Origin: Cyanosarcina radialis HA8281-LM2
GTDB taxonomy: Bacteria; Cyanobacteriota; Cyanobacteriia; Cyanobacteriales; CCAP-1448
DNA: 64,000 nt
Direction: 5' to 3'
Assembly (NCBI GenBank): GCA_019359615.1
Contig: JAHHHA010000010.1
Span: 62,001 to 126,000, forward strand
The position numbers were made by a program, and so were the translations under genes. The notes beneath the pieces were generated by a model. It was not told the origin of the DNA. It saw only the letters and a program-made list of their open reading frames with translations, and did not search any database. Positions 1 through 64,000 of the stretch are shown piece by piece (within the stretch, counting starts at the first letter, position 1; each line of letters opens with the position of its first letter).

Positions 1-901
1 CAGTGCGATCGCAATAAAACAGTCGCAACACCCCCTTTTCGATCGGGGTTAGCGTTTGAGTAGGCGTACCTTCGTCATCAAACGGACAGCTATAAGGCCC
101 TACATCTGGTTGCTGGCTCAAAGTGAGGTCGGGGGCAATTACTTGCGTCCCCAAGCGATCGCTCCAAGGGGATGCCTGCTCTAGTACCCGTTTGCCATTG
201 AGGGCTGCTTGCACTGTATCCCACAACAGATCGGCGGCATTACTGGTCAGTAATACGGGAACGCGTCCTAAAGGCGATGCTGTATTTTCTTTGGCCCAAT
301 GCAATCGTTGCAAGATCGGGTTAACGACTTTTTCAATATCTAAATGTCCCCGCTGAGTTTGGCCGTCGGCTACGCTCAAAAAATCTTCTCCTCGCACCCA
401 CTCCGCCGACAGAAAGCAACTGAGCGTAGTATCGGCGTAGCTACAATCTAATCCCAAAGAGTTAATCAATCGAGTGCTTTCGACCTCGCAATCCCACTCG
501 CTGGTACACAGCACCTCTGGATAAGCATCGCGAACTTTGGCGATCGCTTCTTTGCCCATCGATACCAGTTCTTCGACGGCGATCGCCTCGCCCAAATCTG
601 GATAAACTAACTTGTTATCGGGAGTCAGTTCGATCGTTTCCGGTTCGTTGAGTTGCGACAGGGCGATCGCTTTTTCTACCAATGTCGCCACTTCTACCGG
701 CCCGTAAGCCACTGCCAACCCCGGACGACCGCCGCGCCAAACTCGCAACGCCGTACCCTCACTCTGGATGCTTTCCAGTTGTTTGAGCCGATTAGACTCA
801 AAAAATACTGGATGAGAGAGCGATCGCGACTGATAAACTTCTGCTGCTTCTGCCCCTGACTTGGCAGCGACTTCCAGCAACTGTTCTGCGATTTCCTGCA
901 T
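1..901 (-). CDS. pmbA: TldE/PmbA family protein, 3' part cut off by the window edge
   Basis: The reading frame is open from an ATG at 901 down to base 1, giving about 300 residues (start MQEIAEQLLEVAAKSG) with no stop, so only the N-terminal two thirds is present. The sequence matches the TldD/TldE fold: an N-terminal region with ESNRLKQLES and WRGGRPGLAVAYGP, then DLGEAIAVEELVSMG, then RVPVLLTSNAADLL. By family knowledge TldE is the non-catalytic partner of TldD in a soluble heterodimeric metalloprotease that trims unfolded or modified peptides. No HExxxH zinc motif is seen in the available part, which suits TldE. The putative catalytic partner tldD lies far away at 57775-59172, so the two are unlinked here. 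It is divergent from the leucine-rich-repeat gene, with 150 bp between the starts. Confidence 0.85.
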   Translation of the reverse strand, partial: MQEIAEQLLEVAAKSGAEAAEVYQSRSLSHPVFFESNRLKQLESIQSEGTALRVWRGGRPGLAVAYGPVEVATLVEKAIALSQLNEPETIELTPDNKLVYPDLGEAIAVEELVSMGKEAIAKVRDAYPEVLCTSEWDCEVESTRLINSLGLDCSYADTTLSCFLSAEWVRGEDFLSVADGQTQRGHLDIEKVVNPILQRLHWAKENTASPLGRVPVLLTSNAADLLWDTVQAALNGKRVLEQASPWSDRLGTQVIAPDLTLSQQPDVGPYSCPFDDEGTPTQTLTPIEKGVLRLFYCDRT

Positions 902-991
902 ATTTAACCTAAAAGAAAAACTGCCTCAATCTGCCCTGATGTTTCGTCGATTAGACCTTTGGATTTGTCAAAAGGAAAAAAGCGATCGCCC

Positions 992-1021
992 TTGCCGCTG
1001 GATAAAAAAGCTAAATATACT
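992..1021 (+). promoter_or_regulatory. Sigma-70-type promoter of the first LRR gene
   Basis: TTGCCG at 992-997 and TATACT at 1016-1021 are separated by 18 bp, and the ATG follows 30 bp later. The block GCTAAATATACT is conserved upstream of the second LRR gene, with the same 18-bp spacing to a TTGGCA box. That conservation between the duplicates is the main support. Confidence 0.6.
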
Positions 1022-1051
1022 TGGATATTTAGATTTGCCGAGGCAACGTTA

Positions 1052-3211
1052 ATGACAACTTCCCAACAGGCCAACATAGCATTAGCTGTAATTCTAGGAT
1101 ACTTAACCGCATCTACCTCAATTGGGCGATCGCAACCTAGCAGAGAATTTACGACTTTTGCTCGCTGGTGTCAGAATTTGCCTAAGCTGTCTGCCAAACA
1201 AAAAGCTACGGTGGAGGTGTTGTTAGCCAAAGCCGGGACTAAAGAATGTAACGCCGCCAGTCAAACCCTAGCCAAGCTGACCGCACTGAACCTAGAAAAG
1301 AAGCAGATATCGGATTTAGCGGCGCTATCGAGTTTGACTAACTTAACCGATCTTAACCTTAGCAGTAACTCGATCTCGGAGATCGAGCCGTTATCGAAGC
1401 TGACTAATTTGACCAAGCTCAATTTGGAAAACAACCAAATCTCAGATCTCAGACCTCTATCGGGGTTGAATAAGCTCGGTCAACTCTATCTTTGGAACAA
1501 CTTTATTACCGATATCGCCCCATTATCCAGTTTGACCGATCTTGCCGAACTCAACCTTAGCAGTAACTACGAACTCTCAAATATTAAACCGTTAGCCAAG
1601 TTAATCAAATTAAGGAAACTGGGACTAAAAAACGATCCGATTTCAGATATCACACCGCTAGCAAATCTAACCGATTTGACGGCGATCGATCTGGAAACGA
1701 CGCAGGTTACAGACCTCAAACCACTATCAAAACTTACCAAACTAGAGAGCCTTTATCTTCGTCGCTCTTTTCACTACGAAATTGAAGACATCACGCCGCT
1801 AGCAAACCTGACTCAACTAACGCGCCTCGACCTTGAAAGAAATGAAATCAAAGACATCGCACCGCTAGCAAACCTGACAAACCTGACCGACCTCAATCTC
1901 AAAAACAACAAGATCGGAGATATCAAACCGCTATCAAACTTGACTAAACTCAACGTTCTTAACCTAGAGAGCAACCAAATCAGAGATATTACAGCACTAG
2001 CGAACCTGACTAACCTCACCGCGCTTAGCTTTGAGAAGAACCAAATCAGGGACATCACATCACTATCGAACCTAACTAAGCTGACTGCTCTTAACCTCGA
2101 CAGCAAGCAAATCAGAGATATCAAGCCGATAGCAAACCTGACTAACCTAACCTCGTTGAGACTCAGTTCGACTCAAGCCACAGACATCGAAGCTTTATCA
2201 AACCTGACTGCTCTAAAGAAGCTCTATCTCGACTTCAGTTCGACTCAGATGACTAACATCAAACCCTTAGCCAATCTGAAAAACCTGACAGAGCTTGGAC
2301 TGGTAATTGATGGGACTGCGATCGCTGACATCGAGCCGCTATCCAACCTGACTAATCTGAAGACCCTTTTCCTGGCATTGAGTTCGAGCGAAATTACCGA
2401 CATCAAACCCTTATCGAAGCTCCCTGGCCTGACCACTCTATACCTTGTCATTGATGCTACCGAAATCGCCGATATCGAGCCGCTATCAACCCTGGGTAGC
2501 TTGACCAGCCTCGACCTTACTATTGAGTCTACTGCGATCGCCGATATCAGACCGTTATCGAACCTGACCGAGCTAACCCGCCTGAAAATTCGCATCGATA
2601 ACTTTTCGGAGATCCAACCGCTATCGAACCTGACTAAATTGACCTATTTGGATCTCAGCCGGAACCAAATCGCCGACATCAGACCCTTATCCAACCTCAC
2701 CAACCTGACAAACCTCGACCTAGAAAGCAACAGGGTGGCAAACATTCAACCGTTATCGAATCTTACTAACCTGACTGCACTTAGCATCAGAAAGAACCGA
2801 ATTGCTGACATCAAGCCGCTATCTAACCTCACCAAATTCAAACAAAATGAAATACTCGATCTCAGTGACAACCAAATTACCGATCTCAAGCCATTATTAA
2901 GCTTCCCCAACCTGACTCAACTCGATCTCAACCACAACCAAATTACCGATCTCAGTCCATTATCAAGCTTTACCAACCTGACCAGCCTCGACCTCGGTTA
3001 CAACCAAATTACCGATCTCAAACCGCTAGCGAAGCTCGCTAAACTGGGATATCTCAATCTCAGCAACAACCAAATTGTCGATATCAAGCCGCTATCTGGC
3101 CTGACGGAATTATATAGTCTTGGACTCTGGAACAACCAAATTGCCGATGGCGATCGAATTTGTCCCGTTCGACCGACCTCAAACTGTTTCTTCCAAAGCC
3201 AACACCAATAG
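1052..3211 (+). CDS. Secreted leucine-rich-repeat protein (internalin/SDS22-type repeats), copy 1
   Basis: 719 residues from the ATG at 1052. An in-frame ATG exists at 959, but it lies upstream of the promoter. The 1052 start aligns with the paralogue at 3341 and gives a signal-peptide-like N-terminus (hydrophobic stretch at residues 9-24). An N-terminal cap with Cys40 and Cys66 is followed by nearly 30 repeats of about 22 residues of the form I-x-D-I-x-PLSNLTNLTxLxLxxNx. The end carries Cys704 and Cys712, eight residues apart. Such beta-solenoids bind proteins or glycans. No LPxTG anchor is present, as expected in a Gram-negative envelope. The paired cysteines at both ends suggest disulfide-closed caps and an exported protein. 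The ligand is unknown. It is a tandem duplicate of 3341-5140. Confidence 0.85.
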   Translation: MTTSQQANIALAVILGYLTASTSIGRSQPSREFTTFARWCQNLPKLSAKQKATVEVLLAKAGTKECNAASQTLAKLTALNLEKKQISDLAALSSLTNLTDLNLSSNSISEIEPLSKLTNLTKLNLENNQISDLRPLSGLNKLGQLYLWNNFITDIAPLSSLTDLAELNLSSNYELSNIKPLAKLIKLRKLGLKNDPISDITPLANLTDLTAIDLETTQVTDLKPLSKLTKLESLYLRRSFHYEIEDITPLANLTQLTRLDLERNEIKDIAPLANLTNLTDLNLKNNKIGDIKPLSNLTKLNVLNLESNQIRDITALANLTNLTALSFEKNQIRDITSLSNLTKLTALNLDSKQIRDIKPIANLTNLTSLRLSSTQATDIEALSNLTALKKLYLDFSSTQMTNIKPLANLKNLTELGLVIDGTAIADIEPLSNLTNLKTLFLALSSSEITDIKPLSKLPGLTTLYLVIDATEIADIEPLSTLGSLTSLDLTIESTAIADIRPLSNLTELTRLKIRIDNFSEIQPLSNLTKLTYLDLSRNQIADIRPLSNLTNLTNLDLESNRVANIQPLSNLTNLTALSIRKNRIADIKPLSNLTKFKQNEILDLSDNQITDLKPLLSFPNLTQLDLNHNQITDLSPLSSFTNLTSLDLGYNQITDLKPLAKLAKLGYLNLSNNQIVDIKPLSGLTELYSLGLWNNQIADGDRICPVRPTSNCFFQSQHQ

Positions 3212-3280
3212 AACCAGAAGGCGACGGTCGGGGTGGGTTAGATCGAGCTAAACCCGCCCCGGTTGAAATTCCCTAAAACC

Positions 3281-3310
3281 TTGGCATTTGCCTAAATCGC
3301 TAAATATACT
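3281..3310 (+). promoter_or_regulatory. Sigma-70-type promoter of the second LRR gene
   Basis: TTGGCA at 3281-3286 and TATACT at 3305-3310, 18 bp apart, with the ATG 30 bp downstream. The -10 region and its flanks match the promoter of copy 1 at 992-1021, so the duplication included the control region. Confidence 0.6.
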
Positions 3311-3340
3311 GGGATAGAAAAATAAGCCGAGGTCATAAAG

Positions 3341-5140
3341 ATGATAACTGGGAAAAAGGCGATCGTAGCTTTAGCTCTACTGAGTGCGGGATGGATAGTG
3401 GCATCTGGTTCTGTAGGGCGATCGCAAGCTCCCAGAGATTTTACTACCTTTACCCAGTGGTGCCAAAATTTATCTCAGTTGTCTGCCGAAGAGAAACATA
3501 CAGTAGAGGTGCTGTTAAAAAAGGCAGAGACTACAGAATGTAATGCAGCGAGCAAAAAACTAACTAACCTCACCAGACTCGACCTCAGTAGCAGCAGCAT
3601 CGTAGATCTCAAGCCGCTATCAAGCTTGGTTAACCTCAACGCTATTGACCTCAGTAATGTTTTCCTCGGCTCCAATAACCGCAATCAGATTGTGGATATT
3701 CAACCGCTATCAAACTTAACTAAGCTAACTGAGCTTAACCTCAACGGCAACCAGGTTGTAGATATCCGACCGCTATCGAAGTTGACTGACTTAACTACCC
3801 TCAGCATGGAGTTCAACCAAGTTGCAGATATTCAGCCCCTATCCAATCTAACTAAACTGACTAGCCTGAATCTCAACGGCAACCAAATCTCTGACATCAA
3901 ACCGCTATCTAACCTGACCGCTCTCACCGCTCTCGATCTCAGCAACGGTGTTTACGTCGGCAATGGCTACTTTATTGGTGTCAGCGGCGATGGCAACCAA
4001 ATTGCTGACATCAAACCGCTAGCTAATCTCACCAAGCTAAATCAGCTTCGTCTGTGGAACGATCGAATTACAAATATTAAGTTGCTATCGAACCTCACTA
4101 ACCTAACCGAGCTTCACTTGACTGGCAAACAAATTGGCGATCTCAAGCCGCTATCAAATCTGACCAAGCTGAGTAAGCTTTACATCTGGAACGGTCAAAT
4201 TGGCGATCTCAAGCCGCTATCAAACCTCACTAATCTGACCGAACTCGACCTGACCCACAATCAAATTGGCGATCTCAAGCCGCTATCAAACCTGACCAAG
4301 CTGACTTACCTCAATCTGACCAAGAACTACATTACCGATATCGAGCCGTTAGGGAATCTCGCTAACCTGAAAAAGCTCGTCCTCAACCAAGAATTTCTTT
4401 ATGGCAACAGAGAAAGTCAAATTTCAGATATCAAGCCGCTAGCGAACCTTACCAACCTGACCGCTCTTGAGATTAGGGGCAACCGGATCGCCGACCTCAA
4501 ACCGCTAGTGAAGCTCTCTAAACTTACTATTATTGACATGGCAGCCAATCGGATTGTAGACATCAAGCCGCTATCAAATCTTACCAGCCTGACCGAACTC
4601 AACCTCAACTCCAACAAAATTAGAGACATCGAGCCGCTATCCAGCCTCACCAACCTGACTAAACTTGAAATTAACGGCAACCGAATTACAGATATTCAAC
4701 CGCTATCTAACCTTACCAGGCTGACTGCTCTTGAGATAGGAGGCAATCGGATTGCTGACATTAAGCCGATATCGAAGCTCGCTAAACTGACCGACGATCT
4801 GAATCTTGCAGGCAACCAAATCGCCGAGATCGAGCCGCTATCGAGTCTGACTAAGCTGAATAAGTTGAATCTGGCAAGCAATCAAATAACCAATATTGAG
4901 CCGCTATCAGTCCTGACCGATCTGACTTCAATTACCCTCACAGACAACCAAATAACGGATATCAAACCGCTATCGAAGTTAACTAAACTGACCTACCTAG
5001 CTCTCGATCGCAACGAGATCGCAGATATCAAACCGCTATCGACATTGACCGATCTCAAGTACCTAGGATTAGACGAAAGCCAGCTTGCCGATCGTACTTG
5101 TCCGCTTCAACCCGCCTCAATTTGTCGAGCCAACAATTAA
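3341..5140 (+). CDS. Secreted leucine-rich-repeat protein (internalin/SDS22-type repeats), copy 2
   Basis: 599 residues from the ATG at 3341. It has a signal-peptide-like N-terminus and the same cap as copy 1 (RDFTTFTQWCQNL), with Cys41 and Cys67 at equivalent places. More than 20 LRR units of about 22 residues follow, some with inserted loops (for example near residues 200-215 and 350-360). The C-terminal cap has Cys587 and Cys595, again eight residues apart. Repeat number and loop positions differ from copy 1, so the pair has diverged by unit gain or loss while the caps and promoter stayed constant. Localisation outside the cytoplasm is inferred from the leader and the cysteines. The binding partner is unknown. 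Confidence 0.85.
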   Translation: MITGKKAIVALALLSAGWIVASGSVGRSQAPRDFTTFTQWCQNLSQLSAEEKHTVEVLLKKAETTECNAASKKLTNLTRLDLSSSSIVDLKPLSSLVNLNAIDLSNVFLGSNNRNQIVDIQPLSNLTKLTELNLNGNQVVDIRPLSKLTDLTTLSMEFNQVADIQPLSNLTKLTSLNLNGNQISDIKPLSNLTALTALDLSNGVYVGNGYFIGVSGDGNQIADIKPLANLTKLNQLRLWNDRITNIKLLSNLTNLTELHLTGKQIGDLKPLSNLTKLSKLYIWNGQIGDLKPLSNLTNLTELDLTHNQIGDLKPLSNLTKLTYLNLTKNYITDIEPLGNLANLKKLVLNQEFLYGNRESQISDIKPLANLTNLTALEIRGNRIADLKPLVKLSKLTIIDMAANRIVDIKPLSNLTSLTELNLNSNKIRDIEPLSSLTNLTKLEINGNRITDIQPLSNLTRLTALEIGGNRIADIKPISKLAKLTDDLNLAGNQIAEIEPLSSLTKLNKLNLASNQITNIEPLSVLTDLTSITLTDNQITDIKPLSKLTKLTYLALDRNEIADIKPLSTLTDLKYLGLDESQLADRTCPLQPASICRANN

Positions 5141-5170
5141 ATCTGGTCGAACAACCATAATAACGGGTAG

Positions 5171-5190
5171 TGCGAGCTAGGACGCTCGCA
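5171..5190. repeat. Short GC-rich hairpin between convergent genes
   Basis: TGCGAGC and GCTCGCA form a 7-bp stem with a 6-nt loop. It lies between the convergent ends of the second LRR gene (5140) and the flavoenzyme (5207). There is no T-tract, so it is either a dispersed palindrome or a weak, non-canonical end signal. Confidence 0.45.
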
Positions 5191-5206
5191 GTGCTAGTAA
5201 AGGCTC

Positions 5207-6466
5207 TTAAGCAGCCAAAGGGGGTTCCCAATGAATGCTGGGGATAGCATTCTTTCGCGCCAGATAATTCTTAGCAGCTTCAGGTTCAAAGAACCATGAG
5301 GCTAGACTGGGTGGATGGTTTAAACCTTGGGTGTAATCTGCCAGAATTTCTGGATTTTGCGCCATTCCTACCATCAGATCTTGAAGATGCTCTGGAGGGG
5401 TCAACAAACAATCGGTTAAGGCTCGACTGTACCGAACGTCGCGCCAAAATTCATCGAATACTTGTTGCATCCATGAGGTCTTAAAGGGTCGATCGCCTCG
5501 TTCGATTATCCGTCGCTTCACCAAATCGGCCATCTTGGTGGCATTATTGGCTCCCTGTCCGGCAATTGGATCGTGGACGAGAACGACATCCCCAACCCCC
5601 ATCACCGCTGCACCAGATGGCAAGTTACCGACAGGATGGCGCGCGGTTGGGGTAATCGCGCCTAGCAACCAAGCTCGATCGTCTACCAGTTTTAGATTGG
5701 CGATCGCCTCGTAGTAGTCTGGCTTCAAATGCTCGATCGCTTTTTTCCCGATCTTCAGTAATTCTTGAGGGCTTCGGGATGAGGAGAATCGATCTAAGAA
5801 GCTACCGATACAGGCTTCTAAGCCAAGGAGCGTAGAAACTTGGCCGTTAGCATAGAAAGGATACTGAATGATTTCACCTACACCAGGTAAAACCGTCATT
5901 CTAGCCGTATGCAGATCCTCAAGATCTCCCTTCAACCCCGTGGTAACGAACGCGGCGATGTGGCGTTTTGGCCCCCGATCTGGAGATTTTTGGATATCTC
6001 GATCGAATAAAGTCGAGAAAGCACTCCTACCCGCAGTCACGACTACTAAGTCGTAATTTTGAGCGTATTTCTCTAAATCTTCAGTTGTTGTCGCTTGAAT
6101 TACCAGTTCGCCTCCGCGTCTGACAAATTCCTGCATCCAAGCCGGAAACTTCAGGCGTTGGTCGATCGCTTGCCAATGCAGTTGCAAATCTGAGGATATG
6201 GATAAAACTGTGTTACCTTCTGGGTCGGACACTTCGCTGCGAAACCGTATACTGTCGGGAAATTCTCGATCCCAGAAATTCAATCCTAAGTTACGTTCCA
6301 GTTGCAGGGCGTTAGGAAACAAGATCGGCGTTCCCATCGGCTGGCCGTAGCGAATGGCTTCGGGGGTACGATCGCTAACCAAAGTGACGGTATATCCCGC
6401 ATCGAGCAGACCAATTCCTAAATACAAGCCAGCTTGACCGGCTCCAATAATGGCAATTTTTCGCAT
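5207..6466 (-). CDS. Styrene/indole monooxygenase-like FAD-dependent oxygenase (StyA family)
   Basis: 419 residues. The N-terminus has the Rossmann FAD-binding motif GAGQAG (residues 8-13). Further blocks typical of StyA-type two-component flavin oxygenases follow: RYGQPMGTPILFPNALQLE near residue 40, a VVVTAGRS segment near 165, and DPIAGQGANNATKMA near 300, the second FAD-contact region. Family members use FADH2 from a separate reductase to epoxidise styrene or oxidise indole. No flavin reductase gene is adjacent, so the electron donor must be encoded elsewhere. The substrate in a cyanobacterium is not known. It converges on the LRR gene with a 66-bp gap. The FAD-binding fold is certain; the assignment to the StyA subgroup is likely. 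Confidence 0.75.
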   Translation of the reverse strand: MRKIAIIGAGQAGLYLGIGLLDAGYTVTLVSDRTPEAIRYGQPMGTPILFPNALQLERNLGLNFWDREFPDSIRFRSEVSDPEGNTVLSISSDLQLHWQAIDQRLKFPAWMQEFVRRGGELVIQATTTEDLEKYAQNYDLVVVTAGRSAFSTLFDRDIQKSPDRGPKRHIAAFVTTGLKGDLEDLHTARMTVLPGVGEIIQYPFYANGQVSTLLGLEACIGSFLDRFSSSRSPQELLKIGKKAIEHLKPDYYEAIANLKLVDDRAWLLGAITPTARHPVGNLPSGAAVMGVGDVVLVHDPIAGQGANNATKMADLVKRRIIERGDRPFKTSWMQQVFDEFWRDVRYSRALTDCLLTPPEHLQDLMVGMAQNPEILADYTQGLNHPPSLASWFFEPEAAKNYLARKNAIPSIHWEPPLAA

Positions 6467-6557
6467 AACAAAATACTCCTAAAAGTTATCTTTGAGGATC
6501 GAGAAAAAGTAAATTTCGATGCTAGAGAGGGCGATCGCTTAAAACTAGATACAAATC

Positions 6558-6582
6558 GTTTAACCTTGATTTCAGGTTAAAC
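6558..6582. promoter_or_regulatory. Inverted repeat upstream of the StyA-like gene
   Basis: GTTTAACC and GGTTAAAC are perfect 8-bp arms around a 9-nt spacer, 92 bp upstream of the start of the flavoenzyme. This has the shape of a dimeric repressor or activator site. No regulator gene lies next to it. Confidence 0.35.
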
Positions 6583-7047
6583 AACATATTGCAAGCAGTC
6601 AGTAGGAAAAAGTTAGAAAAAGTAAGTAATTTAACAAAATCGCGCTAATCTACTGACACTTTAAAAAAGCTAGTCGTTGTTGCAGTTGAACTTTATAAAA
6701 GTCATCGAGCGGGTTGGCGATCTCTTTGTTTAGATGATTCCCCTTTTACCTTTCCCCCTTTCTCCTTTTTCCCAGCCTAAACATAAATTTTTATTGCACT
6801 CGTTCGGGCAGGTCGCGCCACTAGGCTGACAAAACTGCCACGGGACATAGTTCCAAGACACCTCCGCTGTATCCCAAATCGATCTCAACGACTCGAAACC
6901 CTTATGATTCCAAATCTCGATCGCTTAAACCTAGATATAATTACCACTTATTGCCTATATAGCTATATTAAGCTTTCCGATCTACGCTTCGCCGCGAGCC
7001 TCCAGTCCTCATCCTCTAATATCAAATCTGATGTCGCTAGCTTCCTG
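6583..7047. other. Intergenic stretch without a recognised gene
   Basis: This AT-rich spacer lies between the end of the CSP41-like gene and the promoter side of the StyA-like gene. I see no open frame with coding character, no tRNA and no clear terminator. Pyrimidine-rich runs occur near 6740-6775. Confidence 0.6.
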
Positions 7048-7989
7048 TCAGGCGTTTAACGACTGCATAATTTCATCGTCAACTGAGAAATCGATCGCGG
7101 TTTTGTCTCTCCCAGCAGCCAGATAATCGTTTTGAAATGAGTCTTTTAATCCAGAAATCAGGTCGAACTCTGGTTGCCAATTGAGTTCCGTCTTGGCTTT
7201 ATTAACTGAAGCAAAGAAGTGTTGTAATCGCAGGGGAAAGGCTTTGCGTTTGCCAAAATCAAATTTTTTGGGATCGTAATGAACGATCGACAAACTATCG
7301 ACAGATTTCCCCGCTGCCACCGCACAAGCGCGAGCTAAACCGTCAAAAGTGACGTAGCGATCGCCTGAAACATTATAAATTTGTCCTACTGCTTGTTGGT
7401 TGCCTAAGACCGCTGCCATGGCTCGCGCTAAATCTTTAACGTGACCGAATTGAGTAAAATGCAAGCCGTTGCCAGGAATGGGAATCGGGCGATCGCGTAC
7501 TATTCGATCGAAAAACCAAGCTTCTAGATCGTTATAATTTTGCGGGCCGTAAATATAAGTCGGGCGAATTGCCGTCCAAGGCAAACCCTGCTGTTGTAAA
7601 TCAGCTTCGGTTTCGTATTTACCTTTGTGACGACTTTTGGGATCGATCGCATCGCCTTCGATATGAGGCATTAAATCCGATCTGAGATATACTCCTGCCG
7701 AACTCATATAAACAAAGTGCTGCACTCGGCCCTGAAAAATTTCCGCTAGGGGTTGAGTATCGCTAAGTTCGCGACCGTTGTTGTCAAAAACAGCATCAAA
7801 ATTTTCTGCTGATAACTTCTCTTTTAATCGATCGGCAGAAGTGCGATCGCCATGAATTTGTTTTACCCCTGCTACTGGTGCGGGCTTATTCCCCCGATTG
7901 AATAAAACTACTTCATGTCCTCGTTCTACTAGGATTTTGGTCAGATACACCCCGACAAAGCGGGTTCCACCCATTATTAATACTCGCAT
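7048..7989 (-). CDS. NAD-dependent epimerase/dehydratase family protein, CSP41-like
   Basis: 313 residues from the ATG at 7989, which has AGGA 9 nt upstream. A TTG at 8016 would extend it without a ribosome site. It has an atypical short-chain dehydrogenase fold: a Rossmann motif GGTRFVG (7-13), FVYMSSAGVY around residue 95, then PTYIYGPQNYND, GQIYNVSGDRYVTFDGLA and a C-terminal SVDDEI. This arrangement resembles the plastid stem-loop RNA-binding proteins CSP41a/b and their cyanobacterial relatives, which associate with ribosomes or transcripts rather than acting as classic sugar epimerases. The usual YxxxK catalytic pair is not evident. The fold is certain; the RNA-related role is inferred from the family. 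Confidence 0.75.
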   Translation of the reverse strand: MRVLIMGGTRFVGVYLTKILVERGHEVVLFNRGNKPAPVAGVKQIHGDRTSADRLKEKLSAENFDAVFDNNGRELSDTQPLAEIFQGRVQHFVYMSSAGVYLRSDLMPHIEGDAIDPKSRHKGKYETEADLQQQGLPWTAIRPTYIYGPQNYNDLEAWFFDRIVRDRPIPIPGNGLHFTQFGHVKDLARAMAAVLGNQQAVGQIYNVSGDRYVTFDGLARACAVAAGKSVDSLSIVHYDPKKFDFGKRKAFPLRLQHFFASVNKAKTELNWQPEFDLISGLKDSFQNDYLAAGRDKTAIDFSVDDEIMQSLNA

Positions 7990-8429
7990 TTCGTTCGATC
8001 CTATAATTTTTGACAATTGTAGTTTCCCTACAAGAATTTTACCGGAAAAGCAAACCTTAATCTCGTTATCATGGCGGCTGATATTTTTTTTAATTTATTT
8101 TTTATTTTTATCTACCTAGATTAATAAAACAAGATTAAATAAACTCTCGTAATTTTGCAGCAGGTTTAGATTTTGGGCGACACTCGTACGCCGCTAATTT
8201 TACGTTTTAGTCGGTACCGGGGCGAGTTTTTAACTATCCCGATCCTCTGGAGCGATCGCGTCAAGCTTTAACTGGGTAATTATTTTTTATCGCCCGTCCG
8301 GAAAAGATAGGCATCGATTTGTAGACTCATACATTGATACAAAAGCGAACTCGCTGGGTACGCTATTAGTATCGCTCCTGATGGAGTGAAATCTGATTAT
8401 TTAGGAACCATAGTTTGTAAGGTGCGATC
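7990..8429. other. Divergent intergenic region
   Basis: This is the region between the CSP41-like gene (minus) and a small secreted protein gene (plus). It must contain both promoters. No convincing -35/-10 pair could be fixed by eye, and no RNA gene was recognised. Confidence 0.5.
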
Positions 8430-8774
8430 GTGAAAAACATCCTCAGTCTTATTCCGGCAGCTATTGTACTTTTAGCCTCTGCTCCAGTACAGGCAGAAGA
8501 CTTTGAGTATAATGTTAATTTTAAGGTGGTTAATAACTCGTCAAGGCGGGTGTCAAGAGTGTGCGTATCTCATACAGACTACGATCGCAATCTCTGCATT
8601 CGCAATTCCGGCGTTCCAGCAAATGGGTATCAAAAAGAGTTCACATATTCTTACAATGCGCCCTATGAAAATAGATGCTTATTTGATGCTTCTGTGCTTC
8701 TAAGCAACGGTCAAAAGCTTCATTGGAGCGATGTAGATCTTTGCCGTAACAATTTAACAGTGCTTGACAACTAA
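8430..8774 (+). CDS. Small secreted cysteine-containing protein of unknown function
   Basis: 114 residues from a GTG at 8430, supported by AAGG seven nucleotides upstream. A clear signal peptide (MKNILSLIPAAIVLLASA, cleavage likely after PVQA) leads to a mature domain of about 90 residues. That domain has four cysteines (in RVCVSH, NLCIRN, NRCLFD, DLCRNN), consistent with two disulfides in the periplasm or outside the cell. The sequence is beta-rich and polar. I do not recognise the family. The gene stands alone and is closed by a good terminator at 8829-8856. Confidence 0.65.
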   Translation: MKNILSLIPAAIVLLASAPVQAEDFEYNVNFKVVNNSSRRVSRVCVSHTDYDRNLCIRNSGVPANGYQKEFTYSYNAPYENRCLFDASVLLSNGQKLHWSDVDLCRNNLTVLDN

Positions 8775-8828
8775 ACAAGTCGGTCAATCAAAAAGTTACC
8801 GATGGCGTTAAATCTTATTAATTGGTTT

Positions 8829-8856
8829 CAGGTGGGTAATCCCCACCTGATTTTTT
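8829..8856 (+). terminator. Rho-independent terminator
   Basis: CAGGTGGG and CCCACCTG form an 8-bp GC-rich stem with a 5-nt loop, followed by ATTTTTTAT. It lies 55 bp after the small secreted protein gene and faces the 3' end of pyrB. Confidence 0.85.
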
Positions 8857-8871
8857 ATGGACTTTGACAAC

Positions 8872-9882
8872 TCAAGCCTTACCGCTACCCATTAAATATA
8901 AAAGCGCCATTCTCACAGCTACACCGCTAGTTACTTGCTCTTGAATTAAACTAAAGTTAGGATCGTCCATCAAATCGGAACTGATTTCTACACCGCGATT
9001 AACCGGTCCGGGGTGTAAAATTTTAACGTGTGGTTGGCACAGTTGCAGTCGATCGCGCTTAATTCCAAATAACTGATGATACTCTCTCAAACTTGGGAGC
9101 AAATGCTGCGTCATTCGTTCTTTCTGCAATCGCAATGTCATGACAAAATCTGCTTTTTCTAATGCAGGTTCTATCTGCCAATGTAAAAATAATTGGCGAT
9201 TTAAAATTGGGTTTTTATGTATCTCATTTTTAATATAATCAGCAAACAAGTGAGGGAGTAAAGTCGGCGATGCCGCTAGGTGAACTTCAGCCCCGCTAGC
9301 GGTCAGGCTCCAAATATTCGATCGAGCTACTCGCGAATGTAAAATATCGCCGACGATCGCAATTTTTTTGCCCGATAACAGTTCTAGCCGAGGGCGATCG
9401 CGATCGAGTAGCGTGCAGATAGTAAACAAGTCTAATAAGGCTTGAGAAGGGTGTTCGTGTTGCCCGTCACCAGCATTGAGAACTCCTACTTTAACTCCTA
9501 GACGATCCATTTCGGTGGCGATCGCTTGGGGAACGCCTGCTTCTCGATGTCGAATTACCATCAGATCGGTTCCCAAGGCGAGATAGGTTTTAGCTGTATC
9601 TAAAATCGTCTCTCCCTTAGTTAACGAAGAAGAGGAGGCGGTAAAGTTGAGAGTATCGGCAGATAAACGTTTGGCAGCAATTTCAAAACTGCTGCGAGTG
9701 CGGGTTGAGGGTTCAAAAAATAAATTGGTAACTACTTGTCCTTGCAGCGTCGGCACTTTTTTCGTCCGTCGCGATAGCACCTCCTTAAAGCTAGCAGCAG
9801 TCTGCAATACCGTGTCATATTCTGCTACGGTAAAATCAGCTAACGAGAGAACGTGCTGTCGAGTCCAACTGGTATTAGTCAT
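8872..9882 (-). CDS. pyrB: Aspartate carbamoyltransferase catalytic chain
   Basis: 336 residues. It catalyses carbamoyl phosphate plus aspartate to carbamoyl aspartate, the committed step of pyrimidine synthesis in the cytoplasm. Diagnostic motifs are [13 protein letters not shown] (carbamoyl-phosphate site, near residue 55), [16 protein letters not shown] (near 138), [11 protein letters not shown] (near 245) and the [11 protein letters not shown] loop (near 290). Length and motif order are those of the bacterial catalytic chain. No regulatory chain pyrI is adjacent, as is usual in cyanobacteria. The gene starts 103 bp after the FkbM gene stop on the same strand and converges on the terminator of 8430-8774. 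Confidence 0.97.
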
Positions 9883-9984
9883 GCCGGGATTAAAATCGAT
9901 CGATCCGTCTCAATCCTAAAGGCAAACCGCACCCTCTAGGAATAAAATTTAGACTTGGCCGATCGCCGTACCTCCGATCCCAGA

Positions 9985-10953
9985 TTATTCGTCAAGTTTA
10001 GCAGCAGCAATAGCCGTCTGAGGCAACGATTTGTTAGGCATCTGTCTGACGAAGTAGTCGATCTCGGCGCTATAAAATTGAGAAATATCTCGATCGTTCA
10101 TCAGCAGAATATCGTAGTAATATAACTTTTTGGTTAGCTGGTAAAATAAGAGATGACGAAATGGCGATAGTTCGGATAATGAATATCTGCCCATTAGATG
10201 GCCGACGTTATCGTAAAGCAAAAAATAGTTATAGCCGATTTGTTTGAGAACTGTCAGGGTATTTAAGCAATCTTCAATATAATTTGAATTCTCAAAATTG
10301 TCGCATTCAAAGAGGATGACTGGCATATTCTGTTTTATCAATTCTTTAGCACCTGATATGACTTTAAAATCGTGACCATCGGTGTCAATCTTAAGCACAT
10401 TTGCGTTCAGAGCGATAGAATTATCTCGCACTATCTCATCTAACGTTCTTCGGCGGATACTGACTCCGTTTTCAGCCTGAAGTATGATTGCCGTACCGTT
10501 CTTCTCTTGGATAACAAACTCGCTGGCACTGCTTTCGGACGAACAGAGATCGGCGATCGCTGTAACATTTTTATTCCAGCCGCAATTTTCTACCAGGAAG
10601 TTACGAAATTTTTCATTAGGCTCGATCGCCAGAAAGATATCTGCGTCTTCTTTGTAAAAAGCAGCTATGGTGTCTCCAATGTTAGCTCCGACATCAATGC
10701 AGTTTAAATAACCTTGTTGCTGATGGATGTACTCGCTAATTCTCTGCGGCAGTCGATCGTAATGAGGAAATTGCCTCAGATACTCTGGTAGCAAATGAGA
10801 AAGTGGGAGTTTCAAGTTTCTGCCATGTATGGGCAAGGAACAGGTGGGATCTCTGAATAGCTCGATCGTAGCCCTGCGAACAAAATTCCACGCTTTTTTG
10901 CTAATCCCTTTTGATGCCAGATACCGTTCGTAAACTACCGATGCAATTTCCAT
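9985..10953 (-). CDS. FkbM family SAM-dependent methyltransferase
   Basis: 322 residues. The SAM-binding motif CIDVGANIGDT lies near residue 84, followed by FLAIEPNEKFRNFL (motif II acidic residue) and VLKIDTDGHDFKVISGA, then PVILFECD. This is the order seen in FkbM-type O-methyltransferases, which usually act on sugars, polyketides or lipids of the cell surface. The 80-residue N-terminal extension and the C-terminal 60 residues have no recognised domain. There are no glycosyltransferase neighbours, so the substrate cannot be inferred. A remnant of a short-chain dehydrogenase lies just upstream. Confidence 0.8.
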   Translation of the reverse strand: MEIASVVYERYLASKGISKKAWNFVRRATIELFRDPTCSLPIHGRNLKLPLSHLLPEYLRQFPHYDRLPQRISEYIHQQQGYLNCIDVGANIGDTIAAFYKEDADIFLAIEPNEKFRNFLVENCGWNKNVTAIADLCSSESSASEFVIQEKNGTAIILQAENGVSIRRRTLDEIVRDNSIALNANVLKIDTDGHDFKVISGAKELIKQNMPVILFECDNFENSNYIEDCLNTLTVLKQIGYNYFLLYDNVGHLMGRYSLSELSPFRHLLFYQLTKKLYYYDILLMNDRDISQFYSAEIDYFVRQMPNKSLPQTAIAAAKLDE

Positions 10954-10983
10954 ACCATCTTCCTTAACCTATACAAGCTCAAA

Positions 10984-11082
10984 TTAGGATCGGCCTTGCT
11001 GGCGTAAGGCTACTGCAATACTTTTACCGATTGCCCCCGTTACACCAACAAGAGCGATCGTCTCTTGAAATTTCTGAGTCAT
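10984..11082 (-). pseudogene. N-terminal remnant of an NAD(P)-binding short-chain dehydrogenase
   Basis: The small frame runs from an ATG at 11082 and encodes 32 residues, including ALVGVTGAIGKSIAVALRQ. This is the first beta strand and the GxTGxxG cofactor loop of an SDR or NmrA-like Rossmann fold. It stops immediately after the first helix. A functional SDR needs more than 200 further residues, and none follow. It is therefore most likely the stump of a deleted gene. Confidence 0.55.
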
Positions 11083-11213
11083 AACATTCTTTTTTCCCCT
11101 CGACCTCGTGGTGTCTAACAGTGCCCATCACCTGCCGCTAGTAGCTTTTCGCGATCGACCTCGATCCGGTCAGTTGCATGAGCGTTGTTGGGCCGCGATC
11201 GCCTTTAACAACT

Positions 11214-12197
11214 TTAATACTTATCAAACAAGAATGATTCACCTTGAAGATACAAAGGTATATGCTCCTGCGCGACCTCTTTTACGGTGTCTGAAACTCC
11301 TTGATGCTCTTGTGGATTATTGACGTGGAACGACAATACATCTAGCAGTGCCACGATAAAGAAACCTTCTGTAATTTGTATGTAGTTTTCAGTAAGCTTT
11401 TGGCTCGTTTGATAGCCTTCAAAAAAGCAAGATCTAATACTAGGAGGTAAGTATTGAATGGCACTGGCAACGTCATACAGATAGTAACCAAAGCCACAAT
11501 GAGCAAAATCAATCGGTCGAAGCTCATCACCGTTCAACAGGTAGTTACCGTCGTGAAGATCGGCGTGAATAATCCCCCAAGTCTCTCGATTTTGCTCCAG
11601 TGTTTCCATCATTTTTTGAACTCGGCAAGCTGCAAATTCGAGGAGCTTATAATTTTCTGCTGAAATTAATCCTTGGGATATAGCTGAATAAAGGTTCGCG
11701 AGTGCTGTTTTGAATCGATTCCAATCGTAAACTGGGCGCATGAAGTTTTGCGGCAGTTGCCATTGCTGACTGTGTTGGTGCAGCTGAGCCATCAACGCGC
11801 CGAGTTGATAAGCTTGTTGTGGAGTCCGCTCTAACTTAGAAATCTCGCCATCAATCCAGCGTAGTAGCGAGCAGTAAAAAACCTCTTTATTCTCATCTAC
11901 TTGAGTTACCCATCTATTTTGTAGATTTTTGATAGGTTGCTGCACGACTAGTTCCGTATCGAGATCCAAAGCCGCAAGCCATAAAAGTTCTGACTCGATC
12001 GCTTCTGGTCTTTGCCAAACATCCTCCTGGAAGCCAGATATTGCTTGGTGAATCCGAAGAAGAAATTTCTCTTCTTGTATTTCTATGCGAAAGGTTACAC
12101 TTCCACTGTGACCTAAAAAACAACGTTGCCCTCGAGCTAGATCGTATCGATCGAGGGCAACTTTTGCGATGCGATCGTAGACAGTAGTTTGGTTCAT
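11214..12197 (-). CDS. APH-fold phosphotransferase / kinase-like protein
   Basis: 327 residues with the aminoglycoside-phosphotransferase (choline kinase-like) fold. It has an N-terminal ATP-binding region with VTFRIEIQEEKFLLRIH, the catalytic loop HADLHDGNYLL near residue 216, and the metal-binding IDFAHCGFGYYLYDVA near 234. The family phosphorylates small alcohols and amines such as aminoglycosides, choline, homoserine or fructosamines. The sequence does not say which. It is a single gene with its own upstream spacer, not inside a recognisable pathway operon. An acquired resistance role is possible but not supported by context. Confidence 0.75.
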   Translation of the reverse strand: MNQTTVYDRIAKVALDRYDLARGQRCFLGHSGSVTFRIEIQEEKFLLRIHQAISGFQEDVWQRPEAIESELLWLAALDLDTELVVQQPIKNLQNRWVTQVDENKEVFYCSLLRWIDGEISKLERTPQQAYQLGALMAQLHQHSQQWQLPQNFMRPVYDWNRFKTALANLYSAISQGLISAENYKLLEFAACRVQKMMETLEQNRETWGIIHADLHDGNYLLNGDELRPIDFAHCGFGYYLYDVASAIQYLPPSIRSCFFEGYQTSQKLTENYIQITEGFFIVALLDVLSFHVNNPQEHQGVSDTVKEVAQEHIPLYLQGESFLFDKY

Positions 12198-12334
12198 TTT
12201 TCCAAATCGTCTTGTAAATCTTCTCTAACCTAACTGCTATCGATAAACCTGGCTGCACTCTGACCGATAACCTAAGCAGCACAACCGCTCAAATCAGCAT
12301 TAGCAAATTTTTTCCATCGGCTGCATTTGGATTG

Positions 12335-12871
12335 TTATGTTACCGCTTTAGGACTCTCTAAAAATGCTAGAACACTTTCTGGTTCCAACCAATCATCTTC
12401 AATCCTGAAACCTAGTTTTTCCAACACTCGAATCGATGCAGTATTGGCTTTGTGCGGACAGACCACTAAGCGCCTCAAACCAGCTACCTCAAAAGCCTAC
12501 TTTACCCACGATCGAGATGCTTCTGTTGCATATCCTAGTCCCCAATATGCCCTACCAAGCTTATACATGACTTCAAACTCATTTGTAATGCTCCGATCTC
12601 GATTCTCAAACTCGTGAGGGCTTAGCCCACCTTTACCGATTAGTCTCAAGTCAGGTTTGCGCTCGATCGCAAAACACCCGAAACCATAAGTTTGGTATTG
12701 CTGAATCCGACGTTCGATTAGTTCTACACGCTTATCAAATGATGGTGCATATCCTGGATCGAACTTCCAAACTTCTGGATTAACATCGCAAAGCTGATGC
12801 AGCTTTTCTGCATCATCAAGGGTTAAAGGGCGTAATCTCAAACGCTCTGTCTCTAATGTGAATAATTTCAA
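12335..12871 (-). pseudogene. GNAT acetyltransferase (RimJ/RimL type) interrupted by an in-frame amber codon
   Basis: The frame from the ATG at 12871 encodes a GNAT domain (LETERLRLRPLTLDDAEKLH, then GLGYATEASRSWVK). It meets TAG at 12497-12499 (codon 125). The same frame continues past the stop for 53 codons with clear GNAT C-terminal sequence: AFEVAGLRRLVV, CPHKANTASIRVLEKLGF, ending at TAA 12335-12337. The acetyl-CoA-binding helix and the LEKLGF motif therefore lie beyond the stop. Total length without the stop would be about 178 residues, normal for RimJ/RimL-like enzymes. The best reading is a recent nonsense mutation (or a sequencing error) in an otherwise intact gene. It sits 7 bp downstream of the HAD gene. 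Confidence 0.8.
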
Positions 12872-12878
12872 AGTAGTC

Positions 12879-13694
12879 TTAGTAAATAGTTTGGACTAGC
12901 CGATCGATTTGGCTTGGTGTCAACTCCCGAACGTTACTAAAAATGATTTTCGCCCCAGCAGCTTTGAGCTTTTCGGTATAAGCTGCCCGATGAGAGTCAG
13001 AAACTTTTTGCAGGTGGGGAGGCAAGATGCCAATGCCAAGCCAATTGCGTTGGGGTTGTTGCGATCGCGCTTTTCCTACCACGTACATATCGGCAACTGT
13101 ATCTCCAACGTACAACACTGGGGTAGAGCGATCGACTTCATGTTGTTGCTCTAGCTGTTGGATGGTCGCCAGCAACCCAGTAGGATCGGGTTTGCCAGGA
13201 GCATCTTCCATGGCAATTAATACAGGTGAATTCAGCCCCAATCGCGTTTCTAAAACATAAAGCGCTTCCGCACGCGGCGCACCGCTAAAAAAGCCCCAAG
13301 GAATGCCAGCAGCGGTCAAATCTGCTAGATAGCTCGGCGTTAACAATAGCTGTTCGTCGCCAATATATCCCCTCCACTGCTGGGGATCTGGCCCCCGATA
13401 GCGAGACTGAAAGAAGTCAACTAGCTCCTCGTAGCTGAGGGGCAATTCCTCTCGACTCAAACCCCGACTCTCAAAATGGCGGTAAACTAACTCTTGACTG
13501 GCTTCCCAATCGTTATTCCAAATGCCTTCGCCCTTGAGTCGATCGAGATCGTCTGGCGACGGTCGGTAAGCCTTGTCAGTAAAATGTTCTACCGTATCGG
13601 CGATCGCTCGGCGATAAGAAAGCGATACGTCGCGCACTACACCATCAATATCGAACGCGACAATTGCTGGGCAGCTAGTTTTCGAGATCGGCAT
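12879..13694 (-). CDS. HAD superfamily hydrolase, subfamily IA (TIGR01548-like)
   Basis: 271 residues. The nucleophile motif FDIDGVVRD is at residues 14-22, FFSGAPRAEA (motif II) is near 135, and YVGDTVADMYVVGKA (motif IV) is near 195. A long cap region lies between motifs I and II. This layout matches a cyanobacterial and archaeal HAD subgroup that acts as a phosphatase on small phosphorylated substrates. The exact substrate is unknown. It probably forms a transcription unit with the GNAT gene 7 bp downstream. It is divergent from ycf65, with 76 bp between the starts. Confidence 0.8.
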   Translation of the reverse strand: MPISKTSCPAIVAFDIDGVVRDVSLSYRRAIADTVEHFTDKAYRPSPDDLDRLKGEGIWNNDWEASQELVYRHFESRGLSREELPLSYEELVDFFQSRYRGPDPQQWRGYIGDEQLLLTPSYLADLTAAGIPWGFFSGAPRAEALYVLETRLGLNSPVLIAMEDAPGKPDPTGLLATIQQLEQQHEVDRSTPVLYVGDTVADMYVVGKARSQQPQRNWLGIGILPPHLQKVSDSHRAAYTEKLKAAGAKIIFSNVRELTPSQIDRLVQTIY

Positions 13695-13770
13695 TTTAAC
13701 AAGCGGTTGAGGTAGAATAGTCGTTTGGAAGTTTATCGAACAGATTCACAGGGTAATCCTGGAGGTGTGA

Positions 13771-14070
13771 TTGTCAAAGTTCATCTTAAAAGTTCTCTGG
13801 CTGGAAGAAAATGTCGCCCTAGCAGTCGATCAAGTAGTGGGAAAAGGTACTAGCCCTCTGACATCTTACTTTTTTTGGCCCAGGAATGATGCCTGGGAGC
13901 AACTCAAGAACGAACTGGAAGCGAAACACTGGATCGCCGAAAGCGATCGCGTTGTCGTCCTCAACAAAGCTACAGAAGTGATTAACTACTGGCAAGAGGA
14001 AGGCAGAAAGCGTCCCCTATCTGAGGCGCAAGCAAAATTTCCTGAAGTTACATTTACGGGTAGTAACTAA
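13771..14070 (+). CDS. ycf65: Plastid-specific-type 30S ribosomal protein 3 (Ycf65/PSRP-3)
   Basis: 99 residues. The sequence [21 protein letters not shown], with [15 protein letters not shown], matches the Ycf65/PSRP-3 family found in cyanobacteria and plastids, a small-subunit ribosomal protein. The start is a TTG at 13771. It is chosen because GGAGG lies at 13761-13765, five bases upstream, and the product then begins exactly as family members do. A heptanucleotide repeat follows the stop. Confidence 0.88.
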
Positions 14071-14071
14071 A

Positions 14072-14105
14072 GAAGTGTGAAGTGTGAAGTGTGAAGTGTT
14101 GAGTT
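14072..14105. repeat. Heptanucleotide tandem repeat (GTGAAGT)
   Basis: Four contiguous copies of GTGAAGT or near variants lie immediately after ycf65. Similar words occur, in the other orientation, near 36940-36995 and 48011-48025. Confidence 0.7.
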
Positions 14106-14179
14106 AAAAATTCTTCCTCCTTCCCCTTTACCCTTCCCCCCTTCCTCTTCATCATCCGTATTTGTAGAGTCACTAACTA

Positions 14180-14587
14180 TTATCTATAAAGCTCTAGCCA
14201 TCGGGAAATCTCTGTTGGCAATTCTTGTCTTTTTCGAGTAACTGCATCAATACAAATATGCTTGCTCGATGCTTTAGCTAAAAGACTATTTTTGTCTGTT
14301 GTTAAAAGCTGGTAATTAATTTCAAAAGTATCAATATTTAAAGGTTTGGGTGTTAATTCGATCGAAATGCGATCGCCGCAAAACATCGGGCGCAGAAAGT
14401 CTACCTCAGCGCGAACTATAGGAATTGCCACAGAGGGAGTAGTAAAAAACGATTTGAGATTAATTCCCGATGCTATTAAAGATTCTTCGTAGGCTTCATG
14501 GCACATAGCTAAAACGTTAGCGAAATAAACCACTCCAGCAGCATCAGTATCTCGAAAGCGAATTTGGCGAGAATAAGTAAAAGACAT
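14180..14587 (-). CDS. 1,4-dihydroxy-2-naphthoyl-CoA hydrolase (hot-dog thioesterase)
   Basis: 135 residues from the ATG at 14587. A GTG at 14662 would extend the frame, but only through a dispersed repeat. The start [24 protein letters not shown] carries the 4HBT/DHNA-CoA hydrolase motif, with the catalytic Asp in [10 protein letters not shown]. By family this enzyme releases dihydroxynaphthoate for phylloquinone synthesis, which feeds photosystem I. The C-terminal half ([18 protein letters not shown]) completes the hot-dog fold. A gene start invaded upstream by a 74-bp palindromic element is notable, because its promoter must now lie in or beyond that element. Confidence 0.85.
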
Positions 14588-14629
14588 TTGTAACAAGTCA
14601 AAAGTTAAAAGTGATTGACCATAATTAAT

Positions 14630-14745
14630 GTAGGTTGGGTTGAACGGAGTGAAACCCAACACTCATGGGATGTTGGGTTTTGCTAGCGCTCAACCCAACC
14701 TACGATCGATCTTATTATGGGTGTTTAACCGGATTCGATATCATT
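14630..14745. mobile_element. Composite palindromic MITE-like element, copy A
   Basis: 14630-14703 is a 74-bp palindrome with ends GTAGGTTGGGTTGA and the reverse complement. It is followed by a TTATTATGGG stretch and an end AACCGGATTCGATAT (14731-14745). The same order occurs at 40060-40160 with the palindrome inverted. The right end overlaps the last codons of the DUF815 gene, so the C-terminal residues ISNPVK of that protein are probably element-derived. Confidence 0.7.
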
Positions 14746-16073
14746 GCTAAATCGGCTTTGAGAAAGTCAATAAATTGTCTGGCTGTTCTCCCAGAACGGC
14801 CGTTGTGACGAGTTGCCCACTGTAAGGCGCGATATTCTAAATCTTCTCGATCGATCTCAATATTAGCTTGGGTTGCGAGTTGTCTGATGATATCGAGGTA
14901 GGTATTTTGGTCTGCTGGTTCAAAGGTGAGAGTTAAGCCAAAGCGATCGCTAAACGAAAGTTTTTCTTGGACGGTATCCCAGACGTGAACTTCTTCATTA
15001 TCGCTGGGACGAGGGCGATCGCCAAAAAACTCTCGAACTAAGTGCCGTCGGTTGGAGGTAGCATAAACCACCACATTTTGAGGTCGCGCGGTTAAACTGC
15101 CTTCTAAAACTACTTTCAAAGCTTTAAAAGCATCGTCATCTTCTTCAAATGAAAGATCGTCTACAAACAGAATAAATTTATGGGGAAGATCTCGCAAGCG
15201 ATCGACAACTACTGGCAGATCTTTGAGGTCGGATTTGGCGATTTCGATCAGACGGAGTTGGCTGTTTGAGTATTTGTTTAACAAGGCTTTCACTAACGAA
15301 GATTTGCCAGAACCGCGACTGCCGTAGAGTAAGACATTCAAAGCTTGATAGCCTGCCAGCAAAAACTCCGTATTTTTCAGCAATGACTCTTTGGGCGATT
15401 CATAACCGAATAAATCTGTTAGTTCTACCGGATCGGGGTAAGTAATCCCTGCTAACTGCCCGAATTGCCAGCGAAAAGCTCGATACTTAGCGAATAAACC
15501 CGTACCGTGCTGTTGATAGCGATCGACTAAATCTGGTAAAGCATCAGCCCAATCGTCTATTCGTGCTAGTTTGGTAGCTATCGCTAATTGCTGAGTTTTA
15601 CCCTCGCCCCAAGTAACTGGAGTTGCAGGTAAATGAGAGCGATCGATCGATGTTTTGGTTCCTAATTTTGCTTGCTGTACCCAATGACTTAGCTGCTGCT
15701 GACTGCATTGATAGAGACTTTGCAACACTTGCAGATCGTGTTGGGCAGCGGCGACTAAAACTGACGGCAAACTTTCCCAGTCTGTTTGTTGGGCTTGTTG
15801 GGTAAAAGGATTATCGTCTTCCAGAATTCGTGTAATTAAGTAGTCTTGCCAGCTTAGCCTCGCGGTGGCTAAAGCTTTAAACCAATCGCCGTAAGCTTGG
15901 AGTCCGATTAAAACGCTGGCTTCTCCGCCATCGCCGTGATGCAGTGCTTCCAGCAGATTCAGGAAGGCTTCGCCCACCGAGTCTTGCAGTACAGACTGGT
16001 AAAGGAGTAGCGAAGCAGCTTGACGTTGAAGATATCTAATATCCGACAGATCTTGAGTGTGGGGAGAAGACAT
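14715..16073 (-). CDS. DUF815-family AAA+ ATPase
   Basis: 452 residues. The N-terminal 190 residues are helical and of unknown role. The ATPase core follows DPVELTDLFGYESPKESLLKNTE, with Walker A GSRGSGKSS near residue 248, Walker B FILFVDDLSF near 300, and sensor region VVVYATSNRRHL near 335. DUF815 proteins are stand-alone AAA+ ATPases widespread in bacteria with no fixed function. The C-terminal helices with NGRSGRTARQFIDFL are typical. The very end runs into a dispersed repeat. Upstream is a repeat-rich spacer; downstream is the thioesterase on the same strand. Confidence 0.8.
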   Translation of the reverse strand: MSSPHTQDLSDIRYLQRQAASLLLYQSVLQDSVGEAFLNLLEALHHGDGGEASVLIGLQAYGDWFKALATARLSWQDYLITRILEDDNPFTQQAQQTDWESLPSVLVAAAQHDLQVLQSLYQCSQQQLSHWVQQAKLGTKTSIDRSHLPATPVTWGEGKTQQLAIATKLARIDDWADALPDLVDRYQQHGTGLFAKYRAFRWQFGQLAGITYPDPVELTDLFGYESPKESLLKNTEFLLAGYQALNVLLYGSRGSGKSSLVKALLNKYSNSQLRLIEIAKSDLKDLPVVVDRLRDLPHKFILFVDDLSFEEDDDAFKALKVVLEGSLTARPQNVVVYATSNRRHLVREFFGDRPRPSDNEEVHVWDTVQEKLSFSDRFGLTLTFEPADQNTYLDIIRQLATQANIEIDREDLEYRALQWATRHNGRSGRTARQFIDFLKADLAMISNPVKHP

Positions 16074-16096
16074 AAAATAATTTAAAGGAGTACAGA

Positions 16097-16172
16097 ATGC
16101 AGAAGTTCAGGAGTTCAGAATCGCGGTGCAATAGCTGTAGGTTGGGTTGACGGCAGGAAACCCAACGAACCC
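16097..16172. repeat. Octamer repeat and half of the GTAGGTTGGG palindrome
   Basis: GAAGTTCAG-type octamers (16097-16120) are followed at 16138-16172 by a decayed left half of the element seen at 14630 and 40060. Confidence 0.6.
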
Positions 16173-16230
16173 AATCGTAATGCCTTATTTAACGTTCCAG
16201 TAGGGTGGTTAGCTAGGTAAAGAACGCTCT

Positions 16231-17412
16231 CTACTTGATAGATCGATCGACAATAGCTTTATAACTTTCTCTGTGGTTGTCAGGATCGAAGGTAACTGCG
16301 GTTAACTGAATCTCTCGACTGCTATTAGGAACAGTTAGTTCGATGATTGCTTCTATGAAATCAGATCCGCGAGGGTAAAAGCCTTCTAACCAATAAGGAC
16401 CGTCCACGATAAAACGAGTTTGACAGTCTTGCACCCAAAGCCTGACCGACATCGAGTTAGCACCAGATGGCAATTTCACGATCGCTCTGAGCGACTCCCC
16501 AGCTTTGAGTATTCCAGGGGGCAAGATCAATTCTGGGGTAGGCGGAAAAGACACCATTAAACTCGACTGCGGCGCAGCAGGAGCAATTGGCGGGGGAAAT
16601 TCAGGTAAGGCGGGTATCAGGCGCTGGCATAACTGTTCGATCTCGATCGTAATTTTGAAACCTTCAGTTGCTAAAACCCGTTCTTGGGCATCCATCAGGG
16701 TCACTTCCCCCAACAGCAGGTGGGTTGGTAAGTTAGATGGCAATGTCATTGGCAAGCTAAACCGCAATGGGAGGGAATCGGCGGACAACTCTTGTTCGAC
16801 ATCTCGGAGAATTTGCGAATCGTGCGGTTCGCGAATTTCCATTCTCAACTTTCCAGAAAAAACCGAGTCTAAACTGCTGACATGGGCGGGACTGACTTGC
16901 CCGGATACAGTTATAGATTGCCCTTGAGACGCTACTAAGTTTTCTGATTCCAGGCTTAAGAAGCATGGAAGAGAACTCTCTTGAGACTCTAATTGAGGCG
17001 ACTTTTCTGGAGACTCTACTTTATCGCCCGACGGCCAAACTTCAATTTTCAGGTTTTGCCGCCAGCCAAAATTGGCAAATTGGCTCTGAGAACCTGGCAT
17101 TTGCTGCCCCGTACAATCTAGTTCCCAAGTACCAGCTTTGAGATCGGTGAAGGGTAAGATGGCAATTAATCCCTCGGCATTGGTGCGGCGCAACCGCTGG
17201 TAGTATTTCCGCAGCAGCGGCTTTTCTCCAATTCCTTGATAAGTGATGCGGATTTCGACATCGGTGTTTATCAGGCTAGTACGGGCAATTACCCCATACT
17301 TACCAGCGATAACTTCGATCTTGGGCGTTGTGACTGGATGCCAAGATTGTAGGGTGCTGTCCGTATCGGAGGTTTCACCTTCTTGTTGCAGGAAAAATTG
17401 CCAGTATTCCAT
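16231..17412 (-). CDS. Conserved cyanobacterial-type protein of unknown function
   Basis: 393 residues, no signal peptide and no membrane segment. The N-terminal part (MEYWQFFLQQEGETSDTDS, then EVIAGKYGVIARTSLINTDVEIRITY) and the later blocks (ESENLVASQGQSITVSGQV, KAGESLRAIVKLPSGANSMSVRLWVQDCQTRF) look like successive immunoglobulin-like or carbohydrate-binding beta-sandwich modules. They are joined by a proline-rich linker near residues 265-300. I do not recognise a named family. It stands alone between the DUF815 gene and the divergent kinase. Confidence 0.6.
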   Translation of the reverse strand: MEYWQFFLQQEGETSDTDSTLQSWHPVTTPKIEVIAGKYGVIARTSLINTDVEIRITYQGIGEKPLLRKYYQRLRRTNAEGLIAILPFTDLKAGTWELDCTGQQMPGSQSQFANFGWRQNLKIEVWPSGDKVESPEKSPQLESQESSLPCFLSLESENLVASQGQSITVSGQVSPAHVSSLDSVFSGKLRMEIREPHDSQILRDVEQELSADSLPLRFSLPMTLPSNLPTHLLLGEVTLMDAQERVLATEGFKITIEIEQLCQRLIPALPEFPPPIAPAAPQSSLMVSFPPTPELILPPGILKAGESLRAIVKLPSGANSMSVRLWVQDCQTRFIVDGPYWLEGFYPRGSDFIEAIIELTVPNSSREIQLTAVTFDPDNHRESYKAIVDRSIK

Positions 17413-17766
17413 TGGCGGCTAGGTTCGATCGAGAATTGAATGCTAACGTGTTGTGTCTGGTGTAGCTATCTTAACTTTACCGACAAGTGTTCGATCGCTC
17501 AAATAGGAGAAAGGCGATATTCGATCTGCGCCCAGATCGCCAGCCTCAGATAACGATTTGTATAATGATGGCATAAATTTCTAGTTACAGCCCCAAGAAA
17601 CCACCTTAAATTAAAAAAGTGCCGCCATCAAACCAGAATTTTTCTAGAGCTAATTAGAAGTAGCGATCGGCCTGTCATAAGCTCTCCGTCTTTTGAAGGC
17701 AGAGACAATCCAAAATCTACCCCCCTACCCCCCTCGATCGGGGAGGAATTCAAAATCCAAAATCGA
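17413..17766. other. Divergent intergenic region before the Ser/Thr kinase
   Basis: It carries the promoters of the unknown protein (minus) and the kinase (plus). A C-rich run lies at 17720-17735. No RNA gene or clear promoter pair was identified. Confidence 0.5.
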
Positions 17767-19182
17767 ATGACCGATGACATCTTAAATAACCGCTACCAAA
17801 TCGATCGACTACTAGGGAAAAATTCCGGACGAAAAACGCTACTCGCGCGAGACTTAGAAACTCAAGAATTAGTAGTTATCAAACTTCTCTCTTTTAGCAG
17901 CGATTTTGAGTGGGACGATCTAAAGCTATTTGAACGCGAAGCCGAAACCTTAAAAGCTTTATCTCATCCGTTTATTCCTAAATATCTCAACTACTTCGAG
18001 GTCGATTCAGCTACCTCTAAAGCGTTTGCTCTAGTTCAAACTTACGTCGAAGGTAGCTCTTTAGAACAACATCTCAAAGCCGGACGGACTTTTACTGAAG
18101 TAGAACTGCAAGAAATTGCCCGATCGGTTTTAGAAATTTTGATTTACTTGCACGATCGCCAACCTCCAGTAATTCACCGCGATATTAAGCCCAGCAATAT
18201 TTTATTAACTAATCGTTCTGGCAATAGCATTGGCGAAGTTTATTTAGTAGATTTCGGTTCAGTACAAACTATTGCTACTAGAGAAAGCAAAACCTTTACG
18301 GTAGTGGGCACTTATGGGTATATGCCCTTAGAACAATTTGGCGGACGAACGGTTCCCGCTTCGGATTTATATAGTTTAGGGGCAACGTTAATTTATTTAG
18401 TAACTGGTACTCATCCAGCCGATCTACCACAAAAAGACTTTCGGATGCAGTTTGAGGATGCAGCAAATATTGACCCGACTTTTGCTAATTGGTTGAAATG
18501 GATGACAGAGCCAAATTTAGAACGTCGTCTGACTTCTGCTAAAGCAGCACTAGCAGCTTTGTTGCAGCCACGTCAAATAGTGAAATCTCCAAGAGGAATT
18601 ACCTCATCGATCGTTAATAAACCTGCTAATAGTAAAATTTTTCTGGTAAAAACAGTAAAATCTCTAGAAATTATTATTCCTTACAATATATATCGAATAA
18701 GCCTTGCTGGAGCGGCTTTTTTATTTGTTTTCGGGCTGGTTTTTTTAATATTCGCTATTAGCTTACCTAGTCCATTTTTAGTTATTGCCTTTATAAGTTA
18801 TTGCCCAATCGTCTTATTGATTTTAGTAAGTGTATTTCCTCAGAATAAAGTTAGTTCGATTGGTAAATTATCCCTATCAACTTATTTTGGAAGACTCCAA
18901 ATAAAATACAAAGTTCCTAAAGCTCAAGCAGATAGACATAGTATTATCGGCAAAGTTCGAGATATTAAAGAAATAACAATAAGATACGATGCTTTTGGCA
19001 AAGCAGCAGCACTAATAATTCAAAAAAATACGATTGCTTTCGAGTTAATTCCTCATTTGGGTAAAGTAGTTAGGCTAGAAAAGATCAGTTCTGAAGAAAT
19101 AGAATGGCTAGCTTACGAACTGAGCGATTGGTTAAAAGTACCAATTACAGCTAAGTTAACCAGTCTGACAACCGATCTATAA
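17767..19182 (+). CDS. Membrane-anchored Ser/Thr protein kinase
   Basis: 471 residues. A Hanks-type kinase domain fills residues 1-270: invariant Lys39 (VVIKLL), catalytic loop HRDIKPSNILL near 137, and DFGS near 168 in place of DFG-plus-other. An activation segment with GTYGYMPLEQFGG follows. Two adjacent hydrophobic segments near 307-360 form a hairpin in the membrane, and a basic cytoplasmic tail follows. The glycine-rich loop is degenerate (LLGKNSGRKT), so activity should not be assumed. Substrates are unknown. It converges on cofH with a 14-bp gap. Confidence 0.88.
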   Translation: MTDDILNNRYQIDRLLGKNSGRKTLLARDLETQELVVIKLLSFSSDFEWDDLKLFEREAETLKALSHPFIPKYLNYFEVDSATSKAFALVQTYVEGSSLEQHLKAGRTFTEVELQEIARSVLEILIYLHDRQPPVIHRDIKPSNILLTNRSGNSIGEVYLVDFGSVQTIATRESKTFTVVGTYGYMPLEQFGGRTVPASDLYSLGATLIYLVTGTHPADLPQKDFRMQFEDAANIDPTFANWLKWMTEPNLERRLTSAKAALAALLQPRQIVKSPRGITSSIVNKPANSKIFLVKTVKSLEIIIPYNIYRISLAGAAFLFVFGLVFLIFAISLPSPFLVIAFISYCPIVLLILVSVFPQNKVSSIGKLSLSTYFGRLQIKYKVPKAQADRHSIIGKVRDIKEITIRYDAFGKAAALIIQKNTIAFELIPHLGKVVRLEKISSEEIEWLAYELSDWLKVPITAKLTSLTTDL

Positions 19183-19196
19183 AGTAAAACGATCGA

Positions 19197-20318
19197 CTAC
19201 AGCAAACGATACAGCGTATCTCGCTGACCATAGGGACGATCGAGAGAATTAATCGCCTGTTGCAAAGTTTCTACTTCCATGCAAGTACCGCCTACAGCGC
19301 CTGCCATGGTCGTAATATGTTCTTCCATTAAGGTACCGCCGAGATCGTTGCAACCCCACTTCAAGGCTTCAGTCGCACCATCTAAGCTCAGTTTCACCCA
19401 ACTAGGCTGATGGTTGGGAATCCAATTTCCCAAAAAGATGCGGGCGACGGCTGTGAGAAGTAAGGCATCTGCCAAAATGGGCTGATCTCTGCCTACCCGA
19501 TGGCGTAAAGGTTTAGGCGCTTCTTGCCCGACAAAAGGCAACAGGATGAACTCGGTAATCGCTGCCCGGTAGCCTCGTGCTAGCGCGGTTTGCTGGAGCG
19601 ATCGCAATCTATCTAAGTGTCCCATCTGCTGTTCGGGAGTTTCAATATGCCCGGAAAGCATGGTGCTAGTAGTCGGCACTCCCAAGCGGTGAGCGGTGGA
19701 GACAATTTCTAACCAAGTGGCAGTATCGATCTTTTCAGGGCAGAGAATGCGCCGCACGTCGTCATCTAACACTTCCGCTGCCGTTCCTGGCATGGAATCG
19801 ACTCCAGCCTCTTTCAAAGCAGCAATTACTTCCTCGTAACTGAGGTTGTCTTCCCTGGCAATAAACTGTACCTCTTGGGGAGAGAAGGCATGAAGGTGCA
19901 GTTGGGGAAATTCCTGTTTGATGGTTTTGACTAACTGCAAGTAGTAGGGCAAGGAACCGCCGCTGATTTTAGCCCCCAGATTGAGTCCCCCTTGCATACA
20001 AATTTCGGTAGCATTTCGCCCCACCGCATCTGTTGCTTTTTCCAAGATTTGAGCCGTATCCAGCCAAAAAGCACCATCTTCACCTTCATCGCGGCGAAAG
20101 GCACAGAAACTACAGTGCTGCTCGCAAATATTGGTAAAGTTGATATTGCGATTGATGACGTAGGTAACGCGATCGCCCGCTTGTTGCTGTCTGAGTCGAT
20201 CTGCTGTTTCCTTGATGGCTGCGATCGAGGAGCGATCGGTTTGTTTTAGCAGTACTACTCCCTGTTCGGGCGACAAATCTCGGCCTGCTAAGGCATCATT
20301 TAAAATTGCATCTACCAT
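19197..20318 (-). CDS. cofH: FO synthase subunit CofH, radical SAM
   Basis: 373 residues. The radical-SAM cluster motif is CEQHCSFC (Cys65, Cys69, Cys72). Family blocks [23 protein letters not shown], and [18 protein letters not shown], plus [25 protein letters not shown], fix it as CofH. CofH couples tyrosine-derived hydroxybenzyl to the ribitylaminouracil intermediate. With CofG it makes 7,8-didemethyl-8-hydroxy-5-deazariboflavin, the antenna chromophore of cyanobacterial photolyases. cofG is not in the window. Confidence 0.95.
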
Positions 20319-20420
20319 TGATTTTTAGGTAATAGGTAATACACTTCCTTTTCCCTACTGCCTTCTGTACGGGCGCACTAGCGAACCCATGCCCGCCAGG
20401 GCTATTGCTTTGCGCCCCTA

Positions 20421-20459
20421 CTTCTGAACTCCTGAACTCCTGAACTTCTGAACTTCTGT
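20421..20459. repeat. GAACTTCT-type octanucleotide tandem repeat
   Basis: About five copies of TGAACTYC lie directly against the 3' end of crtR. They belong to the family also found at 48028-48073, 51491-51534, 53996-54018 and, as GTTTAGGA, at 44642-44679. Confidence 0.8.
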
Positions 20460-20461
20460 TT

Positions 20462-21340
20462 CTAGCTGTGTTTGTGAAAGCGAATTCCTAAAAAGATGTC
20501 GTATAAAAAGCTACGAAAATCTTTGCCTTGAAGCAGTCCTAGAGATTGATGGCAGTTTTTTGACTCTAACAATGGTTTAACTGCGTGGTAGGCTCCTTGA
20601 TATTTATACCAAGGAATAGAAGGCCATAAGTGATGAATTAAATGATAGTTTTGCCCCAAGATCGCGATGTTAAGAATCGGGCTGGGATAGACTCTGGCAT
20701 TTTTCCAGCGATCGCGTTCTTGAAAGGGACGATGGGGCAAATAATCAAAAAACAATCCCAGCGCAATCCCCACAACCAACGCTGGCACAAACCAAAAATT
20801 CATAATGTACGGCAAAAATCCATATTGGCAAGCTAGGTAGATGACAACGGCGACAAATAGACGGCTTAAAAACCATTCTAACAATTCGTATTTCCGCCAC
20901 AGGCGACGCTTAAAGAAGAAAATTTCGTGATAAAAAAAGCGAGCAGCAATCAACCACAAAGGTCCGCCTGTAGAAACAAAATGATCTGGATCGTTTTCTG
21001 GGTCGTTGACATGAGCGTGATGCTGCATATGCACTCTAGTAAAGACTGGGAAAGCAAAGCCTAACATCAAAGCACTGCCATGTCCCATAATCGCATTCAT
21101 CACTCGATTCCGATGGGCAGCGTTATGACAAGCATCGTGAATCACGGTTCCAGCCATGTGTAAAGCTAAGACATTAATGATGAAGCAAGACCAGTCGGGG
21201 AAGTTCCAGCGCCAATAACCGATTGCAGAAAGCACTATTAACAAAATAGCTACTAAAAACATGATGAGCGTCGGGTTAAAATCGCCAGGTGGCCCTAAAA
21301 ACTCTTTAGGAACAGTCAGGGGTGGCTGTGCCTCCAACAT
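20462..21340 (-). CDS. crtR: Beta-carotene hydroxylase (fatty-acid-desaturase type)
   Basis: 292 residues from the ATG at 21340, which has GAGGAG ten bases upstream. A TTG further up lies at the ribosome site itself. Histidine boxes for the di-iron centre are HDACHNAAH, HMQHHAH and HLIHH (in NYHLIHHLWPSIPWY). Several membrane helices are evident (for example residues 24-40 and 170-215). CrtR hydroxylates the rings of beta-carotene towards zeaxanthin in thylakoid and envelope membranes. The overall sequence fits CrtR rather than a lipid desaturase. Confidence 0.9.
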   Translation of the reverse strand: MLEAQPPLTVPKEFLGPPGDFNPTLIMFLVAILLIVLSAIGYWRWNFPDWSCFIINVLALHMAGTVIHDACHNAAHRNRVMNAIMGHGSALMLGFAFPVFTRVHMQHHAHVNDPENDPDHFVSTGGPLWLIAARFFYHEIFFFKRRLWRKYELLEWFLSRLFVAVVIYLACQYGFLPYIMNFWFVPALVVGIALGLFFDYLPHRPFQERDRWKNARVYPSPILNIAILGQNYHLIHHLWPSIPWYKYQGAYHAVKPLLESKNCHQSLGLLQGKDFRSFLYDIFLGIRFHKHS

Positions 21341-21732
21341 TGATGATTTTCTCCTCAATACCTATGGGAACTTCGATCGAGCTTGACTCGTCACTAAGCA
21401 TCTAGAGCAGTATATTTGATGGTTACAATGCCAACGGCATTTTCTGCACGGGCTTTTTGACAAAAAGTTAGCAGTAGCGTAACCTCTTCTAAATGTTGCT
21501 TTAGAGCCAGCGGTGCTGCTCTCATCCCCGTAGTATACGATACCAACGCTCATTTATAAAGATTTGTGAAACTAAGTGGGTGGGCTTGCCGTCAAAGTAG
21601 CTGGTGTGAGTAGTTAAGGGTGAAGCAGCCGACGAACAACAGCGGCTTGAAACTAATAAGTTATTGCCCTGATGCTTTGCCCAAAAATACAGTCAGGAAA
21701 AACAACTGACAAACGATCGATGATGGAGGAAA
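21341..21732. other. Divergent intergenic region crtR / COP23 gene
   Basis: It holds the promoters of crtR (minus) and the COP23-domain gene (plus). A GGAGG ribosome site lies at 21724-21728. Short open frames on the minus strand here look non-coding. Confidence 0.5.
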
Positions 21733-22560
21733 ATGCAAATGTTTAAGTCTGCGATTGGTAAAGGCCTGGGTTTATCTGCTGGGATGGCAATGTTATTGAG
21801 CAGTACCAGCGCCTTGGCTGCCCCTCAATCCCAAACCTTGCGGTTGGCGCAGAGAGATGTGGTAGTAGATACAGATGGTCGTTCTCCTTCTACTTCTCCT
21901 TCTCCTGACTCGCGCTACCCCGATTCCTCTCGCTATCCGACTTCTAGAGATACGCGATTTGCCTGTCAGTACGTTAACAATCAGTACACGGTGGTGTACT
22001 ACCCAGAAAGCAGACCTGGTGAGGCTTACCCTTGGGCAGTTCCCGGAACTATGGGGGGAGGTTGGTCGGCTGATGTCAGATGCAACACGATCGCCGATCG
22101 CTTAGAAGCATATCGCTTGGAAGGGTTGCAGGAAATGCGTACCGACCGCAAAAATGGCTACAACATTATTTGCGTGACCACCGAACGCAGTAGCGATTGT
22201 CCCAGTCGCATCGTCCTCACGGTACCATCCGGTCAAGATCCAGCAGTGACGCGCGATCGCGTTTTTGAAAATTTGACGGTAGCCGACAGCGGCCAATCCA
22301 CCGTGGGAGTTAACACTTTCACTGGCAGCGGCAGCGGCGATAGATTGCTTAACGATATCTTGGGCGTAAGTTCGCGCGGCAGCAGAAACAGCGTTCGCAA
22401 CCGTTCCACCAGTATCAATTTACGTCCGTTTTTAGATCCTAGCGATGGCGGGACGGGCACTGGGTTTAGAAATGGCGTGAGAGCGAAAAAGCCAGCCGCT
22501 AAACCTGCATCTGCCTCTCCTGCTAACAACCGTCGCCTAGATCCAGGTCGTTTCCGCTAA
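21733..22560 (+). CDS. COP23-domain secreted protein
   Basis: 275 residues. A signal peptide with the pattern AMLLSSTSALAAPQ ends near residue 30. A Ser/Pro/Asp-rich linker (residues 45-72) leads to the COP23 domain: RFACQYVNNQYTVVYYPE, WSADVRCNTIADRLEAY, NIICVTTERSSDC with four cysteines. The family is named after a 23-kDa circadian-oscillating membrane-associated protein of cyanobacteria; its function is unknown. The C-terminus is Arg/Pro/Ala-rich (KKPAAKPASASPANNRR). Either ATG at 21733 or 21739 could be used; GGAGG precedes both. A decayed copy of its 3' end lies at 23757-23828. Confidence 0.85.
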   Translation: MQMFKSAIGKGLGLSAGMAMLLSSTSALAAPQSQTLRLAQRDVVVDTDGRSPSTSPSPDSRYPDSSRYPTSRDTRFACQYVNNQYTVVYYPESRPGEAYPWAVPGTMGGGWSADVRCNTIADRLEAYRLEGLQEMRTDRKNGYNIICVTTERSSDCPSRIVLTVPSGQDPAVTRDRVFENLTVADSGQSTVGVNTFTGSGSGDRLLNDILGVSSRGSRNSVRNRSTSINLRPFLDPSDGGTGTGFRNGVRAKKPAAKPASASPANNRRLDPGRFR

Positions 22561-22883
22561 TTCAATAGAATGCAGAAGTTTAGGAGTTTAGAAGTTTAGA
22601 AGAATCCTAGACTGACAATCATAGCGATCGCAGGAGTTAGCCAAGCCTCTAAAGGTAGGGTGTGTTAGCGTAGCGTAACGCACCTTCACCATCGTTTATC
22701 AGTCCACAATTGCTTAGGTAGAGACGTAGCAGTGCTGCGTCTCTATAATTTTTTAGACATCTTGGCGACAATTCCTCTTTTAATCGCTTCTGCTGCTAAT
22801 ACCTGGCGCAAAGCAGCGGGAGATGGAGCGATCGCCCAACGAAACGGTTAACGAAGGGACGATCGATTCAGCAGTTTCCTTGG
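22561..22883. other. Repeat-filled spacer after the COP23 gene
   Basis: It contains GTTTAGAA/GTTTAGGA octamers (22570-22602), a near-palindrome around GTGTTAGCGTAGCGTAACGC (22657-22680) and the hairpin at 22719-22745. On minus, 22751-22862 reads as about 35 residues of protein-like sequence, but it has no start and no recognised family. Confidence 0.6.
22719..22745. repeat. TAGAGACG hairpin repeat
   Basis: TAGAGACG arms enclose GTAGCAGTGCTGC. Relatives of the same dispersed palindrome family lie at 37448-37475, 43873-43900, 48620-48647 and 53968-53995. Confidence 0.75.
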
Positions 22884-23270
22884 CTACCACAACCGCTCAA
22901 CACCATAGGAGTCAAACATCCGATCCGCTCCTACAATTGGCATCTGTTCCACAATGGCCTGAGCAATCAGCAAACGGTCAAACGGATCTCGGTGATGCAA
23001 AGGTAACGTTGCTACAGTCGAAAGATGAGGAACTTCAATCCTCATCAAATCGAGACTATTTTGAACCAATTGCTGCTCTATGAACGATCGAAACGGTAAA
23101 TCAAACCTCAGCTTACCAATGCTGCATTTAACTGCCATTTCCCAAATGCTGGCAAGACTCAGAAACTTTTCGTTCAAATCGTCTTCAATGAGCACCTTTG
23201 CCGAAGAACTCAGTTGAGGATTATCCGTAATAAACCAAATAAACGTATGCGTATCCAATAGAAGCTTCAT
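22884..23270 (-). CDS. vapC: VapC-type PIN-domain ribonuclease toxin
   Basis: 128 residues. The PIN acidic residues are visible: LLLDTHTFIWF (first Asp), ASIWEMAVK (Glu), HHRDPFDRLLIAQA (the DPFDRLL motif) and IVGADRMFDSYG (last Asp). This is the PIN subfamily typical of Phd-linked toxins. It starts with an ATG at 23270 overlapping the antitoxin stop by 4 nt (ATGA), so the pair is translationally coupled. VapC toxins cleave tRNA or rRNA. All four acidic positions are intact, so the toxin is probably functional. Confidence 0.9.
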   Translation of the reverse strand: MKLLLDTHTFIWFITDNPQLSSSAKVLIEDDLNEKFLSLASIWEMAVKCSIGKLRFDLPFRSFIEQQLVQNSLDLMRIEVPHLSTVATLPLHHRDPFDRLLIAQAIVEQMPIVGADRMFDSYGVERLW

Positions 23271-23497
23271 TCCATGTATTCTCTGAAGTCTTCCAATGGT
23301 TCATCAAAATCATCTGACATCCAAACCAAACCTTTCGCACTACCCGCCTTAGCAGGACGACGTTGGATTGGCTCCACTAGAGCCAATTTCACCACAGGTT
23401 TATCATCTTTAAGAATAATAATTTCCTCCCCGTGCAAAGCTGCTTCCACCAATTGAACCAGGTCTTGAGATGCGTCTGTCAAGCTTACTTGCATCAT
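23267..23497 (-). CDS. Phd/YefM-type antitoxin of the PIN toxin
   Basis: 76 residues. MMQVSLTDASQDLVQLVEAALHGEE and IIILKDDKPVVKLALV are the DNA-binding fold of prevent-host-death/YefM antitoxins. The C-terminal half (MSDDFDEPLEDFREYME) is acidic and fits the toxin-binding tail. It lies first in the operon, overlapping the toxin by 4 nt. Autoregulation of the promoter near 23500 is expected from the family. Confidence 0.88.
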   Translation of the reverse strand: MMQVSLTDASQDLVQLVEAALHGEEIIILKDDKPVVKLALVEPIQRRPAKAGSAKGLVWMSDDFDEPLEDFREYME

Positions 23498-23756
23498 GAT
23501 GCTCCTCTAAATGGGCGATCGTAATATTCAATAGCTCAATCAAATCCCTGTAAAGTCAGATCGATCCATTGACTTAAGTTCTCAGCCGCTTCCACTATCG
23601 AAATCTGTCGTCGCATATGCTTGACTCTCATTAGTCTGTTGCTTTAATTGTATCGAGCCAATTTTATCTCTGGTAATTTCTGGGGGTTCTGGTTTTACAT
23701 GAATTGAGCGATCGCAGGAGACTTCGCGATCGCAATAAATCTGTGAAATTTCCCCA

Positions 23757-23828
23757 AAGCCAGCCTCTAAACCAGCATCGGCTTCTCCTTCAAGCAGTCG
23801 TCGCCTAAATCCAGGTAGTTTCCGCTGA
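23757..23828 (+). pseudogene. Decayed copy of the COP23 gene 3' end
   Basis: On plus, this reads KPASKPASASPSSSRRLNPG, then SFR and a stop. The end of the intact COP23 protein reads KPAAKPASASPANNRRLDPG, then RFR and a stop. Only about 24 codons match and no upstream COP23 domain is present. It is the remnant of a lost tandem or dispersed paralogue, now isolated between the antitoxin and the TPR-protease gene. The rest of 23498-23875 has no recognised gene. Confidence 0.75.
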
Positions 23829-23875
23829 TGCGATCGGAAGGTAGCCACTTTCAAGTGAGGGGCTTTAACGCTCTT

Positions 23876-26776
23876 CTACCAAGCCGTTTTTTGCAATCTT
23901 TCTCTAACCAGTCCAATGGGGAAAGCCGCTCCATTGTACTTATCAAAGCCAAATCTACCAAATCTAACTTCATATAGAATACCAACTACATGGTTATCCA
24001 TATCTAAGACAGGGCTGCCCGATGCACCTAGTGCAACTTGTGCTGATAAGACAATGAATTTCTCTCTTTTTTGCCAGACTTTGCCTTCCATAACTGCCCA
24101 TTCTGGTCGATCTACAGGATGACCGATCGCGCGAACGGGTTGTTCCAAAGAAGTTTTTCCTGTTGCTAGTTGTAGCGGCTGTATATCTGCTGGCAAACCT
24201 GTAACTTCTAAAATTGCTAGATCGAGCGGATCGTCTTTTGGGGTGACGTTAACTATCTTGGCTGACAGCCGTTGGCGAAATTGCCCATCGGGGGGTTGAC
24301 TGTAGAGTTCGATTTCTAAGTTTTTTTGGCGAGTTTGCAGATCTGGCTCGGTTACTACATGGCGGTTAGTCAGAATCCAAGCTTTGCTGCCTTCGCGTTT
24401 AAAGACCCAACCCGTTCCTCTGGGCATTTCTTGCGATAGAATCCTGATTACAGATCGTTTGAGCGATACCAAAGGATCGTCTTGAACTGTCGGTAAACGC
24501 TCGGGTAGGTTAAAGATGCTTGGGTTTTGCTGATAGGCTAAACGACGTTTAACCTTGGCGATATTGAATTGGCGAACCCAATACTCAAGACTCTGTTCCT
24601 TGGGAGCAAAAGAAGATTGGCTAGCTAGATTTACCGTTGAAGCTTTTTGACAGGTTTCTAGGGCTTCTGTGAACTTGTCTTGCCGATACAGCGCCTCGCA
24701 CAAGCCATCGTAAGCAGCGACTGCTTTAGGTTCAAAAACAAGTATTTTGCGGAAAGTAGCTATGGCTGTTTCTAGATTCCCTTCCTCTAAATTTTGCGAT
24801 GCGTTTGCGTATAAAGTTGGTAAATAACTAGGGCGGAAGCCAATTCCGCCGAATACAGATGCCGATCGGACGCTCTGTTTCAGTATTCTTTTTCCTGCTT
24901 CTAGTTCGATGTTGACAGCCTGCTGAAATATTCGAGCGACTTCACTATTTTTTCCTTGTTTGTACAAGGCTTCGCTGAAATACAAATAAGCATAAACTTT
25001 GTTTGACTCAAGCATTAACGTTTTTTGGAACGCCTCTTTTGCTTCCCGATCTTGACCTCGACCGCTCAAGGCGATCGCCAACGACAAGTAAATATTAGGA
25101 TCTTTGGGGTTAAGGGCGATCGCTCGCTCTAAAGTGGCGATCGCTTCCGTCCATTTCTGCTCTTCAATTAGGAGCGTGCTTAAGCCTTGGTAGGCGGCTA
25201 TGTCTTGAGGAAACTTCTTCATAACACTTTGCCAGTGTGCCACTACTTTTTCCCTTAGCTCTGGATTGACTGGCTTTCCTTCAGTTTTCAGGAGGTTGGC
25301 TGTCATCCACCAACCCAAAAGCTGATAAGCTTCGAGATCGTTAGGATTTATAGCGATCGCTTTTTCGAGGCTAGAGAAACCAGCTTCTGGTTGAGATTGG
25401 GCCAACAAAACAATAGCTAACCGCTTATAATTTTCAGAAGTTCTAGGGCTATTTTCTAGCACTTTTTGTAAGCGATCGAAAGCTCGCTTTTTATCAACTT
25501 TATAAGAAGCGTCAATTGAAGCAGGGTATTTGTGATTCAAAAATTCATTAAATAATTTACCTTCGTCAATCAAAGATATAGATAAACCTGTGAATTCATG
25601 ATACCAATTCTGATCCTTAGCCCCCATTGGCACTATTTCCATTGGTATTAGCATCGTTGACAAGCCAAAATAGTTAATTGCTTGCTCTGATTTCCTTTGC
25701 AAAACTAACGCCCATCCTTTGCCAGTGTAGAGTTTACCTGAATAAGATTCTGCTTGCTCGGCTTTTTCAAAACGAGCCATAGCTTCTTCTAATCGATTGC
25801 TTGAAAGTAAAATCCAACCTAATTCTGCCTGAGCATCAACATATTTAGGGTCGATGGTAATAGCTTTTTCTAAAACAGCGATCGCCTCACTCAATTTGCC
25901 TTGTTGATTATATAATTTTCCTAGCAAGTAATAAATATCTTTGTTTTTAAAATTGAGTTTAACGGCTTTTTCTAAAACAGCGATCGCCTCTGTAGATCTA
26001 CCTTTTTCGTTGTATAACACTCCTAGCAAGTAGTAAATCTCTTCGTTTTTAGAATTTAGGTTGATGGCTTTCTCTAAAAGCGCAATTGCTTCTTCTGTTT
26101 TACCTTGGTAAACTAATACCTGTCCTAACAAATAATAAACTCCAGGGCGCTCTGGATTGATAGAGATAAGTTTTTGCAAGAATCTTATTTTTGTTTTCCA
26201 GGAAATTTGGTAGTCTAAGTGGACTTCCAAAAAGCCAATTCTAGTGAATAAATCATCGTAAATTTCCCACTCCTCGTATGGTTGTTTGTCTGCTTCAGAT
26301 TCTAGCTGTTCGCAGCCGTTCGGGTCCGCACAAATAGGAGGAGGAAAAAGTGGTTTCTTCCGTCCAGCGATTTTTTGAAATCTAGTAGTTGCTTCCTCAA
26401 TATTTCCTTTAGCCAGCCAAGCCCAAAGTAACCCAATATGGTAGTCATTATCCTGTGGATTAAGGCTAATAGCTTGTTGATAAAGATCTATAACTCGATC
26501 GATATTTTCTGGCTCGCTTAGCAAAATCAAAGCTAATTTTTCATAAGCTTGGCTATTGTCAGGTTCAAGTTGAATCGCTTTTTTGTAGGCGGCGATCGCT
26601 TCTTCTATTTTCACCTGCTGAAATAAAGCATCTCCCTGTCTAATGTATTCTTCGGCGGTGGAAGCTCGATCGACTTGGCTAACTTCAGCAACAGATCTGG
26701 TAACAGCCGCTTGCGGTATTACTAGAGCAATAGATACACTAATTAAAGCTGCGGATAATCCTGAAGAGAATTTCAT
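23876..26776 (-). CDS. Exported TPR-repeat protein with a C-terminal trypsin-like protease domain
   Basis: 966 residues. The N-terminus is a signal peptide (SSGLSAALISVSIALVIPQAA). About fifteen tetratricopeptide units follow in two blocks (roughly residues 35-370 and 430-720). The C-terminal 190 residues form a trypsin/DegP-like protease with the full triad: His in LTNRHVV, Asp in DPLDLAILEV, and Ser in ALGASGSPVLD. No PDZ domain is present. The likely picture is a periplasmic or thylakoid-lumen protease whose substrates are chosen by the TPR array. The TPR-plus-protease order is known in cyanobacteria, but no defined pathway is attached to it. Confidence 0.85.
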   Translation of the reverse strand: MKFSSGLSAALISVSIALVIPQAAVTRSVAEVSQVDRASTAEEYIRQGDALFQQVKIEEAIAAYKKAIQLEPDNSQAYEKLALILLSEPENIDRVIDLYQQAISLNPQDNDYHIGLLWAWLAKGNIEEATTRFQKIAGRKKPLFPPPICADPNGCEQLESEADKQPYEEWEIYDDLFTRIGFLEVHLDYQISWKTKIRFLQKLISINPERPGVYYLLGQVLVYQGKTEEAIALLEKAINLNSKNEEIYYLLGVLYNEKGRSTEAIAVLEKAVKLNFKNKDIYYLLGKLYNQQGKLSEAIAVLEKAITIDPKYVDAQAELGWILLSSNRLEEAMARFEKAEQAESYSGKLYTGKGWALVLQRKSEQAINYFGLSTMLIPMEIVPMGAKDQNWYHEFTGLSISLIDEGKLFNEFLNHKYPASIDASYKVDKKRAFDRLQKVLENSPRTSENYKRLAIVLLAQSQPEAGFSSLEKAIAINPNDLEAYQLLGWWMTANLLKTEGKPVNPELREKVVAHWQSVMKKFPQDIAAYQGLSTLLIEEQKWTEAIATLERAIALNPKDPNIYLSLAIALSGRGQDREAKEAFQKTLMLESNKVYAYLYFSEALYKQGKNSEVARIFQQAVNIELEAGKRILKQSVRSASVFGGIGFRPSYLPTLYANASQNLEEGNLETAIATFRKILVFEPKAVAAYDGLCEALYRQDKFTEALETCQKASTVNLASQSSFAPKEQSLEYWVRQFNIAKVKRRLAYQQNPSIFNLPERLPTVQDDPLVSLKRSVIRILSQEMPRGTGWVFKREGSKAWILTNRHVVTEPDLQTRQKNLEIELYSQPPDGQFRQRLSAKIVNVTPKDDPLDLAILEVTGLPADIQPLQLATGKTSLEQPVRAIGHPVDRPEWAVMEGKVWQKREKFIVLSAQVALGASGSPVLDMDNHVVGILYEVRFGRFGFDKYNGAAFPIGLVRERLQKTAW

Positions 26777-27016
26777 AAATACTCTCGCTACCGTTGATGT
26801 CCTACCGTCGGCGAAATCGAATTAGCCTTCACCTAACCAAATGGATGTGGACAAAAGATATTTTTATCGTTCGGAGAAAGTGCTAGCTCAAGAGAAGTAA
26901 TTGCATTTTATGTTGAAGTTAAATTAAATTAACAGGGCTGTGTGCCACTTCTCAAAGCTCCACAGCGATCGGTGATCGATCGAAACCATTGGGTAAGCTA
27001 GGAAAGGCGATCGCTT

Positions 27017-27358
27017 TCAACTTGCAGGGCGCACGACCCGAACCAACTCGCTTTCTAAAGATTCCAGAGCAGCGATCGCTTCATCGATCCGAGTTGCCAT
27101 TTGTAGGCGATCCCTGTCGTTAGTGCAGACAATAATACCGAAATGCTGAGAATTGACGCGGTGCAATCGAGCAAAATCTTGGCGATTGAGGGTAATAACC
27201 GCACGATTGTCGCTAATGGCAAAGGCTAACACGTCCTTATCGGGGATGCCCAAGTTGGCATTGCCAGCTTCTTGCACTGTCAAAACATCATGTCCTATCG
27301 TCCGCAGTAACTCGCTGACGACGCGTGGAAACTGTTCGTCGGCATACAAGCGTGCCAT
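27017..27358 (-). CDS. DUF5615 PIN-like toxin
   Basis: 113 residues. It has the compact PIN-like fold: LYADEQFPRVVSELLRTIGHDVLTV with an early Asp-Glu, DKDVLAFAISDNRAVITLNRQDFARLH in the middle, and a helix-rich end. These proteins are toxins paired with DUF433 antitoxins, as here. It lies 3 bp after the antitoxin stop on the same strand. By family it is predicted to be a ribonuclease; the target is unknown. Confidence 0.82.
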   Translation of the reverse strand: MARLYADEQFPRVVSELLRTIGHDVLTVQEAGNANLGIPDKDVLAFAISDNRAVITLNRQDFARLHRVNSQHFGIIVCTNDRDRLQMATRIDEAIAALESLESELVRVVRPAS

Positions 27359-27361
27359 TGG

Positions 27362-27691
27362 CTAGGCAGCCTCATTATTGGCGCGAATGGCAGCGGCAAT
27401 TTCTTCGGGATAGGCATCGGCATAAGCCCAAGCATTGACGAGATCGGCGGCGGTGATGTGAGGATAGTCCTGTAATAGTTGAGCTTCACTGATGCCAAGC
27501 TGTTGAGCTTCGACTAATAGCCAAACGGCGATTCTGGTTCCAGCAATACAAGCTTCCCCGCCACAGATACCTGGAGTTTTGGTAATTCCCTTTCCGCTCA
27601 GGCTCAGGGTTTTGGTCAGACTCTGAACGATCTCTGCTCGATCGGCAGGCGATAGAGCGAGAAGTTGATGTTCGATTTCTGGACGAGTCAT
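27362..27691 (-). CDS. DUF433-family antitoxin
   Basis: 109 residues from the ATG at 27691. A GTG at 27730 is possible but no better supported. The diagnostic part is TPGICGGEACIAGTRIAVWLLVEAQQLG, then LLQDYPHITAADLVNAWAYAD, the DUF433 helix-turn-helix. An extra N-terminal 35 residues resemble a small helical module often found in such antitoxins. The pair with the DUF5615 toxin 3 bp downstream forms the second complete TA module within 5 kb. Confidence 0.85.
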   Translation of the reverse strand: MTRPEIEHQLLALSPADRAEIVQSLTKTLSLSGKGITKTPGICGGEACIAGTRIAVWLLVEAQQLGISEAQLLQDYPHITAADLVNAWAYADAYPEEIAAAIRANNEAA

Positions 27692-27794
27692 GGCAATCGG
27701 GAACGATCGGGACGATCTAGATCGTAGCACTCTGGATCTGGGCGATCGCTTGACACGATTTATATTGAATATAAGTTCGCTCCCCTAGATATCA

Positions 27795-30440
27795 ATGAAC
27801 GATCGCTTACCTATCTCTGGTGAAACATTTGCTCTCAAAGGCAATCAACCATTGTGGCTAGATAACCCGCAACTTGTTTGGATAGTTCGCTCTGGTGCGA
27901 TCGCTTTATTTGCCGTTACAGTGAAAGACGGATTAATAGAAGGTACTCGTCGTTATTTGTTTGACGTTACTGAGGGTGAGGCGCTATTCGGCATGGCTCC
28001 TTTATCAGACAATCCTTATCAAATTATGGCTGTCGCCTTAGAGGAAACAACTCTGTTGAAGCTAACTTCAGATCGGTTTTGGGAGGCAGAGAAAAATATC
28101 GACCTAGCGCAGAAATGGAGCGATCGCCTTTGGGGGGTTTGGGATGGAGAGGGGGAGATGGGGAGATGGGGAGATGGGGAGACACGGGAGAATTTAGCAG
28201 AGGATCTGGTGCAACTGCATAAAGATTTCCTCGATCGCTTTCAACAACTAGAGCAACAAAAGTACGATCGAGAGATTAACCAGCTAAAAGAAAGAGAACG
28301 CCTCGATCTTCAGGTAACTGAAGGAGCGATTAAAGAGTTAACATCGGTTTTTCAACCTCAATCTGAAGATGTAGAGGTTGAGGGCACGCCTTTATTAGTA
28401 GCGGCTGGTGCGGTGGGACGCGCTTTGGGAATTAACATTCGTCCGCCAGCCAAGTCAGAAAATTTGGGGCGAGTAAAAGATCCTTTAGAAGCTATAGCTC
28501 GTGCTTCTCGCATCCGCATTCGACGAGTGCTGTTGAGCGATCGCTGGTGGCAGAAAGATTGCGGCCCCCTTTTGGCTTATCTGGGCGAAGATCGCCATCC
28601 TGTAGCCTTGCTGCCTCAAGGAAATCACTATGAAATTTTCAATCCAGTAGAACGCACTCGCATCCCAGTCAGCGATTCTACTGCCCAACATTTAGCACCA
28701 GAAGCCTGGATGTTTTATCGGTTTTTGCCCGATACTAATGCTCCAGCTTGGGATTTACTCAAGTTTGCCCTGAAAGGTCGCGGTAAAGATTTGACCCTCA
28801 TCGTTTTAGCTGGAGTTGCTGCTACTTTGCTGGGAATGCTGACACCTCAAGCTACAGCGATTTTAATCGATCGAGCCATTCCCGATGCCAATCGCAGTTT
28901 GTTGCTGCAAATGGGCTTGGGTTTGCTAGCTGCTAGTTTTGGTGCTGCTAGCTTTGAACTAGTGCAAAATTTTGCCACTTTGAGACTAGAAACCATTTCT
29001 GAAGCCGATACTCAAGCAGCAGTATGGGATCGGTTGCTCAACCTGAAAGTCTCTTTTTTCCGGCAGTATACCTCTGGAGATTTGAGAAATCGCGTCTCGG
29101 CTATTAGTAAAATTCGCCAGCGGCTCAGCGGTACTACTCTCCACACTCTATTTAACAGCTTTTTTTCTTTGCTCAATCTGGCGCTGTTATTTGTATACAG
29201 CCCACCATTAGCTTTAGTGGCCGTGGTGGTAGCATTAATCGCGATCGTGGTCACTGGAATTTCTGGTTTGATTACCCGCCGCCAAATTATCCCATTGCAA
29301 AAGTTAGAAGGAGAGATTTTGGGATTAATGGTACAGGCGATCGGCGGTATTTCTAAACTGCGAGTTGCCGCTGCCGAGAATCGGGCTTTTGCTTATTGGG
29401 CGAAAAAATATCGCCAGCAACTCAATCTCACCCTCACTACTCAAGCAGTTGAGGATCGGCTGGCAGCTTTTAACGTCATGCTGCCAACTGTAAGTGCAAT
29501 TATTATCTTTTGGTTGGCTAGTAACTTAATCGGTGAAGGTTTATCGACAGGGACTTTTTTGGCCTTCAATGCCGCTTTTGGTATTTTTATTAGCGGTGCT
29601 ACTGGTTTGAGCAATACCGCGATCGATGTTTTAGAAATCTTGACTTTGTGGGAGCAAGCCAAACCGATTTTGGCAGCTAAATCGGAAGTAGATGAGAGCA
29701 AAACCGATCCGGGGCGGCTTTTAGGGGGAATAAAACTCGATCGAGTCACGTTTCGCTATCGATCGGACGGCCCTTTAACTTTATCTGAAGTCACGATCGC
29801 CGTTGCCCCTGGAGAGTTTATCGCTTTAGTCGGTCCTTCTGGCAGCGGCAAATCTACCCTGATCAGGTTATTGTTGGGCTTTGAAACTCCAGAATCGGGC
29901 ACGATCTATTACGACGGTCAAGATTTATCGGGTTTGGATATCTCCGCCGTGCGCCGCCAGTTAGGGGTGGTACTGCAAAACGGTCGGATCGACTCGGCTT
30001 CGATCTTTGAAAATATCGCTAGCAATGCCTTGGTAACGATGGATGAAGTCTGGGAAGCCGCGCGGATGGCCGGGTTAGCAGACGATATTCGCGCCATGCC
30101 GATGGGGATGCACACGGTAATCTCGGAAGGCGGGACGAATTTATCTGGCGGGCAGCGACAGCGGCTATTAATTGCCCGCGCTTTGGTGTTAAAACCGCGA
30201 ATTTTGCTTTTAGATGAAGCTACCAGCGCCCTAGACAATCGCACCCAGCAGATCGTCATTGAAAGTCTAGAAAGCTTGCAGGTAACTCGGATCGTCATCG
30301 CCCATCGCCTCAGCACCATCCGCCAAGCCGATCGAATCTATGCGATCGAGGCTGGTAGAGTTGTGCAACAAGGCACCTTTGAAGAACTAGCCCAAGCTGA
30401 AGGACTGTTTGCTAGGCTTATAGCTCGACAAATGGCTTGA
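27795..30440 (+). CDS. NHLM/NHLP-type bacteriocin export ABC transporter, permease-ATPase
   Basis: 881 residues. The N-terminal 280 residues form a cyclic-nucleotide-binding-like region with no C39 peptidase. Then comes a six-helix permease (about 330-620), then the ATPase: Walker A GPSGSGKST near 682, signature LSGGQRQRL near 783, Walker B ILLLDEATSALD near 803. This is the layout of the TIGR03797 component, which pairs with a C39-bearing TIGR03796 exporter and an HlyD protein to secrete nitrile-hydratase-leader peptides. Neither partner nor a precursor peptide is seen nearby. An octamer repeat is inserted at residues 119-131 (GEMGRWGDGE). The low-complexity stretch is in frame, so the gene is probably intact. 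Confidence 0.85.
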   Translation: MNDRLPISGETFALKGNQPLWLDNPQLVWIVRSGAIALFAVTVKDGLIEGTRRYLFDVTEGEALFGMAPLSDNPYQIMAVALEETTLLKLTSDRFWEAEKNIDLAQKWSDRLWGVWDGEGEMGRWGDGETRENLAEDLVQLHKDFLDRFQQLEQQKYDREINQLKERERLDLQVTEGAIKELTSVFQPQSEDVEVEGTPLLVAAGAVGRALGINIRPPAKSENLGRVKDPLEAIARASRIRIRRVLLSDRWWQKDCGPLLAYLGEDRHPVALLPQGNHYEIFNPVERTRIPVSDSTAQHLAPEAWMFYRFLPDTNAPAWDLLKFALKGRGKDLTLIVLAGVAATLLGMLTPQATAILIDRAIPDANRSLLLQMGLGLLAASFGAASFELVQNFATLRLETISEADTQAAVWDRLLNLKVSFFRQYTSGDLRNRVSAISKIRQRLSGTTLHTLFNSFFSLLNLALLFVYSPPLALVAVVVALIAIVVTGISGLITRRQIIPLQKLEGEILGLMVQAIGGISKLRVAAAENRAFAYWAKKYRQQLNLTLTTQAVEDRLAAFNVMLPTVSAIIIFWLASNLIGEGLSTGTFLAFNAAFGIFISGATGLSNTAIDVLEILTLWEQAKPILAAKSEVDESKTDPGRLLGGIKLDRVTFRYRSDGPLTLSEVTIAVAPGEFIALVGPSGSGKSTLIRLLLGFETPESGTIYYDGQDLSGLDISAVRRQLGVVLQNGRIDSASIFENIASNALVTMDEVWEAARMAGLADDIRAMPMGMHTVISEGGTNLSGGQRQRLLIARALVLKPRILLLDEATSALDNRTQQIVIESLESLQVTRIVIAHRLSTIRQADRIYAIEAGRVVQQGTFEELAQAEGLFARLIARQMA
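28151..28184. repeat. GGGGAGAT octamer repeat inside the exporter gene
   Basis: About four units of GGGGAGAT encode GEMGRWGDGE in the N-terminal region of the ABC transporter. The frame continues correctly on both sides. Confidence 0.9.
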
Positions 30441-30453
30441 GGGAAACAATTAT

Positions 30454-30518
30454 CAGTTCGCAATTCGCAATTCGCAATTGGTATTAACTGCGAATTGCGA
30501 ATTGTCAATTGCGAATTT
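30454..30518. repeat. GCGAATT heptamer inverted repeat
   Basis: Three units of TTCGCAA are followed, after a short spacer, by three to four units of the reverse complement, making a hairpin of about 25 bp. It lies between the exporter and a minus-strand small gene and could serve as a bidirectional end signal. Related units occur at 50639-50768 and 54786-54817. Confidence 0.75.
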
Positions 30519-30519
30519 G

Positions 30520-30819
30520 TTAGCGATCGCCAAAGACGATCGTTTCTGCCCCCTGCAAAAACTTGACGATGCCATGAAAAGTAGAAATAGAGGAGTCACC
30601 AGTTCGATCTTCAAAATAAAAGGAGCCATCCGGTTTGATGTAAACCACAGGCTGATAGCTAAACGGGGTGATATCGGTTTGGATCTGTTGCTGCAAGTCA
30701 ACCCAGTAAGCAGCTTCTACCATCAAATCTCGATCTAGTTTGGCGATATATTCCAGGCGCTTATCGACAATATGCAGATTGAAACCTTGAGAGGTTGCTT
30801 CAATAGTTGCTAATGACAT
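30520..30819 (-). CDS. Small protein of unknown function
   Basis: 99 residues with a good ribosome site (AAGGAAGG, 7 bases before the ATG). The sequence has no signal peptide or membrane segment. Segments LDRDLMVEAAYWVDLQQQIQTDI and VVYIKPDGSFYFEDRTGDSS look like a compact alpha/beta domain. I do not recognise the family. It converges on the exporter gene. It does not resemble a bacteriocin precursor: there is no Gly-Gly site and no Cys-rich core. Confidence 0.55.
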   Translation of the reverse strand: MSLATIEATSQGFNLHIVDKRLEYIAKLDRDLMVEAAYWVDLQQQIQTDITPFSYQPVVYIKPDGSFYFEDRTGDSSISTFHGIVKFLQGAETIVFGDR

Positions 30820-31102
30820 AACGCCTTCCTTGTTTGAGATGCTTATTTGTTAATTACGTTGTTTTTCCAAATTTTATGCAGTTTTACTAGTTATTCATCG
30901 ATCGAATGTGCAACTTTTGAAATTGGTACATCTACCTCACCCGGTGCGGTGCCTCATGCCAACCTAGCAAGTATCTCTACCAGGTCGGTGCGATTTCATT
31001 TTCCTCCTCGGTAACTTGCCAAGTCGTGTAAACTACCTCATCTTTTCTTTGTGTCCTCTGTGCTTACCTGGCGGGAAGCCGCTGGCGCGTTTATGTGGTT
31101 GG
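30820..31102. other. Intergenic stretch without a recognised gene
   Basis: This is the spacer between the 3' end of murT and the promoter side of the small gene. No coding frame or RNA was recognised. Confidence 0.5.
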
Positions 31103-32443
31103 TTACAAAATTTTCCGCCCCGTCAGGAATCCCCGCACCTCCAGCATGGCGGAATAGGTAGGGAGGATATGCAGAGTCTTGTCAGCCGGAGTGCTCTCTA
31201 GTGCAGTAGCGATCGCTTCGCTTAAATCTTCTTTGACCACCAATTTCAAACCGTTGCTATTATCTTTTTGGCTGTAGCGCAGTCGCAGAGCCATATCGTA
31301 GACTCGATCGCCACTAACCACTATTGTTCCCCCCAAAGCCACTAATTTCTCAGTATCGACATCCCAAATCCAAGAAACATCGGTACCGTCGGGAATGCGA
31401 TCGTTCAAAACGATTAACTTCGCAGATACACCCCCAGTTTCCTCGATTTGGGTAACTGCTCGAATAGTTTCGTTCATCCCTACCGGATTTTTCGATAGTA
31501 GAATTCTTACCTTTTTGCCCTCTACCTCCAATTCTTCTGCCCTGCCAAACGCCGCCTGAAAGTTAGCTATTGTCTCTAAGATCGGATCGCTCTCGATGCC
31601 GATTTCTTGGGCTGCTAGCGCCGCCGCGATGGTGTTGTATTTGTTGTAAATTCCGATCAGAATTTGGGGCCATTCCTGAGAGTCGATCGCTACCTGCCCC
31701 TTACTAAAACCGCAACTAGGACAACTGTAATCGCCCAAGTGAGACAAATATACTCCTCGATATTCCAGGGAATGACCGCAACTAGGGCAATAAATCGAAT
31801 CTACGGCGTGAGGAATTTCATCTAGGTATTGCCCTGGTTCGCTCAACCCAAAAAACTTCACTTTCTTGCCAGTTTCTACCAGTTTTTGACCCAAATATGA
31901 CAAGGTAGGATCGTCAGCGTTTAAGATCGCTACCATATCGCTGGGTAACTGGACGATCGCTCTTTGCCAGCGTTCGCTAATCGTGTCTACTTCCCCATAG
32001 CGATCGAGTTGATCGCGAAATAGATTTAAACCCAAGATGCACTTCGGTTGCACTTGAGGCAAAACCTTGGGCACGACATTTTCATCTACTTCTAAAATGG
32101 CGTAATCGGCTTTCAGTTTGCCGCTAAAATCTGTACTCTCTAGCAGCGCCGTAATCAAACCGTTGTGGAGATTGGCTCCCGTGGCGTTGTGAGCCACCCG
32201 CCATCCTTGGCGTTCCAAAATTTGCCGCAACAACAGCGAGGTTGTAGTTTTGCCATTGGTGCCAGCAATGATGATAATCCCGTACTTGACTTGACGACAC
32301 AAGCGATCGAGGATTTGCGGTTGCAGGCGATTGGCGATGGTTCCGGGAAAAACGCTGCCCGCGCCCAAGCGTAATATGCCAATTAAGGAGGTAATCGTTT
32401 TCCCTGCTAAAACTGCCAGAATTAGTCGTACTCGATCTACCAA
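31103..32443 (-). CDS. murT: Lipid II isoglutaminyl synthase, MurT-type Mur ligase
   Basis: About 446 residues from a TTG at 32443, chosen because GGGGAG lies just upstream. A GTG at 32488 would add 15 residues without a ribosome site. It has the Mur ligase P-loop GTNGKTTT near residue 60, EVDENVVPKVLPQ, and ILNADDPTL. Two CPSCG knuckles near residues 215-245 form the zinc ribbon peculiar to MurT, and a DUF1727 C-terminal domain follows. MurT with the glutaminase GatD amidates the D-Glu of lipid II in Gram-positives and has counterparts in cyanobacteria. No gatD is adjacent, although it usually follows murT. Confidence 0.88.
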   Translation of the reverse strand: MVDRVRLILAVLAGKTITSLIGILRLGAGSVFPGTIANRLQPQILDRLCRQVKYGIIIIAGTNGKTTTSLLLRQILERQGWRVAHNATGANLHNGLITALLESTDFSGKLKADYAILEVDENVVPKVLPQVQPKCILGLNLFRDQLDRYGEVDTISERWQRAIVQLPSDMVAILNADDPTLSYLGQKLVETGKKVKFFGLSEPGQYLDEIPHAVDSIYCPSCGHSLEYRGVYLSHLGDYSCPSCGFSKGQVAIDSQEWPQILIGIYNKYNTIAAALAAQEIGIESDPILETIANFQAAFGRAEELEVEGKKVRILLSKNPVGMNETIRAVTQIEETGGVSAKLIVLNDRIPDGTDVSWIWDVDTEKLVALGGTIVVSGDRVYDMALRLRYSQKDNSNGLKLVVKEDLSEAIATALESTPADKTLHILPTYSAMLEVRGFLTGRKIL

Positions 32444-32549
32444 TTCAATCTCCCCATTCCGGTTAAGACATAAAAATGATGCCGACACTTAACGTGACGA
32501 CATCATTGCATAATAATTACCTCAATTGCGGCTAAATGCAACTAAGTTT

Positions 32550-33065
32550 TTACCACAGCGCTCTAGGGGCAGTTTCGGGAAGATCGTTGCCGCCAACAGC
32601 AGGAAGGGGAGTAGGAGCAGTCGTTTCTGTAGCTGTGGTTGTGGTTGTTGTAGTTTCTGTAGTTTCTGGGCTTCTGGCCACTACTTCCGAACGGATGGCT
32701 AGAATCCGAGCAGCGGTGACAGAGGTAGCAACATCGGCTTGTGGGATATACATCGCTACAGTGGTTGCACCCTCTTTCTCCGAGACAATCACTTCTTGTC
32801 CAGGAATCAGGTTATAGCGTCCGATTTCTTCTTTGCTCAGCCAGTAAGTTTTGGTTTCGCCGCTAGTCGTTCTCAAGGTCACAATGCCGCCAACAATACT
32901 CGCGATCGTACCTCTGGTCCCTTCTGTTGAATATGATTGCGTGGTAGAAGAGCTAGATCCGGCTGGCGCGGTACTATCGTCAGCCATCGCTGGGCAGAGC
33001 GCTCCTGCTGAAACTACCAAGGCTAAAGATAACCCTGCCAAAATATTTGTGGTTTTCAGTTGCAT
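32550..33065 (-). CDS. Secreted Thr-rich protein of unknown function
   Basis: 171 residues from the ATG at 33065 (GAGG seven bases upstream). It has a signal peptide (LAGLSLALVVSAGALCPAMA). The central domain TRGTIASIVGGIVTLRTTSGETKTYWLSKEEIGRYNLIPGQEV resembles a small beta-barrel of the KOW/OB or secretion-accessory type. The C-terminal tail is Thr-rich, and the protein ends in PETAPRALW. It is probably periplasmic. I do not recognise a named family. Confidence 0.65.
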   Translation of the reverse strand: MQLKTTNILAGLSLALVVSAGALCPAMADDSTAPAGSSSSTTQSYSTEGTRGTIASIVGGIVTLRTTSGETKTYWLSKEEIGRYNLIPGQEVIVSEKEGATTVAMYIPQADVATSVTAARILAIRSEVVARSPETTETTTTTTTATETTAPTPLPAVGGNDLPETAPRALW

Positions 33066-33128
33066 CACAACCTCGCTTTTATTGACTTTTTTAAGAGTTG
33101 TCAATATCCCTTGAAGTTTTTTTATCTT

Positions 33129-33142
33129 CAATATCGATATTG
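33129..33142. promoter_or_regulatory. Perfect 14-bp palindrome upstream of the secreted Thr-rich protein
   Basis: CAATATCGATATTG lies 64 bp upstream of the ATG at 33065. On the minus strand, TTGACA follows about 25 bp downstream of it. This is the position expected of an operator. Confidence 0.4.
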
Positions 33143-33725
33143 ACTGATGATTTTAGAACTATGGTTAGTATATCGCTGATGGGCAAAAAATAAAATAGTT
33201 ATTAGAATTCCCTATCTATAGGAGCGATAATGATGATATTAAGAGCCGATTAAAATCTTTAAACGCGATTGGCACAATTAACATCCTCCTTTAGACTTAA
33301 TCTATGCTTAGCTGCCAAGTAATTAACGTTATCTTTATATGGTTTCACCTCGATCGATAACTATTATCTATGTTTCACTCGCTCCGTTCCTAGCAGAGCG
33401 GTTGCAGATGCGTCGCGCCAGGTAAAACTATCGAGGTCAAAACCTTAACAAAAGTCAGATAGAGCGATCTTATTAACTAACAATTTGCTCGATTTTCTTT
33501 ATAGCAATCCGCTTGAAACTATCGCCACATCACTGCTTTAATTTATTGACAATTATCGTTTTCCTCCTCCTAGAGTAACATAATGGAGCGAGAAAAACTT
33601 GCCTTTACATCGATAATGTGTAATATTTGAATAGCGTTAATCGGCTAACGTCAGCACTATTTGGTGTCTGCTCCAGTTTAACTAATAGTTAATCGAGTGG
33701 TGTGTTACTCAATAAAGGTATAGCA
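33143..33725. other. Long divergent intergenic region before the L,D-transpeptidase
   Basis: 583 bp with no coding frame and no recognised RNA. A TTGACA at 33548-33553 lacks a convincing -10 at normal spacing. AAAGG at 33715-33719 is the ribosome site of the next gene. Confidence 0.5.
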
Positions 33726-34358
33726 ATGGTGAAAGCTAGATCGCAATCTCGAAGCTTGATGTCTGTCTGTTTGGGAATAGCAATAGTTATGACCTCTGGT
33801 GGCTGGCAGGCGATCGCGGCTCCATCGCTGCAAATTGAGTCCAATCCGAATGAAACTAACCCCCAGCAGCAGTTGCCCCAAATTGAAGAACTACCGCCCT
33901 TGCCGCCCATAGAGAAGCCCAAACCATCAGACAATCGGGCTAATCCTGTTAATCCAGCTACTCAAGAAGTGCGCTTGGTGCTGAGGCTGAGCAAACGTCG
34001 CGTTTACCTTTATCGAGGCGATAACATAGAAGTCAGTTATCCCGTGGCAATTGGGAAAAAAGGTTGGGAAACCCCTACGGGTCAGTTCAAAGTTTTGCAA
34101 ATGATCCGCAATCCCGCTTGGCAACATCCTTGGAAAGGAACCATCTCGCCACCGGGAGACAATAATCCTTTAGGGCGACGGTGGATTGCTTTTTGGTACG
34201 ACGAAAAAACCAAAAATGCGATCGGCTTTCACGGCACTCCCAACGAAAGACTGATCGGGCAAGCGGTTTCTCACGGCTGCGTCAGAATGCGCAATAAAGA
34301 TGTAGAGGCTTTATTCGAGAAAGTCGCGATCGGTACGCCCGTAACCGTCGAGAAGTAA
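33726..34358 (+). CDS. L,D-transpeptidase (YkuD family)
   Basis: 210 residues from the ATG at 33726 (AAAGG six bases upstream); an earlier in-frame start at 33702 has no ribosome site. An N-terminal hydrophobic leader (VCLGIAIVMTSGGWQAIA) exports it. A Pro/Asn/Gln-rich linker precedes the YkuD domain: RLVLRLSKRRVYLYRG, GKKGWETPTGQFKVLQM, GFHGTPNE, and catalytic SHGCVRMRNKDVE. It forms 3-3 cross-links or attaches proteins in the peptidoglycan of the periplasm. The His and Cys of the active site are present. Confidence 0.93.
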   Translation: MVKARSQSRSLMSVCLGIAIVMTSGGWQAIAAPSLQIESNPNETNPQQQLPQIEELPPLPPIEKPKPSDNRANPVNPATQEVRLVLRLSKRRVYLYRGDNIEVSYPVAIGKKGWETPTGQFKVLQMIRNPAWQHPWKGTISPPGDNNPLGRRWIAFWYDEKTKNAIGFHGTPNERLIGQAVSHGCVRMRNKDVEALFEKVAIGTPVTVEK

Positions 34359-34426
34359 GAGAGTCTGGCATACGCTATTCTCGATTCTCGATCCTATAAA
34401 AGATTTTTAGATTTAACACGCTTAGG

Positions 34427-34684
34427 ACAGGGGCGCGAAGTATTCATGCGCGTCAACTTAACGGTCAAAAGCTTGCCCCGACAGGGGTTCAAAACCCCTG
34501 TCTCAAAGCGAAAGTCCTCGCTCAGAGGACTAGTCGATCTCAGTAATTTCCTTCTTTAGCCCATTTTAATGGGCTTGTGCTTAAGCTGTGGGGTTTTCAA
34601 CCCCTGGCGGTTGGCGCTGAAGATCGAGGTCCAGCAATGGCTCTAGCTCTAAGTTGACACCAATGCGAAGTATTGCGCCCCTGT
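34427..34684. mobile_element. 258-bp MITE-like element made of consecutive hairpins
   Basis: Perfect 10-bp terminal inverted repeats ACAGGGGCGC (34427-34436) and GCGCCCCTGT (34675-34684) each abut a direct copy of GCGAAGTATT. Inside are four hairpins in a row: 34480-34502 (10-bp stem), 34513-34531 (7 bp), 34558-34575 (7 bp) and 34590-34604 (6 bp). No coding frame. The structure is non-autonomous-transposon-like or a structured RNA. Confidence 0.65.
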
Positions 34685-34692
34685 TGCGTTTC

Positions 34693-34940
34693 ATACCAAA
34701 TCCGGTTTACAAAACCGTCTTGACCTCAAGGAGCCTCCGGCTCCTTACAGGTGTATGGTTTTAAAAATTGGCTCTGTGAGCGATGAGTAGACGACCAAAA
34801 CAATGGCTTTTCTTCCCCTGCTCCAGAACCACCCCAAATCTCAAAAACATACCCTTGAAAGGCCTCCGGCTCCCCTCTCCCGTGGGAGAGGGGTTGGGGG
34901 TGAGGGCAGCAATGGATGGGATGAGAACCGGATTCGATAT
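34693..34940. mobile_element. MITE-like element with AAATCCGGTT ends, copy 1
   Basis: Its ends ATACCAAATCCGGTT (34693-34707) and AACCGGATTCGATAT (34926-34940) are inverted repeats matching at 13 of 15 positions. The interior has GGAGCC/GGCTCC and CCTCTCCC/GGGAGAGG hairpins. It is related in inverted orientation to 57589-57758. Open frames seen through it are repeat-derived and not genes. Confidence 0.65.
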
Positions 34941-35011
34941 CATTCCTCAATCCAAACTACAAGATCCGCGTTGGCGCTAGAGGAGTGCGGTAGCACGTAT
35001 CAATATTGTTA

Positions 35012-35043
35012 ATGTTGGGTTTTCTAGCGTCAACCCAACCTAC
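35012..35043. repeat. Half of the GTAGGTTGGG palindrome
   Basis: ATGTTGGGTTTTCTAGCG, then TCAACCCAACCTAC: the right half of the element complete at 14630-14703 and 40060-40133. It lies 70 bp beyond the MITE at 34693-34940. The rest of 35044-35213 holds nothing recognised. Confidence 0.7.
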
Positions 35044-35213
35044 CAAATGTCGATCGCTCTTCGCCAACGCAAAAGCCATCGGTCACGTGCCCTTAATCGA
35101 TCGGACAAATGGCTGATGGCTCATTAATAAGGACTGAAAGATGTCGTCCTTTATCTGAGAAATTGGCTTACTCGAAAGTTAGACATTCGAGCATTGCCGC
35201 TGAATTTAAGGCT

Positions 35214-35531
35214 TTAGCCGCTAGCGACCGCCACCACCGACTTAACTAGGGAGTTATCCATCCCTCGCAGGCTAGGAAAGAGAAAATGATTTTCTTCCAC
35301 ATACTGCGCTCCGAATAGACCCTTTTCAGCCCAGAAGTATCTATCTGTAGTATGCTCGTTCCGCTTGACTAGCAGCAAAGCTGGCGGAAGTATACTATGA
35401 GAGTGAATAAATCTTCTGGCTGCCGTTACTGGTTTATCTTCGCCGCTTTCGATACTATACTGAGGCACATGTTCTAGAATTCTGCGCCCTTCTTGACGGC
35501 GGCGACTTTTGCGCTTGCGTCTTCTTGCCAA
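35214..35531 (-). CDS. DUF3155-like small basic protein
   Basis: 105 residues from a TTG at 35531, chosen because AGGAGG lies eight bases upstream. The product then begins with the strongly basic ARRRKRKSRRRQEGRRIL. The body PQYSIESGEDKPVTAARRFIH and ALLLVKRNEHTTDRYFWAEKGLFGAQYVEENHFLFPSLR has the look of the cyanobacterial DUF3155 family, function unknown. The Arg/Lys-rich N-terminus suggests nucleic-acid contact. Longer starts to 35609 are possible in frame but add atypical sequence. Confidence 0.65.
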   Translation of the reverse strand: MARRRKRKSRRRQEGRRILEHVPQYSIESGEDKPVTAARRFIHSHSILPPALLLVKRNEHTTDRYFWAEKGLFGAQYVEENHFLFPSLRGMDNSLVKSVVAVASG

Positions 35532-35807
35532 CCTCCATACCTCCTCTTTCTGTTGACAGTTGTAATCATGGTTACAAAAGCCGTCGTTAGTATATCCGTT
35601 TGATAGCAAAATTTCAATAGCTTAAAACCCTCGATTTTAACATAGCGATCGCCGCCAATTTTAGCTTGACAGCACACCTCAAGCACTGACATCTAATTTA
35701 AGTGTCTACATAAAAATACATATATCTATAACATTTCGTAATATATTAGATTTTCTGCCGCTTCTTCTCCCACAGCCACCAAATTAAAACCGAGATCGAT
35801 CGTGTTG

Positions 35808-37280
35808 ATGCCTGCCAGTTCTGAATTTTTAACTTTATGCCGCTCCCAGGTGGCGCTGCTATCTCATGGTTTAGGAGCGACTTTGAGCGTAGTGTATTTA
35901 GCTGAAAAACTAGTAGAGGGAGCCGAAGCCAAACTCATCCCCGTAGTAGTCTATCCAGAGACAGCGATGATGTGGGCAGAAAATTTAGCTCTAGCGATGC
36001 CTCAAGAACTAACAGAGAATGTCGGCTCGCTACCGCCTTTGCTAGCATCGGGAACGCCAGTTGTCGCCCCCGAACCAGAGTTGAATGCTCAAGACTGGCA
36101 AGCTAATAATATTCCCCCCCAGCGTCGGCTGTTATTGCCCCTACTCCACGAAGGTGCAGTCATGGGTTTATTAGTGGTGGCTCGCGAAAACCGACCTTGG
36201 CGAGAACGAGAACGAGGGCAAATCGAACGCATCGCCCAAACCCTAGCGATCGCTTGTTGGTTAGATCGACGGCAATCTTGGCTAGAGCGGCGTTTGACCC
36301 AGCAACAGCGCCTTCAGAAACAACAGCGTCGCCTGTTAGATAATCTTTTGCATCAACTGCGCAACCCCCTGACGGCTTTGAGGACGTTTGGTAAGTTACT
36401 GTTGAGGCGGTTTTTGCCAGACGATCCCAATCGGGAAGTGGCAACCGCGATCCTGCGAGAGAGCGATCGCTTGCAGGAGTTGTTGCAACAGTTCGAGGCG
36501 GGACTAGATTTAACCGCTGGGGAGTCAGAATCGCTGAGCCTGGGTGCTGCTACCTTAGAGGAGGAACAAACGGCTGAAGTGGCAAATTCCCCTTGGCTGT
36601 TGTTACCAGAAGGCAATTCCTCTCGTAAAACTTTGCACTTAGAACCTTGTTCGATCGCTGAGATTGTAACTCCGTTGTTACTTGCTGCCAAAGCGATCGC
36701 GCAAGAAAAAAATATAGATTTAACCGCCGAAATTCCCCAGGATTTACCTTCTGTTTTAGCTAACTCTCAGGCATTGGGCGAAGTCTTGAGCAACCTGATC
36801 GACAACGCCTTAAAATACACTCCATCTGGCGGACGGATTGCGATCGAAGTGGGGAGAGAGAGGGAGAGAGGGAGATGGGGAGATGGGGAGATGGGGAGGA
36901 AGAGAGAGGAGGGCGAAGAGGGCGAAGCATTTTTAACTCAACATTCAACACTTCCTACAGCACAGCACACTCCGCGCTCCACACTTAACGCTCAAAACTC
37001 TAAAATGCAGGGTATTAGTATTAGCGATACTGGTTGTGGTATTCCTCCTGAAGATTTAGAACATCTTTTCGAGCGGCATTATCGGGGCGTGCAGGCAGAA
37101 TCGGAGATTCCTGGTACTGGGTTAGGTTTAGCGATCGCTAAAGAATTGGTAGAAAAAATGCAAGGAGAGATTCAATTATTCAGCCCAGCCTCGAGCAGTC
37201 AAAGATCGGAAGTTCGAGCATTTATTTCCGAAGAAGGTCGGGGAACAACTGTAATAGTTTGGTTGCCAGTAATAGGATAA
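35808..37280 (+). CDS. Sensor histidine kinase with a GAF-like N-terminus
   Basis: 490 residues. The start is uncertain between ATG 35808 and GTG 35802. Residues 10-150 look like a degenerate GAF domain, followed by a helical linker. The phospho-acceptor helix is LLHQLRNPLTALRTFGKLL near residue 183. The ATPase has an N-box (LSNLIDNALKYTPSGG, near 332), a G1 box (SDTGCGIPPEDL) and a G2 box (GTGLGLAIAKELV). About 50 residues of repeat-derived, charged sequence are inserted between the N and G1 boxes. All catalytic boxes are present and in frame. There is no transmembrane segment and no response regulator next to it; the partner could be in the chemotaxis-like cluster downstream. Confidence 0.88.
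   Translation: MPASSEFLTLCRSQVALLSHGLGATLSVVYLAEKLVEGAEAKLIPVVVYPETAMMWAENLALAMPQELTENVGSLPPLLASGTPVVAPEPELNAQDWQANNIPPQRRLLLPLLHEGAVMGLLVVARENRPWRERERGQIERIAQTLAIACWLDRRQSWLERRLTQQQRLQKQQRRLLDNLLHQLRNPLTALRTFGKLLLRRFLPDDPNREVATAILRESDRLQELLQQFEAGLDLTAGESESLSLGAATLEEEQTAEVANSPWLLLPEGNSSRKTLHLEPCSIAEIVTPLLLAAKAIAQEKNIDLTAEIPQDLPSVLANSQALGEVLSNLIDNALKYTPSGGRIAIEVGRERERGRWGDGEMGRKREEGEEGEAFLTQHSTLPTAQHTPRSTLNAQNSKMQGISISDTGCGIPPEDLEHLFERHYRGVQAESEIPGTGLGLAIAKELVEKMQGEIQLFSPASSSQRSEVRAFISEEGRGTTVIVWLPVIG
36851..37003. repeat. Composite repeat insertion inside the kinase ATPase domain
   Basis: GGGGAGAT octamers (36851-36898), a purine-rich stretch, and then words of the type CAACACTT/CACACTT (36940-36995) interrupt the coding sequence between the N and G1 boxes. 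They encode residues about 348-398. Confidence 0.85.
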
Positions 37281-37447
37281 TCCTGATGCTATTTCGATAA
37301 CACTGTACATTTTAACCAATCGATCGCAGTCCTATCGCCTCTTCGAGTCAAAAATTTTCGGGTAGCGATCGAAAATTGTATGCGCGAGAACGCATGAAAA
37401 TAAGATAATTTAAGGGTAAGGTAGTGCGATCGAAGTGAAGAAAAACG

Positions 37448-37475
37448 TAGAGACGTAACACTGCTGCCTCTCTAC
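37448..37475. repeat. TAGAGACG hairpin repeat
   Basis: GTAGAGACG and a near-complementary CTCTCTAC enclose TAACACTGCTGC. It lies 28 bp upstream of the cheB start, so it may sit in the leader of the chemotaxis-like genes. Confidence 0.65.
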
Positions 37476-37502
37476 TACGGGCCTCCTGCCTGCGAGGATG
37501 AG

Positions 37503-38132
37503 TTGGACGAAACTACGGGCTACAGCCGCCCTCCGCATTTTCCCGATGCTGCTTTTGACATTATTGCCTTTGCCTCTTCCGCTGGAGGACTGAGAGCCTT
37601 AAGCGAGATCTTGTCAGATCTCCCAGCCGAGTTTCCTGCTGCTGTGGTGGTCGTTCAACATCTAGACCCGCGACACCGCAGCCTGATGGCCGATATTCTC
37701 AGTCGCCGAACCCCTTTGCGCGTCAAGCAGGCTCAAGAAGGCGATCGCTTAGAGCCAGGAAACGTTTATATTGCCCCACCCAATCGGCATTTGCTGGTCA
37801 ACCCCGATGGCACGCTGGCACTTTCCCAATCGGAGTTGGTTCACTTCCTACGGCCCTCGGCCGATTTGTTATTCGAGTCAGTCGCCGCCAGCTATCGAAA
37901 TCGGGCGATTGCCGTAGTGCTGACGGGTACGGGCAGCGATGGCGGCATGGGAGTAGAGGCCATCAAGAAAATGCAAGGCACGGTCATCGTCCAGGATCGG
38001 GAATCGGCCGAATTTTCTGGAATGCCCAGTACGGCGATCGAAACTGGAGTTGTAGACTTTATCCTCCCGCTAACAGAGATTGCTTCTGCTCTAATTAAAT
38101 TGGTGATGCAAGACGATGTTAAAAATCCATGA
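37503..38132 (+). CDS. cheB: Stand-alone CheB-type protein-glutamate methylesterase
   Basis: 209 residues from a TTG at 37503 (GAGG nine bases upstream). There is no receiver domain; the frame begins directly with the methylesterase fold. Catalytic residues are Ser in AFASSAGGLRAL, His in VVVQHLDPRHRS and Asp in VLTGTGSDGGMG. It removes methyl groups (or deamidates Gln) on chemoreceptors or related sensory proteins. It overlaps the CheR-PAS gene by 4 nt, so both enzymes are made together. No chemoreceptor or cheA lies in the window, so the module may modify another sensor. Confidence 0.9.
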   Translation: MDETTGYSRPPHFPDAAFDIIAFASSAGGLRALSEILSDLPAEFPAAVVVVQHLDPRHRSLMADILSRRTPLRVKQAQEGDRLEPGNVYIAPPNRHLLVNPDGTLALSQSELVHFLRPSADLLFESVAASYRNRAIAVVLTGTGSDGGMGVEAIKKMQGTVIVQDRESAEFSGMPSTAIETGVVDFILPLTEIASALIKLVMQDDVKNP

Positions 38133-39997
38133 CGACTTCTAACGATCCGATTTTTGAAGCGTTGCTCGACCATTTGCGCCGAACCAGAGGGTTTGATTTT
38201 AGTGGCTACAAACGGTCTAGCCTGACTCGCCGAGTGCTGAAGCGAATGCAGGAGCTTGACATCGACAGTTTTGAAAACTACCTGGATTATTTGGAAGTCT
38301 ATCCAGATGAGTTTACTTACCTGTTTAACACCATATTAATTAACGTTACTGGCTTTTTCCGCGACCCAGCCGCTTGGGAATACCTCGATCGAAACATTAT
38401 TCCCAAATTGCTAGAACACAAAACTGGCAATAAGCCCATTCGGATCTGGAGTGCAGGCTGTGCTTCGGGTGAAGAAGCCTATACCCTAGCGATGTTAATG
38501 GTGGAACATCTGGGAGCCGAACAGTTTCGTCAACGGGTAAAAATCTATGCCACCGACGTAGATGAAGAAGCTTTGGTGCAGGCCAGGCACGCCAGCTATA
38601 CCGAAAAGTCGCTACAGCCAGTGCCCGAAGAGTTACGAGAAAAATATTTCGATCTGGTCGGTAGCCATTACGTCTTTCGTACCGACCTGCGGCGCTCGGT
38701 GATTTTTGGGCGGCACGATCTGGTGCAAGACGCTCCGATCTCTCGGCTAGATTTGCTGGTCTGTCGCAATGCGCTGATGTATTTCAATGCCGAAATTCAA
38801 ACTCGCATTTTGACGCGCTTTCACTTTGCCCTGACCGAGCAGGGCTATTTATTTTTGGGCAAAGCCGAAATGCTACTGACCCATGCCGACCTGTTCGTCC
38901 CTGTTAGCTTGCGACACCGCATTTTTCATAAGGTGGCGAAGGTGAGCTTACGCGATCGCCTCCTCGTCTTGGCTCAAAATGAGGAGCAAGGAGTAGATAT
39001 GCACGTGACCCGAATGACTAGGCTGCGGGAAGCGGCCTTAGAAACGTCTAGTCTGGCCCAGATTATTGTGAGTGCTGATGGCACGTTAAGGTTAGCCAAC
39101 CATGCCGCCCGCCTTTTATTCGATCTAGCTCCTGGCGATCTCGGTCGCCCGCTGCAAGATTTGCCGCTCTCTTATCGTCCCTTAGAGTTACGCTCTCAGA
39201 TCGATCGAGTTTATAGCGATCGCCGTCCGGTAATGGCCGAAGACGTACAGCGATCGCTCCCCAATGGAGGAATACAATATCTCGACGTACAGTTTACTCC
39301 CCTGCAAGACCACGATCGGGATGTAATCGGATGCAGTATTACGTTTCAAGATGTCTCCCCTGTCCATCAACTGCAACAAGACCTCCAGCAATCCAATCAA
39401 GAGTTAGAAACGGCTAATGAGGAGCTTCAATCTAGCAATGAGGAACTGGAAACCACTAACGAAGAGCTTCAGTCTACCAACGAAGAATTGGAAACCACCA
39501 ACGAAGAACTGCAAGCCACCAACGAAGAGCTAGAAACTATCAATGAAGAGCTTCAATCGACTAATGAAGAACTGGAGGCCACGAATGAAGAAATGCGCCA
39601 GCGCACCGACGAACTCAATAACGCCAATGCCTTTTTAGAGTCGATTCTGGCCGGTTTGCGGGCAGGCGTGGTAGTCATCGATAACCGCTTTGATGTTCTC
39701 ACCTGGAATATTTGGGCAGAAGACCTGTGGGGACTGCGAGCCGATGAAGTGCAAGGAAGATCCTTCTTTAACTTAGACATCGGCCTGCCAGTTGACCAAT
39801 TGCGATCGCCCATTCGCAACTGTTTGGCAGGCGAGTCTTTGACTCAGACAGAGATTTTGCTCGATGCTACCAATCGACGCGGACGAACCATTCAGTGTCG
39901 GGTGACTTACAACCTGTTAGTTGGTTCCAACCAAGAGCGGCGCGGTGTCATTCTGTTAATGGAGGAAGTTCAGAGCCAAAAAAATGTTCGATCGTAA
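38129..39997 (+). CDS. cheR: CheR-type methyltransferase fused to a coiled coil and PAS domains
   Basis: 622 residues. An N-terminal CheR helical domain (SGYKRSSLTRRVLKRMQEL) and SAM domain (IRIWSAGCASGEEAYTLA near 112; YATDVDEEALVQA; VCRNALMYF) occupy residues 1-275. A first PAS-like domain spans about 300-410. A long coiled coil of near-perfect 14-residue repeats (NEELQSTNEELETT, residues 420-490) links to a second PAS domain (residues 500-615). The product methylates Glu residues of sensory proteins. This CheR-PAS form, usually with CheB, is common in sensory clusters with hybrid kinases. It overlaps cheB by 4 nt. Confidence 0.92.
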   Translation: MTTSNDPIFEALLDHLRRTRGFDFSGYKRSSLTRRVLKRMQELDIDSFENYLDYLEVYPDEFTYLFNTILINVTGFFRDPAAWEYLDRNIIPKLLEHKTGNKPIRIWSAGCASGEEAYTLAMLMVEHLGAEQFRQRVKIYATDVDEEALVQARHASYTEKSLQPVPEELREKYFDLVGSHYVFRTDLRRSVIFGRHDLVQDAPISRLDLLVCRNALMYFNAEIQTRILTRFHFALTEQGYLFLGKAEMLLTHADLFVPVSLRHRIFHKVAKVSLRDRLLVLAQNEEQGVDMHVTRMTRLREAALETSSLAQIIVSADGTLRLANHAARLLFDLAPGDLGRPLQDLPLSYRPLELRSQIDRVYSDRRPVMAEDVQRSLPNGGIQYLDVQFTPLQDHDRDVIGCSITFQDVSPVHQLQQDLQQSNQELETANEELQSSNEELETTNEELQSTNEELETTNEELQATNEELETINEELQSTNEELEATNEEMRQRTDELNNANAFLESILAGLRAGVVVIDNRFDVLTWNIWAEDLWGLRADEVQGRSFFNLDIGLPVDQLRSPIRNCLAGESLTQTEILLDATNRRGRTIQCRVTYNLLVGSNQERRGVILLMEEVQSQKNVRS

Positions 39998-40059
39998 TTG
40001 GCATTCTTGTAGGGTAGCCCTCTGGGCTGTCCGGAGTGGGGCAGAAAAGCTTGTAGCTT

Positions 40060-40160
40060 GTAGGTTGGGTTGAGCGATAGCGAAACCCAACACTCATGCG
40101 ATGTTGGGTTTCACTCCGTTCAACCCAACCTACATTATGGTCAATCAACCGGATTTGATA
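40060..40160. mobile_element. Composite palindromic MITE-like element, copy B
   Basis: A 74-bp palindrome (40060-40133) with ends GTAGGTTGGGTTGA and the reverse complement is followed by ATTATGGTC and AACCGGATTTGATAT (40146-40160). It is the same composite as at 14630-14745, with the palindromic part in the other orientation. It lies after the cheR gene. Confidence 0.7.
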
Positions 40161-40254
40161 TTACATCAGACATCTCCAGAAATTAACCTCAAAGGCAGGC
40201 AGGATGCCTATCCCACAAGAATTGTTGGATTGGCTGTCCCTATGTCCCGGTTGC

Positions 40255-40656
40255 CTAGAGATTTCCTTGAGACTTTTTAGCAATTGCTCCATCATTCTGG
40301 GATTGCTCCAATTTTTTCTTAGTAGTTTCCACAAATTTTTTCGATCGAGCCAAAAAAATCTTAGTTGCCTCTACGTGCTTGTCAACAGCTTCAGTATAGT
40401 CGTCTGTAGCTGCCTCGATCTCTTGGTTGGCTCTCTCCCCTCCATGCTTTATTGCTTGCTGGACGTGAGATTGAGCCGCTTTTGAGTATTTTAGACTCGC
40501 CTTCCCAGCCTCTACAATTGCCTGCCCAGCATTTGCTGATGATTCCCGATCTTGCAGGGTTTTGCCAATTTCTACTATCTCCTTGCCGTGTTTCTCAGAC
40601 AGTTGGGTGTGTTCTTGCTCGGTCTGTATGCGTTCTTTAGGTGTCTGGTGCTGCAT
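40255..40656 (-). CDS. Hydrophilic coiled-coil protein of unknown function
   Basis: 133 residues, almost all helical and charged, with no hydrophobic core segment and no Cys. Heptad-like stretches include QTEQEHTQLSEKHGKEIVEIG and KHVEATKIFLARSKKFVETTKKKLEQ. It is rich in Ala, Lys, Glu and Gln, reminiscent of LEA-like or phasin-like proteins, but no family signature is seen. It is antisense to its signalling neighbours and separate from them. Confidence 0.55.
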   Translation of the reverse strand: MQHQTPKERIQTEQEHTQLSEKHGKEIVEIGKTLQDRESSANAGQAIVEAGKASLKYSKAAQSHVQQAIKHGGERANQEIEAATDDYTEAVDKHVEATKIFLARSKKFVETTKKKLEQSQNDGAIAKKSQGNL

Positions 40657-40822
40657 GATTTTTCGCTAGGTTAAAAAATGCCATAAACCTACTTCTCTCT
40701 CTCAAGCTCAATGTAAGCTGATATTAGTAGCTGTATCATCTCTCTTAAGAACAGATAGGAGGCTCCCCAAATACTTTCTGGCTGTCTCTATCGGTACTCA
40801 AAACTGGTAGTCGGTATTGGTT

Positions 40823-42676
40823 ATGGCTAGACCTTTAGAACCAGACAGTTTTAATCGGCAAATTGAAGCCGCACAAGATCGGTTCGATCGCCTCAAGCGG
40901 CTAGCAGATAAATTTCCTTGGTCGCAAAATGAGTTATTAGCCGAGTCTGTGGAGGAGCTTTCCACGGCTCTAGAGGAATTGCGAGTAGCGGCTGAGGAAA
41001 TGCAAGAGCAGCACGAACAAATAATAGAAAGTCAAGAAGTTATAGAAGCAGAACGCCAAAAGTACATAGACTTGTTTGAGTTTGCTCCCAACGGCTATGT
41101 AGTCAGCGATATTCACGGGCACATTCAAGCAGCCAACCAAGCGGCCGTCTCATTGCTGGGAATGCCGCGCGATCGCTTAATGGGTAAGCTGCTAGTAACA
41201 TTTGTCTCTCCAGAAGACCGGAAAAAGTTTCGCACTAAACTGAACCAAATTCAAAAAAATCCGCAATCAGTTAAAAGTTGGGAATGTTCTCTTCAGCAAC
41301 ATAGAGGGGCATCGATCTTCTGCGAAATTGCTGTCTCTCGGATTGATGAAGATCGAGAGCAATCGATCGGGTTGCGCTGGTTAATTCAGGATGCCACCGA
41401 GCGCCAACTACTCGCCGAAATGGAAACCGCCAACCGCATTAAAGACGAGTTTCTGGCCATTGTCTCCCACGAACTGCGAACCCCCCTCAACCCGATTTTG
41501 GGCTGGTCTGCCATGCTGCGTAAGGGGAGATTAGATCCCACGAAAACCGCGTATGCTGTAGAGGCGATCGAGCGCAATGCCAAAATCCAAGCGCAGTTAA
41601 TCGAGGATTTGTTAGATGTCTCTCGCATTCTGCGGGGTAAATTCAGTCTCAACCAATCACCCGTCAATGCGATCGCTGTCATTAAAGCCGCTCTAGAAAC
41701 AGTACAGCTAGCCGCAGAAGCCAAGAAAATTGAACTGAAATTTGAAGTCATCAATGAAGAAGAACCAGGAGACAAGGGAGATATTTCTTCTTCCCCATCT
41801 CCCCATCTCCCCATCCCCCCATCTCCCCATCCTCCCTCTCCCTCTCCCTACATCCTGGGCGATTTTTCTCGACTTCAGCAAGTAATCTGGAACTTGCTTT
41901 CTAATGCGATTAAATTCACGCCCCAAGGCGGGCGAGTAGAAGTTAAGTTGTCAACCATCGCCCATCGTTCTTCTTCTAGAGAAAGCGAACCGTTAACGAC
42001 CAAATACGCTCAGATCGAAGTTAGCGACACTGGTATAGGTATCGCTCCCGACTTTCTGCCCTACGTGTTTGAATATTTTCGTCAAGCCGATAGCTCCAGC
42101 AGTCGAGAGTCGGGCGGATTGGGATTAGGTTTGGCGATCGTGCGGCATCTAGTCGAACTGCACGGTGGTAAGGTGAGAGTAGATAGTTTGGGAAAAGGAC
42201 AAGGAGCCACGTTTACCGTCAGGTTGCCGTTGCTCGATCGTCTGGTAGACAAAGAAGGTAAAGAAGATTGTCCTCTCCTTCCTGCCTCTCTGACCGGGCT
42301 GCGGGTTCTAGTTGTAGATGACGATCTAGATAATCTCAATTTGACAGCTTTGACTTTAGAGCAAAGCGGGGCCAGCGTCCAAAAAGCGACATCGGCTACC
42401 GAAGCCTTGCAAGCGTTCGAGCAAACAGAATTCGATCTGCTGCTCAGCGATATCGGGATGCCAGGAATGGATGGTTACACCTTGCTAGAGCGGATACGAT
42501 CGATCCCCTCGGAATCAAAAGAGCCAATTCCGGCGATCGCTCTTACCTCTTATGCGGGCGAAACCAACCAAAGACAGGCGATCGCGGCTGGGTTTCAATT
42601 GCACATTTCTAAACCCGTCTTACCGACGGAGTTAATCGAACGGATTGCTGATGTGGCTAGGAGTAACAGTAATTGA
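40823..42676 (+). CDS. PAS-histidine kinase-receiver hybrid
   Basis: 617 residues from the ATG at 40823. An N-terminal coiled coil (ESVEELSTALEELRVAAEEM) leads to a PAS domain (FEFAPNGYVVSDIHG, residues 85-200). HisKA has VSHELRTPLNPILGW near 216. The ATPase has an N-box (WNLLSNAIKFTPQGG), a G1 box (SDTGIGIAPDFL) and a G2 box (GLGLGLAIVRHLVE). A C-terminal receiver (VLVVDDDLDNLNL) carries the phospho-Asp in LLLSDIGMPGMDG near 546 and Lys in HISKPV. A proline/serine stretch (residues 325-344) comes from octamer repeats inserted just before the ATPase domain. With CheB and CheR-PAS upstream it forms a sensory block. Confidence 0.92.
   Translation: MARPLEPDSFNRQIEAAQDRFDRLKRLADKFPWSQNELLAESVEELSTALEELRVAAEEMQEQHEQIIESQEVIEAERQKYIDLFEFAPNGYVVSDIHGHIQAANQAAVSLLGMPRDRLMGKLLVTFVSPEDRKKFRTKLNQIQKNPQSVKSWECSLQQHRGASIFCEIAVSRIDEDREQSIGLRWLIQDATERQLLAEMETANRIKDEFLAIVSHELRTPLNPILGWSAMLRKGRLDPTKTAYAVEAIERNAKIQAQLIEDLLDVSRILRGKFSLNQSPVNAIAVIKAALETVQLAAEAKKIELKFEVINEEEPGDKGDISSSPSPHLPIPPSPHPPSPSPYILGDFSRLQQVIWNLLSNAIKFTPQGGRVEVKLSTIAHRSSSRESEPLTTKYAQIEVSDTGIGIAPDFLPYVFEYFRQADSSSSRESGGLGLGLAIVRHLVELHGGKVRVDSLGKGQGATFTVRLPLLDRLVDKEGKEDCPLLPASLTGLRVLVVDDDLDNLNLTALTLEQSGASVQKATSATEALQAFEQTEFDLLLSDIGMPGMDGYTLLERIRSIPSESKEPIPAIALTSYAGETNQRQAIAAGFQLHISKPVLPTELIERIADVARSNSN
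41791..41848. repeat. CCCCATCT octamer repeat inside the hybrid kinase gene
   Basis: Tandem CCCCATCT (the complement of GGGGAGAT) encodes SPSPHLPIPPSPHPPSPSP between HisKA and the ATPase domain. The orientation is opposite to the insertions at 28151 and 36851, so the peptide differs but the frame is kept. Confidence 0.9.
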
Positions 42677-42688
42677 GGGCGAGAGGGA

Positions 42689-42752
42689 GATGGGGCGATG
42701 GGGCGATGGGGCGATGGGGCGATGGGGCGATGGGGCGATGGGGCGATGGGGA
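42689..42752. repeat. GGGGCGAT octamer tandem repeat
   Basis: Seven almost perfect units of GGGGCGAT start 13 bp after the stop of the hybrid kinase. It is a variant of the GGGGAGAT family. Confidence 0.9.
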
Positions 42753-42850
42753 AGAATAAATGTCTCCCTTGTCCTCCATATGGGATATAATATTTTTTGT
42801 AATAAATCTTTACAAAATTCTCAGCAAGCGATCGATCGTCAAGAAATTGC

Positions 42851-43582
42851 ATGGATCTAATCTCAGTCACCGAAAAACGAGCCATAATAACGGGTGCAAG
42901 CAGTGGAATTGGCAAAGCCACAGCGATCGCATTTGCCCAAGCGGGCATTCATCTGGCGTTAGTGAGTCGTTCTCAAGAAAAGCTAGAGACAGTAGCTCAA
43001 GAAGCAGCAACTCCTGGGGTGAAAATCCAGACTTACCCGCTAGATCTGGCAAAAATCGAGGGGGTAAAAGCTAAAATTGAGGCGATCGCTTCAGATTTTG
43101 GTGGCATCGACATCCTAGTCAACAATGCTGGGATGGCTTACACCAACAGCTTGATGGATACCTCTCTAGCTGACTGGCAGCGAGTCATCGATTTAAATCT
43201 AACTAGCGTCTGGCAGTGCATTCAGGGAGTTTTGCCCTCAATGCGCGATCGCCGAGAAGGGATAATTATTAACGTCTCCTCCATTGCTGGTAAAGAAGTT
43301 TTTCCCGAATGGGGAGCCTACTGCGTCAGCAAATTTGGATTGATGGCCCTGTCTAAAACCTTGGCAGCAGAGGAGGGCGAACGTGGCATTCGCGTCACAT
43401 CAATTTGCCCTGGTTCTGTTAATACTGCCCTCTGGGATGCAGAAAGCGTCAACGCTGACTTCGATCGATCGACCATGATGACTCCAGAAACAATCGCTCG
43501 ATCGATCCTGCATACAGCATTACTACCAAAATCGGCAGTAATTGAAGAGTTAATCGTCATGCCCAGCGCCGGACGTTTTTAA
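42851..43582 (+). CDS. Short-chain dehydrogenase/reductase
   Basis: 243 residues. It has the classical SDR cofactor motif GASSGIGKA (residues 16-24), NNAG near 91, a catalytic Ser in INVSSIAG, and Tyr/Lys in YCVSKFG near 156. A C-terminal ICPGSVNTALWD contributes to the substrate pocket. Such enzymes reduce or oxidise keto/alcohol groups with NAD(P)(H), for example 3-oxoacyl-ACP. The substrate is not evident from the neighbours. It stands alone after a repeat tract. Confidence 0.85.
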   Translation: MDLISVTEKRAIITGASSGIGKATAIAFAQAGIHLALVSRSQEKLETVAQEAATPGVKIQTYPLDLAKIEGVKAKIEAIASDFGGIDILVNNAGMAYTNSLMDTSLADWQRVIDLNLTSVWQCIQGVLPSMRDRREGIIINVSSIAGKEVFPEWGAYCVSKFGLMALSKTLAAEEGERGIRVTSICPGSVNTALWDAESVNADFDRSTMMTPETIARSILHTALLPKSAVIEELIVMPSAGRF

Positions 43583-43872
43583 CTAAGAGTGTGGAGCGTT
43601 AAGTGCTGAGTAAAAGCAAAGCATAAGCGAGATAACTAATTGACTTGCAGCCAAGGTTTCTCGATCTGAGCGATGCGGCGATCGCATATGACTTTTGAGT
43701 TAAATTCTAAACTCATAAACTCCACCTGCGGGCGAAGCATTTGGTAAGAAACTTTTAAGTCTAACCAATATATGTTGTTACCCAAATGCTAAGTGCAAGG
43801 CACAGGCTAGTTTCCTCCGGAACGCTGCGCGAACGCCAACGCCCCTACGACTTTCTAAACTCCCGAACTTCT

Positions 43873-43900
43873 GTACAGACGTTGTATGCAACGTCTCTAC
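43873..43900. repeat. TAGAGACG-type hairpin upstream of folE
   Basis: GTACAGACGTTG and CAACGTCTCTAC form a palindrome. It contains an ATG (43886) in frame with folE, which would be a false start. Confidence 0.75.
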
Positions 43901-43930
43901 CTTCTGAACTTCTCTAATCACAGCTTAACT

Positions 43931-44641
43931 ATGACTATCGGTTCTTTCGACAACTACAATGGTTCTGAGTCTCTTAGTAACGATCGAAGCCTTATGAGTC
44001 GTCTTTCTTCTCGCCCGGATCGCAACACGCTCAACGGTAGAGAGCCAGACTTGCGCCCTCCTTCAGAAGACCTCAACGAGCAAATGATGGATGCCGTAAA
44101 GATGCTACTGTTGGGAGTAGGAGAAGATCCAGAACGGGAGGGATTGCTCAAAACCCCCAAACGGGTAGCAGAAGCAATGCGATTCCTGACCAGCGGCTAC
44201 ACCCAATCTTTAGAAGAACTGGTGAATGGGGCGATATTTGATGAGGGACATAACGAAATGGTTCTCGTCCGAGATATCAATCTGTTCAGCCTGTGCGAAC
44301 ATCATTTGCTGCCATTTATGGGCAAAGCCCACGTCGCCTATATTCCCCATCAAAAAGTTGTCGGCTTGAGCAAGCTAGCTAGAATTGTCGAGATGTATTC
44401 TCGCCGCTTACAAGTACAAGAACGATTGACTCGTCAAATCGCCGAGGCAGTTCAAGAAATTTTAGAGCCAAAAGGAGTAGCAGTAGTCATCGAAGCTACT
44501 CATATGTGCATGGTAATGCGAGGCATCCAAAAACCCGGTTCTTGGACCGTGACTAGTTCGATGGTAGGCGTATTTCAGGAAGAACAAAAGACTCGCGAAG
44601 AATTCCTCAACTTAATTCGCCACCAAGCAGCATTCTTTTAA
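43931..44641 (+). CDS. folE: GTP cyclohydrolase I
   Basis: 236 residues from the ATG at 43931. The in-frame ATG at 43886 lies in a dispersed hairpin and would add 15 unrelated residues. After a variable N-terminus of about 50 residues comes the enzyme core: zinc ligands in LCEHHLLPF and HMCMVMRG, with [23 protein letters not shown] and AVVIEATH. It converts GTP to dihydroneopterin triphosphate for folate and pterin synthesis in the cytoplasm. Length and motifs are complete. Confidence 0.96.
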
Positions 44642-44679
44642 GAGAAGTTTAGGAGTTTAGGAGTTTAGGAGTTTAGGAG
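44642..44679. repeat. GTTTAGGA octamer tandem repeat
   Basis: Four units of GTTTAGGA follow the folE stop directly. Sequence words and period relate it to the GAACTTCT family. Confidence 0.8.
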
Positions 44680-44693
44680 TCAGTTGTCAGTAG

Positions 44694-45470
44694 TTAATTT
44701 TCCCCTCTGCTCCTGAAGCTCCCCATCTCCCCATCTCCCCTGCTCCCCATCTCCCCATCTCCCCTGCTCCCCATCTCCCCTGCTCCCCATCTCCCCTGCT
44801 CCCCATCTCCCCTGCTCCCCATCTCCCCATCTCCCCTCTCCCACGCTGCCAGATTGGCAAATAGCTTAGCGACTCGATCGAGATCTTTATCTCCAGGCGA
44901 TCGCTCTACCCCACTGGATAAGTCAATTCCACTGGGACTAATCAAGTTCAAGGCATCCAAAATATTATCTGGGTTTAAACCGCCAGCCAGCAACCAAGTA
45001 CCTGGAGGCTGAAATTGCCGTAGCGATTTCCAGTCTAGAGTTTTGCCAGTCCCCCCCAACATTTGAGGGTGGTAAGCATCTAACAGCAGAGTATTAACTC
45101 CACAGTTGTAGTAAATATCTACCTGGCTTAAATCTTCAAATGTTCTTACTCTCAAAGCCTTGATGATTTCCACTGCTGGCAACAATTGCCGCAATTGTTG
45201 GCAAAATTCTGGTGATTCTTGCCCGTGCAGTTGCACTCCCGTTAGAGCGGTGCTGGCGATAATTTTACCGATGGCGGCTACAGTTTCGTTAGCAAAAACT
45301 CCAATGCGATCGATCTGGGGCGGCAATCGCTCGATCGCCGCTTGTATTTGTCCTAAAGTAACGTAACGGGGACTTTGGGGGACGCACATAAATCCGATCG
45401 CAGTTGCTCCTAGCTTGGCGATTGCTTGGGCTTGCTCTGGTTTTGTAATCCCACAAATTTTCACCCGCAT
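44694..45470 (-). CDS. trpF: Phosphoribosylanthranilate isomerase with a repeat-encoded C-terminal tail
   Basis: 258 residues. The catalytic core (about 1-212) is complete: [12 protein letters not shown] (catalytic Cys), [48 protein letters not shown], and [16 protein letters not shown]. It isomerises N-phosphoribosyl anthranilate in tryptophan synthesis. Normal TrpF ends near LFANLAAW. Here some 45 residues of Gly/Asp/Glu/Met/Arg repeat (for example [15 protein letters not shown]) follow, encoded by GGGGAGAT octamers at 44719-44842. The tail adds no domain. It probably dangles from the barrel. Confidence 0.93.
44719..44842. repeat. CCCCATCT/CTCCCCTG octamer tract coding the TrpF tail
   Basis: About 15 octamer units in 124 bp: runs of CCCCATCT mixed with a 16-bp double unit CTCCCCTGCTCCCCAT. 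It is the longest tract of this family in the window. Confidence 0.9.
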
Positions 45471-45590
45471 ATTCCCACCTTTTCGCTACCCGGTTTTGAA
45501 TTATTGTTAATTATTCAACCAAATTGTGGCTAACAGCCGATCGATTTCTATATGCTCGATAAATGTGAATATCGAGCGGGAGATAAAAAC

Positions 45591-45869
45591 TTGATTCATT
45601 TGGTAAGCTTAGCAGTTGTCGATTCGGGCGTGCCTACAACTGCTTCCTGGAGTCCTTCTGTAAGCGCGATTATGATTGCTTGCAACTTATTTGCGATCGC
45701 ACTCGGTCGGTTTGCCATCAAACAGCCAGGTGTGGGGCCAGATTTGCCAGTGTCAAAGCCAGCATTGTTCAGAAATTTTAATTTCCCAGAGTTGCTAGCA
45801 ACGATGAGCTTCGGTCATATTCTAGGAGCCGGAATTATCTTAGGACTCAGCCATGCTGGTTTGCTTTAA
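45591..45869 (+). CDS. psaK: Photosystem I reaction centre subunit PsaK
   Basis: 92 residues from a TTG at 45591, chosen for GGGAG eight bases upstream. An ATG at 45552 in frame has no ribosome site and would lengthen the leader. The mature part follows the cleavable leader: TASWSPSVSAIMIACNLFAIALGRFAI (first helix) and FPELLATMSFGHILGAGIILGLSHAG (second helix). PsaK is a two-helix thylakoid subunit at the periphery of photosystem I, binding chlorophyll. It converges on a truncated VOC gene. Confidence 0.88.
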   Translation: MIHLVSLAVVDSGVPTTASWSPSVSAIMIACNLFAIALGRFAIKQPGVGPDLPVSKPALFRNFNFPELLATMSFGHILGAGIILGLSHAGLL

Positions 45870-45879
45870 ATAGAGTTTC

Positions 45880-46146
45880 TTAACTATTGCCAACCAAAAG
45901 GCGATCGTTAAACTTACGGCAAAAGTCGAATAAAGGGAAAGGGAAACTATCTCTTTCCTTTTTGTTTAAAAGCCAGCTAGCGTCAAAGTCTTGCAGCAGA
46001 AAACTACAATTGTCGCGATAGAAGTAGGCTATTCCCTCCTCGTCAGAAGCCATAACAAACCCTAAATCGCGATAAAAAGCTTTAGACAGTTCGTAATTCT
46101 TTGCAGGTACGAATGCCTTTATTTCTATAACTTTGAGTTCTTCCAT
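45880..46146 (-). pseudogene. Truncated glyoxalase/VOC-family protein
   Basis: 88 residues. The first 55 (VIEIKAFVPAKNYELSKAFYRDLGFVMAS and AYFYRDNCSFLLQDFD) are a clear VOC-domain half. The expected second half, with the HLLVEDVDAWW-type strand and the second metal ligand, is missing. After residue 55 the sequence becomes unrelated and stops at residue 88. The 3' half was lost, perhaps by deletion towards psaK, whose stop is 10 bp away. It may still be translated but should not be an active enzyme. Confidence 0.7.
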
Positions 46147-46181
46147 ACAACCGTAACGATCGCGTTAGTTCGATAGCAAAG

Positions 46182-46292
46182 TTGCCCTCACCCCCTAGCT
46201 CCCTCTCCCATTTCTGGGAGAGGGGGAATCGGAAGCAAGATCGAGATTTGAAGCCTCTCCCAAGTCTGGGAGGAGAATTGGGGTGAGGGCAA
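46182..46292. mobile_element. 111-bp MITE-like element
   Basis: Perfect 13-bp terminal inverted repeats TTGCCCTCACCCC (46182-46194) and GGGGTGAGGGCAA (46280-46292). The interior has two hairpins (CTCTCCC/GGGAGAG type). It lies 8 bp beyond the ndhB stop. It has no coding capacity. Confidence 0.7.
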
Positions 46293-46300
46293 TTATCAGC

Positions 46301-47875
46301 TTAATCGCTCTGGCTCGTAAGTAAAGACCGATCGCTCGACACCGAAGCTACTGGTGTTACTGGATATAAAGAGGGTTGGAACATTGCCGTGTGGCTGATG
46401 GAATCATTCGCTAGAGTAAACAACGGATTGGATAAAATCCCAGCTAGAGACGTGGCGATCAAAGACAGCACCAAAGTCACTTGCAGCGGGCGCATTCCCG
46501 GTAAATTCCACTGAATAGAGGGATAATTTTTCACGGCATCAGACATTTCTTGCGGTTCTTTCACTACCATCATCTTCACCACGCGGATGTAGTAGTAAAT
46601 CGATACCACGCTGGTAAGTAAGCCCAACAAGACTAAACCGTAAGCTCCAGACCGCCAACCAGCCCAGAACAGGTAAATTTTGCCGAAGAAGCCAGCTAGA
46701 GGGGGAATTCCGCCTAAAGAAAGCAAGCAAATACTCAAGCACAGAGTCAGCAGCGGATCTTTTTGATACAGGCCCGAATACTCGCTAATTTGGTCGGTTC
46801 CCGTCCGCAATGAGAACAGAATGACGCAGGCAAAACCTCCCAGGTTCATGAACAGGTAAACCAGCATATAAAACACCATGCTGGAGTAACCCGCTTCCGT
46901 CCCGGCAATTAACCCGATCATCACGAACCCAGCTTGAGCGATCGAAGAATAAGCTAGCATCCGTTTCATGCTGGTTTGGGTTAAAGCCACCACGTTACCC
47001 AACACCATACTCAAGATCGCTAGGGCAGTAAAGACAAAGTGCCACTCTTTGCTGACTAAGGGGAAAGCCGTGAGCAATAACCGAATGGCTAAAGCAAAAC
47101 CAGCCGCCTTAGAACCAACCGAGAGGAAGGCTACTACTGGAGTAGGAGAACCTTCGTAAACGTCGGGAGTCCATTGATGGAAGGGAACGGCAGAAATTTT
47201 GAAAGCAATCCCAGCGATCGAAAATACTAAAGCTATTGCTAACCCCAAAGATAACTCTGTTTTGGACTCAGCAATGCCTTGGGCAATAGCTGCCAAGCGG
47301 GTTTCTCCACCCGATAGCCCGTACAGCAGCGACACGCCGTAGAGAAAAACTCCAGAACTAGCCGCCCCGATTAACAGGTATTTTAAAGCGGCCTCGTTCG
47401 ACCTCGGATCGCGCTTCATGTAACCCGTTAGCAGGTAAGAAGAGATACTGAGAGTTTCTAAGGAGATGAAAATCGTGACTAACTCATCTGCCCCGCACAA
47501 AAGCATCGCTCCCACCGTAGCGGTGAGCAAAATGGTGATGAATTCTGCTAAGGATGTGCCTGTCTGTTCGACGTAGCGTACAGACATCAAAATCGTCACC
47601 GCTGTAGAGAGGGCGACAATGCCTCGAAACACCACGCTTAAGGCATCGCCGTTAAAGCCGCCCAAAAACGAGATCGGATTGGCGATATCCCATTGAAAAT
47701 ACAGAGCGACAATCGCCGCTAATAAACCCGCGATTGCAGCGTAGGGAGTCCAGCGAGAGGAAGAACGCCCCACGATCAAATCGCCAACTAACACCACCAT
47801 TAGGGTGACAATTACGATTCCCTCTGGCAAAATCGTCCCAGCATTTAGCTGAGCAGCAAGATTAGCAAAGTCCAT
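46301..47875 (-). CDS. ndhB: NAD(P)H-quinone oxidoreductase subunit 2
   Basis: 524 residues, about 14 hydrophobic helices. The start [19 protein letters not shown] and blocks [64 protein letters not shown], and [15 protein letters not shown] identify the cyanobacterial NdhB. It is a proton-pumping membrane subunit of NDH-1, shared by the respiratory, cyclic-electron-flow and CO2-uptake forms of the complex. The CO2-uptake form uses NdhF3, encoded at the end of the window. Confidence 0.97.
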
Positions 47876-48013
47876 ATCGGCAAGCAGCGAGCTAGGCTCG
47901 TTAAGAATACTTTACACGAACTCTATCTTACCGCCTCTGTGTCAGTAAAGGGAGAGGGAAGAGGGCGGAGAGTGAGGGGAGACACGGGGAGGGGCGAGGG
48001 GAGAATTCTTTAC

Positions 48014-48532
48014 TCAACACTTCTCGCTTCTTAAACTTCTGAACTCCTGAACTTCTGAACTTCTGAACTTCTCACTCACTCCTTCTGACCGAAGGCGATC
48101 TAAGGTTTCTACAAAGTCTTTGATGCCGCGAAATTGACGATAGACGCTGGCAAAACGGACGTAGGCTACTTCGCTAAGCGATCGCAAATGTTCTAGAACT
48201 AACTCCCCAATTTCCCCACTGCTGACTTCTCTTAGAGTCCGCTGCTGCAATTCGGCTTCGATGTCGTCAGCTATTGCTTCTAATTTAGTTTGCTCGATCC
48301 CAGTTTTTTCGCAAGCCCTGACTATTCCCCGCAGTAACTTGGATTTATCAAACGATTCTCGCTCGCCATTGCGCTTGATTACGGTTACTGGCACGAATTC
48401 TATTCGTTCGTAAGTGGTGAAACGATGCTTGCACCGCATACACTCGCGCCGCCGCCGAATGCTTTGCCCGCCTTCTGTAGAACGAGACTCTAGTACGCGA
48501 CTATCAGTATATTGACAGTAAGGGCATTGCAT
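48014..48532 (-). CDS. nrdR: Transcriptional repressor NrdR with a repeat-encoded tail
   Basis: 172 residues. The N-terminal zinc ribbon has [11 protein letters not shown] and [13 protein letters not shown]. An ATP-cone follows ([27 protein letters not shown]). NrdR senses ATP/dATP and represses ribonucleotide reductase genes. The core normally ends near ETLDRLRSE. About 20 further residues ([20 protein letters not shown]) come from GAACTTCT octamers at 48028-48073. It ends 92 bp from the 5' end of ndhB... on the same strand, but with no sign of an operon. Confidence 0.95.
48028..48073. repeat. GAACTTCT octamer tract coding the NrdR tail
   Basis: Five to six units of GAACTTCT/GAACTCCT read in the minus direction as [12 protein letters not shown]. 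Confidence 0.85.
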
Positions 48533-48619
48533 GAATTAAAGTCCTCGATCTTTTGAGGAAGAGCCTGGAAAGTTTTAGAACCGATCCCATTTATCAAAAG
48601 TAGCTGGAGAGATCCTCAT

Positions 48620-48647
48620 GTAGAGACGTAGCACTGCTACGTCTCCC
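48620..48647. repeat. TAGAGACG hairpin repeat
   Basis: GTAGAGACGTAGC and GCTACGTCTCCC enclose ACT. It lies between nrdR and the psbT terminator. Confidence 0.75.
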
Positions 48648-48710
48648 AGCCCAGTCATATCTCCGACGATTAATGATAATTGGTATGAGAGCCGAAAGAG
48701 ATAAAAATGC

Positions 48711-48778
48711 AAAAAAATGAGCCACCTTAAGTCTCTCTCTTCTAATCTTAGGATAAGCGAAAAGAGATTTGTGGCTCA
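48711..48778 (-). terminator. Rho-independent terminator of psbB-psbT
   Basis: Read on minus, GAGCCAC (48778-48772) pairs with GTGGCTC (48726-48720). Inner pairing of AATCTCTT with GAGAGACTT lengthens the stem. A run of seven T residues follows (48718-48712). It begins 49 bp after the psbT stop. Confidence 0.85.
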
Positions 48779-48826
48779 GAAAATTCAAATATTGATGGTG
48801 AGGCAACAACTTCAGTTTGTCGCCGC

Positions 48827-48922
48827 CTACTTACCGATGCGTGGTGGATCGCGGAAGGCGATCGCAAAGAACAGCACTCCTAGCGACAGCGCTAGAACCA
48901 AGATATAGATAACGCTTTCCAT
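48827..48922 (-). CDS. psbT: Photosystem II protein T
   Basis: 31 residues: a single membrane helix MESVIYILVLALSLGVLFFA followed by IAFRDPPRIGK. This is the size and sequence pattern of PsbT, a small thylakoid subunit at the photosystem II dimer interface. It lies 112 bp after psbB on the same strand, the usual psbB-psbT order, and is followed by a strong terminator. Start is the ATG at 48922. Confidence 0.95.
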   Translation of the reverse strand: MESVIYILVLALSLGVLFFAIAFRDPPRIGK

Positions 48923-48972
48923 GGCAAAACTTTTTGATTGCTTAAGTACCAGTCTACCTAAATTGGTCAATT

Positions 48973-49028
48973 GTCAGTGGCTAGTAGTCAGTTGTTTTTT
49001 CTTAACTACTGACTACTGAACTACTGAC
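48973..49028 (-). repeat. Imperfect hairpin between psbB and psbT
   Basis: Words of the form CAGTAGT/ACTACTG on both arms can fold into an imperfect hairpin around a TTTTTT loop, 7 bp after psbB. On minus the U-run is on the other strand, so it is not a canonical terminator. It may affect psbB-psbT mRNA processing. Confidence 0.5.
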
Positions 49029-49034
49029 AAATAG

Positions 49035-50564
49035 CTAAACTGCTTCCTTTTTGCGGGTACTCAAATCGCCCACTTTTTGGAAGACACCAAATTCGACTTG
49101 CTCTTCCAAGTCGGGATCGACACCAGCAAACACGTCTCGGAAGAGAGTGCGCGTGCCGTGCCAGAGATGACCGAAGAAGAATAGCAAGGCAAAACAAGCG
49201 TGTCCGAACGTAAACCAACCGCGAGGACTAGTGCGGAACACGCCGTCTGACTTCAAGGTTTCCTTATCAAAATCAAATGGTTCGCCTAGCTGCGATTTCC
49301 GAGCTATCTGCTTCACCTGTACTGGGTCTTTCAACGTTTGACCGTTTAAAGCACCACCGTACATACTAGCTGTCACGCCAGCTTGCTCGAAGCTATATTT
49401 CGATTCGGCGCGGCGGAACGGAATGTCTGCCCGCACGACTCCATCGGCATCGGTCAAAACGACTGGGAAGGTTTCAAAGAAGTTAGGCATCCGCCGGACT
49501 GACAATTCCCGACCTTCAGCATCTTTGAACACGGGATGGCCCAGCCAACCTTTGGCAATACCGTCGCCGCTGTTCATCTGGCCGACCCGGAACAGGCCGC
49601 CTTTAGCGGGGCTGTTGCCTACGTAGTCGTAGAAAGCCAATTTTTCGGGAATTTGAGAGTAGGCTTGCGAGAGATTTTGACCTTCGGCTAAACTCGCCTG
49701 TGCCCGACGGTTAATTTCCTGTTTGAAATAACCTTGATCCCATTGATAGCGGGTAGGACCGTACAGTTCGATGGGGGTAGCGGCACTGCCGTACCACATG
49801 GTGCCAGCGACCACGAAAGCCGAAAAGAAGACAGCAGCAATACTGCTAGCCAGGACGGTTTCAATGTTCCCCATCTTTAAAGCTTTGTACAGTCGCTCTG
49901 GAGGTCTGACTGTCAAGTGGAATAAACCAGCAATGATGCCAACGATTCCAGCCGCGATGTGGTGAGCCACAATTCCGCCTGGGTTAAAGGGGTCAAACCC
50001 AGACGGTCCCCACTCTGGGGCTACAGCTTGAACGCTGCCCGTGAGTCCGTAGGGGTCGGAAACCCACATTCCCGGGCCGAATAGCCCCGATAGGTGGAAG
50101 GCTCCAAAGCCAAAGCAAAGCAGACCCGATAAGAACAAGTGAATCCCAAACATCTTGGGCAAATCCAAGGCGGGTTCGCCAGTGCGTTGGTCTCTAAACA
50201 GTTCTAAATCCCAGTAAACCCAGTGCCAAACGGCTGCTAGAAACAGCATCCCCGCCAGGATGATATGGGCCGCCGCTACGCCTTCAAATGACCAGAAACC
50301 GGGGTTAACACCAGTTTCTCCGGTAACGCTCCAGCCTGCCCAGGAGCCAGTTACGCCGATGCGAGACATAAACGGTAAAACGAACATCCCTTGCCGCCAC
50401 ATCGGGTTGAGCACGGGATCGCTGGGATCGAATAGGGCTAATTCGTAGAGGGCCATCGAGCCAGCCCAGCCAGCTACTAAACCAGTGTGCATTAGGTGTA
50501 CGGCAATCAGTCGCCCTGGGTCATTCAAAACGACTGTGTGTACTCGGTACCAGGGTAGTCCCAT
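49035..50564 (-). CDS. psbB: Photosystem II chlorophyll-binding protein CP47
   Basis: 509 residues. The start [20 protein letters not shown], six membrane helices with chlorophyll-ligand histidines (for example [47 protein letters not shown]) and the large lumenal loop between helices five and six are complete. CP47 is the core antenna of photosystem II in the thylakoid. It has a strong GGAGGAGGAG ribosome site. It is co-transcribed with psbT downstream. Confidence 0.99.
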
Positions 50565-50588
50565 TGACTACGCTCCTCCTCCAAATAG

Positions 50589-50594
50589 ATTATA
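50589..50594 (-). promoter_or_regulatory. Possible -10 box of psbB
   Basis: On minus, TATAAT is 25 bp upstream of the psbB ATG. No good -35 is seen 17 bp further up, and the implied leader would be very short, so this is only a weak candidate. Confidence 0.3.
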
Positions 50595-50638
50595 AGTGTC
50601 TGATTAAAAGACGCTTTTTTTTATTTGACCAAAACAAT

Positions 50639-50768
50639 TGTCAATTCACAATTCGCAGTTCGCAATTAAAAATACCACCATCCAATTGGATAACTGGTAA
50701 TTATTGATGGGTTCAGAGCCAACGCCGATCGGAACATTGCGAATTGTAAACTGGTAATTGCGAATTGG
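50639..50768. repeat. GCGAATT heptamer repeats flanking 70 bp
   Basis: CAATTCACAATTCGCAGTTCGCAA (50645-50668, in two words) and, inverted, GCGAATTG units at 50741-50766. They belong to the family at 30454-30518 and 54786-54817. They lie in the psbB upstream region. Confidence 0.7.
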
Positions 50769-50799
50769 TTTGACACTCCCCACGAATGAAATTCGAGGA

Positions 50800-51035
50800 A
50801 TTCCTGCTTGTCCAGCTAGGAAATGAGAAATATCGTGAAGTACCCCGACTAAACTCGACTTTAGTTAAGATTTACTAACTAAAAGTTAAATTTAGGACGG
50901 TTTTATTCGTCTTCGGAGTTTCCCGTCTCAGCCGCCGATGCCTCTATGTATGGCTACATTTTGGGCTGACTCAGCGTCCACAGGCAGCCACTCGCCTTCC
51001 GCAAGCAGATAAGTTTGTGCTTAGAACTCTGTTAA
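50800..51035 (-). mobile_element. Decayed 3' end of an IS200/IS605-type tnpB transposon
   Basis: On minus, one frame reads SACGR and then PVDAESAQNVAIHR. After a single-base shift it reads ASAAETGNSEDE and a stop at 50906-50904. This resembles the C-terminal tail of cyanobacterial TnpB/OrfB proteins. The following DNA to about 50800, with AAGTCGAGTTTAGTCGGGG, would be the right end. The rest of the transposase is absent. The assignment rests on recalled family sequence and needs a database check. Confidence 0.4.
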
Positions 51036-51118
51036 AGAAGTTTAACTATTGTTAGAGTCCATTGCAAGCGGTTTTGAGATGTCGATCGAGGGATAGCTGC
51101 TCGCGGGCAGTTAATGGC

Positions 51119-51484
51119 CTATAGAGTTTGGCCGTCCCGTAGCGTTCCCGAAGTGGGTTTGCCTGCCGTACACTCAACATAGGTATCGCTCGTGGCTGTG
51201 GCGTTTAATTTATCGATCGCTTGTTCGGCACTAATCAGGCGTTTGAGCACTACTTGGCCGATGGTCTTGGCTGCGTCAGTCGAAAATTTATCGAGCGGTT
51301 GGACTTCGACCATCAATACAGCTTCTTCAACTTGGTACAGCCACAATCTTTCGCCCTGCTCGTTGAGACAAATATTCAGACGTTGAATTTCTGGTTTGCG
51401 CCGCCAAGCGAGTTCGTTCCAAATACCGCCAAACTCCCAAACGCGCTCTACAGTCCATCCATCTGCCAGAAAGAAGTATTTCAT
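51119..51484 (-). CDS. Conserved cyanobacterial small protein of unknown function
   Basis: 121 residues. The sequence MKYFFLADGWTVERVWEFGG and LAWRRKPEIQRLNICLNEQGERLWLYQVEEAVLMVEV is soluble, rich in Trp and charged residues. I recall similar proteins in other cyanobacteria but no functional name. The tail past residue 100 (TYVECTAGKPTSGTLRDGQ) is less ordered. It is divergent from the MlaE-like gene, with the promoters separated by an octamer tract. Confidence 0.65.
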   Translation of the reverse strand: MKYFFLADGWTVERVWEFGGIWNELAWRRKPEIQRLNICLNEQGERLWLYQVEEAVLMVEVQPLDKFSTDAAKTIGQVVLKRLISAEQAIDKLNATATSDTYVECTAGKPTSGTLRDGQTL

Positions 51485-51490
51485 AAAATC

Positions 51491-51534
51491 AGGAGTTCAG
51501 AAGTTCAGAAGTTCAGAAGTTCAGGAGTTCAGAA
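51491..51534. repeat. GAAGTTCA octamer tandem repeat
   Basis: Five units of AAGTTCAG/GAGTTCAG lie between the start of 51119-51484 and the MlaE-like gene. The open frame upstream of the true mlaE start runs through it and is not coding. Confidence 0.85.
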
Positions 51535-51649
51535 GGCAGGAGTCAGGAGTCAGAAGTCAGGAGTTAAGAATGCTCTGCTCTCTCCCCATCTCCCTCTCTC
51601 CCCTATAGGTTATGCTGGATTCGACGTTAAGGAGTCAGTAGAACTGGGA

Positions 51650-52447
51650 GTGAGCGATCGAATCCCTACTTTTGGCTTAAGTTTATGGTTCCAACGCCTT
51701 CTGGCTGCAATTTTCTTGGGCGGGCAGGTGCTGGTTCATCTGTTGAATCGCAAGATCCATCGCCGCAACACTGTCGAGCAAATGGCAGTAGTCGGCCCTG
51801 GTTCTCTATTGATTGCGATGTTAACCGCCCTTACCGTGGGCATGGTATTTACCATTCAGGTAGCGCGGGAATTTATTAATTTAGGCGCGGGCAATCTAGT
51901 TGGCGGAGTGCTGGGACTGGCCTTGAGCCGAGAGTTAGCACCAGTCCTCACGGCGGTAATTGTGGCCGGGAGAGTTGGATCGGCATTTGCGGCCGAAATC
52001 GGCACGATGCGCGTCACCGAACAAATCGATGCTCTCTATATTTTAAAAACCGATCCGATCGATTACTTGGTCGTTCCGCGTTTAATTGGTTGTTGCTTGA
52101 TGCTGCCGATTTTAACTGTTTTTTCCATTATGACGGGCATGGCAGGGGGAATGGTGGTGGCCTCAAATTTATACAACATTAATCCCAGCGTGTTTCTCGA
52201 TTCGGCTCGCAATTTTCTCCAGATTTGGGATTTGAGCAGTGCAGGGATTAAAGCCTTTTGTTTTGGGGCATTAATTGCTGTCATCGGTTGCAGTTGGGGT
52301 TTAACTACTACCGGAGGAGCTAAAGGTGTCGGTCAATCTACTACTACGGCTGTGGTTACAGCTTTGCTGGCGATCTTTGTTTCCAATTTTTTCTTGTCTT
52401 GGCTGATGTTTCAAGGAACTGGCAGCGCCGTACTCAGAGGGTTTTAA
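51650..52447 (+). CDS. MlaE/YrbE-family ABC transporter permease
   Basis: 265 residues from a GTG at 51650. An open frame extends to 51221, but its first 140 residues are repeat-derived and overlap the opposite gene. The MlaE fold has five or six hydrophobic helices with the family blocks VEQMAVVGPGSLLIAMLTALTVGMVFTIQ, SRELAPVLTAVIVAGRVGSAFAAEIGTMRVTEQIDAL, and GGAKGVGQSTTTAVV. It belongs to the permease of lipid-trafficking ABC systems, between inner and outer membranes or plastid envelopes. Neither the ATPase nor the MCE-domain partner is adjacent. Confidence 0.9.
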   Translation: MSDRIPTFGLSLWFQRLLAAIFLGGQVLVHLLNRKIHRRNTVEQMAVVGPGSLLIAMLTALTVGMVFTIQVAREFINLGAGNLVGGVLGLALSRELAPVLTAVIVAGRVGSAFAAEIGTMRVTEQIDALYILKTDPIDYLVVPRLIGCCLMLPILTVFSIMTGMAGGMVVASNLYNINPSVFLDSARNFLQIWDLSSAGIKAFCFGALIAVIGCSWGLTTTGGAKGVGQSTTTAVVTALLAIFVSNFFLSWLMFQGTGSAVLRGF

Positions 52448-52548
52448 AGAGGACTTTGCCCAGAAACCGCTATAACTATAAAAATCTCTCCCACTTAGTC
52501 GCAACATCAGTTAACCTAGTGAAAACCGGAAGAATTATTTGTAGCTGA

Positions 52549-53838
<1,290 letters not shown>

Positions 53839-53870
53839 TCCCATTTTGCCTTTGAGATGCAATATATTTT

Positions 53871-53898
53871 GTAGGGGCGCAATTCATTGCGCCCCTAC
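53871..53898. repeat. GTAGGGGCGCAA hairpin
   Basis: A perfect 12-bp stem with a TTCA loop, 33 bp after ahcY. There is no T-tract, so it is more likely a dispersed palindrome than a terminator, although it could block 3' exonucleases. Confidence 0.75.
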
Positions 53899-53967
53899 AG
53901 TGGTATTATGTACCGCATTCTTTTTTTCAAATTGGGATCGAGATTATTCTCTTCCTTCTGAACTCCT

Positions 53968-54018
53968 GTAAAGACGCGAGATCTCGCGTCTCTACATTCT
54001 GAACTTCTGAACTTCTGT
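53968..54018. repeat. TAGAGACG-type hairpin followed by GAACTTCT octamers
   Basis: The hairpin (53968-53995) has arms AAGACGCGAGAT and ATCTCGCGTCT. It abuts three GAACTTCT units (53996-54018). Two repeat families are thus adjacent upstream of the DedA gene. Confidence 0.75.
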
Positions 54019-54041
54019 ATTCTTCTTGAGGAATTCTATTA

Positions 54042-54650
54042 ATGCAGGAATGGATAACTAATACCATGACTTCCCTCGGCTACCTGGGAATCGGGTTGTT
54101 GATGTTTTTGGAAAATTTGTTTCCGCCCATTCCTTCCGAGTTAATTATGCCTTTAGCCGGGTTTACGATTTCTCAGGGGAGAATGGAATTTGTCCCCGCG
54201 ATCGCGGCTGGTGTTATCGGTACAGTTGTGGGTGCGTTTCCTTGGTATTACGTCGGCAAACTCATCGGCGAAGAAAATATCAGGCGCTTAGCTAACAAGT
54301 ACGGGAAGTGGATTGGGGTATCGGGACAAGATATCGATCGCGCTAACAATTGGTTTACTAGACATGGCGAACAAGCAGTTTTTTTCGGTCGTCTCATACC
54401 AGGAGTTCGGACTTTAATTTCCTTGCCAGCAGGCATCAACGAAATGCCTTTGCTGCCATTCTTGCTTTATTCCACGCTCGGTACTACCTTATGGGTAGGT
54501 TTGCTGACATTTATTGGTTACAAGTTAGGAACGCATTACGATTGGGTAGAACAGTATCTCGGACCCGTTTCTAAAATCGTATTTGTTCTGCTAATAGTAG
54601 CCTTTGTGGTTTGGGTAGTCCTGAAAAAGAGAAAAACAAAAAGGATCTAA
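54042..54650 (+). CDS. DedA-family membrane protein
   Basis: 202 residues, four to five hydrophobic segments. The start (GAGGA nine bases upstream) is MQEWITNTMTSLGYLG. Family blocks are FLENLFPPIPSELIMPLAGF, GKLIGEENIRRLANKYGKW, HGEQAVFFGRLIPGVRTLISLPAG. DedA proteins are flippases or transporters of membrane lipids such as undecaprenyl phosphate. The gene stands alone with a short basic C-terminus. Confidence 0.92.
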   Translation: MQEWITNTMTSLGYLGIGLLMFLENLFPPIPSELIMPLAGFTISQGRMEFVPAIAAGVIGTVVGAFPWYYVGKLIGEENIRRLANKYGKWIGVSGQDIDRANNWFTRHGEQAVFFGRLIPGVRTLISLPAGINEMPLLPFLLYSTLGTTLWVGLLTFIGYKLGTHYDWVEQYLGPVSKIVFVLLIVAFVVWVVLKKRKTKRI

Positions 54651-54785
54651 ATATCAGTCGTGAGTGGGACAGCCCAGAGGGCTATCCCACAAGAATTACC
54701 CAATTATTTTTTTAACTTCCATTAAAAATTCAAGATAATAAATTCAAATTTTTGTCTGGAAAATTGTTTTTGCTAAATCGGAAAT

Positions 54786-54817
54786 GATAAATTGCGAATT
54801 GCGAACTGCGAATTGTC
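54786..54817. repeat. GCGAATT heptamer repeats abutting the NERD helicase start
   Basis: Four GCGAATT/GCGAACT units end 4 bp before the ATG at 54818, so the leader and any ribosome site of that gene are made of repeat. Confidence 0.8.
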
Positions 54818-57466
54818 ATGGCGATCGCCTCTAAGTCTCGCTCTAAATTTATTACCACCGAACCGCTAGGAAAAAGCGGGCAAAAAGGCGAACAACAAGT
54901 TTGGGACGCAATTCAAAAAGCTTTTGTCGATCGAGAATGTATCGCTTACTGGCGCTATCCGATCTTTTCTCAAGTCGGTAAAAGTCGCAAAGAACCAGAT
55001 ATTTTAATCGCCGATCGCCAACTCGGTTTAATAATTATTGAAGTCAAATCGATCGCGATCGAGCAAATTGTTTCGATCGCTGGTCATCTGTGGCAGTTAC
55101 AAAACTTCTACACCGATCGAATCAGACCTTACGAACAAGCAGAAAATCAACTGTTTGCCCTTTTAGGATATAGCGATCGCGAACCAACTTTACGCCGTCG
55201 AGTCAACGGCAGAGCGATCGTTGCTCTCCCCAAAATTACTCAAACTCAATGGCAGCAGAAAAGCTTCGATCGATTGCCTAGTTGTCCGCCGATCTTGTTT
55301 CAAGAATATCTTCAGTTAGAGAGATGGGGAGATGGGGAGATGGGGAGATGGGGAGAGAGGGCGCAGAGGGCGGAGAATAAAAATAAATTTATACCGTATC
55401 CTCTGGTTTCTGCGATTGAGGCAACTGGGCCTGTAATTCAGGGGGAAGAACTCAACGACGAACAGTGGGAACTATTACTAGCAATCTTGGGCGGTGCGCC
55501 CGTTTTCCGCCAGCGGGCGAAGAAACCAGTTAGCCTCCCAAATGCACCACCTCAACCGGGAACCCGCGCCTGGGTAATATTGCAAGCGCGATCGCAACTG
55601 TCAAAATTAGATTGGCAGCAAGAATTAATTGGCAAGCAAATTCCGCCCGGCCCGCAGCGAATTAGAGGTATAGCTGGCGCGGGTAAAACCGTTTTGCTGT
55701 GCCAAAAAATCGCTCATATGCACCTCAAACATCCAGATTGGGATCTGGCTTTAGTATTTTTCAGCCGGAGTTTGTACGATGCGATCGCTTCTGAAGTCGA
55801 TAAGTGGCTGCGGCGGTTCAGCAGCGGCGAAGTTGGTTACGACCCTACTAATCCTAAATTGAAAGTGTTGCACGCTTGGGGGGCCAAAAATCGACCCGGA
55901 CTTTACAGCACTATTTGCGAAGCTGCTAACATCCCCAGGCGAACTGTTTACGATACCGATAGCAAGTTGCCCAACGAAGCTTTAGCCGAAGTTTGCTCTC
56001 AGTTACTTCAAGACGCGGTAATTCCTCAGATATTTGATGCGATCGCGATCGATGAGGGACAAGATTTAATCGTGGACGATCGGTTAAAATTTCAGGGCAA
56101 ACAACCCTTTTACTGGATGGCATATCAAGCTTTGCGACCCGTAGAGTCCCGACATCCAGAACGGCGACGGTTGATTTGGGCATACGATGAAGCCCAAAGT
56201 TTAGAAAGTTTGAGCATCCCCACCGCCAGCGAATTGTTTGGCGATGAATTGGGGCATCTGGTAACGGGACAATATACCGACGGGATTGCCAAAAGCGAAA
56301 TTATCCGCCGCTGCTATCGCACTCCCGGCCCGATTCTGACCGCAGCCCAAGCGATGGGCATGGGTTTGTTGCGACCTGGGGGCGCGATTTCGGGGATGAC
56401 TCGCACCGAAGATTGGCAAGCTATTGGCTATGAAGTGACGGGGCGTTTGACTCGCGGCCAAGAAATTACCCTGCGGTGGCTGCCAGAAAACTCTCCCAAT
56501 CCCATCCCGCAACTGTGGGCGGGAGAACTTATCGAGTTAGAAACTTATCAAACTCGCCAGGAAGAATTAACCGCGTTAGCTACTAATATTCGCCACAACC
56601 TCGAACGCGATGGTTTGCAACCGAGTCAGGAAATTCTGGTGGTGGTTCTCGGTTCCTATTTTGAGGCGATGAACTTGGAAACTCAGGTTGCTAGTTTTTT
56701 AATAGCTCAAGGAATTAATATATTCATTCCTGGGACGAGTGCAGCGAATATTTTGCAACCAGATCCAGAAAACCGCAACCCGAATAAATTTTGGTGCGAT
56801 CGCAGCATTACCGTTTCTCGCATCCACCGCGCCAAAGGAAACGAAGCCGAAATGGTGTATATCGTAGGATTAGATAATGTCGCTAAAAATGAAAGTAATA
56901 TTACTCTCCGCAATCAGCTATTTGTGGCTTTAACTAGGTCTAAGGCTTGGGTAAAGCTAAGCGGCATCGGTAAGTATTCCCTGTATGAGGAAATGCGACG
57001 AGTTATTAATAGTGGCGACACCTTTACTTTTACTTACAATCGCCAGCCTCGACGAGAGATTAACGTTACCGACGGGGGCGAATTGCTAAGGCGATATGCT
57101 GCGGGTCAAAGGAATTTTCAAGGTGGCGATTTTAGAGGAATTCAGCTTGCAGGCGCTAATTTATCGGGGGCTAATTTGATTGGCGCTCAATTAAATGATG
57201 CCGATTTGAGTCGCGCGAATCTAGATAGAGCCAAGTTAGCGATCGCCGATTTGAGCAACTCTAATTTAAGTCATGCTAGCTTGCAGAAAGCCAAATTAAT
57301 GGGTGCTAGTTTGCAAAATGCTCGGTTATATGATGCCGATTTGAGTCGGGCTGACTTGAGCGATGCCGACTTAAGCGATGCCCAATTGGTAGGAGCAAAA
57401 TTAGTTGGTACTAACTTGAATAATACCGATTTGAGCAGAACCGATTTGACAGATGCCCAGTTATAA
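54818..57466 (+). CDS. NERD nuclease-like / superfamily 1 helicase / pentapeptide-repeat fusion
   Basis: 882 residues. Residues 18-130 form a NERD domain with a PD-(D/E)xK-like pair (EPD 59-61, EVK 75-77). A linker carries an octamer-derived insert near 169-190 (RWGDGEMGRWG). From about 275 an SF1 helicase ATPase follows: Walker A GIAGAGKTVLLCQ near 284, Walker B DEGQD near 412, RRLIWAYDEAQS, and motif VI VALTRSKAWVKLSG near 704. The last 115 residues are a pentapeptide-repeat solenoid (A(N/D)LSx), a beta-helix. NERD-helicase pairs are known in bacteria; the C-terminal pentapeptide addition is unusual. It may act in DNA repair or in defence against foreign DNA. No partner gene is adjacent. 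All catalytic motifs are visible. Confidence 0.85.
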   Translation: MAIASKSRSKFITTEPLGKSGQKGEQQVWDAIQKAFVDRECIAYWRYPIFSQVGKSRKEPDILIADRQLGLIIIEVKSIAIEQIVSIAGHLWQLQNFYTDRIRPYEQAENQLFALLGYSDREPTLRRRVNGRAIVALPKITQTQWQQKSFDRLPSCPPILFQEYLQLERWGDGEMGRWGERAQRAENKNKFIPYPLVSAIEATGPVIQGEELNDEQWELLLAILGGAPVFRQRAKKPVSLPNAPPQPGTRAWVILQARSQLSKLDWQQELIGKQIPPGPQRIRGIAGAGKTVLLCQKIAHMHLKHPDWDLALVFFSRSLYDAIASEVDKWLRRFSSGEVGYDPTNPKLKVLHAWGAKNRPGLYSTICEAANIPRRTVYDTDSKLPNEALAEVCSQLLQDAVIPQIFDAIAIDEGQDLIVDDRLKFQGKQPFYWMAYQALRPVESRHPERRRLIWAYDEAQSLESLSIPTASELFGDELGHLVTGQYTDGIAKSEIIRRCYRTPGPILTAAQAMGMGLLRPGGAISGMTRTEDWQAIGYEVTGRLTRGQEITLRWLPENSPNPIPQLWAGELIELETYQTRQEELTALATNIRHNLERDGLQPSQEILVVVLGSYFEAMNLETQVASFLIAQGINIFIPGTSAANILQPDPENRNPNKFWCDRSITVSRIHRAKGNEAEMVYIVGLDNVAKNESNITLRNQLFVALTRSKAWVKLSGIGKYSLYEEMRRVINSGDTFTFTYNRQPRREINVTDGGELLRRYAAGQRNFQGGDFRGIQLAGANLSGANLIGAQLNDADLSRANLDRAKLAIADLSNSNLSHASLQKAKLMGASLQNARLYDADLSRADLSDADLSDAQLVGAKLVGTNLNNTDLSRTDLTDAQL
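55319..55375. repeat. GGGGAGAT octamer repeat inside the helicase fusion
   Basis: About four GGGGAGAT units and a purine-rich flank encode ERWGDGEMGRWGERAQRAE between the NERD and helicase domains, in frame. Confidence 0.9.
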
Positions 57467-57588
57467 GATGCAGAGTAAAGACCTCTGGCATAAGTCGATA
57501 ACTTATCAAAAATATCTGCGTTTATCTGCGTTCATCCGCTGTCCATCTGCGTTTTAAATCTAAAGTTGGGATTTTTGCAAAAGGTATA

Positions 57589-57758
57589 ACATCAAATCTG
57601 GTTCTCATACCATCCATTGCTGCCATCACCTCCAACCACTCTCCCACCTCACCCTGCCCTCTCCTACGAGGAGAGGGGAACGGAAGTTTCTGTTATCAGA
57701 GGGGAGCCGGAGGCTCCTTTGAGGGCTGGATTCATGGTTTTAAAACCGGATTTCATAT
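57589..57758. mobile_element. MITE-like element with AAATCCGGTT ends, copy 2
   Basis: Its ends ACATCAAATCTGGTT (57589-57603) and AACCGGATTTCATAT (57744-57758) are inverted, 12 of 15 positions matching. The interior CCATCCATTGCTGCC and CTCTCC/GGAGAG, GGAGCC/GGCTCC match the inverse of 34693-34940. It fills most of the 308-bp gap 57467-57774. Confidence 0.65.
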
Positions 57759-57774
57759 CATCTATTCGATTTGC

Positions 57775-59172
57775 TCAAGCAGCTTCACCGCCGACGACTA
57801 CATCACGAATTCGCAAGCTAGGACTGCCGCAACCTACAGCTAAACCACTTTGTCCGCCTTTGCCGCAACCGCCAGATTCATCCCAATAGAAATCATTACC
57901 TATAGCTTCAATATCGGCTAAAGTCTTGAACGCATTGCCAGAAAGGGTAACATCTCGCACGGGTTCGGCAATCTTACCATCTCGAATCATCCAGGCTTCG
58001 CCCGCACTGAAGGTAAACATTTCCCCATTAGTCATTCCTCCCAGCCAATTACAGGCGTAGACTCCTTCGGAGATATCGGCAAATAAGTCGGCTACTGGAG
58101 TCGTGCCCCGTTCGATCCAGGTATTGGTCATTCTAACAATGGGTGGAAAGTGGTAGTTCAAACAACGAGCGTTGCCAGTAGCTTGCTCGCCTAACTTGCC
58201 AGCGGTTTCGCGAGAGTGGAGGCGACCGACTAAAATCCCATCTTTAATCAATTGAGTGGTTGTTGCCGGAGTGCCTTCATCGTCGTAGAAGTAGCTGCCG
58301 CGATGACCTAGAGGAGCCGCCCCATCAAAAATCTGCAATTCTTTGGAGCCAAATCGCCGCCCCATGCTCATTACTTCTAGGATATCGGGGTTTTCGTAGG
58401 CCATATCTGCTTCTGAAAGATGCCCGAAAGCCTCGTGGACGAACAATCCAGCTAGGATGGGGTCGATGACGACTGTATAGGTATTGCCCTTGACAGAAGG
58501 CAAAGAGAGGGCGATCGCGGCTCGTTTGGCAGCAGCCCGTACTTGTGTATCTAAGTCGGTCAGGTCTTCATAAGCTTGACGCGAACCAATAGTTTCTCTC
58601 CCGGTTTGCACTGTTTCCCCATCGCGGGCAGTGGCGGCAAAGCGCATTTCCATATCGACCCAAGATTGCTCGATTAACGTGCCATCGGATGTCGCTAGAA
58701 TAATTTTCTGGGAACTATCGCCATAGCGAACAGAGGTAGTAGTAATTTTGGGGTCGGCACTGCGGAGAATTTCATTGTAGCGATCGCACAATTCCTTCTT
58801 CTGAGCTAAGCTAATTTGCCGAGGGTTGCTGCCAGTTAATGGCAGAGAGCAAACATCTACTACGGGTTCTACTGGTGCGAGTAGGGTTTCTTCTTCACCG
58901 ACTAATCTAGCAGCGGCGATCGCTTCTTCTATTCTTGCGGCTAAAGTATCTAGTCGGTTAAAGCTGGCAAATCCCCAGCCGCCTTTGTAACAAGCCCGCA
59001 CTTGACCGCCGATGGAAATCCCTTCGCTCAAGGTTTCTACTTTATTGCCTCGCAAGAAGATGTCGGTTCCTTCAGCTTCTTCTAAGCGAATGGCTAAATA
59101 ATCTACTTGATGGCGATAGCGATCGATCTGGTCGGCAAGTAAGTTTTTGGCATCGGCTAGTAAAGTCGGCAT
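57775..59172 (-). CDS. tldD: Metalloprotease TldD
   Basis: 465 residues. The zinc-binding HExxxH motif is HEAFGHLSEAD near residue 245, with the third ligand likely in the CNWLGGMTNGEMFTFSAGEAW region near 395. N-terminal segments YLAIRLEEAEGTDIFLRGNK and ASFNRLDTLAARIEEAI match TldD. Together with TldE it forms a soluble protease acting on unfolded peptides, CcdA and microcin-type precursors in known species. The companion pmbA/tldE fragment starts the window at 1-901. Confidence 0.95.
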   Translation of the reverse strand: MPTLLADAKNLLADQIDRYRHQVDYLAIRLEEAEGTDIFLRGNKVETLSEGISIGGQVRACYKGGWGFASFNRLDTLAARIEEAIAAARLVGEEETLLAPVEPVVDVCSLPLTGSNPRQISLAQKKELCDRYNEILRSADPKITTTSVRYGDSSQKIILATSDGTLIEQSWVDMEMRFAATARDGETVQTGRETIGSRQAYEDLTDLDTQVRAAAKRAAIALSLPSVKGNTYTVVIDPILAGLFVHEAFGHLSEADMAYENPDILEVMSMGRRFGSKELQIFDGAAPLGHRGSYFYDDEGTPATTTQLIKDGILVGRLHSRETAGKLGEQATGNARCLNYHFPPIVRMTNTWIERGTTPVADLFADISEGVYACNWLGGMTNGEMFTFSAGEAWMIRDGKIAEPVRDVTLSGNAFKTLADIEAIGNDFYWDESGGCGKGGQSGLAVGCGSPSLRIRDVVVGGEAA

Positions 59173-59435
59173 AGCGAGCGAGTTTAGAAGTTTAGTATGT
59201 TGACGATCTTAACGTGAAAAATTGACCTCTCCCCGTTCGGCAGGCTCGCGGCAGCGCCCAGCCCCTTTTCTGCGAGGAGAGGGGAGCAAGACATTGATTA
59301 AGATCGGAGATTGGCGATCGCGCTACCAACATCAGGAAAATTGATTTATGACACTCTGAAGGTGCGATCGCATATAAAATGCTAACGACCAAGCTCACCG
59401 AACGCAGACAACCTCTCGAACTCAACCAATTAACC
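59173..59435. other. Repeat-containing spacer after the nucleosidase gene
   Basis: It carries GTTTAGAAG units near 59183 and a CCTCTCC/GGAGAGG pair (59223-59284) resembling the interior of the MITE families. No gene was recognised. Confidence 0.5.
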
Positions 59436-60155
59436 TCATTGTTCCGGTGCAGCGACTTGTTGTACCGCACCGTTTGGTTGTAACGTTGCTCTCCATTGGA
59501 TAATGACTTGAACTAGATTGTGCATAGCTGTTACCAAGTTCGCTTCAAAATCTGCCGCAGCTTGACGATCTGCTGTATCTGTAACACCACGCAACTCAAC
59601 GTAACACTTCTGATTAAATCTGCACGCTCTCGCACCTCCGGCACCTTCCCACGCCACAGCAACACAATCAGTCTTGTTCATTAACTCTCGACCTCTGGCA
59701 ACATCAACAATATCCTCGTCACCGCTTGCAACAGCACCGAAATGAACTGAAAACGCTGAATCCGTCTGAGGTAAGTTTTGTAGAACCTTAATGACTGGAC
59801 GAGCGCCAGCAAAACGAGGTAAAGGACGACTGACAAATTTCAGATGGTAGTCGTGTTCAACTGTTTCCGTTGCGACAACTACATCACCAACGTCTAATGA
59901 ATCAGATAATGCTCCAGCGGCTCCCGCACATACTAACAGTTGTATTTGGGGAACTTGGCAAAGCAAGTATTGGGCTTGAATACCAAACTGTGTCTTCCCC
60001 TGTCCGCCACAAGCAACGAGTAAATCAACCTCACTAAATTCAAAAATGCTTAGATTACCCGCTCGTAACTCCCTTTTTTGCAGCCCAAACTGCTCTAGTC
60101 CATCAACCAGAATTGTCAGTTCTTCTTGCAGTGGAGTGAGAATGGCAGTCTTCAT
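59436..60155 (-). CDS. MTA/SAH nucleosidase-like phosphorylase
   Basis: 239 residues with the purine-nucleoside phosphorylase fold: LLVCAGAAGALSDSLDVGDVVVAT near 80, and VAWEGAGGARACRFN in place of the usual VEMEGAA segment. RGVTDTADRQAAADFE carries the catalytic-type Asp. Members cleave methylthioadenosine or S-adenosylhomocysteine to adenine plus ribose derivative, or act on other nucleosides. Specificity is uncertain because the nucleoside-contact segment is altered. Its ATG at 60155 overlaps the stop of a truncated PIN toxin by 4 nt (ATGA), so its expression may be tied to the antitoxin promoter upstream. Confidence 0.75.
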   Translation of the reverse strand: MKTAILTPLQEELTILVDGLEQFGLQKRELRAGNLSIFEFSEVDLLVACGGQGKTQFGIQAQYLLCQVPQIQLLVCAGAAGALSDSLDVGDVVVATETVEHDYHLKFVSRPLPRFAGARPVIKVLQNLPQTDSAFSVHFGAVASGDEDIVDVARGRELMNKTDCVAVAWEGAGGARACRFNQKCYVELRGVTDTADRQAAADFEANLVTAMHNLVQVIIQWRATLQPNGAVQQVAAPEQ

Positions 60156-60277
60156 TCAGGAATTTGACTGTGGCTAATGAAAACTTCGCTGGCTTGAGCG
60201 AGATTGTCCTTCACGATCGCTTCATCTGCAAAAAGGGCAATGATGATGTTAGTATCCAGCAAATACTTACCACTCAT
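60152..60277 (-). pseudogene. Truncated PIN-domain (VapC-like) toxin
   Basis: 41 residues from an ATG at 60277: MSGKYLLDTNIIIALFADEA is the first PIN motif, followed by ASEVFIS and an unrelated HSQIPE end. The remaining acidic residues and about 90 further residues are missing. The frame overlaps the preceding antitoxin by 11 nt, and its stop overlaps the nucleosidase start by 4 nt. A deletion appears to have fused the toxin front to the nucleosidase gene. The toxin must be inactive. Confidence 0.8.
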
Positions 60278-60494
60278 CAACATCTACCCGTTCGCAATCT
60301 TGCTCGATGGCTTCATGCATTAATTGGAGATCGTCTGGAGGGATTGAACCAGCAAAACGCAATAACTGCTGCCCTGGTGTACCTCGCATTTCCGATTTGA
60401 CCAACTCCCGAACAAATTCAAGCACCTGCCATTGCAAATGCTGCGGCATGACCTTCAATTGTTCGACAACCTCGTCGATGATAGCAATACTCAT
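60267..60494 (-). CDS. VapB-like antitoxin of a broken toxin-antitoxin locus
   Basis: 75 residues. IAIIDEVVEQLKVMPQHLQWQVLEFV is an AbrB/DUF2281-like antitoxin start; IPPDDLQLMHEAIEQDCERVDVDEW is the toxin-binding acidic end. It overlaps the truncated toxin by 11 nt. The antitoxin is complete although its partner is not, so it may now serve only as a regulator of its own operon, which continues into the nucleosidase. Confidence 0.75.
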   Translation of the reverse strand: MSIAIIDEVVEQLKVMPQHLQWQVLEFVRELVKSEMRGTPGQQLLRFAGSIPPDDLQLMHEAIEQDCERVDVDEW

Positions 60495-60606
60495 ATTGCC
60501 CTCCTTTTTATCATCCTACACTCCTTAATCAGGGAGCGGTAGAAGAACAGTTTTTAATGCTGATAGATTGTCACCTACTCGATCGACAATCTCTAAGCAA
60601 CGCAGA

Positions 60607-61250
60607 TTAATTAAGTTTTTGATGTATATTAATATCTCCCACATCTACAGTATTTGAAAGTGACAAAATCCATTCTATTGCAGAAATTAGATCCGCAAGT
60701 GGAATTGGAACTTGTTGGGAAAATCGCCCCTCTTCAATATCTGTTAATACTTCTTCTGTCGCCACGTTACCAGGATTAATCACCGTGACCCCAATCCTGC
60801 GATCTCGTAAGGCCAACTTTAATGCTTGTGCCGCACCTCTTAACCCAAACTTTGATGCCGTGTTAGCCACTTCAACAGATGCAGAGTTATCTAGCCCAGA
60901 TAGCGCACCAATAAATATCGCTCTTGGGTTGTCCGATTTGGCAAGATTTTTAGCGAGTTGTTTAGTTAATTCTATAGGGGCAATAGTATTCACTGCGATG
61001 ACATAGCGAGTTTCTCGATCGGAGCTTTTCATAAAGTCGTATTGCTCTGTAAATGCTCCATCTTCCCAAACTCCCCCCATGAATAAAAGGGCATCTAAGA
61101 CAGATTCACCAATGGCCTCGGCAACTGATTCGATCCCTTCAGAAGTAGAAATATCTGCTTGAATCCACTCTCCTGCAACTGCTTGACTTCTGGAGACAGA
61201 GATCGCGCGATCGCCTTTCTGGGCAAAATGTCGAGCGACAATCGAAGAAA
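60607..61250 (-). pseudogene. N-terminally truncated short-chain dehydrogenase
   Basis: From the stop at 60607 upstream to about 61250, one frame reads SDR sequence. It starts with SSIVARHFAQKGDRAISVSRS, continues through DALLFMGGVWEDGAF and NTIAPIELTKQLAKNLAK, and ends at VEVANTASKFGLRGAAQALKLA. The first strand and the GxxxGxG cofactor loop are missing. Its 5' end runs into the 3' end of the LysR gene, and no in-frame start exists before the ATG at 61080. It is a deleted gene fused to foreign sequence. Confidence 0.6.
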
Positions 61251-61279
61251 GATAATTTACTCTGGCTCGATCGAATATT

Positions 61280-62215
61280 CTAGCTAACTGGAACCGCAGG
61301 AGTATCGACTTTTAATTCTGTCATTTGTTTGCCTTCTTCTTGCAGATAATTAACGAAGGTTTGGGCGATGATAGACATCTGTTTTCCGGCTGGATAGATG
61401 GCATACCAATGGCGATCGATCGGAAAGCCACTGACATCTAAAACTGCTAAAGGACCGTGGGTTCCCTCCAATGCTAAGGTGTGAATCGACAGGACTGATA
61501 TTCCCAATCCACCGACGATCGCCTGCTTGATTGCTTCATTACTGCTCAACTCTAGCCTGACTTTGAGTGGCAGATCGTGTTGCTCGAATAGCTGCTGCAC
61601 TACCTTGCGAGTACCAGAACCGGATTCTCGCATGATAAAAGGTTCCTGGGCGATCCGCTCTAGGGTGATATTCTGCTCTTGAGTCAGAGGATGGTTTTGC
61701 GGGGCTAACACCACTAGGGGATTTTCCAATACCGGATAAGAGACAACATCGGTAGTTTCTGGAAGTTGGCTGACGATATAAAGATCGTAAGCGTTATCGT
61801 TCAACGACTGCAAAACGCGTTCGTGGTTTGAGAAGTTCAACGATACGTCTACGCCAGGATATCTTTCGCAAAACGGGCCCAAGAGACGAGGCAAAAAATA
61901 CTTAGTTGTAGTGATCGCCGCTAAACGCAACTGCCCTTGCTTCATGCCTTTGAGATCGGCAATTGCCATTTCAAATTGGGCCATTTGCTCGAAAATGTCT
62001 TTGCAGGTGACGTAGAGTTTTTGTCCCGCATCGGTGAGATAGAGACGCTTGCCGATTTGCTCGAATAAAGGCAAGCCGACAGCTTGGTTAAGCTGCTTGA
62101 TTTGCATCGATACAGTAGGCTGAGTCAAGAAGAGTTCTTCAGCCGCGCGGGTAAAACTACAGTGCCGCGCTACTACTTCAAAGACCCGAAGCTGGTGCAA
62201 GGTGGCGTTCTTCAT
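61280..62215 (-). CDS. ccmR: LysR-family regulator, CcmR/NdhR-like
   Basis: 311 residues. The N-terminal winged helix is LHQLRVFEVVARHCSFTRAAEELFLTQPTVSMQIKQLNQAVG. The effector domain (residues 90-300) follows the RbcR/CmpR/NdhR pattern (LRLAAITTTKYFLPRLLGPFCERYPGVDVSLNF, ESGSGTRKVVQQLFEQHDLPL). In cyanobacteria CcmR (NdhR) represses the inducible CO2/bicarbonate-uptake genes, among them ndhF3-ndhD3-cupA, in response to 2-oxoglutarate and NADP+. That operon begins on the opposite strand 331 bp away, supporting this name over RbcR. Operator-like palindromes lie between them. Confidence 0.88.
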   Translation of the reverse strand: MKNATLHQLRVFEVVARHCSFTRAAEELFLTQPTVSMQIKQLNQAVGLPLFEQIGKRLYLTDAGQKLYVTCKDIFEQMAQFEMAIADLKGMKQGQLRLAAITTTKYFLPRLLGPFCERYPGVDVSLNFSNHERVLQSLNDNAYDLYIVSQLPETTDVVSYPVLENPLVVLAPQNHPLTQEQNITLERIAQEPFIMRESGSGTRKVVQQLFEQHDLPLKVRLELSSNEAIKQAIVGGLGISVLSIHTLALEGTHGPLAVLDVSGFPIDRHWYAIYPAGKQMSIIAQTFVNYLQEEGKQMTELKVDTPAVPVS

Positions 62216-62240
62216 GACTGCTGTTGTGAGGAAAATATTT

Positions 62241-62256
62241 ATAGATTAAATTCTAT
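62241..62256. promoter_or_regulatory. Operator-like palindrome 1 between ccmR and ndhF3
   Basis: ATAGATTAAATTCTAT, 25 bp upstream of the ccmR start. It is one of three 16-bp ATAGAT-N4-xxCTAT sites spaced 71 bp apart; this one would allow autorepression. Confidence 0.5.
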
Positions 62257-62311
62257 CATTAGTTAATTAAGCTTTGAATTTAAGTTATATACTTTCTATT
62301 CGACCTCTATC

Positions 62312-62327
62312 ATAGATAAATAGCTAT
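62312..62327. promoter_or_regulatory. Operator-like palindrome 2 between ccmR and ndhF3
   Basis: ATAGATAAATAGCTAT, the middle and weakest of the three sites, exactly 71 bp from each neighbour. Confidence 0.45.
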
Positions 62328-62382
62328 AGATGTCTCTGTACTTGATGTCTGGAGATATTTGCGGATGTCACAGTTTTCTTGC

Positions 62383-62398
62383 ATAGATTTAAATCTAT
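62383..62398. promoter_or_regulatory. Operator-like palindrome 3 between ccmR and ndhF3
   Basis: ATAGATTTAAATCTAT, the core of a perfect 18-bp palindrome (62382-62399, CATAGATTT and its complement). This is the strongest site, 148 bp upstream of ndhF3. Confidence 0.6.
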
Positions 62399-62546
62399 GA
62401 TTTGAATTAGAAACTTTGGCTTTTCATTATATATTCTCTGCCCTATGATAACAGTAGAGAAATTCATGGGGTACAGATGCAGAACAAATGAGATTTCGCG
62501 TCTCTAGTTCTGAGTTCCCGAACGTAGTTTTTTAGGCTTCGATCGC

Positions 62547-64000
62547 ATGACTTCATTTCTAGTCCAGACCATCTGGATGGTACCTGTTTATGCAATTTTG
62601 GGCGCGACGCTCTCGACTCTCTGGTTGCCAGCGATTACTAGGCGTACCGGGCCGCGACCTGCTGGTTATATCAACTTGTTGATGACGCTGGCTGCTTTCA
62701 TCCAAAGCTTGCTAGCTTTCCCTTTAGTGTGGAATCAGCCGCCGATAGAGTTCACTTTTACCTGGTTGCAAGTTGCCAATTTGACTTTAACTTTACCGAT
62801 CGAGATTTCTGCCATTTCGGTGGGGGCAATCGCGATCGTTACGGGGTTGAACTTGCTGGCGCAACTGTACGCTATCGGTTACATGGAGATGGATTGGGGC
62901 TGGGGACGCTTCTACTGCCTGCTGGCCTTTTTCGAGGCTGGAATGTGTTCCTTAGTCCTTTGCGACTCTCTATTATTTAGTTACATCATTTTGGAGTTGC
63001 TGACGTTGGGAACCTACCTCTTAGTAGGTTTCTGGTTCAATCAATCTCTAGTAGTAACGGGTGCCCGCGATGCTTTCTTGACCAAGCGGGTGGGCGACTT
63101 ATTCATGTTAATGGGGGTGGTGGCTTTGTGGCCCCTAGTCGGCACTTGGGATTTTTCCCAACTCAAGCTGTGGGCTGTTAGCGAAGCCACTCAAGAGTAT
63201 GCCGCCGCTCATCCCACCATGTTTGCCTTATTGGGATTGGCTTTAATTGCCGGGCCGATGGGCAAGTGCGCTCAGTTCCCCTTGCACTTGTGGTTGGACG
63301 AAGCGATGGAAGGTCCTATTCCTAGCACCATTTTGCGAAACTCGGTGGTGGTAGCAACAGGTGCCTGGATCTTAATTAAACTCGAACCCGTTCTAGCACT
63401 TTCGCCTTTTACCCTATCAGCCACAGTATTTATCGGTCTGTTGTCAGCGGTAGGTGGTTCTTTAATCGCGATCGGTCAAATCGACATCAAACGCGCTTTA
63501 TCATATCTTACTACTGCTTACCTGGGCTTAGTCTTCGTGGCAGTCGGTACTTTACAAAATGATGCCGCTTTTCACTTGCTATTAACCCATGCACTGGCTG
63601 TTGCCCTATTAATTATGAGTGCGGGCGCGGTGATTTGGAACAGCGTTTCTCAAGACTTAACTCAATTAGGGGGTTTGTGGTCCCGCCGTCCGATATCTGG
63701 CTCAGCCTTCGTTGTCGGCACTCTAGGATTGATCGCCTTTCCTCCTTTAGGTGGGTTTTGGGCGCTATTAGAACTAGCAGATGGGCTGTGGTCAACCAAG
63801 CCCTGGCTGGTGGGGATATTGTTAGTCGTCAATGCCTTGACTGCTTTCGGCTTGGCTAGAGTTTTCGGACTGATTTTTGGCGGCAAACCGAAACAGATGT
63901 CAGAGCGATCGCCCGAAGTTCACTGGCCGATGATATTACCGATGACCTTTTTACTGGGTTTAACCATACATATGCCCTTTGTGCTTCAAAGACTAGGGCT
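62547..64000 (+). CDS. ndhF3: NDH-1 subunit NdhF3, cut off by the window end
   Basis: 484 residues to the window edge without a stop, starting MTSFLVQTIWMVPVYAILG. At least twelve hydrophobic helices and the NuoL-family blocks EMDWGWGRFYCLLAFFEAGM, VTGARDAFLTKRVGDLFMLMGV, GPMGKCAQFPLHLWLDEAMEGPIPST and VGGSLIAIGQIDIKRALSY are visible. The divergent CcmR gene marks this copy as NdhF3, the membrane subunit of the low-CO2-inducible NDH-1MS complex that hydrates CO2 with CupA. ndhD3 and cupA are expected just beyond the window. Confidence 0.93.
   Translation, partial: MTSFLVQTIWMVPVYAILGATLSTLWLPAITRRTGPRPAGYINLLMTLAAFIQSLLAFPLVWNQPPIEFTFTWLQVANLTLTLPIEISAISVGAIAIVTGLNLLAQLYAIGYMEMDWGWGRFYCLLAFFEAGMCSLVLCDSLLFSYIILELLTLGTYLLVGFWFNQSLVVTGARDAFLTKRVGDLFMLMGVVALWPLVGTWDFSQLKLWAVSEATQEYAAAHPTMFALLGLALIAGPMGKCAQFPLHLWLDEAMEGPIPSTILRNSVVVATGAWILIKLEPVLALSPFTLSATVFIGLLSAVGGSLIAIGQIDIKRALSYLTTAYLGLVFVAVGTLQNDAAFHLLLTHALAVALLIMSAGAVIWNSVSQDLTQLGGLWSRRPISGSAFVVGTLGLIAFPPLGGFWALLELADGLWSTKPWLVGILLVVNALTAFGLARVFGLIFGGKPKQMSERSPEVHWPMILPMTFLLGLTIHMPFVLQRLG

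Follow-up and report, generated by a model that had tools for sequence, protein, structure and literature searches.

The consensus operator of NdhR/CcmR is given as ATAG-N8-CTAT in the passages of a 2026 review that cites Klahn et al. 2015 (PMC13249358), and in Synechocystis 6803 such operators belong to ndhF3, ccmR, and sbtA, with ccmR and ndhF3 given as targets in passages of that review and of PMC3401165. CmpR and RbcR are LysR-type regulators of carbon genes too, but their motifs, TTA-N7/8-TAA and ATTA(G/A)-N5-(C/T)TAAT, are different in the same passages (PMC13249358). With respect to the effector, passages of the 2026 review state that 2-phosphoglycolate (2-PG) releases NdhR (PMC13249358), and those of a 2015 review that NdhR does not bind 2-PG (PMC4390856). 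In the RBS/ABS layout that is standard for LysR regulators, one tetramer occupies a strong site at about -65 together with weak sites that lie closer to the promoter (passages of PMC4730206). Here we analyze a region of Cyanosarcina radialis HA8281-LM2 in which three palindromes of the NdhR/CcmR type stand between ccmR and ndhF3.

Three palindromes between ccmR and ndhF3

All coordinates are positions in the window, that is, the whole stretch of 64,000 nt of contig JAHHHA010000010.1 that was analyzed. The genes and palindromes of the region are the following:

61280 to 62215, minus strand: ccmR/ndhR, open reading frame for a LysR-type regulator of 311 aa, divergent from ndhF3
62241 to 62256: site 1, ATAG-N8-CTAT, putative ccmR-proximal primary operator; the single site of the same-family locus L043 is in the same place
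62312 to 62327: site 2, ATAG-N8-CTAT, putative extra middle site, with surroundings unlike units 1 and 3
62383 to 62398: site 3, ATAG-N8-CTAT in an 18-bp perfect palindrome, putative ndhF3 primary operator (RBS-like) at about -65
62547 to 63998, plus strand: 5' part of ndhF3 (TIGR01960, ndhF3_CO2, 763.7 bits against a cut-off of 588.7)

A sequence-only reading of this DNA had described three palindromes at equal steps of 71 bp, and our analysis bears this out: ATAGATNNNNNNCTAT occurs at the three listed positions and nowhere else in the window, with 71 bp from site 1 to site 2 and again from site 2 to site 3, and its chance expectation is 0.09 per window, with a maximum of 1 in 100 dinucleotide shuffles of the window. 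It is important to note that the ATAGAT-N6-CTAT pattern has four matches in the window, the third site being counted on both strands. The same reading was right that the last site is a perfect 18-bp palindrome (62382-62399) and that the first is near the start of ccmR; site 1 begins 26 bp before the first base of the LysR start codon (A of the ATG, 62215), leaving 25 bp between them. The intergenic region has 331 bp and 33% GC; of 20,000 shuffles of it, 402 contained one exact ATAG-N8-CTAT, 3 contained two, and none contained three. When sites 1 and 3 were kept fixed and the middle was shuffled, an extra site arose in 247 of 20,000 cases, 12 of them at most 2 bp from the midpoint and none exactly at it, this midpoint test being post hoc.

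The ndhF3 gene runs past the end of the window and encodes 621 aa in the longer stretch L244, where a carbonic anhydrase gene, an ndhD3-like open reading frame (by eye), and a ChpXY/cupA gene are found downstream. The carbonic anhydrase gene (L244:6920-7645, on contig C56 immediately beyond the window) separates ndhF3 from the ndhD3-like gene in this CO2-uptake operon, matches Pfam Pro_CA with 135 bits, and shows by eye a possible export signal; another Pro_CA gene (L178:3164-3874) comes after sbtA and a small open reading frame.

Identity of the regulator

The best PDB match of the window LysR is 5y2v (61% over 295 aa), which we take to be the Synechocystis NdhR structure, the entry itself being labelled Rubisco operon regulator. 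A quick tree built from 34 rows separates, at a support of 99, the window LysR and 5y2v from five of the six LysRs encoded beside cmpA; the remaining one (L280) is placed on the side of NdhR, and a LysR encoded beside ndhF3 (L201, genome G387) on the side of the cmpA-adjacent LysRs. Within the NdhR side, the window LysR groups in quick trees with that of L043 and three or four others, not beside 5y2v, and in a larger quick tree the CmpR domain row grouped with 5y2v, away from the window LysR, whose regulatory domain scores 268.9 bits to CmpR (5z49) versus 245.1 to the NdhR domain entry 5y2w. These comparisons support the assignment of the window LysR to the NdhR/CmpR group of LysR regulators; by its match to 5y2v and its side of the split, an NdhR-type LysR is encoded in this genome, and ccmR is the best label for it rather than a proven orthology.

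A second member of the NdhR/CmpR group was not found in the 6.5-Mb genome, the next paralog standing at 35%. As the only group member found, the window LysR was also considered as RbcR; this label was dropped because the 35% paralog, whose gene on contig C21 neighbors an NnrU gene, is a better RbcR candidate, on the basis of the rbcR-NnrU neighborhood that we assume. Two observations concern the surroundings of ccmR and its relatives. First, directly downstream of ccmR a short-chain dehydrogenase reading frame (60607-61299, minus strand) is open back into the ccmR end; its first listed start codon is the ATG at 61080, and its Pfam adh_short match begins at profile position 49, the N-terminal part seemingly missing. 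Second, in two genomes from members of the order (L187 in G401 and L188 in G005), the ccmR relative stands, by eye, just after CcmO-like carboxysome shell open reading frames and not beside ndhF3.

Recurrence of the motif upstream of LysR and ndhF3 genes

All three window sites contain the exact ATAG-N8-CTAT core of the published consensus and lie upstream of ndhF3 and ccmR, known targets of NdhR; the palindromes look like CcmR binding sites. Upstream of LysR genes related to ccmR, ATAG-Nk-CTAT was identified with k=8 in 34 of 69 regions and in 0 to 3 regions for k=3-7 and 9-13, in a set of 300-bp regions that covers matches of at least 45% identity with at least 150 bp upstream, includes the window, and ignores relatedness, one G398 gene having entered twice. 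Upstream of ndhF3, where 450 bp were taken with the window left out and relatedness again ignored, k=8 is present in 31 of 130 regions and any other k in 0 to 7. These ndhF3 loci come from a search that matched 160 of 386 genomes and 40 of 40 relatives; loci were taken to about E 1e-82, which gave 131 including the window's own, and we dropped genomes with a weaker best match (the small-genome family f26 among them) as well as second, ndhF4-like matches. An exact site within 450 bp is lacking in 99 of the 131 loci.

The commonest position of the LysR-side site is -36 to -51 (13 of the 34 regions with a site), and site 1 is located there. Many of the motif-bearing LysR genes are not beside ndhF3, and therefore the motif goes with the regulator gene, as autoregulation predicts. 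The claim of the sequence-only reading that CcmR/NdhR regulates this promoter agrees with the consensus match, with the place of the LysR in the NdhR/CmpR group, and with the motif upstream of relatives, and it is from these that we infer binding.

A different LysR regulator, RbcR or a CmpR-type protein, might instead be the main binder. RbcR and PacR have been reported to act on ndhF3 elsewhere, in passages of sources that include PMC13249358, and the window LysR does not stand beside the NdhR anchor within its group and is slightly nearer to CmpR in its regulatory domain. However, the RbcR and CmpR motifs in the passages of PMC13249358 differ from the window palindromes, ATTA(G/A)-N5-(C/T)TAAT is present in only 5 of 130 ndhF3 regions and in none of the 69 LysR regions, the cmpA-adjacent LysRs belong with one exception to a different group, and the genome search returned a single NdhR/CmpR-group member. 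We give this alternative barely any credence, and CcmR is kept as the putative binder in what follows.

A weaker partner 32 bp from the palindrome

When the relatives were aligned on the exact site, a second, weaker copy stood out at a distance of exactly 32 bp, in many cases as ATTG-N8-xTAT. The ndhF3 side was tested with 23 sites, dereplicated from 30 exact ones that had enough flank and did not include the window: 10 of them have a partner of 5 of 8 or better at 32 bp, whereas the remaining offsets between 16 and 63 give 1.2 such sites on average, and none of 2000 shuffles reached the observed mean; the other 13 exact sites have no 5-of-8 partner. In 52 loci the best site matches 7 of 8 positions, and there 12 of 49 reach 6 of 8 or more at +32. 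On the LysR side, 18 of 24 sites reach 5 of 8 at 32 bp, with the partner away from the LysR gene and a z of 5.2 that was calculated against other offsets, with no shuffle control and with some loci shared between the LysR and ndhF3 sets. The partner tests were kept to offsets of at least 16 because -14 and +14 scored like +32 but overlap the palindrome itself. Neither the 32-bp partner nor a three-site array is described in the passages of the NdhR literature consulted; the primary papers lie outside this scope, and we do not claim the partner as unpublished.

Two such partners were identified in the window:

62273 to 62288, plus strand: candidate partner of site 1, TTTG-N8-TTAT (5 of 8), at +32, from the 32-bp comparison and the genome pattern match
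62415 to 62430, plus strand: candidate partner of site 3, TTTG-N8-TTAT (5 of 8), at +32, about -33 and overlapping the predicted -35 box (ABS-like)

Both lie on the ndhF3 side of their palindromes, while the partner score of site 2 is 2 of 8 towards ndhF3 and 5 of 8 towards ccmR. The two-part pattern palindrome-16-NTTG-N8-NTAT, which was written after the window partners were seen, has three matches in the 6.5-Mb genome, of which two are sites 1 and 3, and the reversed-pattern control has none. The third match (contig C9:72881-72928, minus strand, L145) has an OrfB/IS605-type transposase gene close by on its other side.

Predicted promoters

Our scan of the intergenic region returned the following candidates:

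62421 to 62449, plus strand: predicted ndhF3 promoter, TTTTCA-17-TATGAT, with the same boxes and spacing in L043
62250 to 62278, minus strand: predicted ccmR promoter, TTCAAA-17-TAGAAT, with its -10 box inside site 1
62336 to 62309, minus strand: second ccmR-strand promoter-like match, spanning site 2
62408 to 62435, plus strand: second ndhF3-strand promoter-like match, from the consensus scan

These are 4 promoter-like sites against 1.3 expected by shuffles, and each is therefore only a candidate. With an assumed ndhF3 start near 62456, taken from the predicted promoter, site 3 would be centered at about -65 and its partner at about -33. The predicted ccmR promoter was absent among the matches of the same scan in L043.

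One operator in the nearest relative and two in the window

The LysR gene is divergent from ndhF3 in 9 of the 131 loci within the stretch read, the window included; in 7 of these 9 an exact site lies in the intergenic stretch, the N7 form is present in L045, and three exact sites are found only in the window among all 131 ndhF3 loci. The same-family comparison is with one genome (G386, locus L043), in which the LysR gene is also divergent from ndhF3 and a single exact site is present. As at site 3, this site is followed after 21 bp by CTTTTCATTAT, and it is also followed by TTTTCA-17-TATGAT; moreover, TTTGACTTTTCATTAT is found at the same offset as the site 3 partner; 35 of the 55 bases that follow the palindrome are identical between site 3 and the L043 operator. 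On the other side, the L043 site is 27 bp from the LysR start, versus 25 bp for site 1. The L043 operator thus matches the register of site 1 towards ccmR and that of site 3 towards ndhF3, which means one operator there and two here.

This register is also what would be expected if the spacing were the relic of a tandem duplication in which a single operator was copied, by 142 bp or by 71 bp twice, to give one per gene. Units 1 and 3 agree at 42 of 71 bases, and at 28 of 55 when the palindrome is set aside, an in-register identity reached in none of 2000 shuffles, and this likeness first seemed decisive; it is, however, matched or exceeded by operators of other families. Unit 1 and the L135 operator, from another family, agree at 30 of 55 bases and unit 3 and L043 at 35 of 55, against 28 of 55 for units 1 and 3. 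Moreover, a gapped local alignment of the tails of units 1 and 3 was equalled by 48 of 2000 shuffles, unit 2 is like neither of the other two, and identity at a shift of 71 or 142 outside the sites is at background (0.28). Because operators elsewhere match units 1 and 3 as well or better, a recent tandem copy is not needed and shared function suffices; we judge the duplication clearly unlikely.

The 71-bp spacing

The sequence-only reading had placed the sites on roughly the same helix face and proposed a looping array controlling both genes, that is, three equivalent operators with an exact 71-bp period joined by CcmR tetramers. The spacing is exactly equal, with none of the 20,000 middle shuffles hitting the midpoint, site 2 has a 5-of-8 partner facing ccmR, and two strong sites 65 to 74 bp apart are found elsewhere when 7-of-8 sites are counted (66 bp in L212, 74 bp in L231, and 65 bp in L017). 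Two factors nevertheless speak against this proposal. First, at 10.5 bp per turn 71 bp corresponds to 6.76 turns and 142 bp to 13.52, so the sites do not share one face, and site 3 points almost directly away from site 1; the sites are out of the helical phase that a looping array requires at 10.4 to 10.6 bp per turn. Second, the other regions with several strong sites (6 on the LysR side and 9 on the ndhF3 side, strong sites being the exact ones and those of 7 of 8 that keep both inner bases) have spacings of 23 to 172 bp and none of 71 bp, and the same-family genome has a single site. In addition, no partner of the usual kind accompanies site 2, and the sequence around it does not resemble that around sites 1 and 3. 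The shared helix face must accordingly be given up, looping over both genes is very improbable, and equal spacing as a conserved trait was rejected, since 71 bp recurs in none of the other multi-site regions. Of the conservation expected in relatives, the sites themselves are kept (the 34 LysR and 31 ndhF3 regions above), but their 71-bp spacing was not found in the relatives compared.

Site 2 is probably a lineage-specific extra. A functionless chance palindrome in AT-rich DNA would also lack the usual partner, would have flanks unlike those of the operators, and would be absent in L043, as is the case; against this, an extra exact site arose in only 247 of the 20,000 shuffles described above, and site 2 spans the promoter-like match on the ccmR strand. 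We regard pure chance as unlikely, though it keeps some weight. Site 2 could also be a working third operator whose tetramer acts on ccmR separately or pairs with either neighbor, a reading suggested by its partner, which points to ccmR where those of sites 1 and 3 point to ndhF3, and by the ccmR-strand promoter-like match; we consider it quite improbable. If site 2 does work, ccmR autorepression would be tuned against ndhF3 repression across 2-OG/2-PG levels, the two not being locked together as they would be by one shared operator.

Sites at other carbon genes

In the whole genome ATAG-N8-CTAT occurs 69 times versus 96 for the reversed pattern, which is no excess. Of the 69 sites, 28 (in 26 loci) were viewed in context, and none of 10 neighboring genes compared with Pfam was clearly a carbon gene. 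The scan of Ci genes that the sequence-only reading had called for gave a divided answer. Upstream of cmpA, a gene identified by 558 bits to CmpA bicarbonate transporter structures versus 357 to NrtA (best PDB match 2i48), there is an exact site (L153:1501-1516, contig C24:56621-56636) at about 300 bp, with a 6-of-8 partner at 32 bp on the gene side, and two 7-of-8 sites at a distance of 47 bp accompany a bicA-like SulP gene; but neither the 700 bp next to the sbtA start nor the stretch read for the ndhF4-like gene has a site of at least 7 of 8. The 7-of-8 sites are weak evidence because the nrtA-like gene on C56 also has one upstream.

In the cmpA regions of relatives (29 of the best 30 loci, our own left out, from 64 of 120 genomes matched), the exact site is present in 4 of 29, and the N7 spacing also in 4 of 29. 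The idea of one regulator for ndhF3 and cmp via the same motif is consequently only a lead, with the site in 4 of 29 relatives and N7 equal to it. Two loci (L262 and L264) have the same ATAG-N8-CTAT at about -95 of cmpA, with a partner at +32 of only 3 of 8.

Proposed arrangement and comparison with known systems

We consider it likely that the region consists of two two-part CcmR operators of the same polarity and one extra palindrome, a model in which we infer binding, transcription starts, effector response, and the role of site 2. Each operator would offer one dimer of a tetramer a strong ATAG-N8-CTAT and the other dimer a weak partner that lies 32 bp, or three helical turns, closer to ndhF3. 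Of the predicted ndhF3 promoter, the site-3 operator would span about -73 to -26. In line with published work on NdhR, 2-oxoglutarate would favor a tetramer at this operator and 2-phosphoglycolate would release it; with carbon in good supply, the tetramer would cover the -35 box. The site-1 operator would lie over the predicted ccmR -10 box, leading to autorepression. The two positions, occupied by one operator in the nearest relative, would here be divided between two operators 142 bp apart, with an additional single site between them.

This arrangement offers a concrete, testable operator map for the switch of an inducible CO2-uptake complex. Its search pattern of palindrome, 16 bp, and weak partner is sharper than the published palindrome alone, and comparing the single-operator relative with the split arrangement could show the evolutionary separation of autoregulation from target repression.

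As in the LysR RBS/ABS layout, sites 1 and 3 have a weaker second site at a fixed offset, which site 2 does not; unlike in that layout, the start site is only predicted here and the fixed 32-bp offset comes from a comparison of relatives. L043 and family f8 (L130, L135, and L141) share with the window the divergent ccmR-ndhF3 pair and the same motif beside the LysR start, and in L043, L130, and L141 the partner at +32 scores 5 of 8, as for sites 1 and 3; however, L043 and family f8 have a single shared operator where the window has two and an extra site. Unlike Synechocystis 6803, this genome has ccmR and ndhF3 adjacent and divergent, with three sites between them, and no exact site before sbtA. 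The window most likely holds a CcmR region of a known kind that is more richly equipped than those of the relatives examined.
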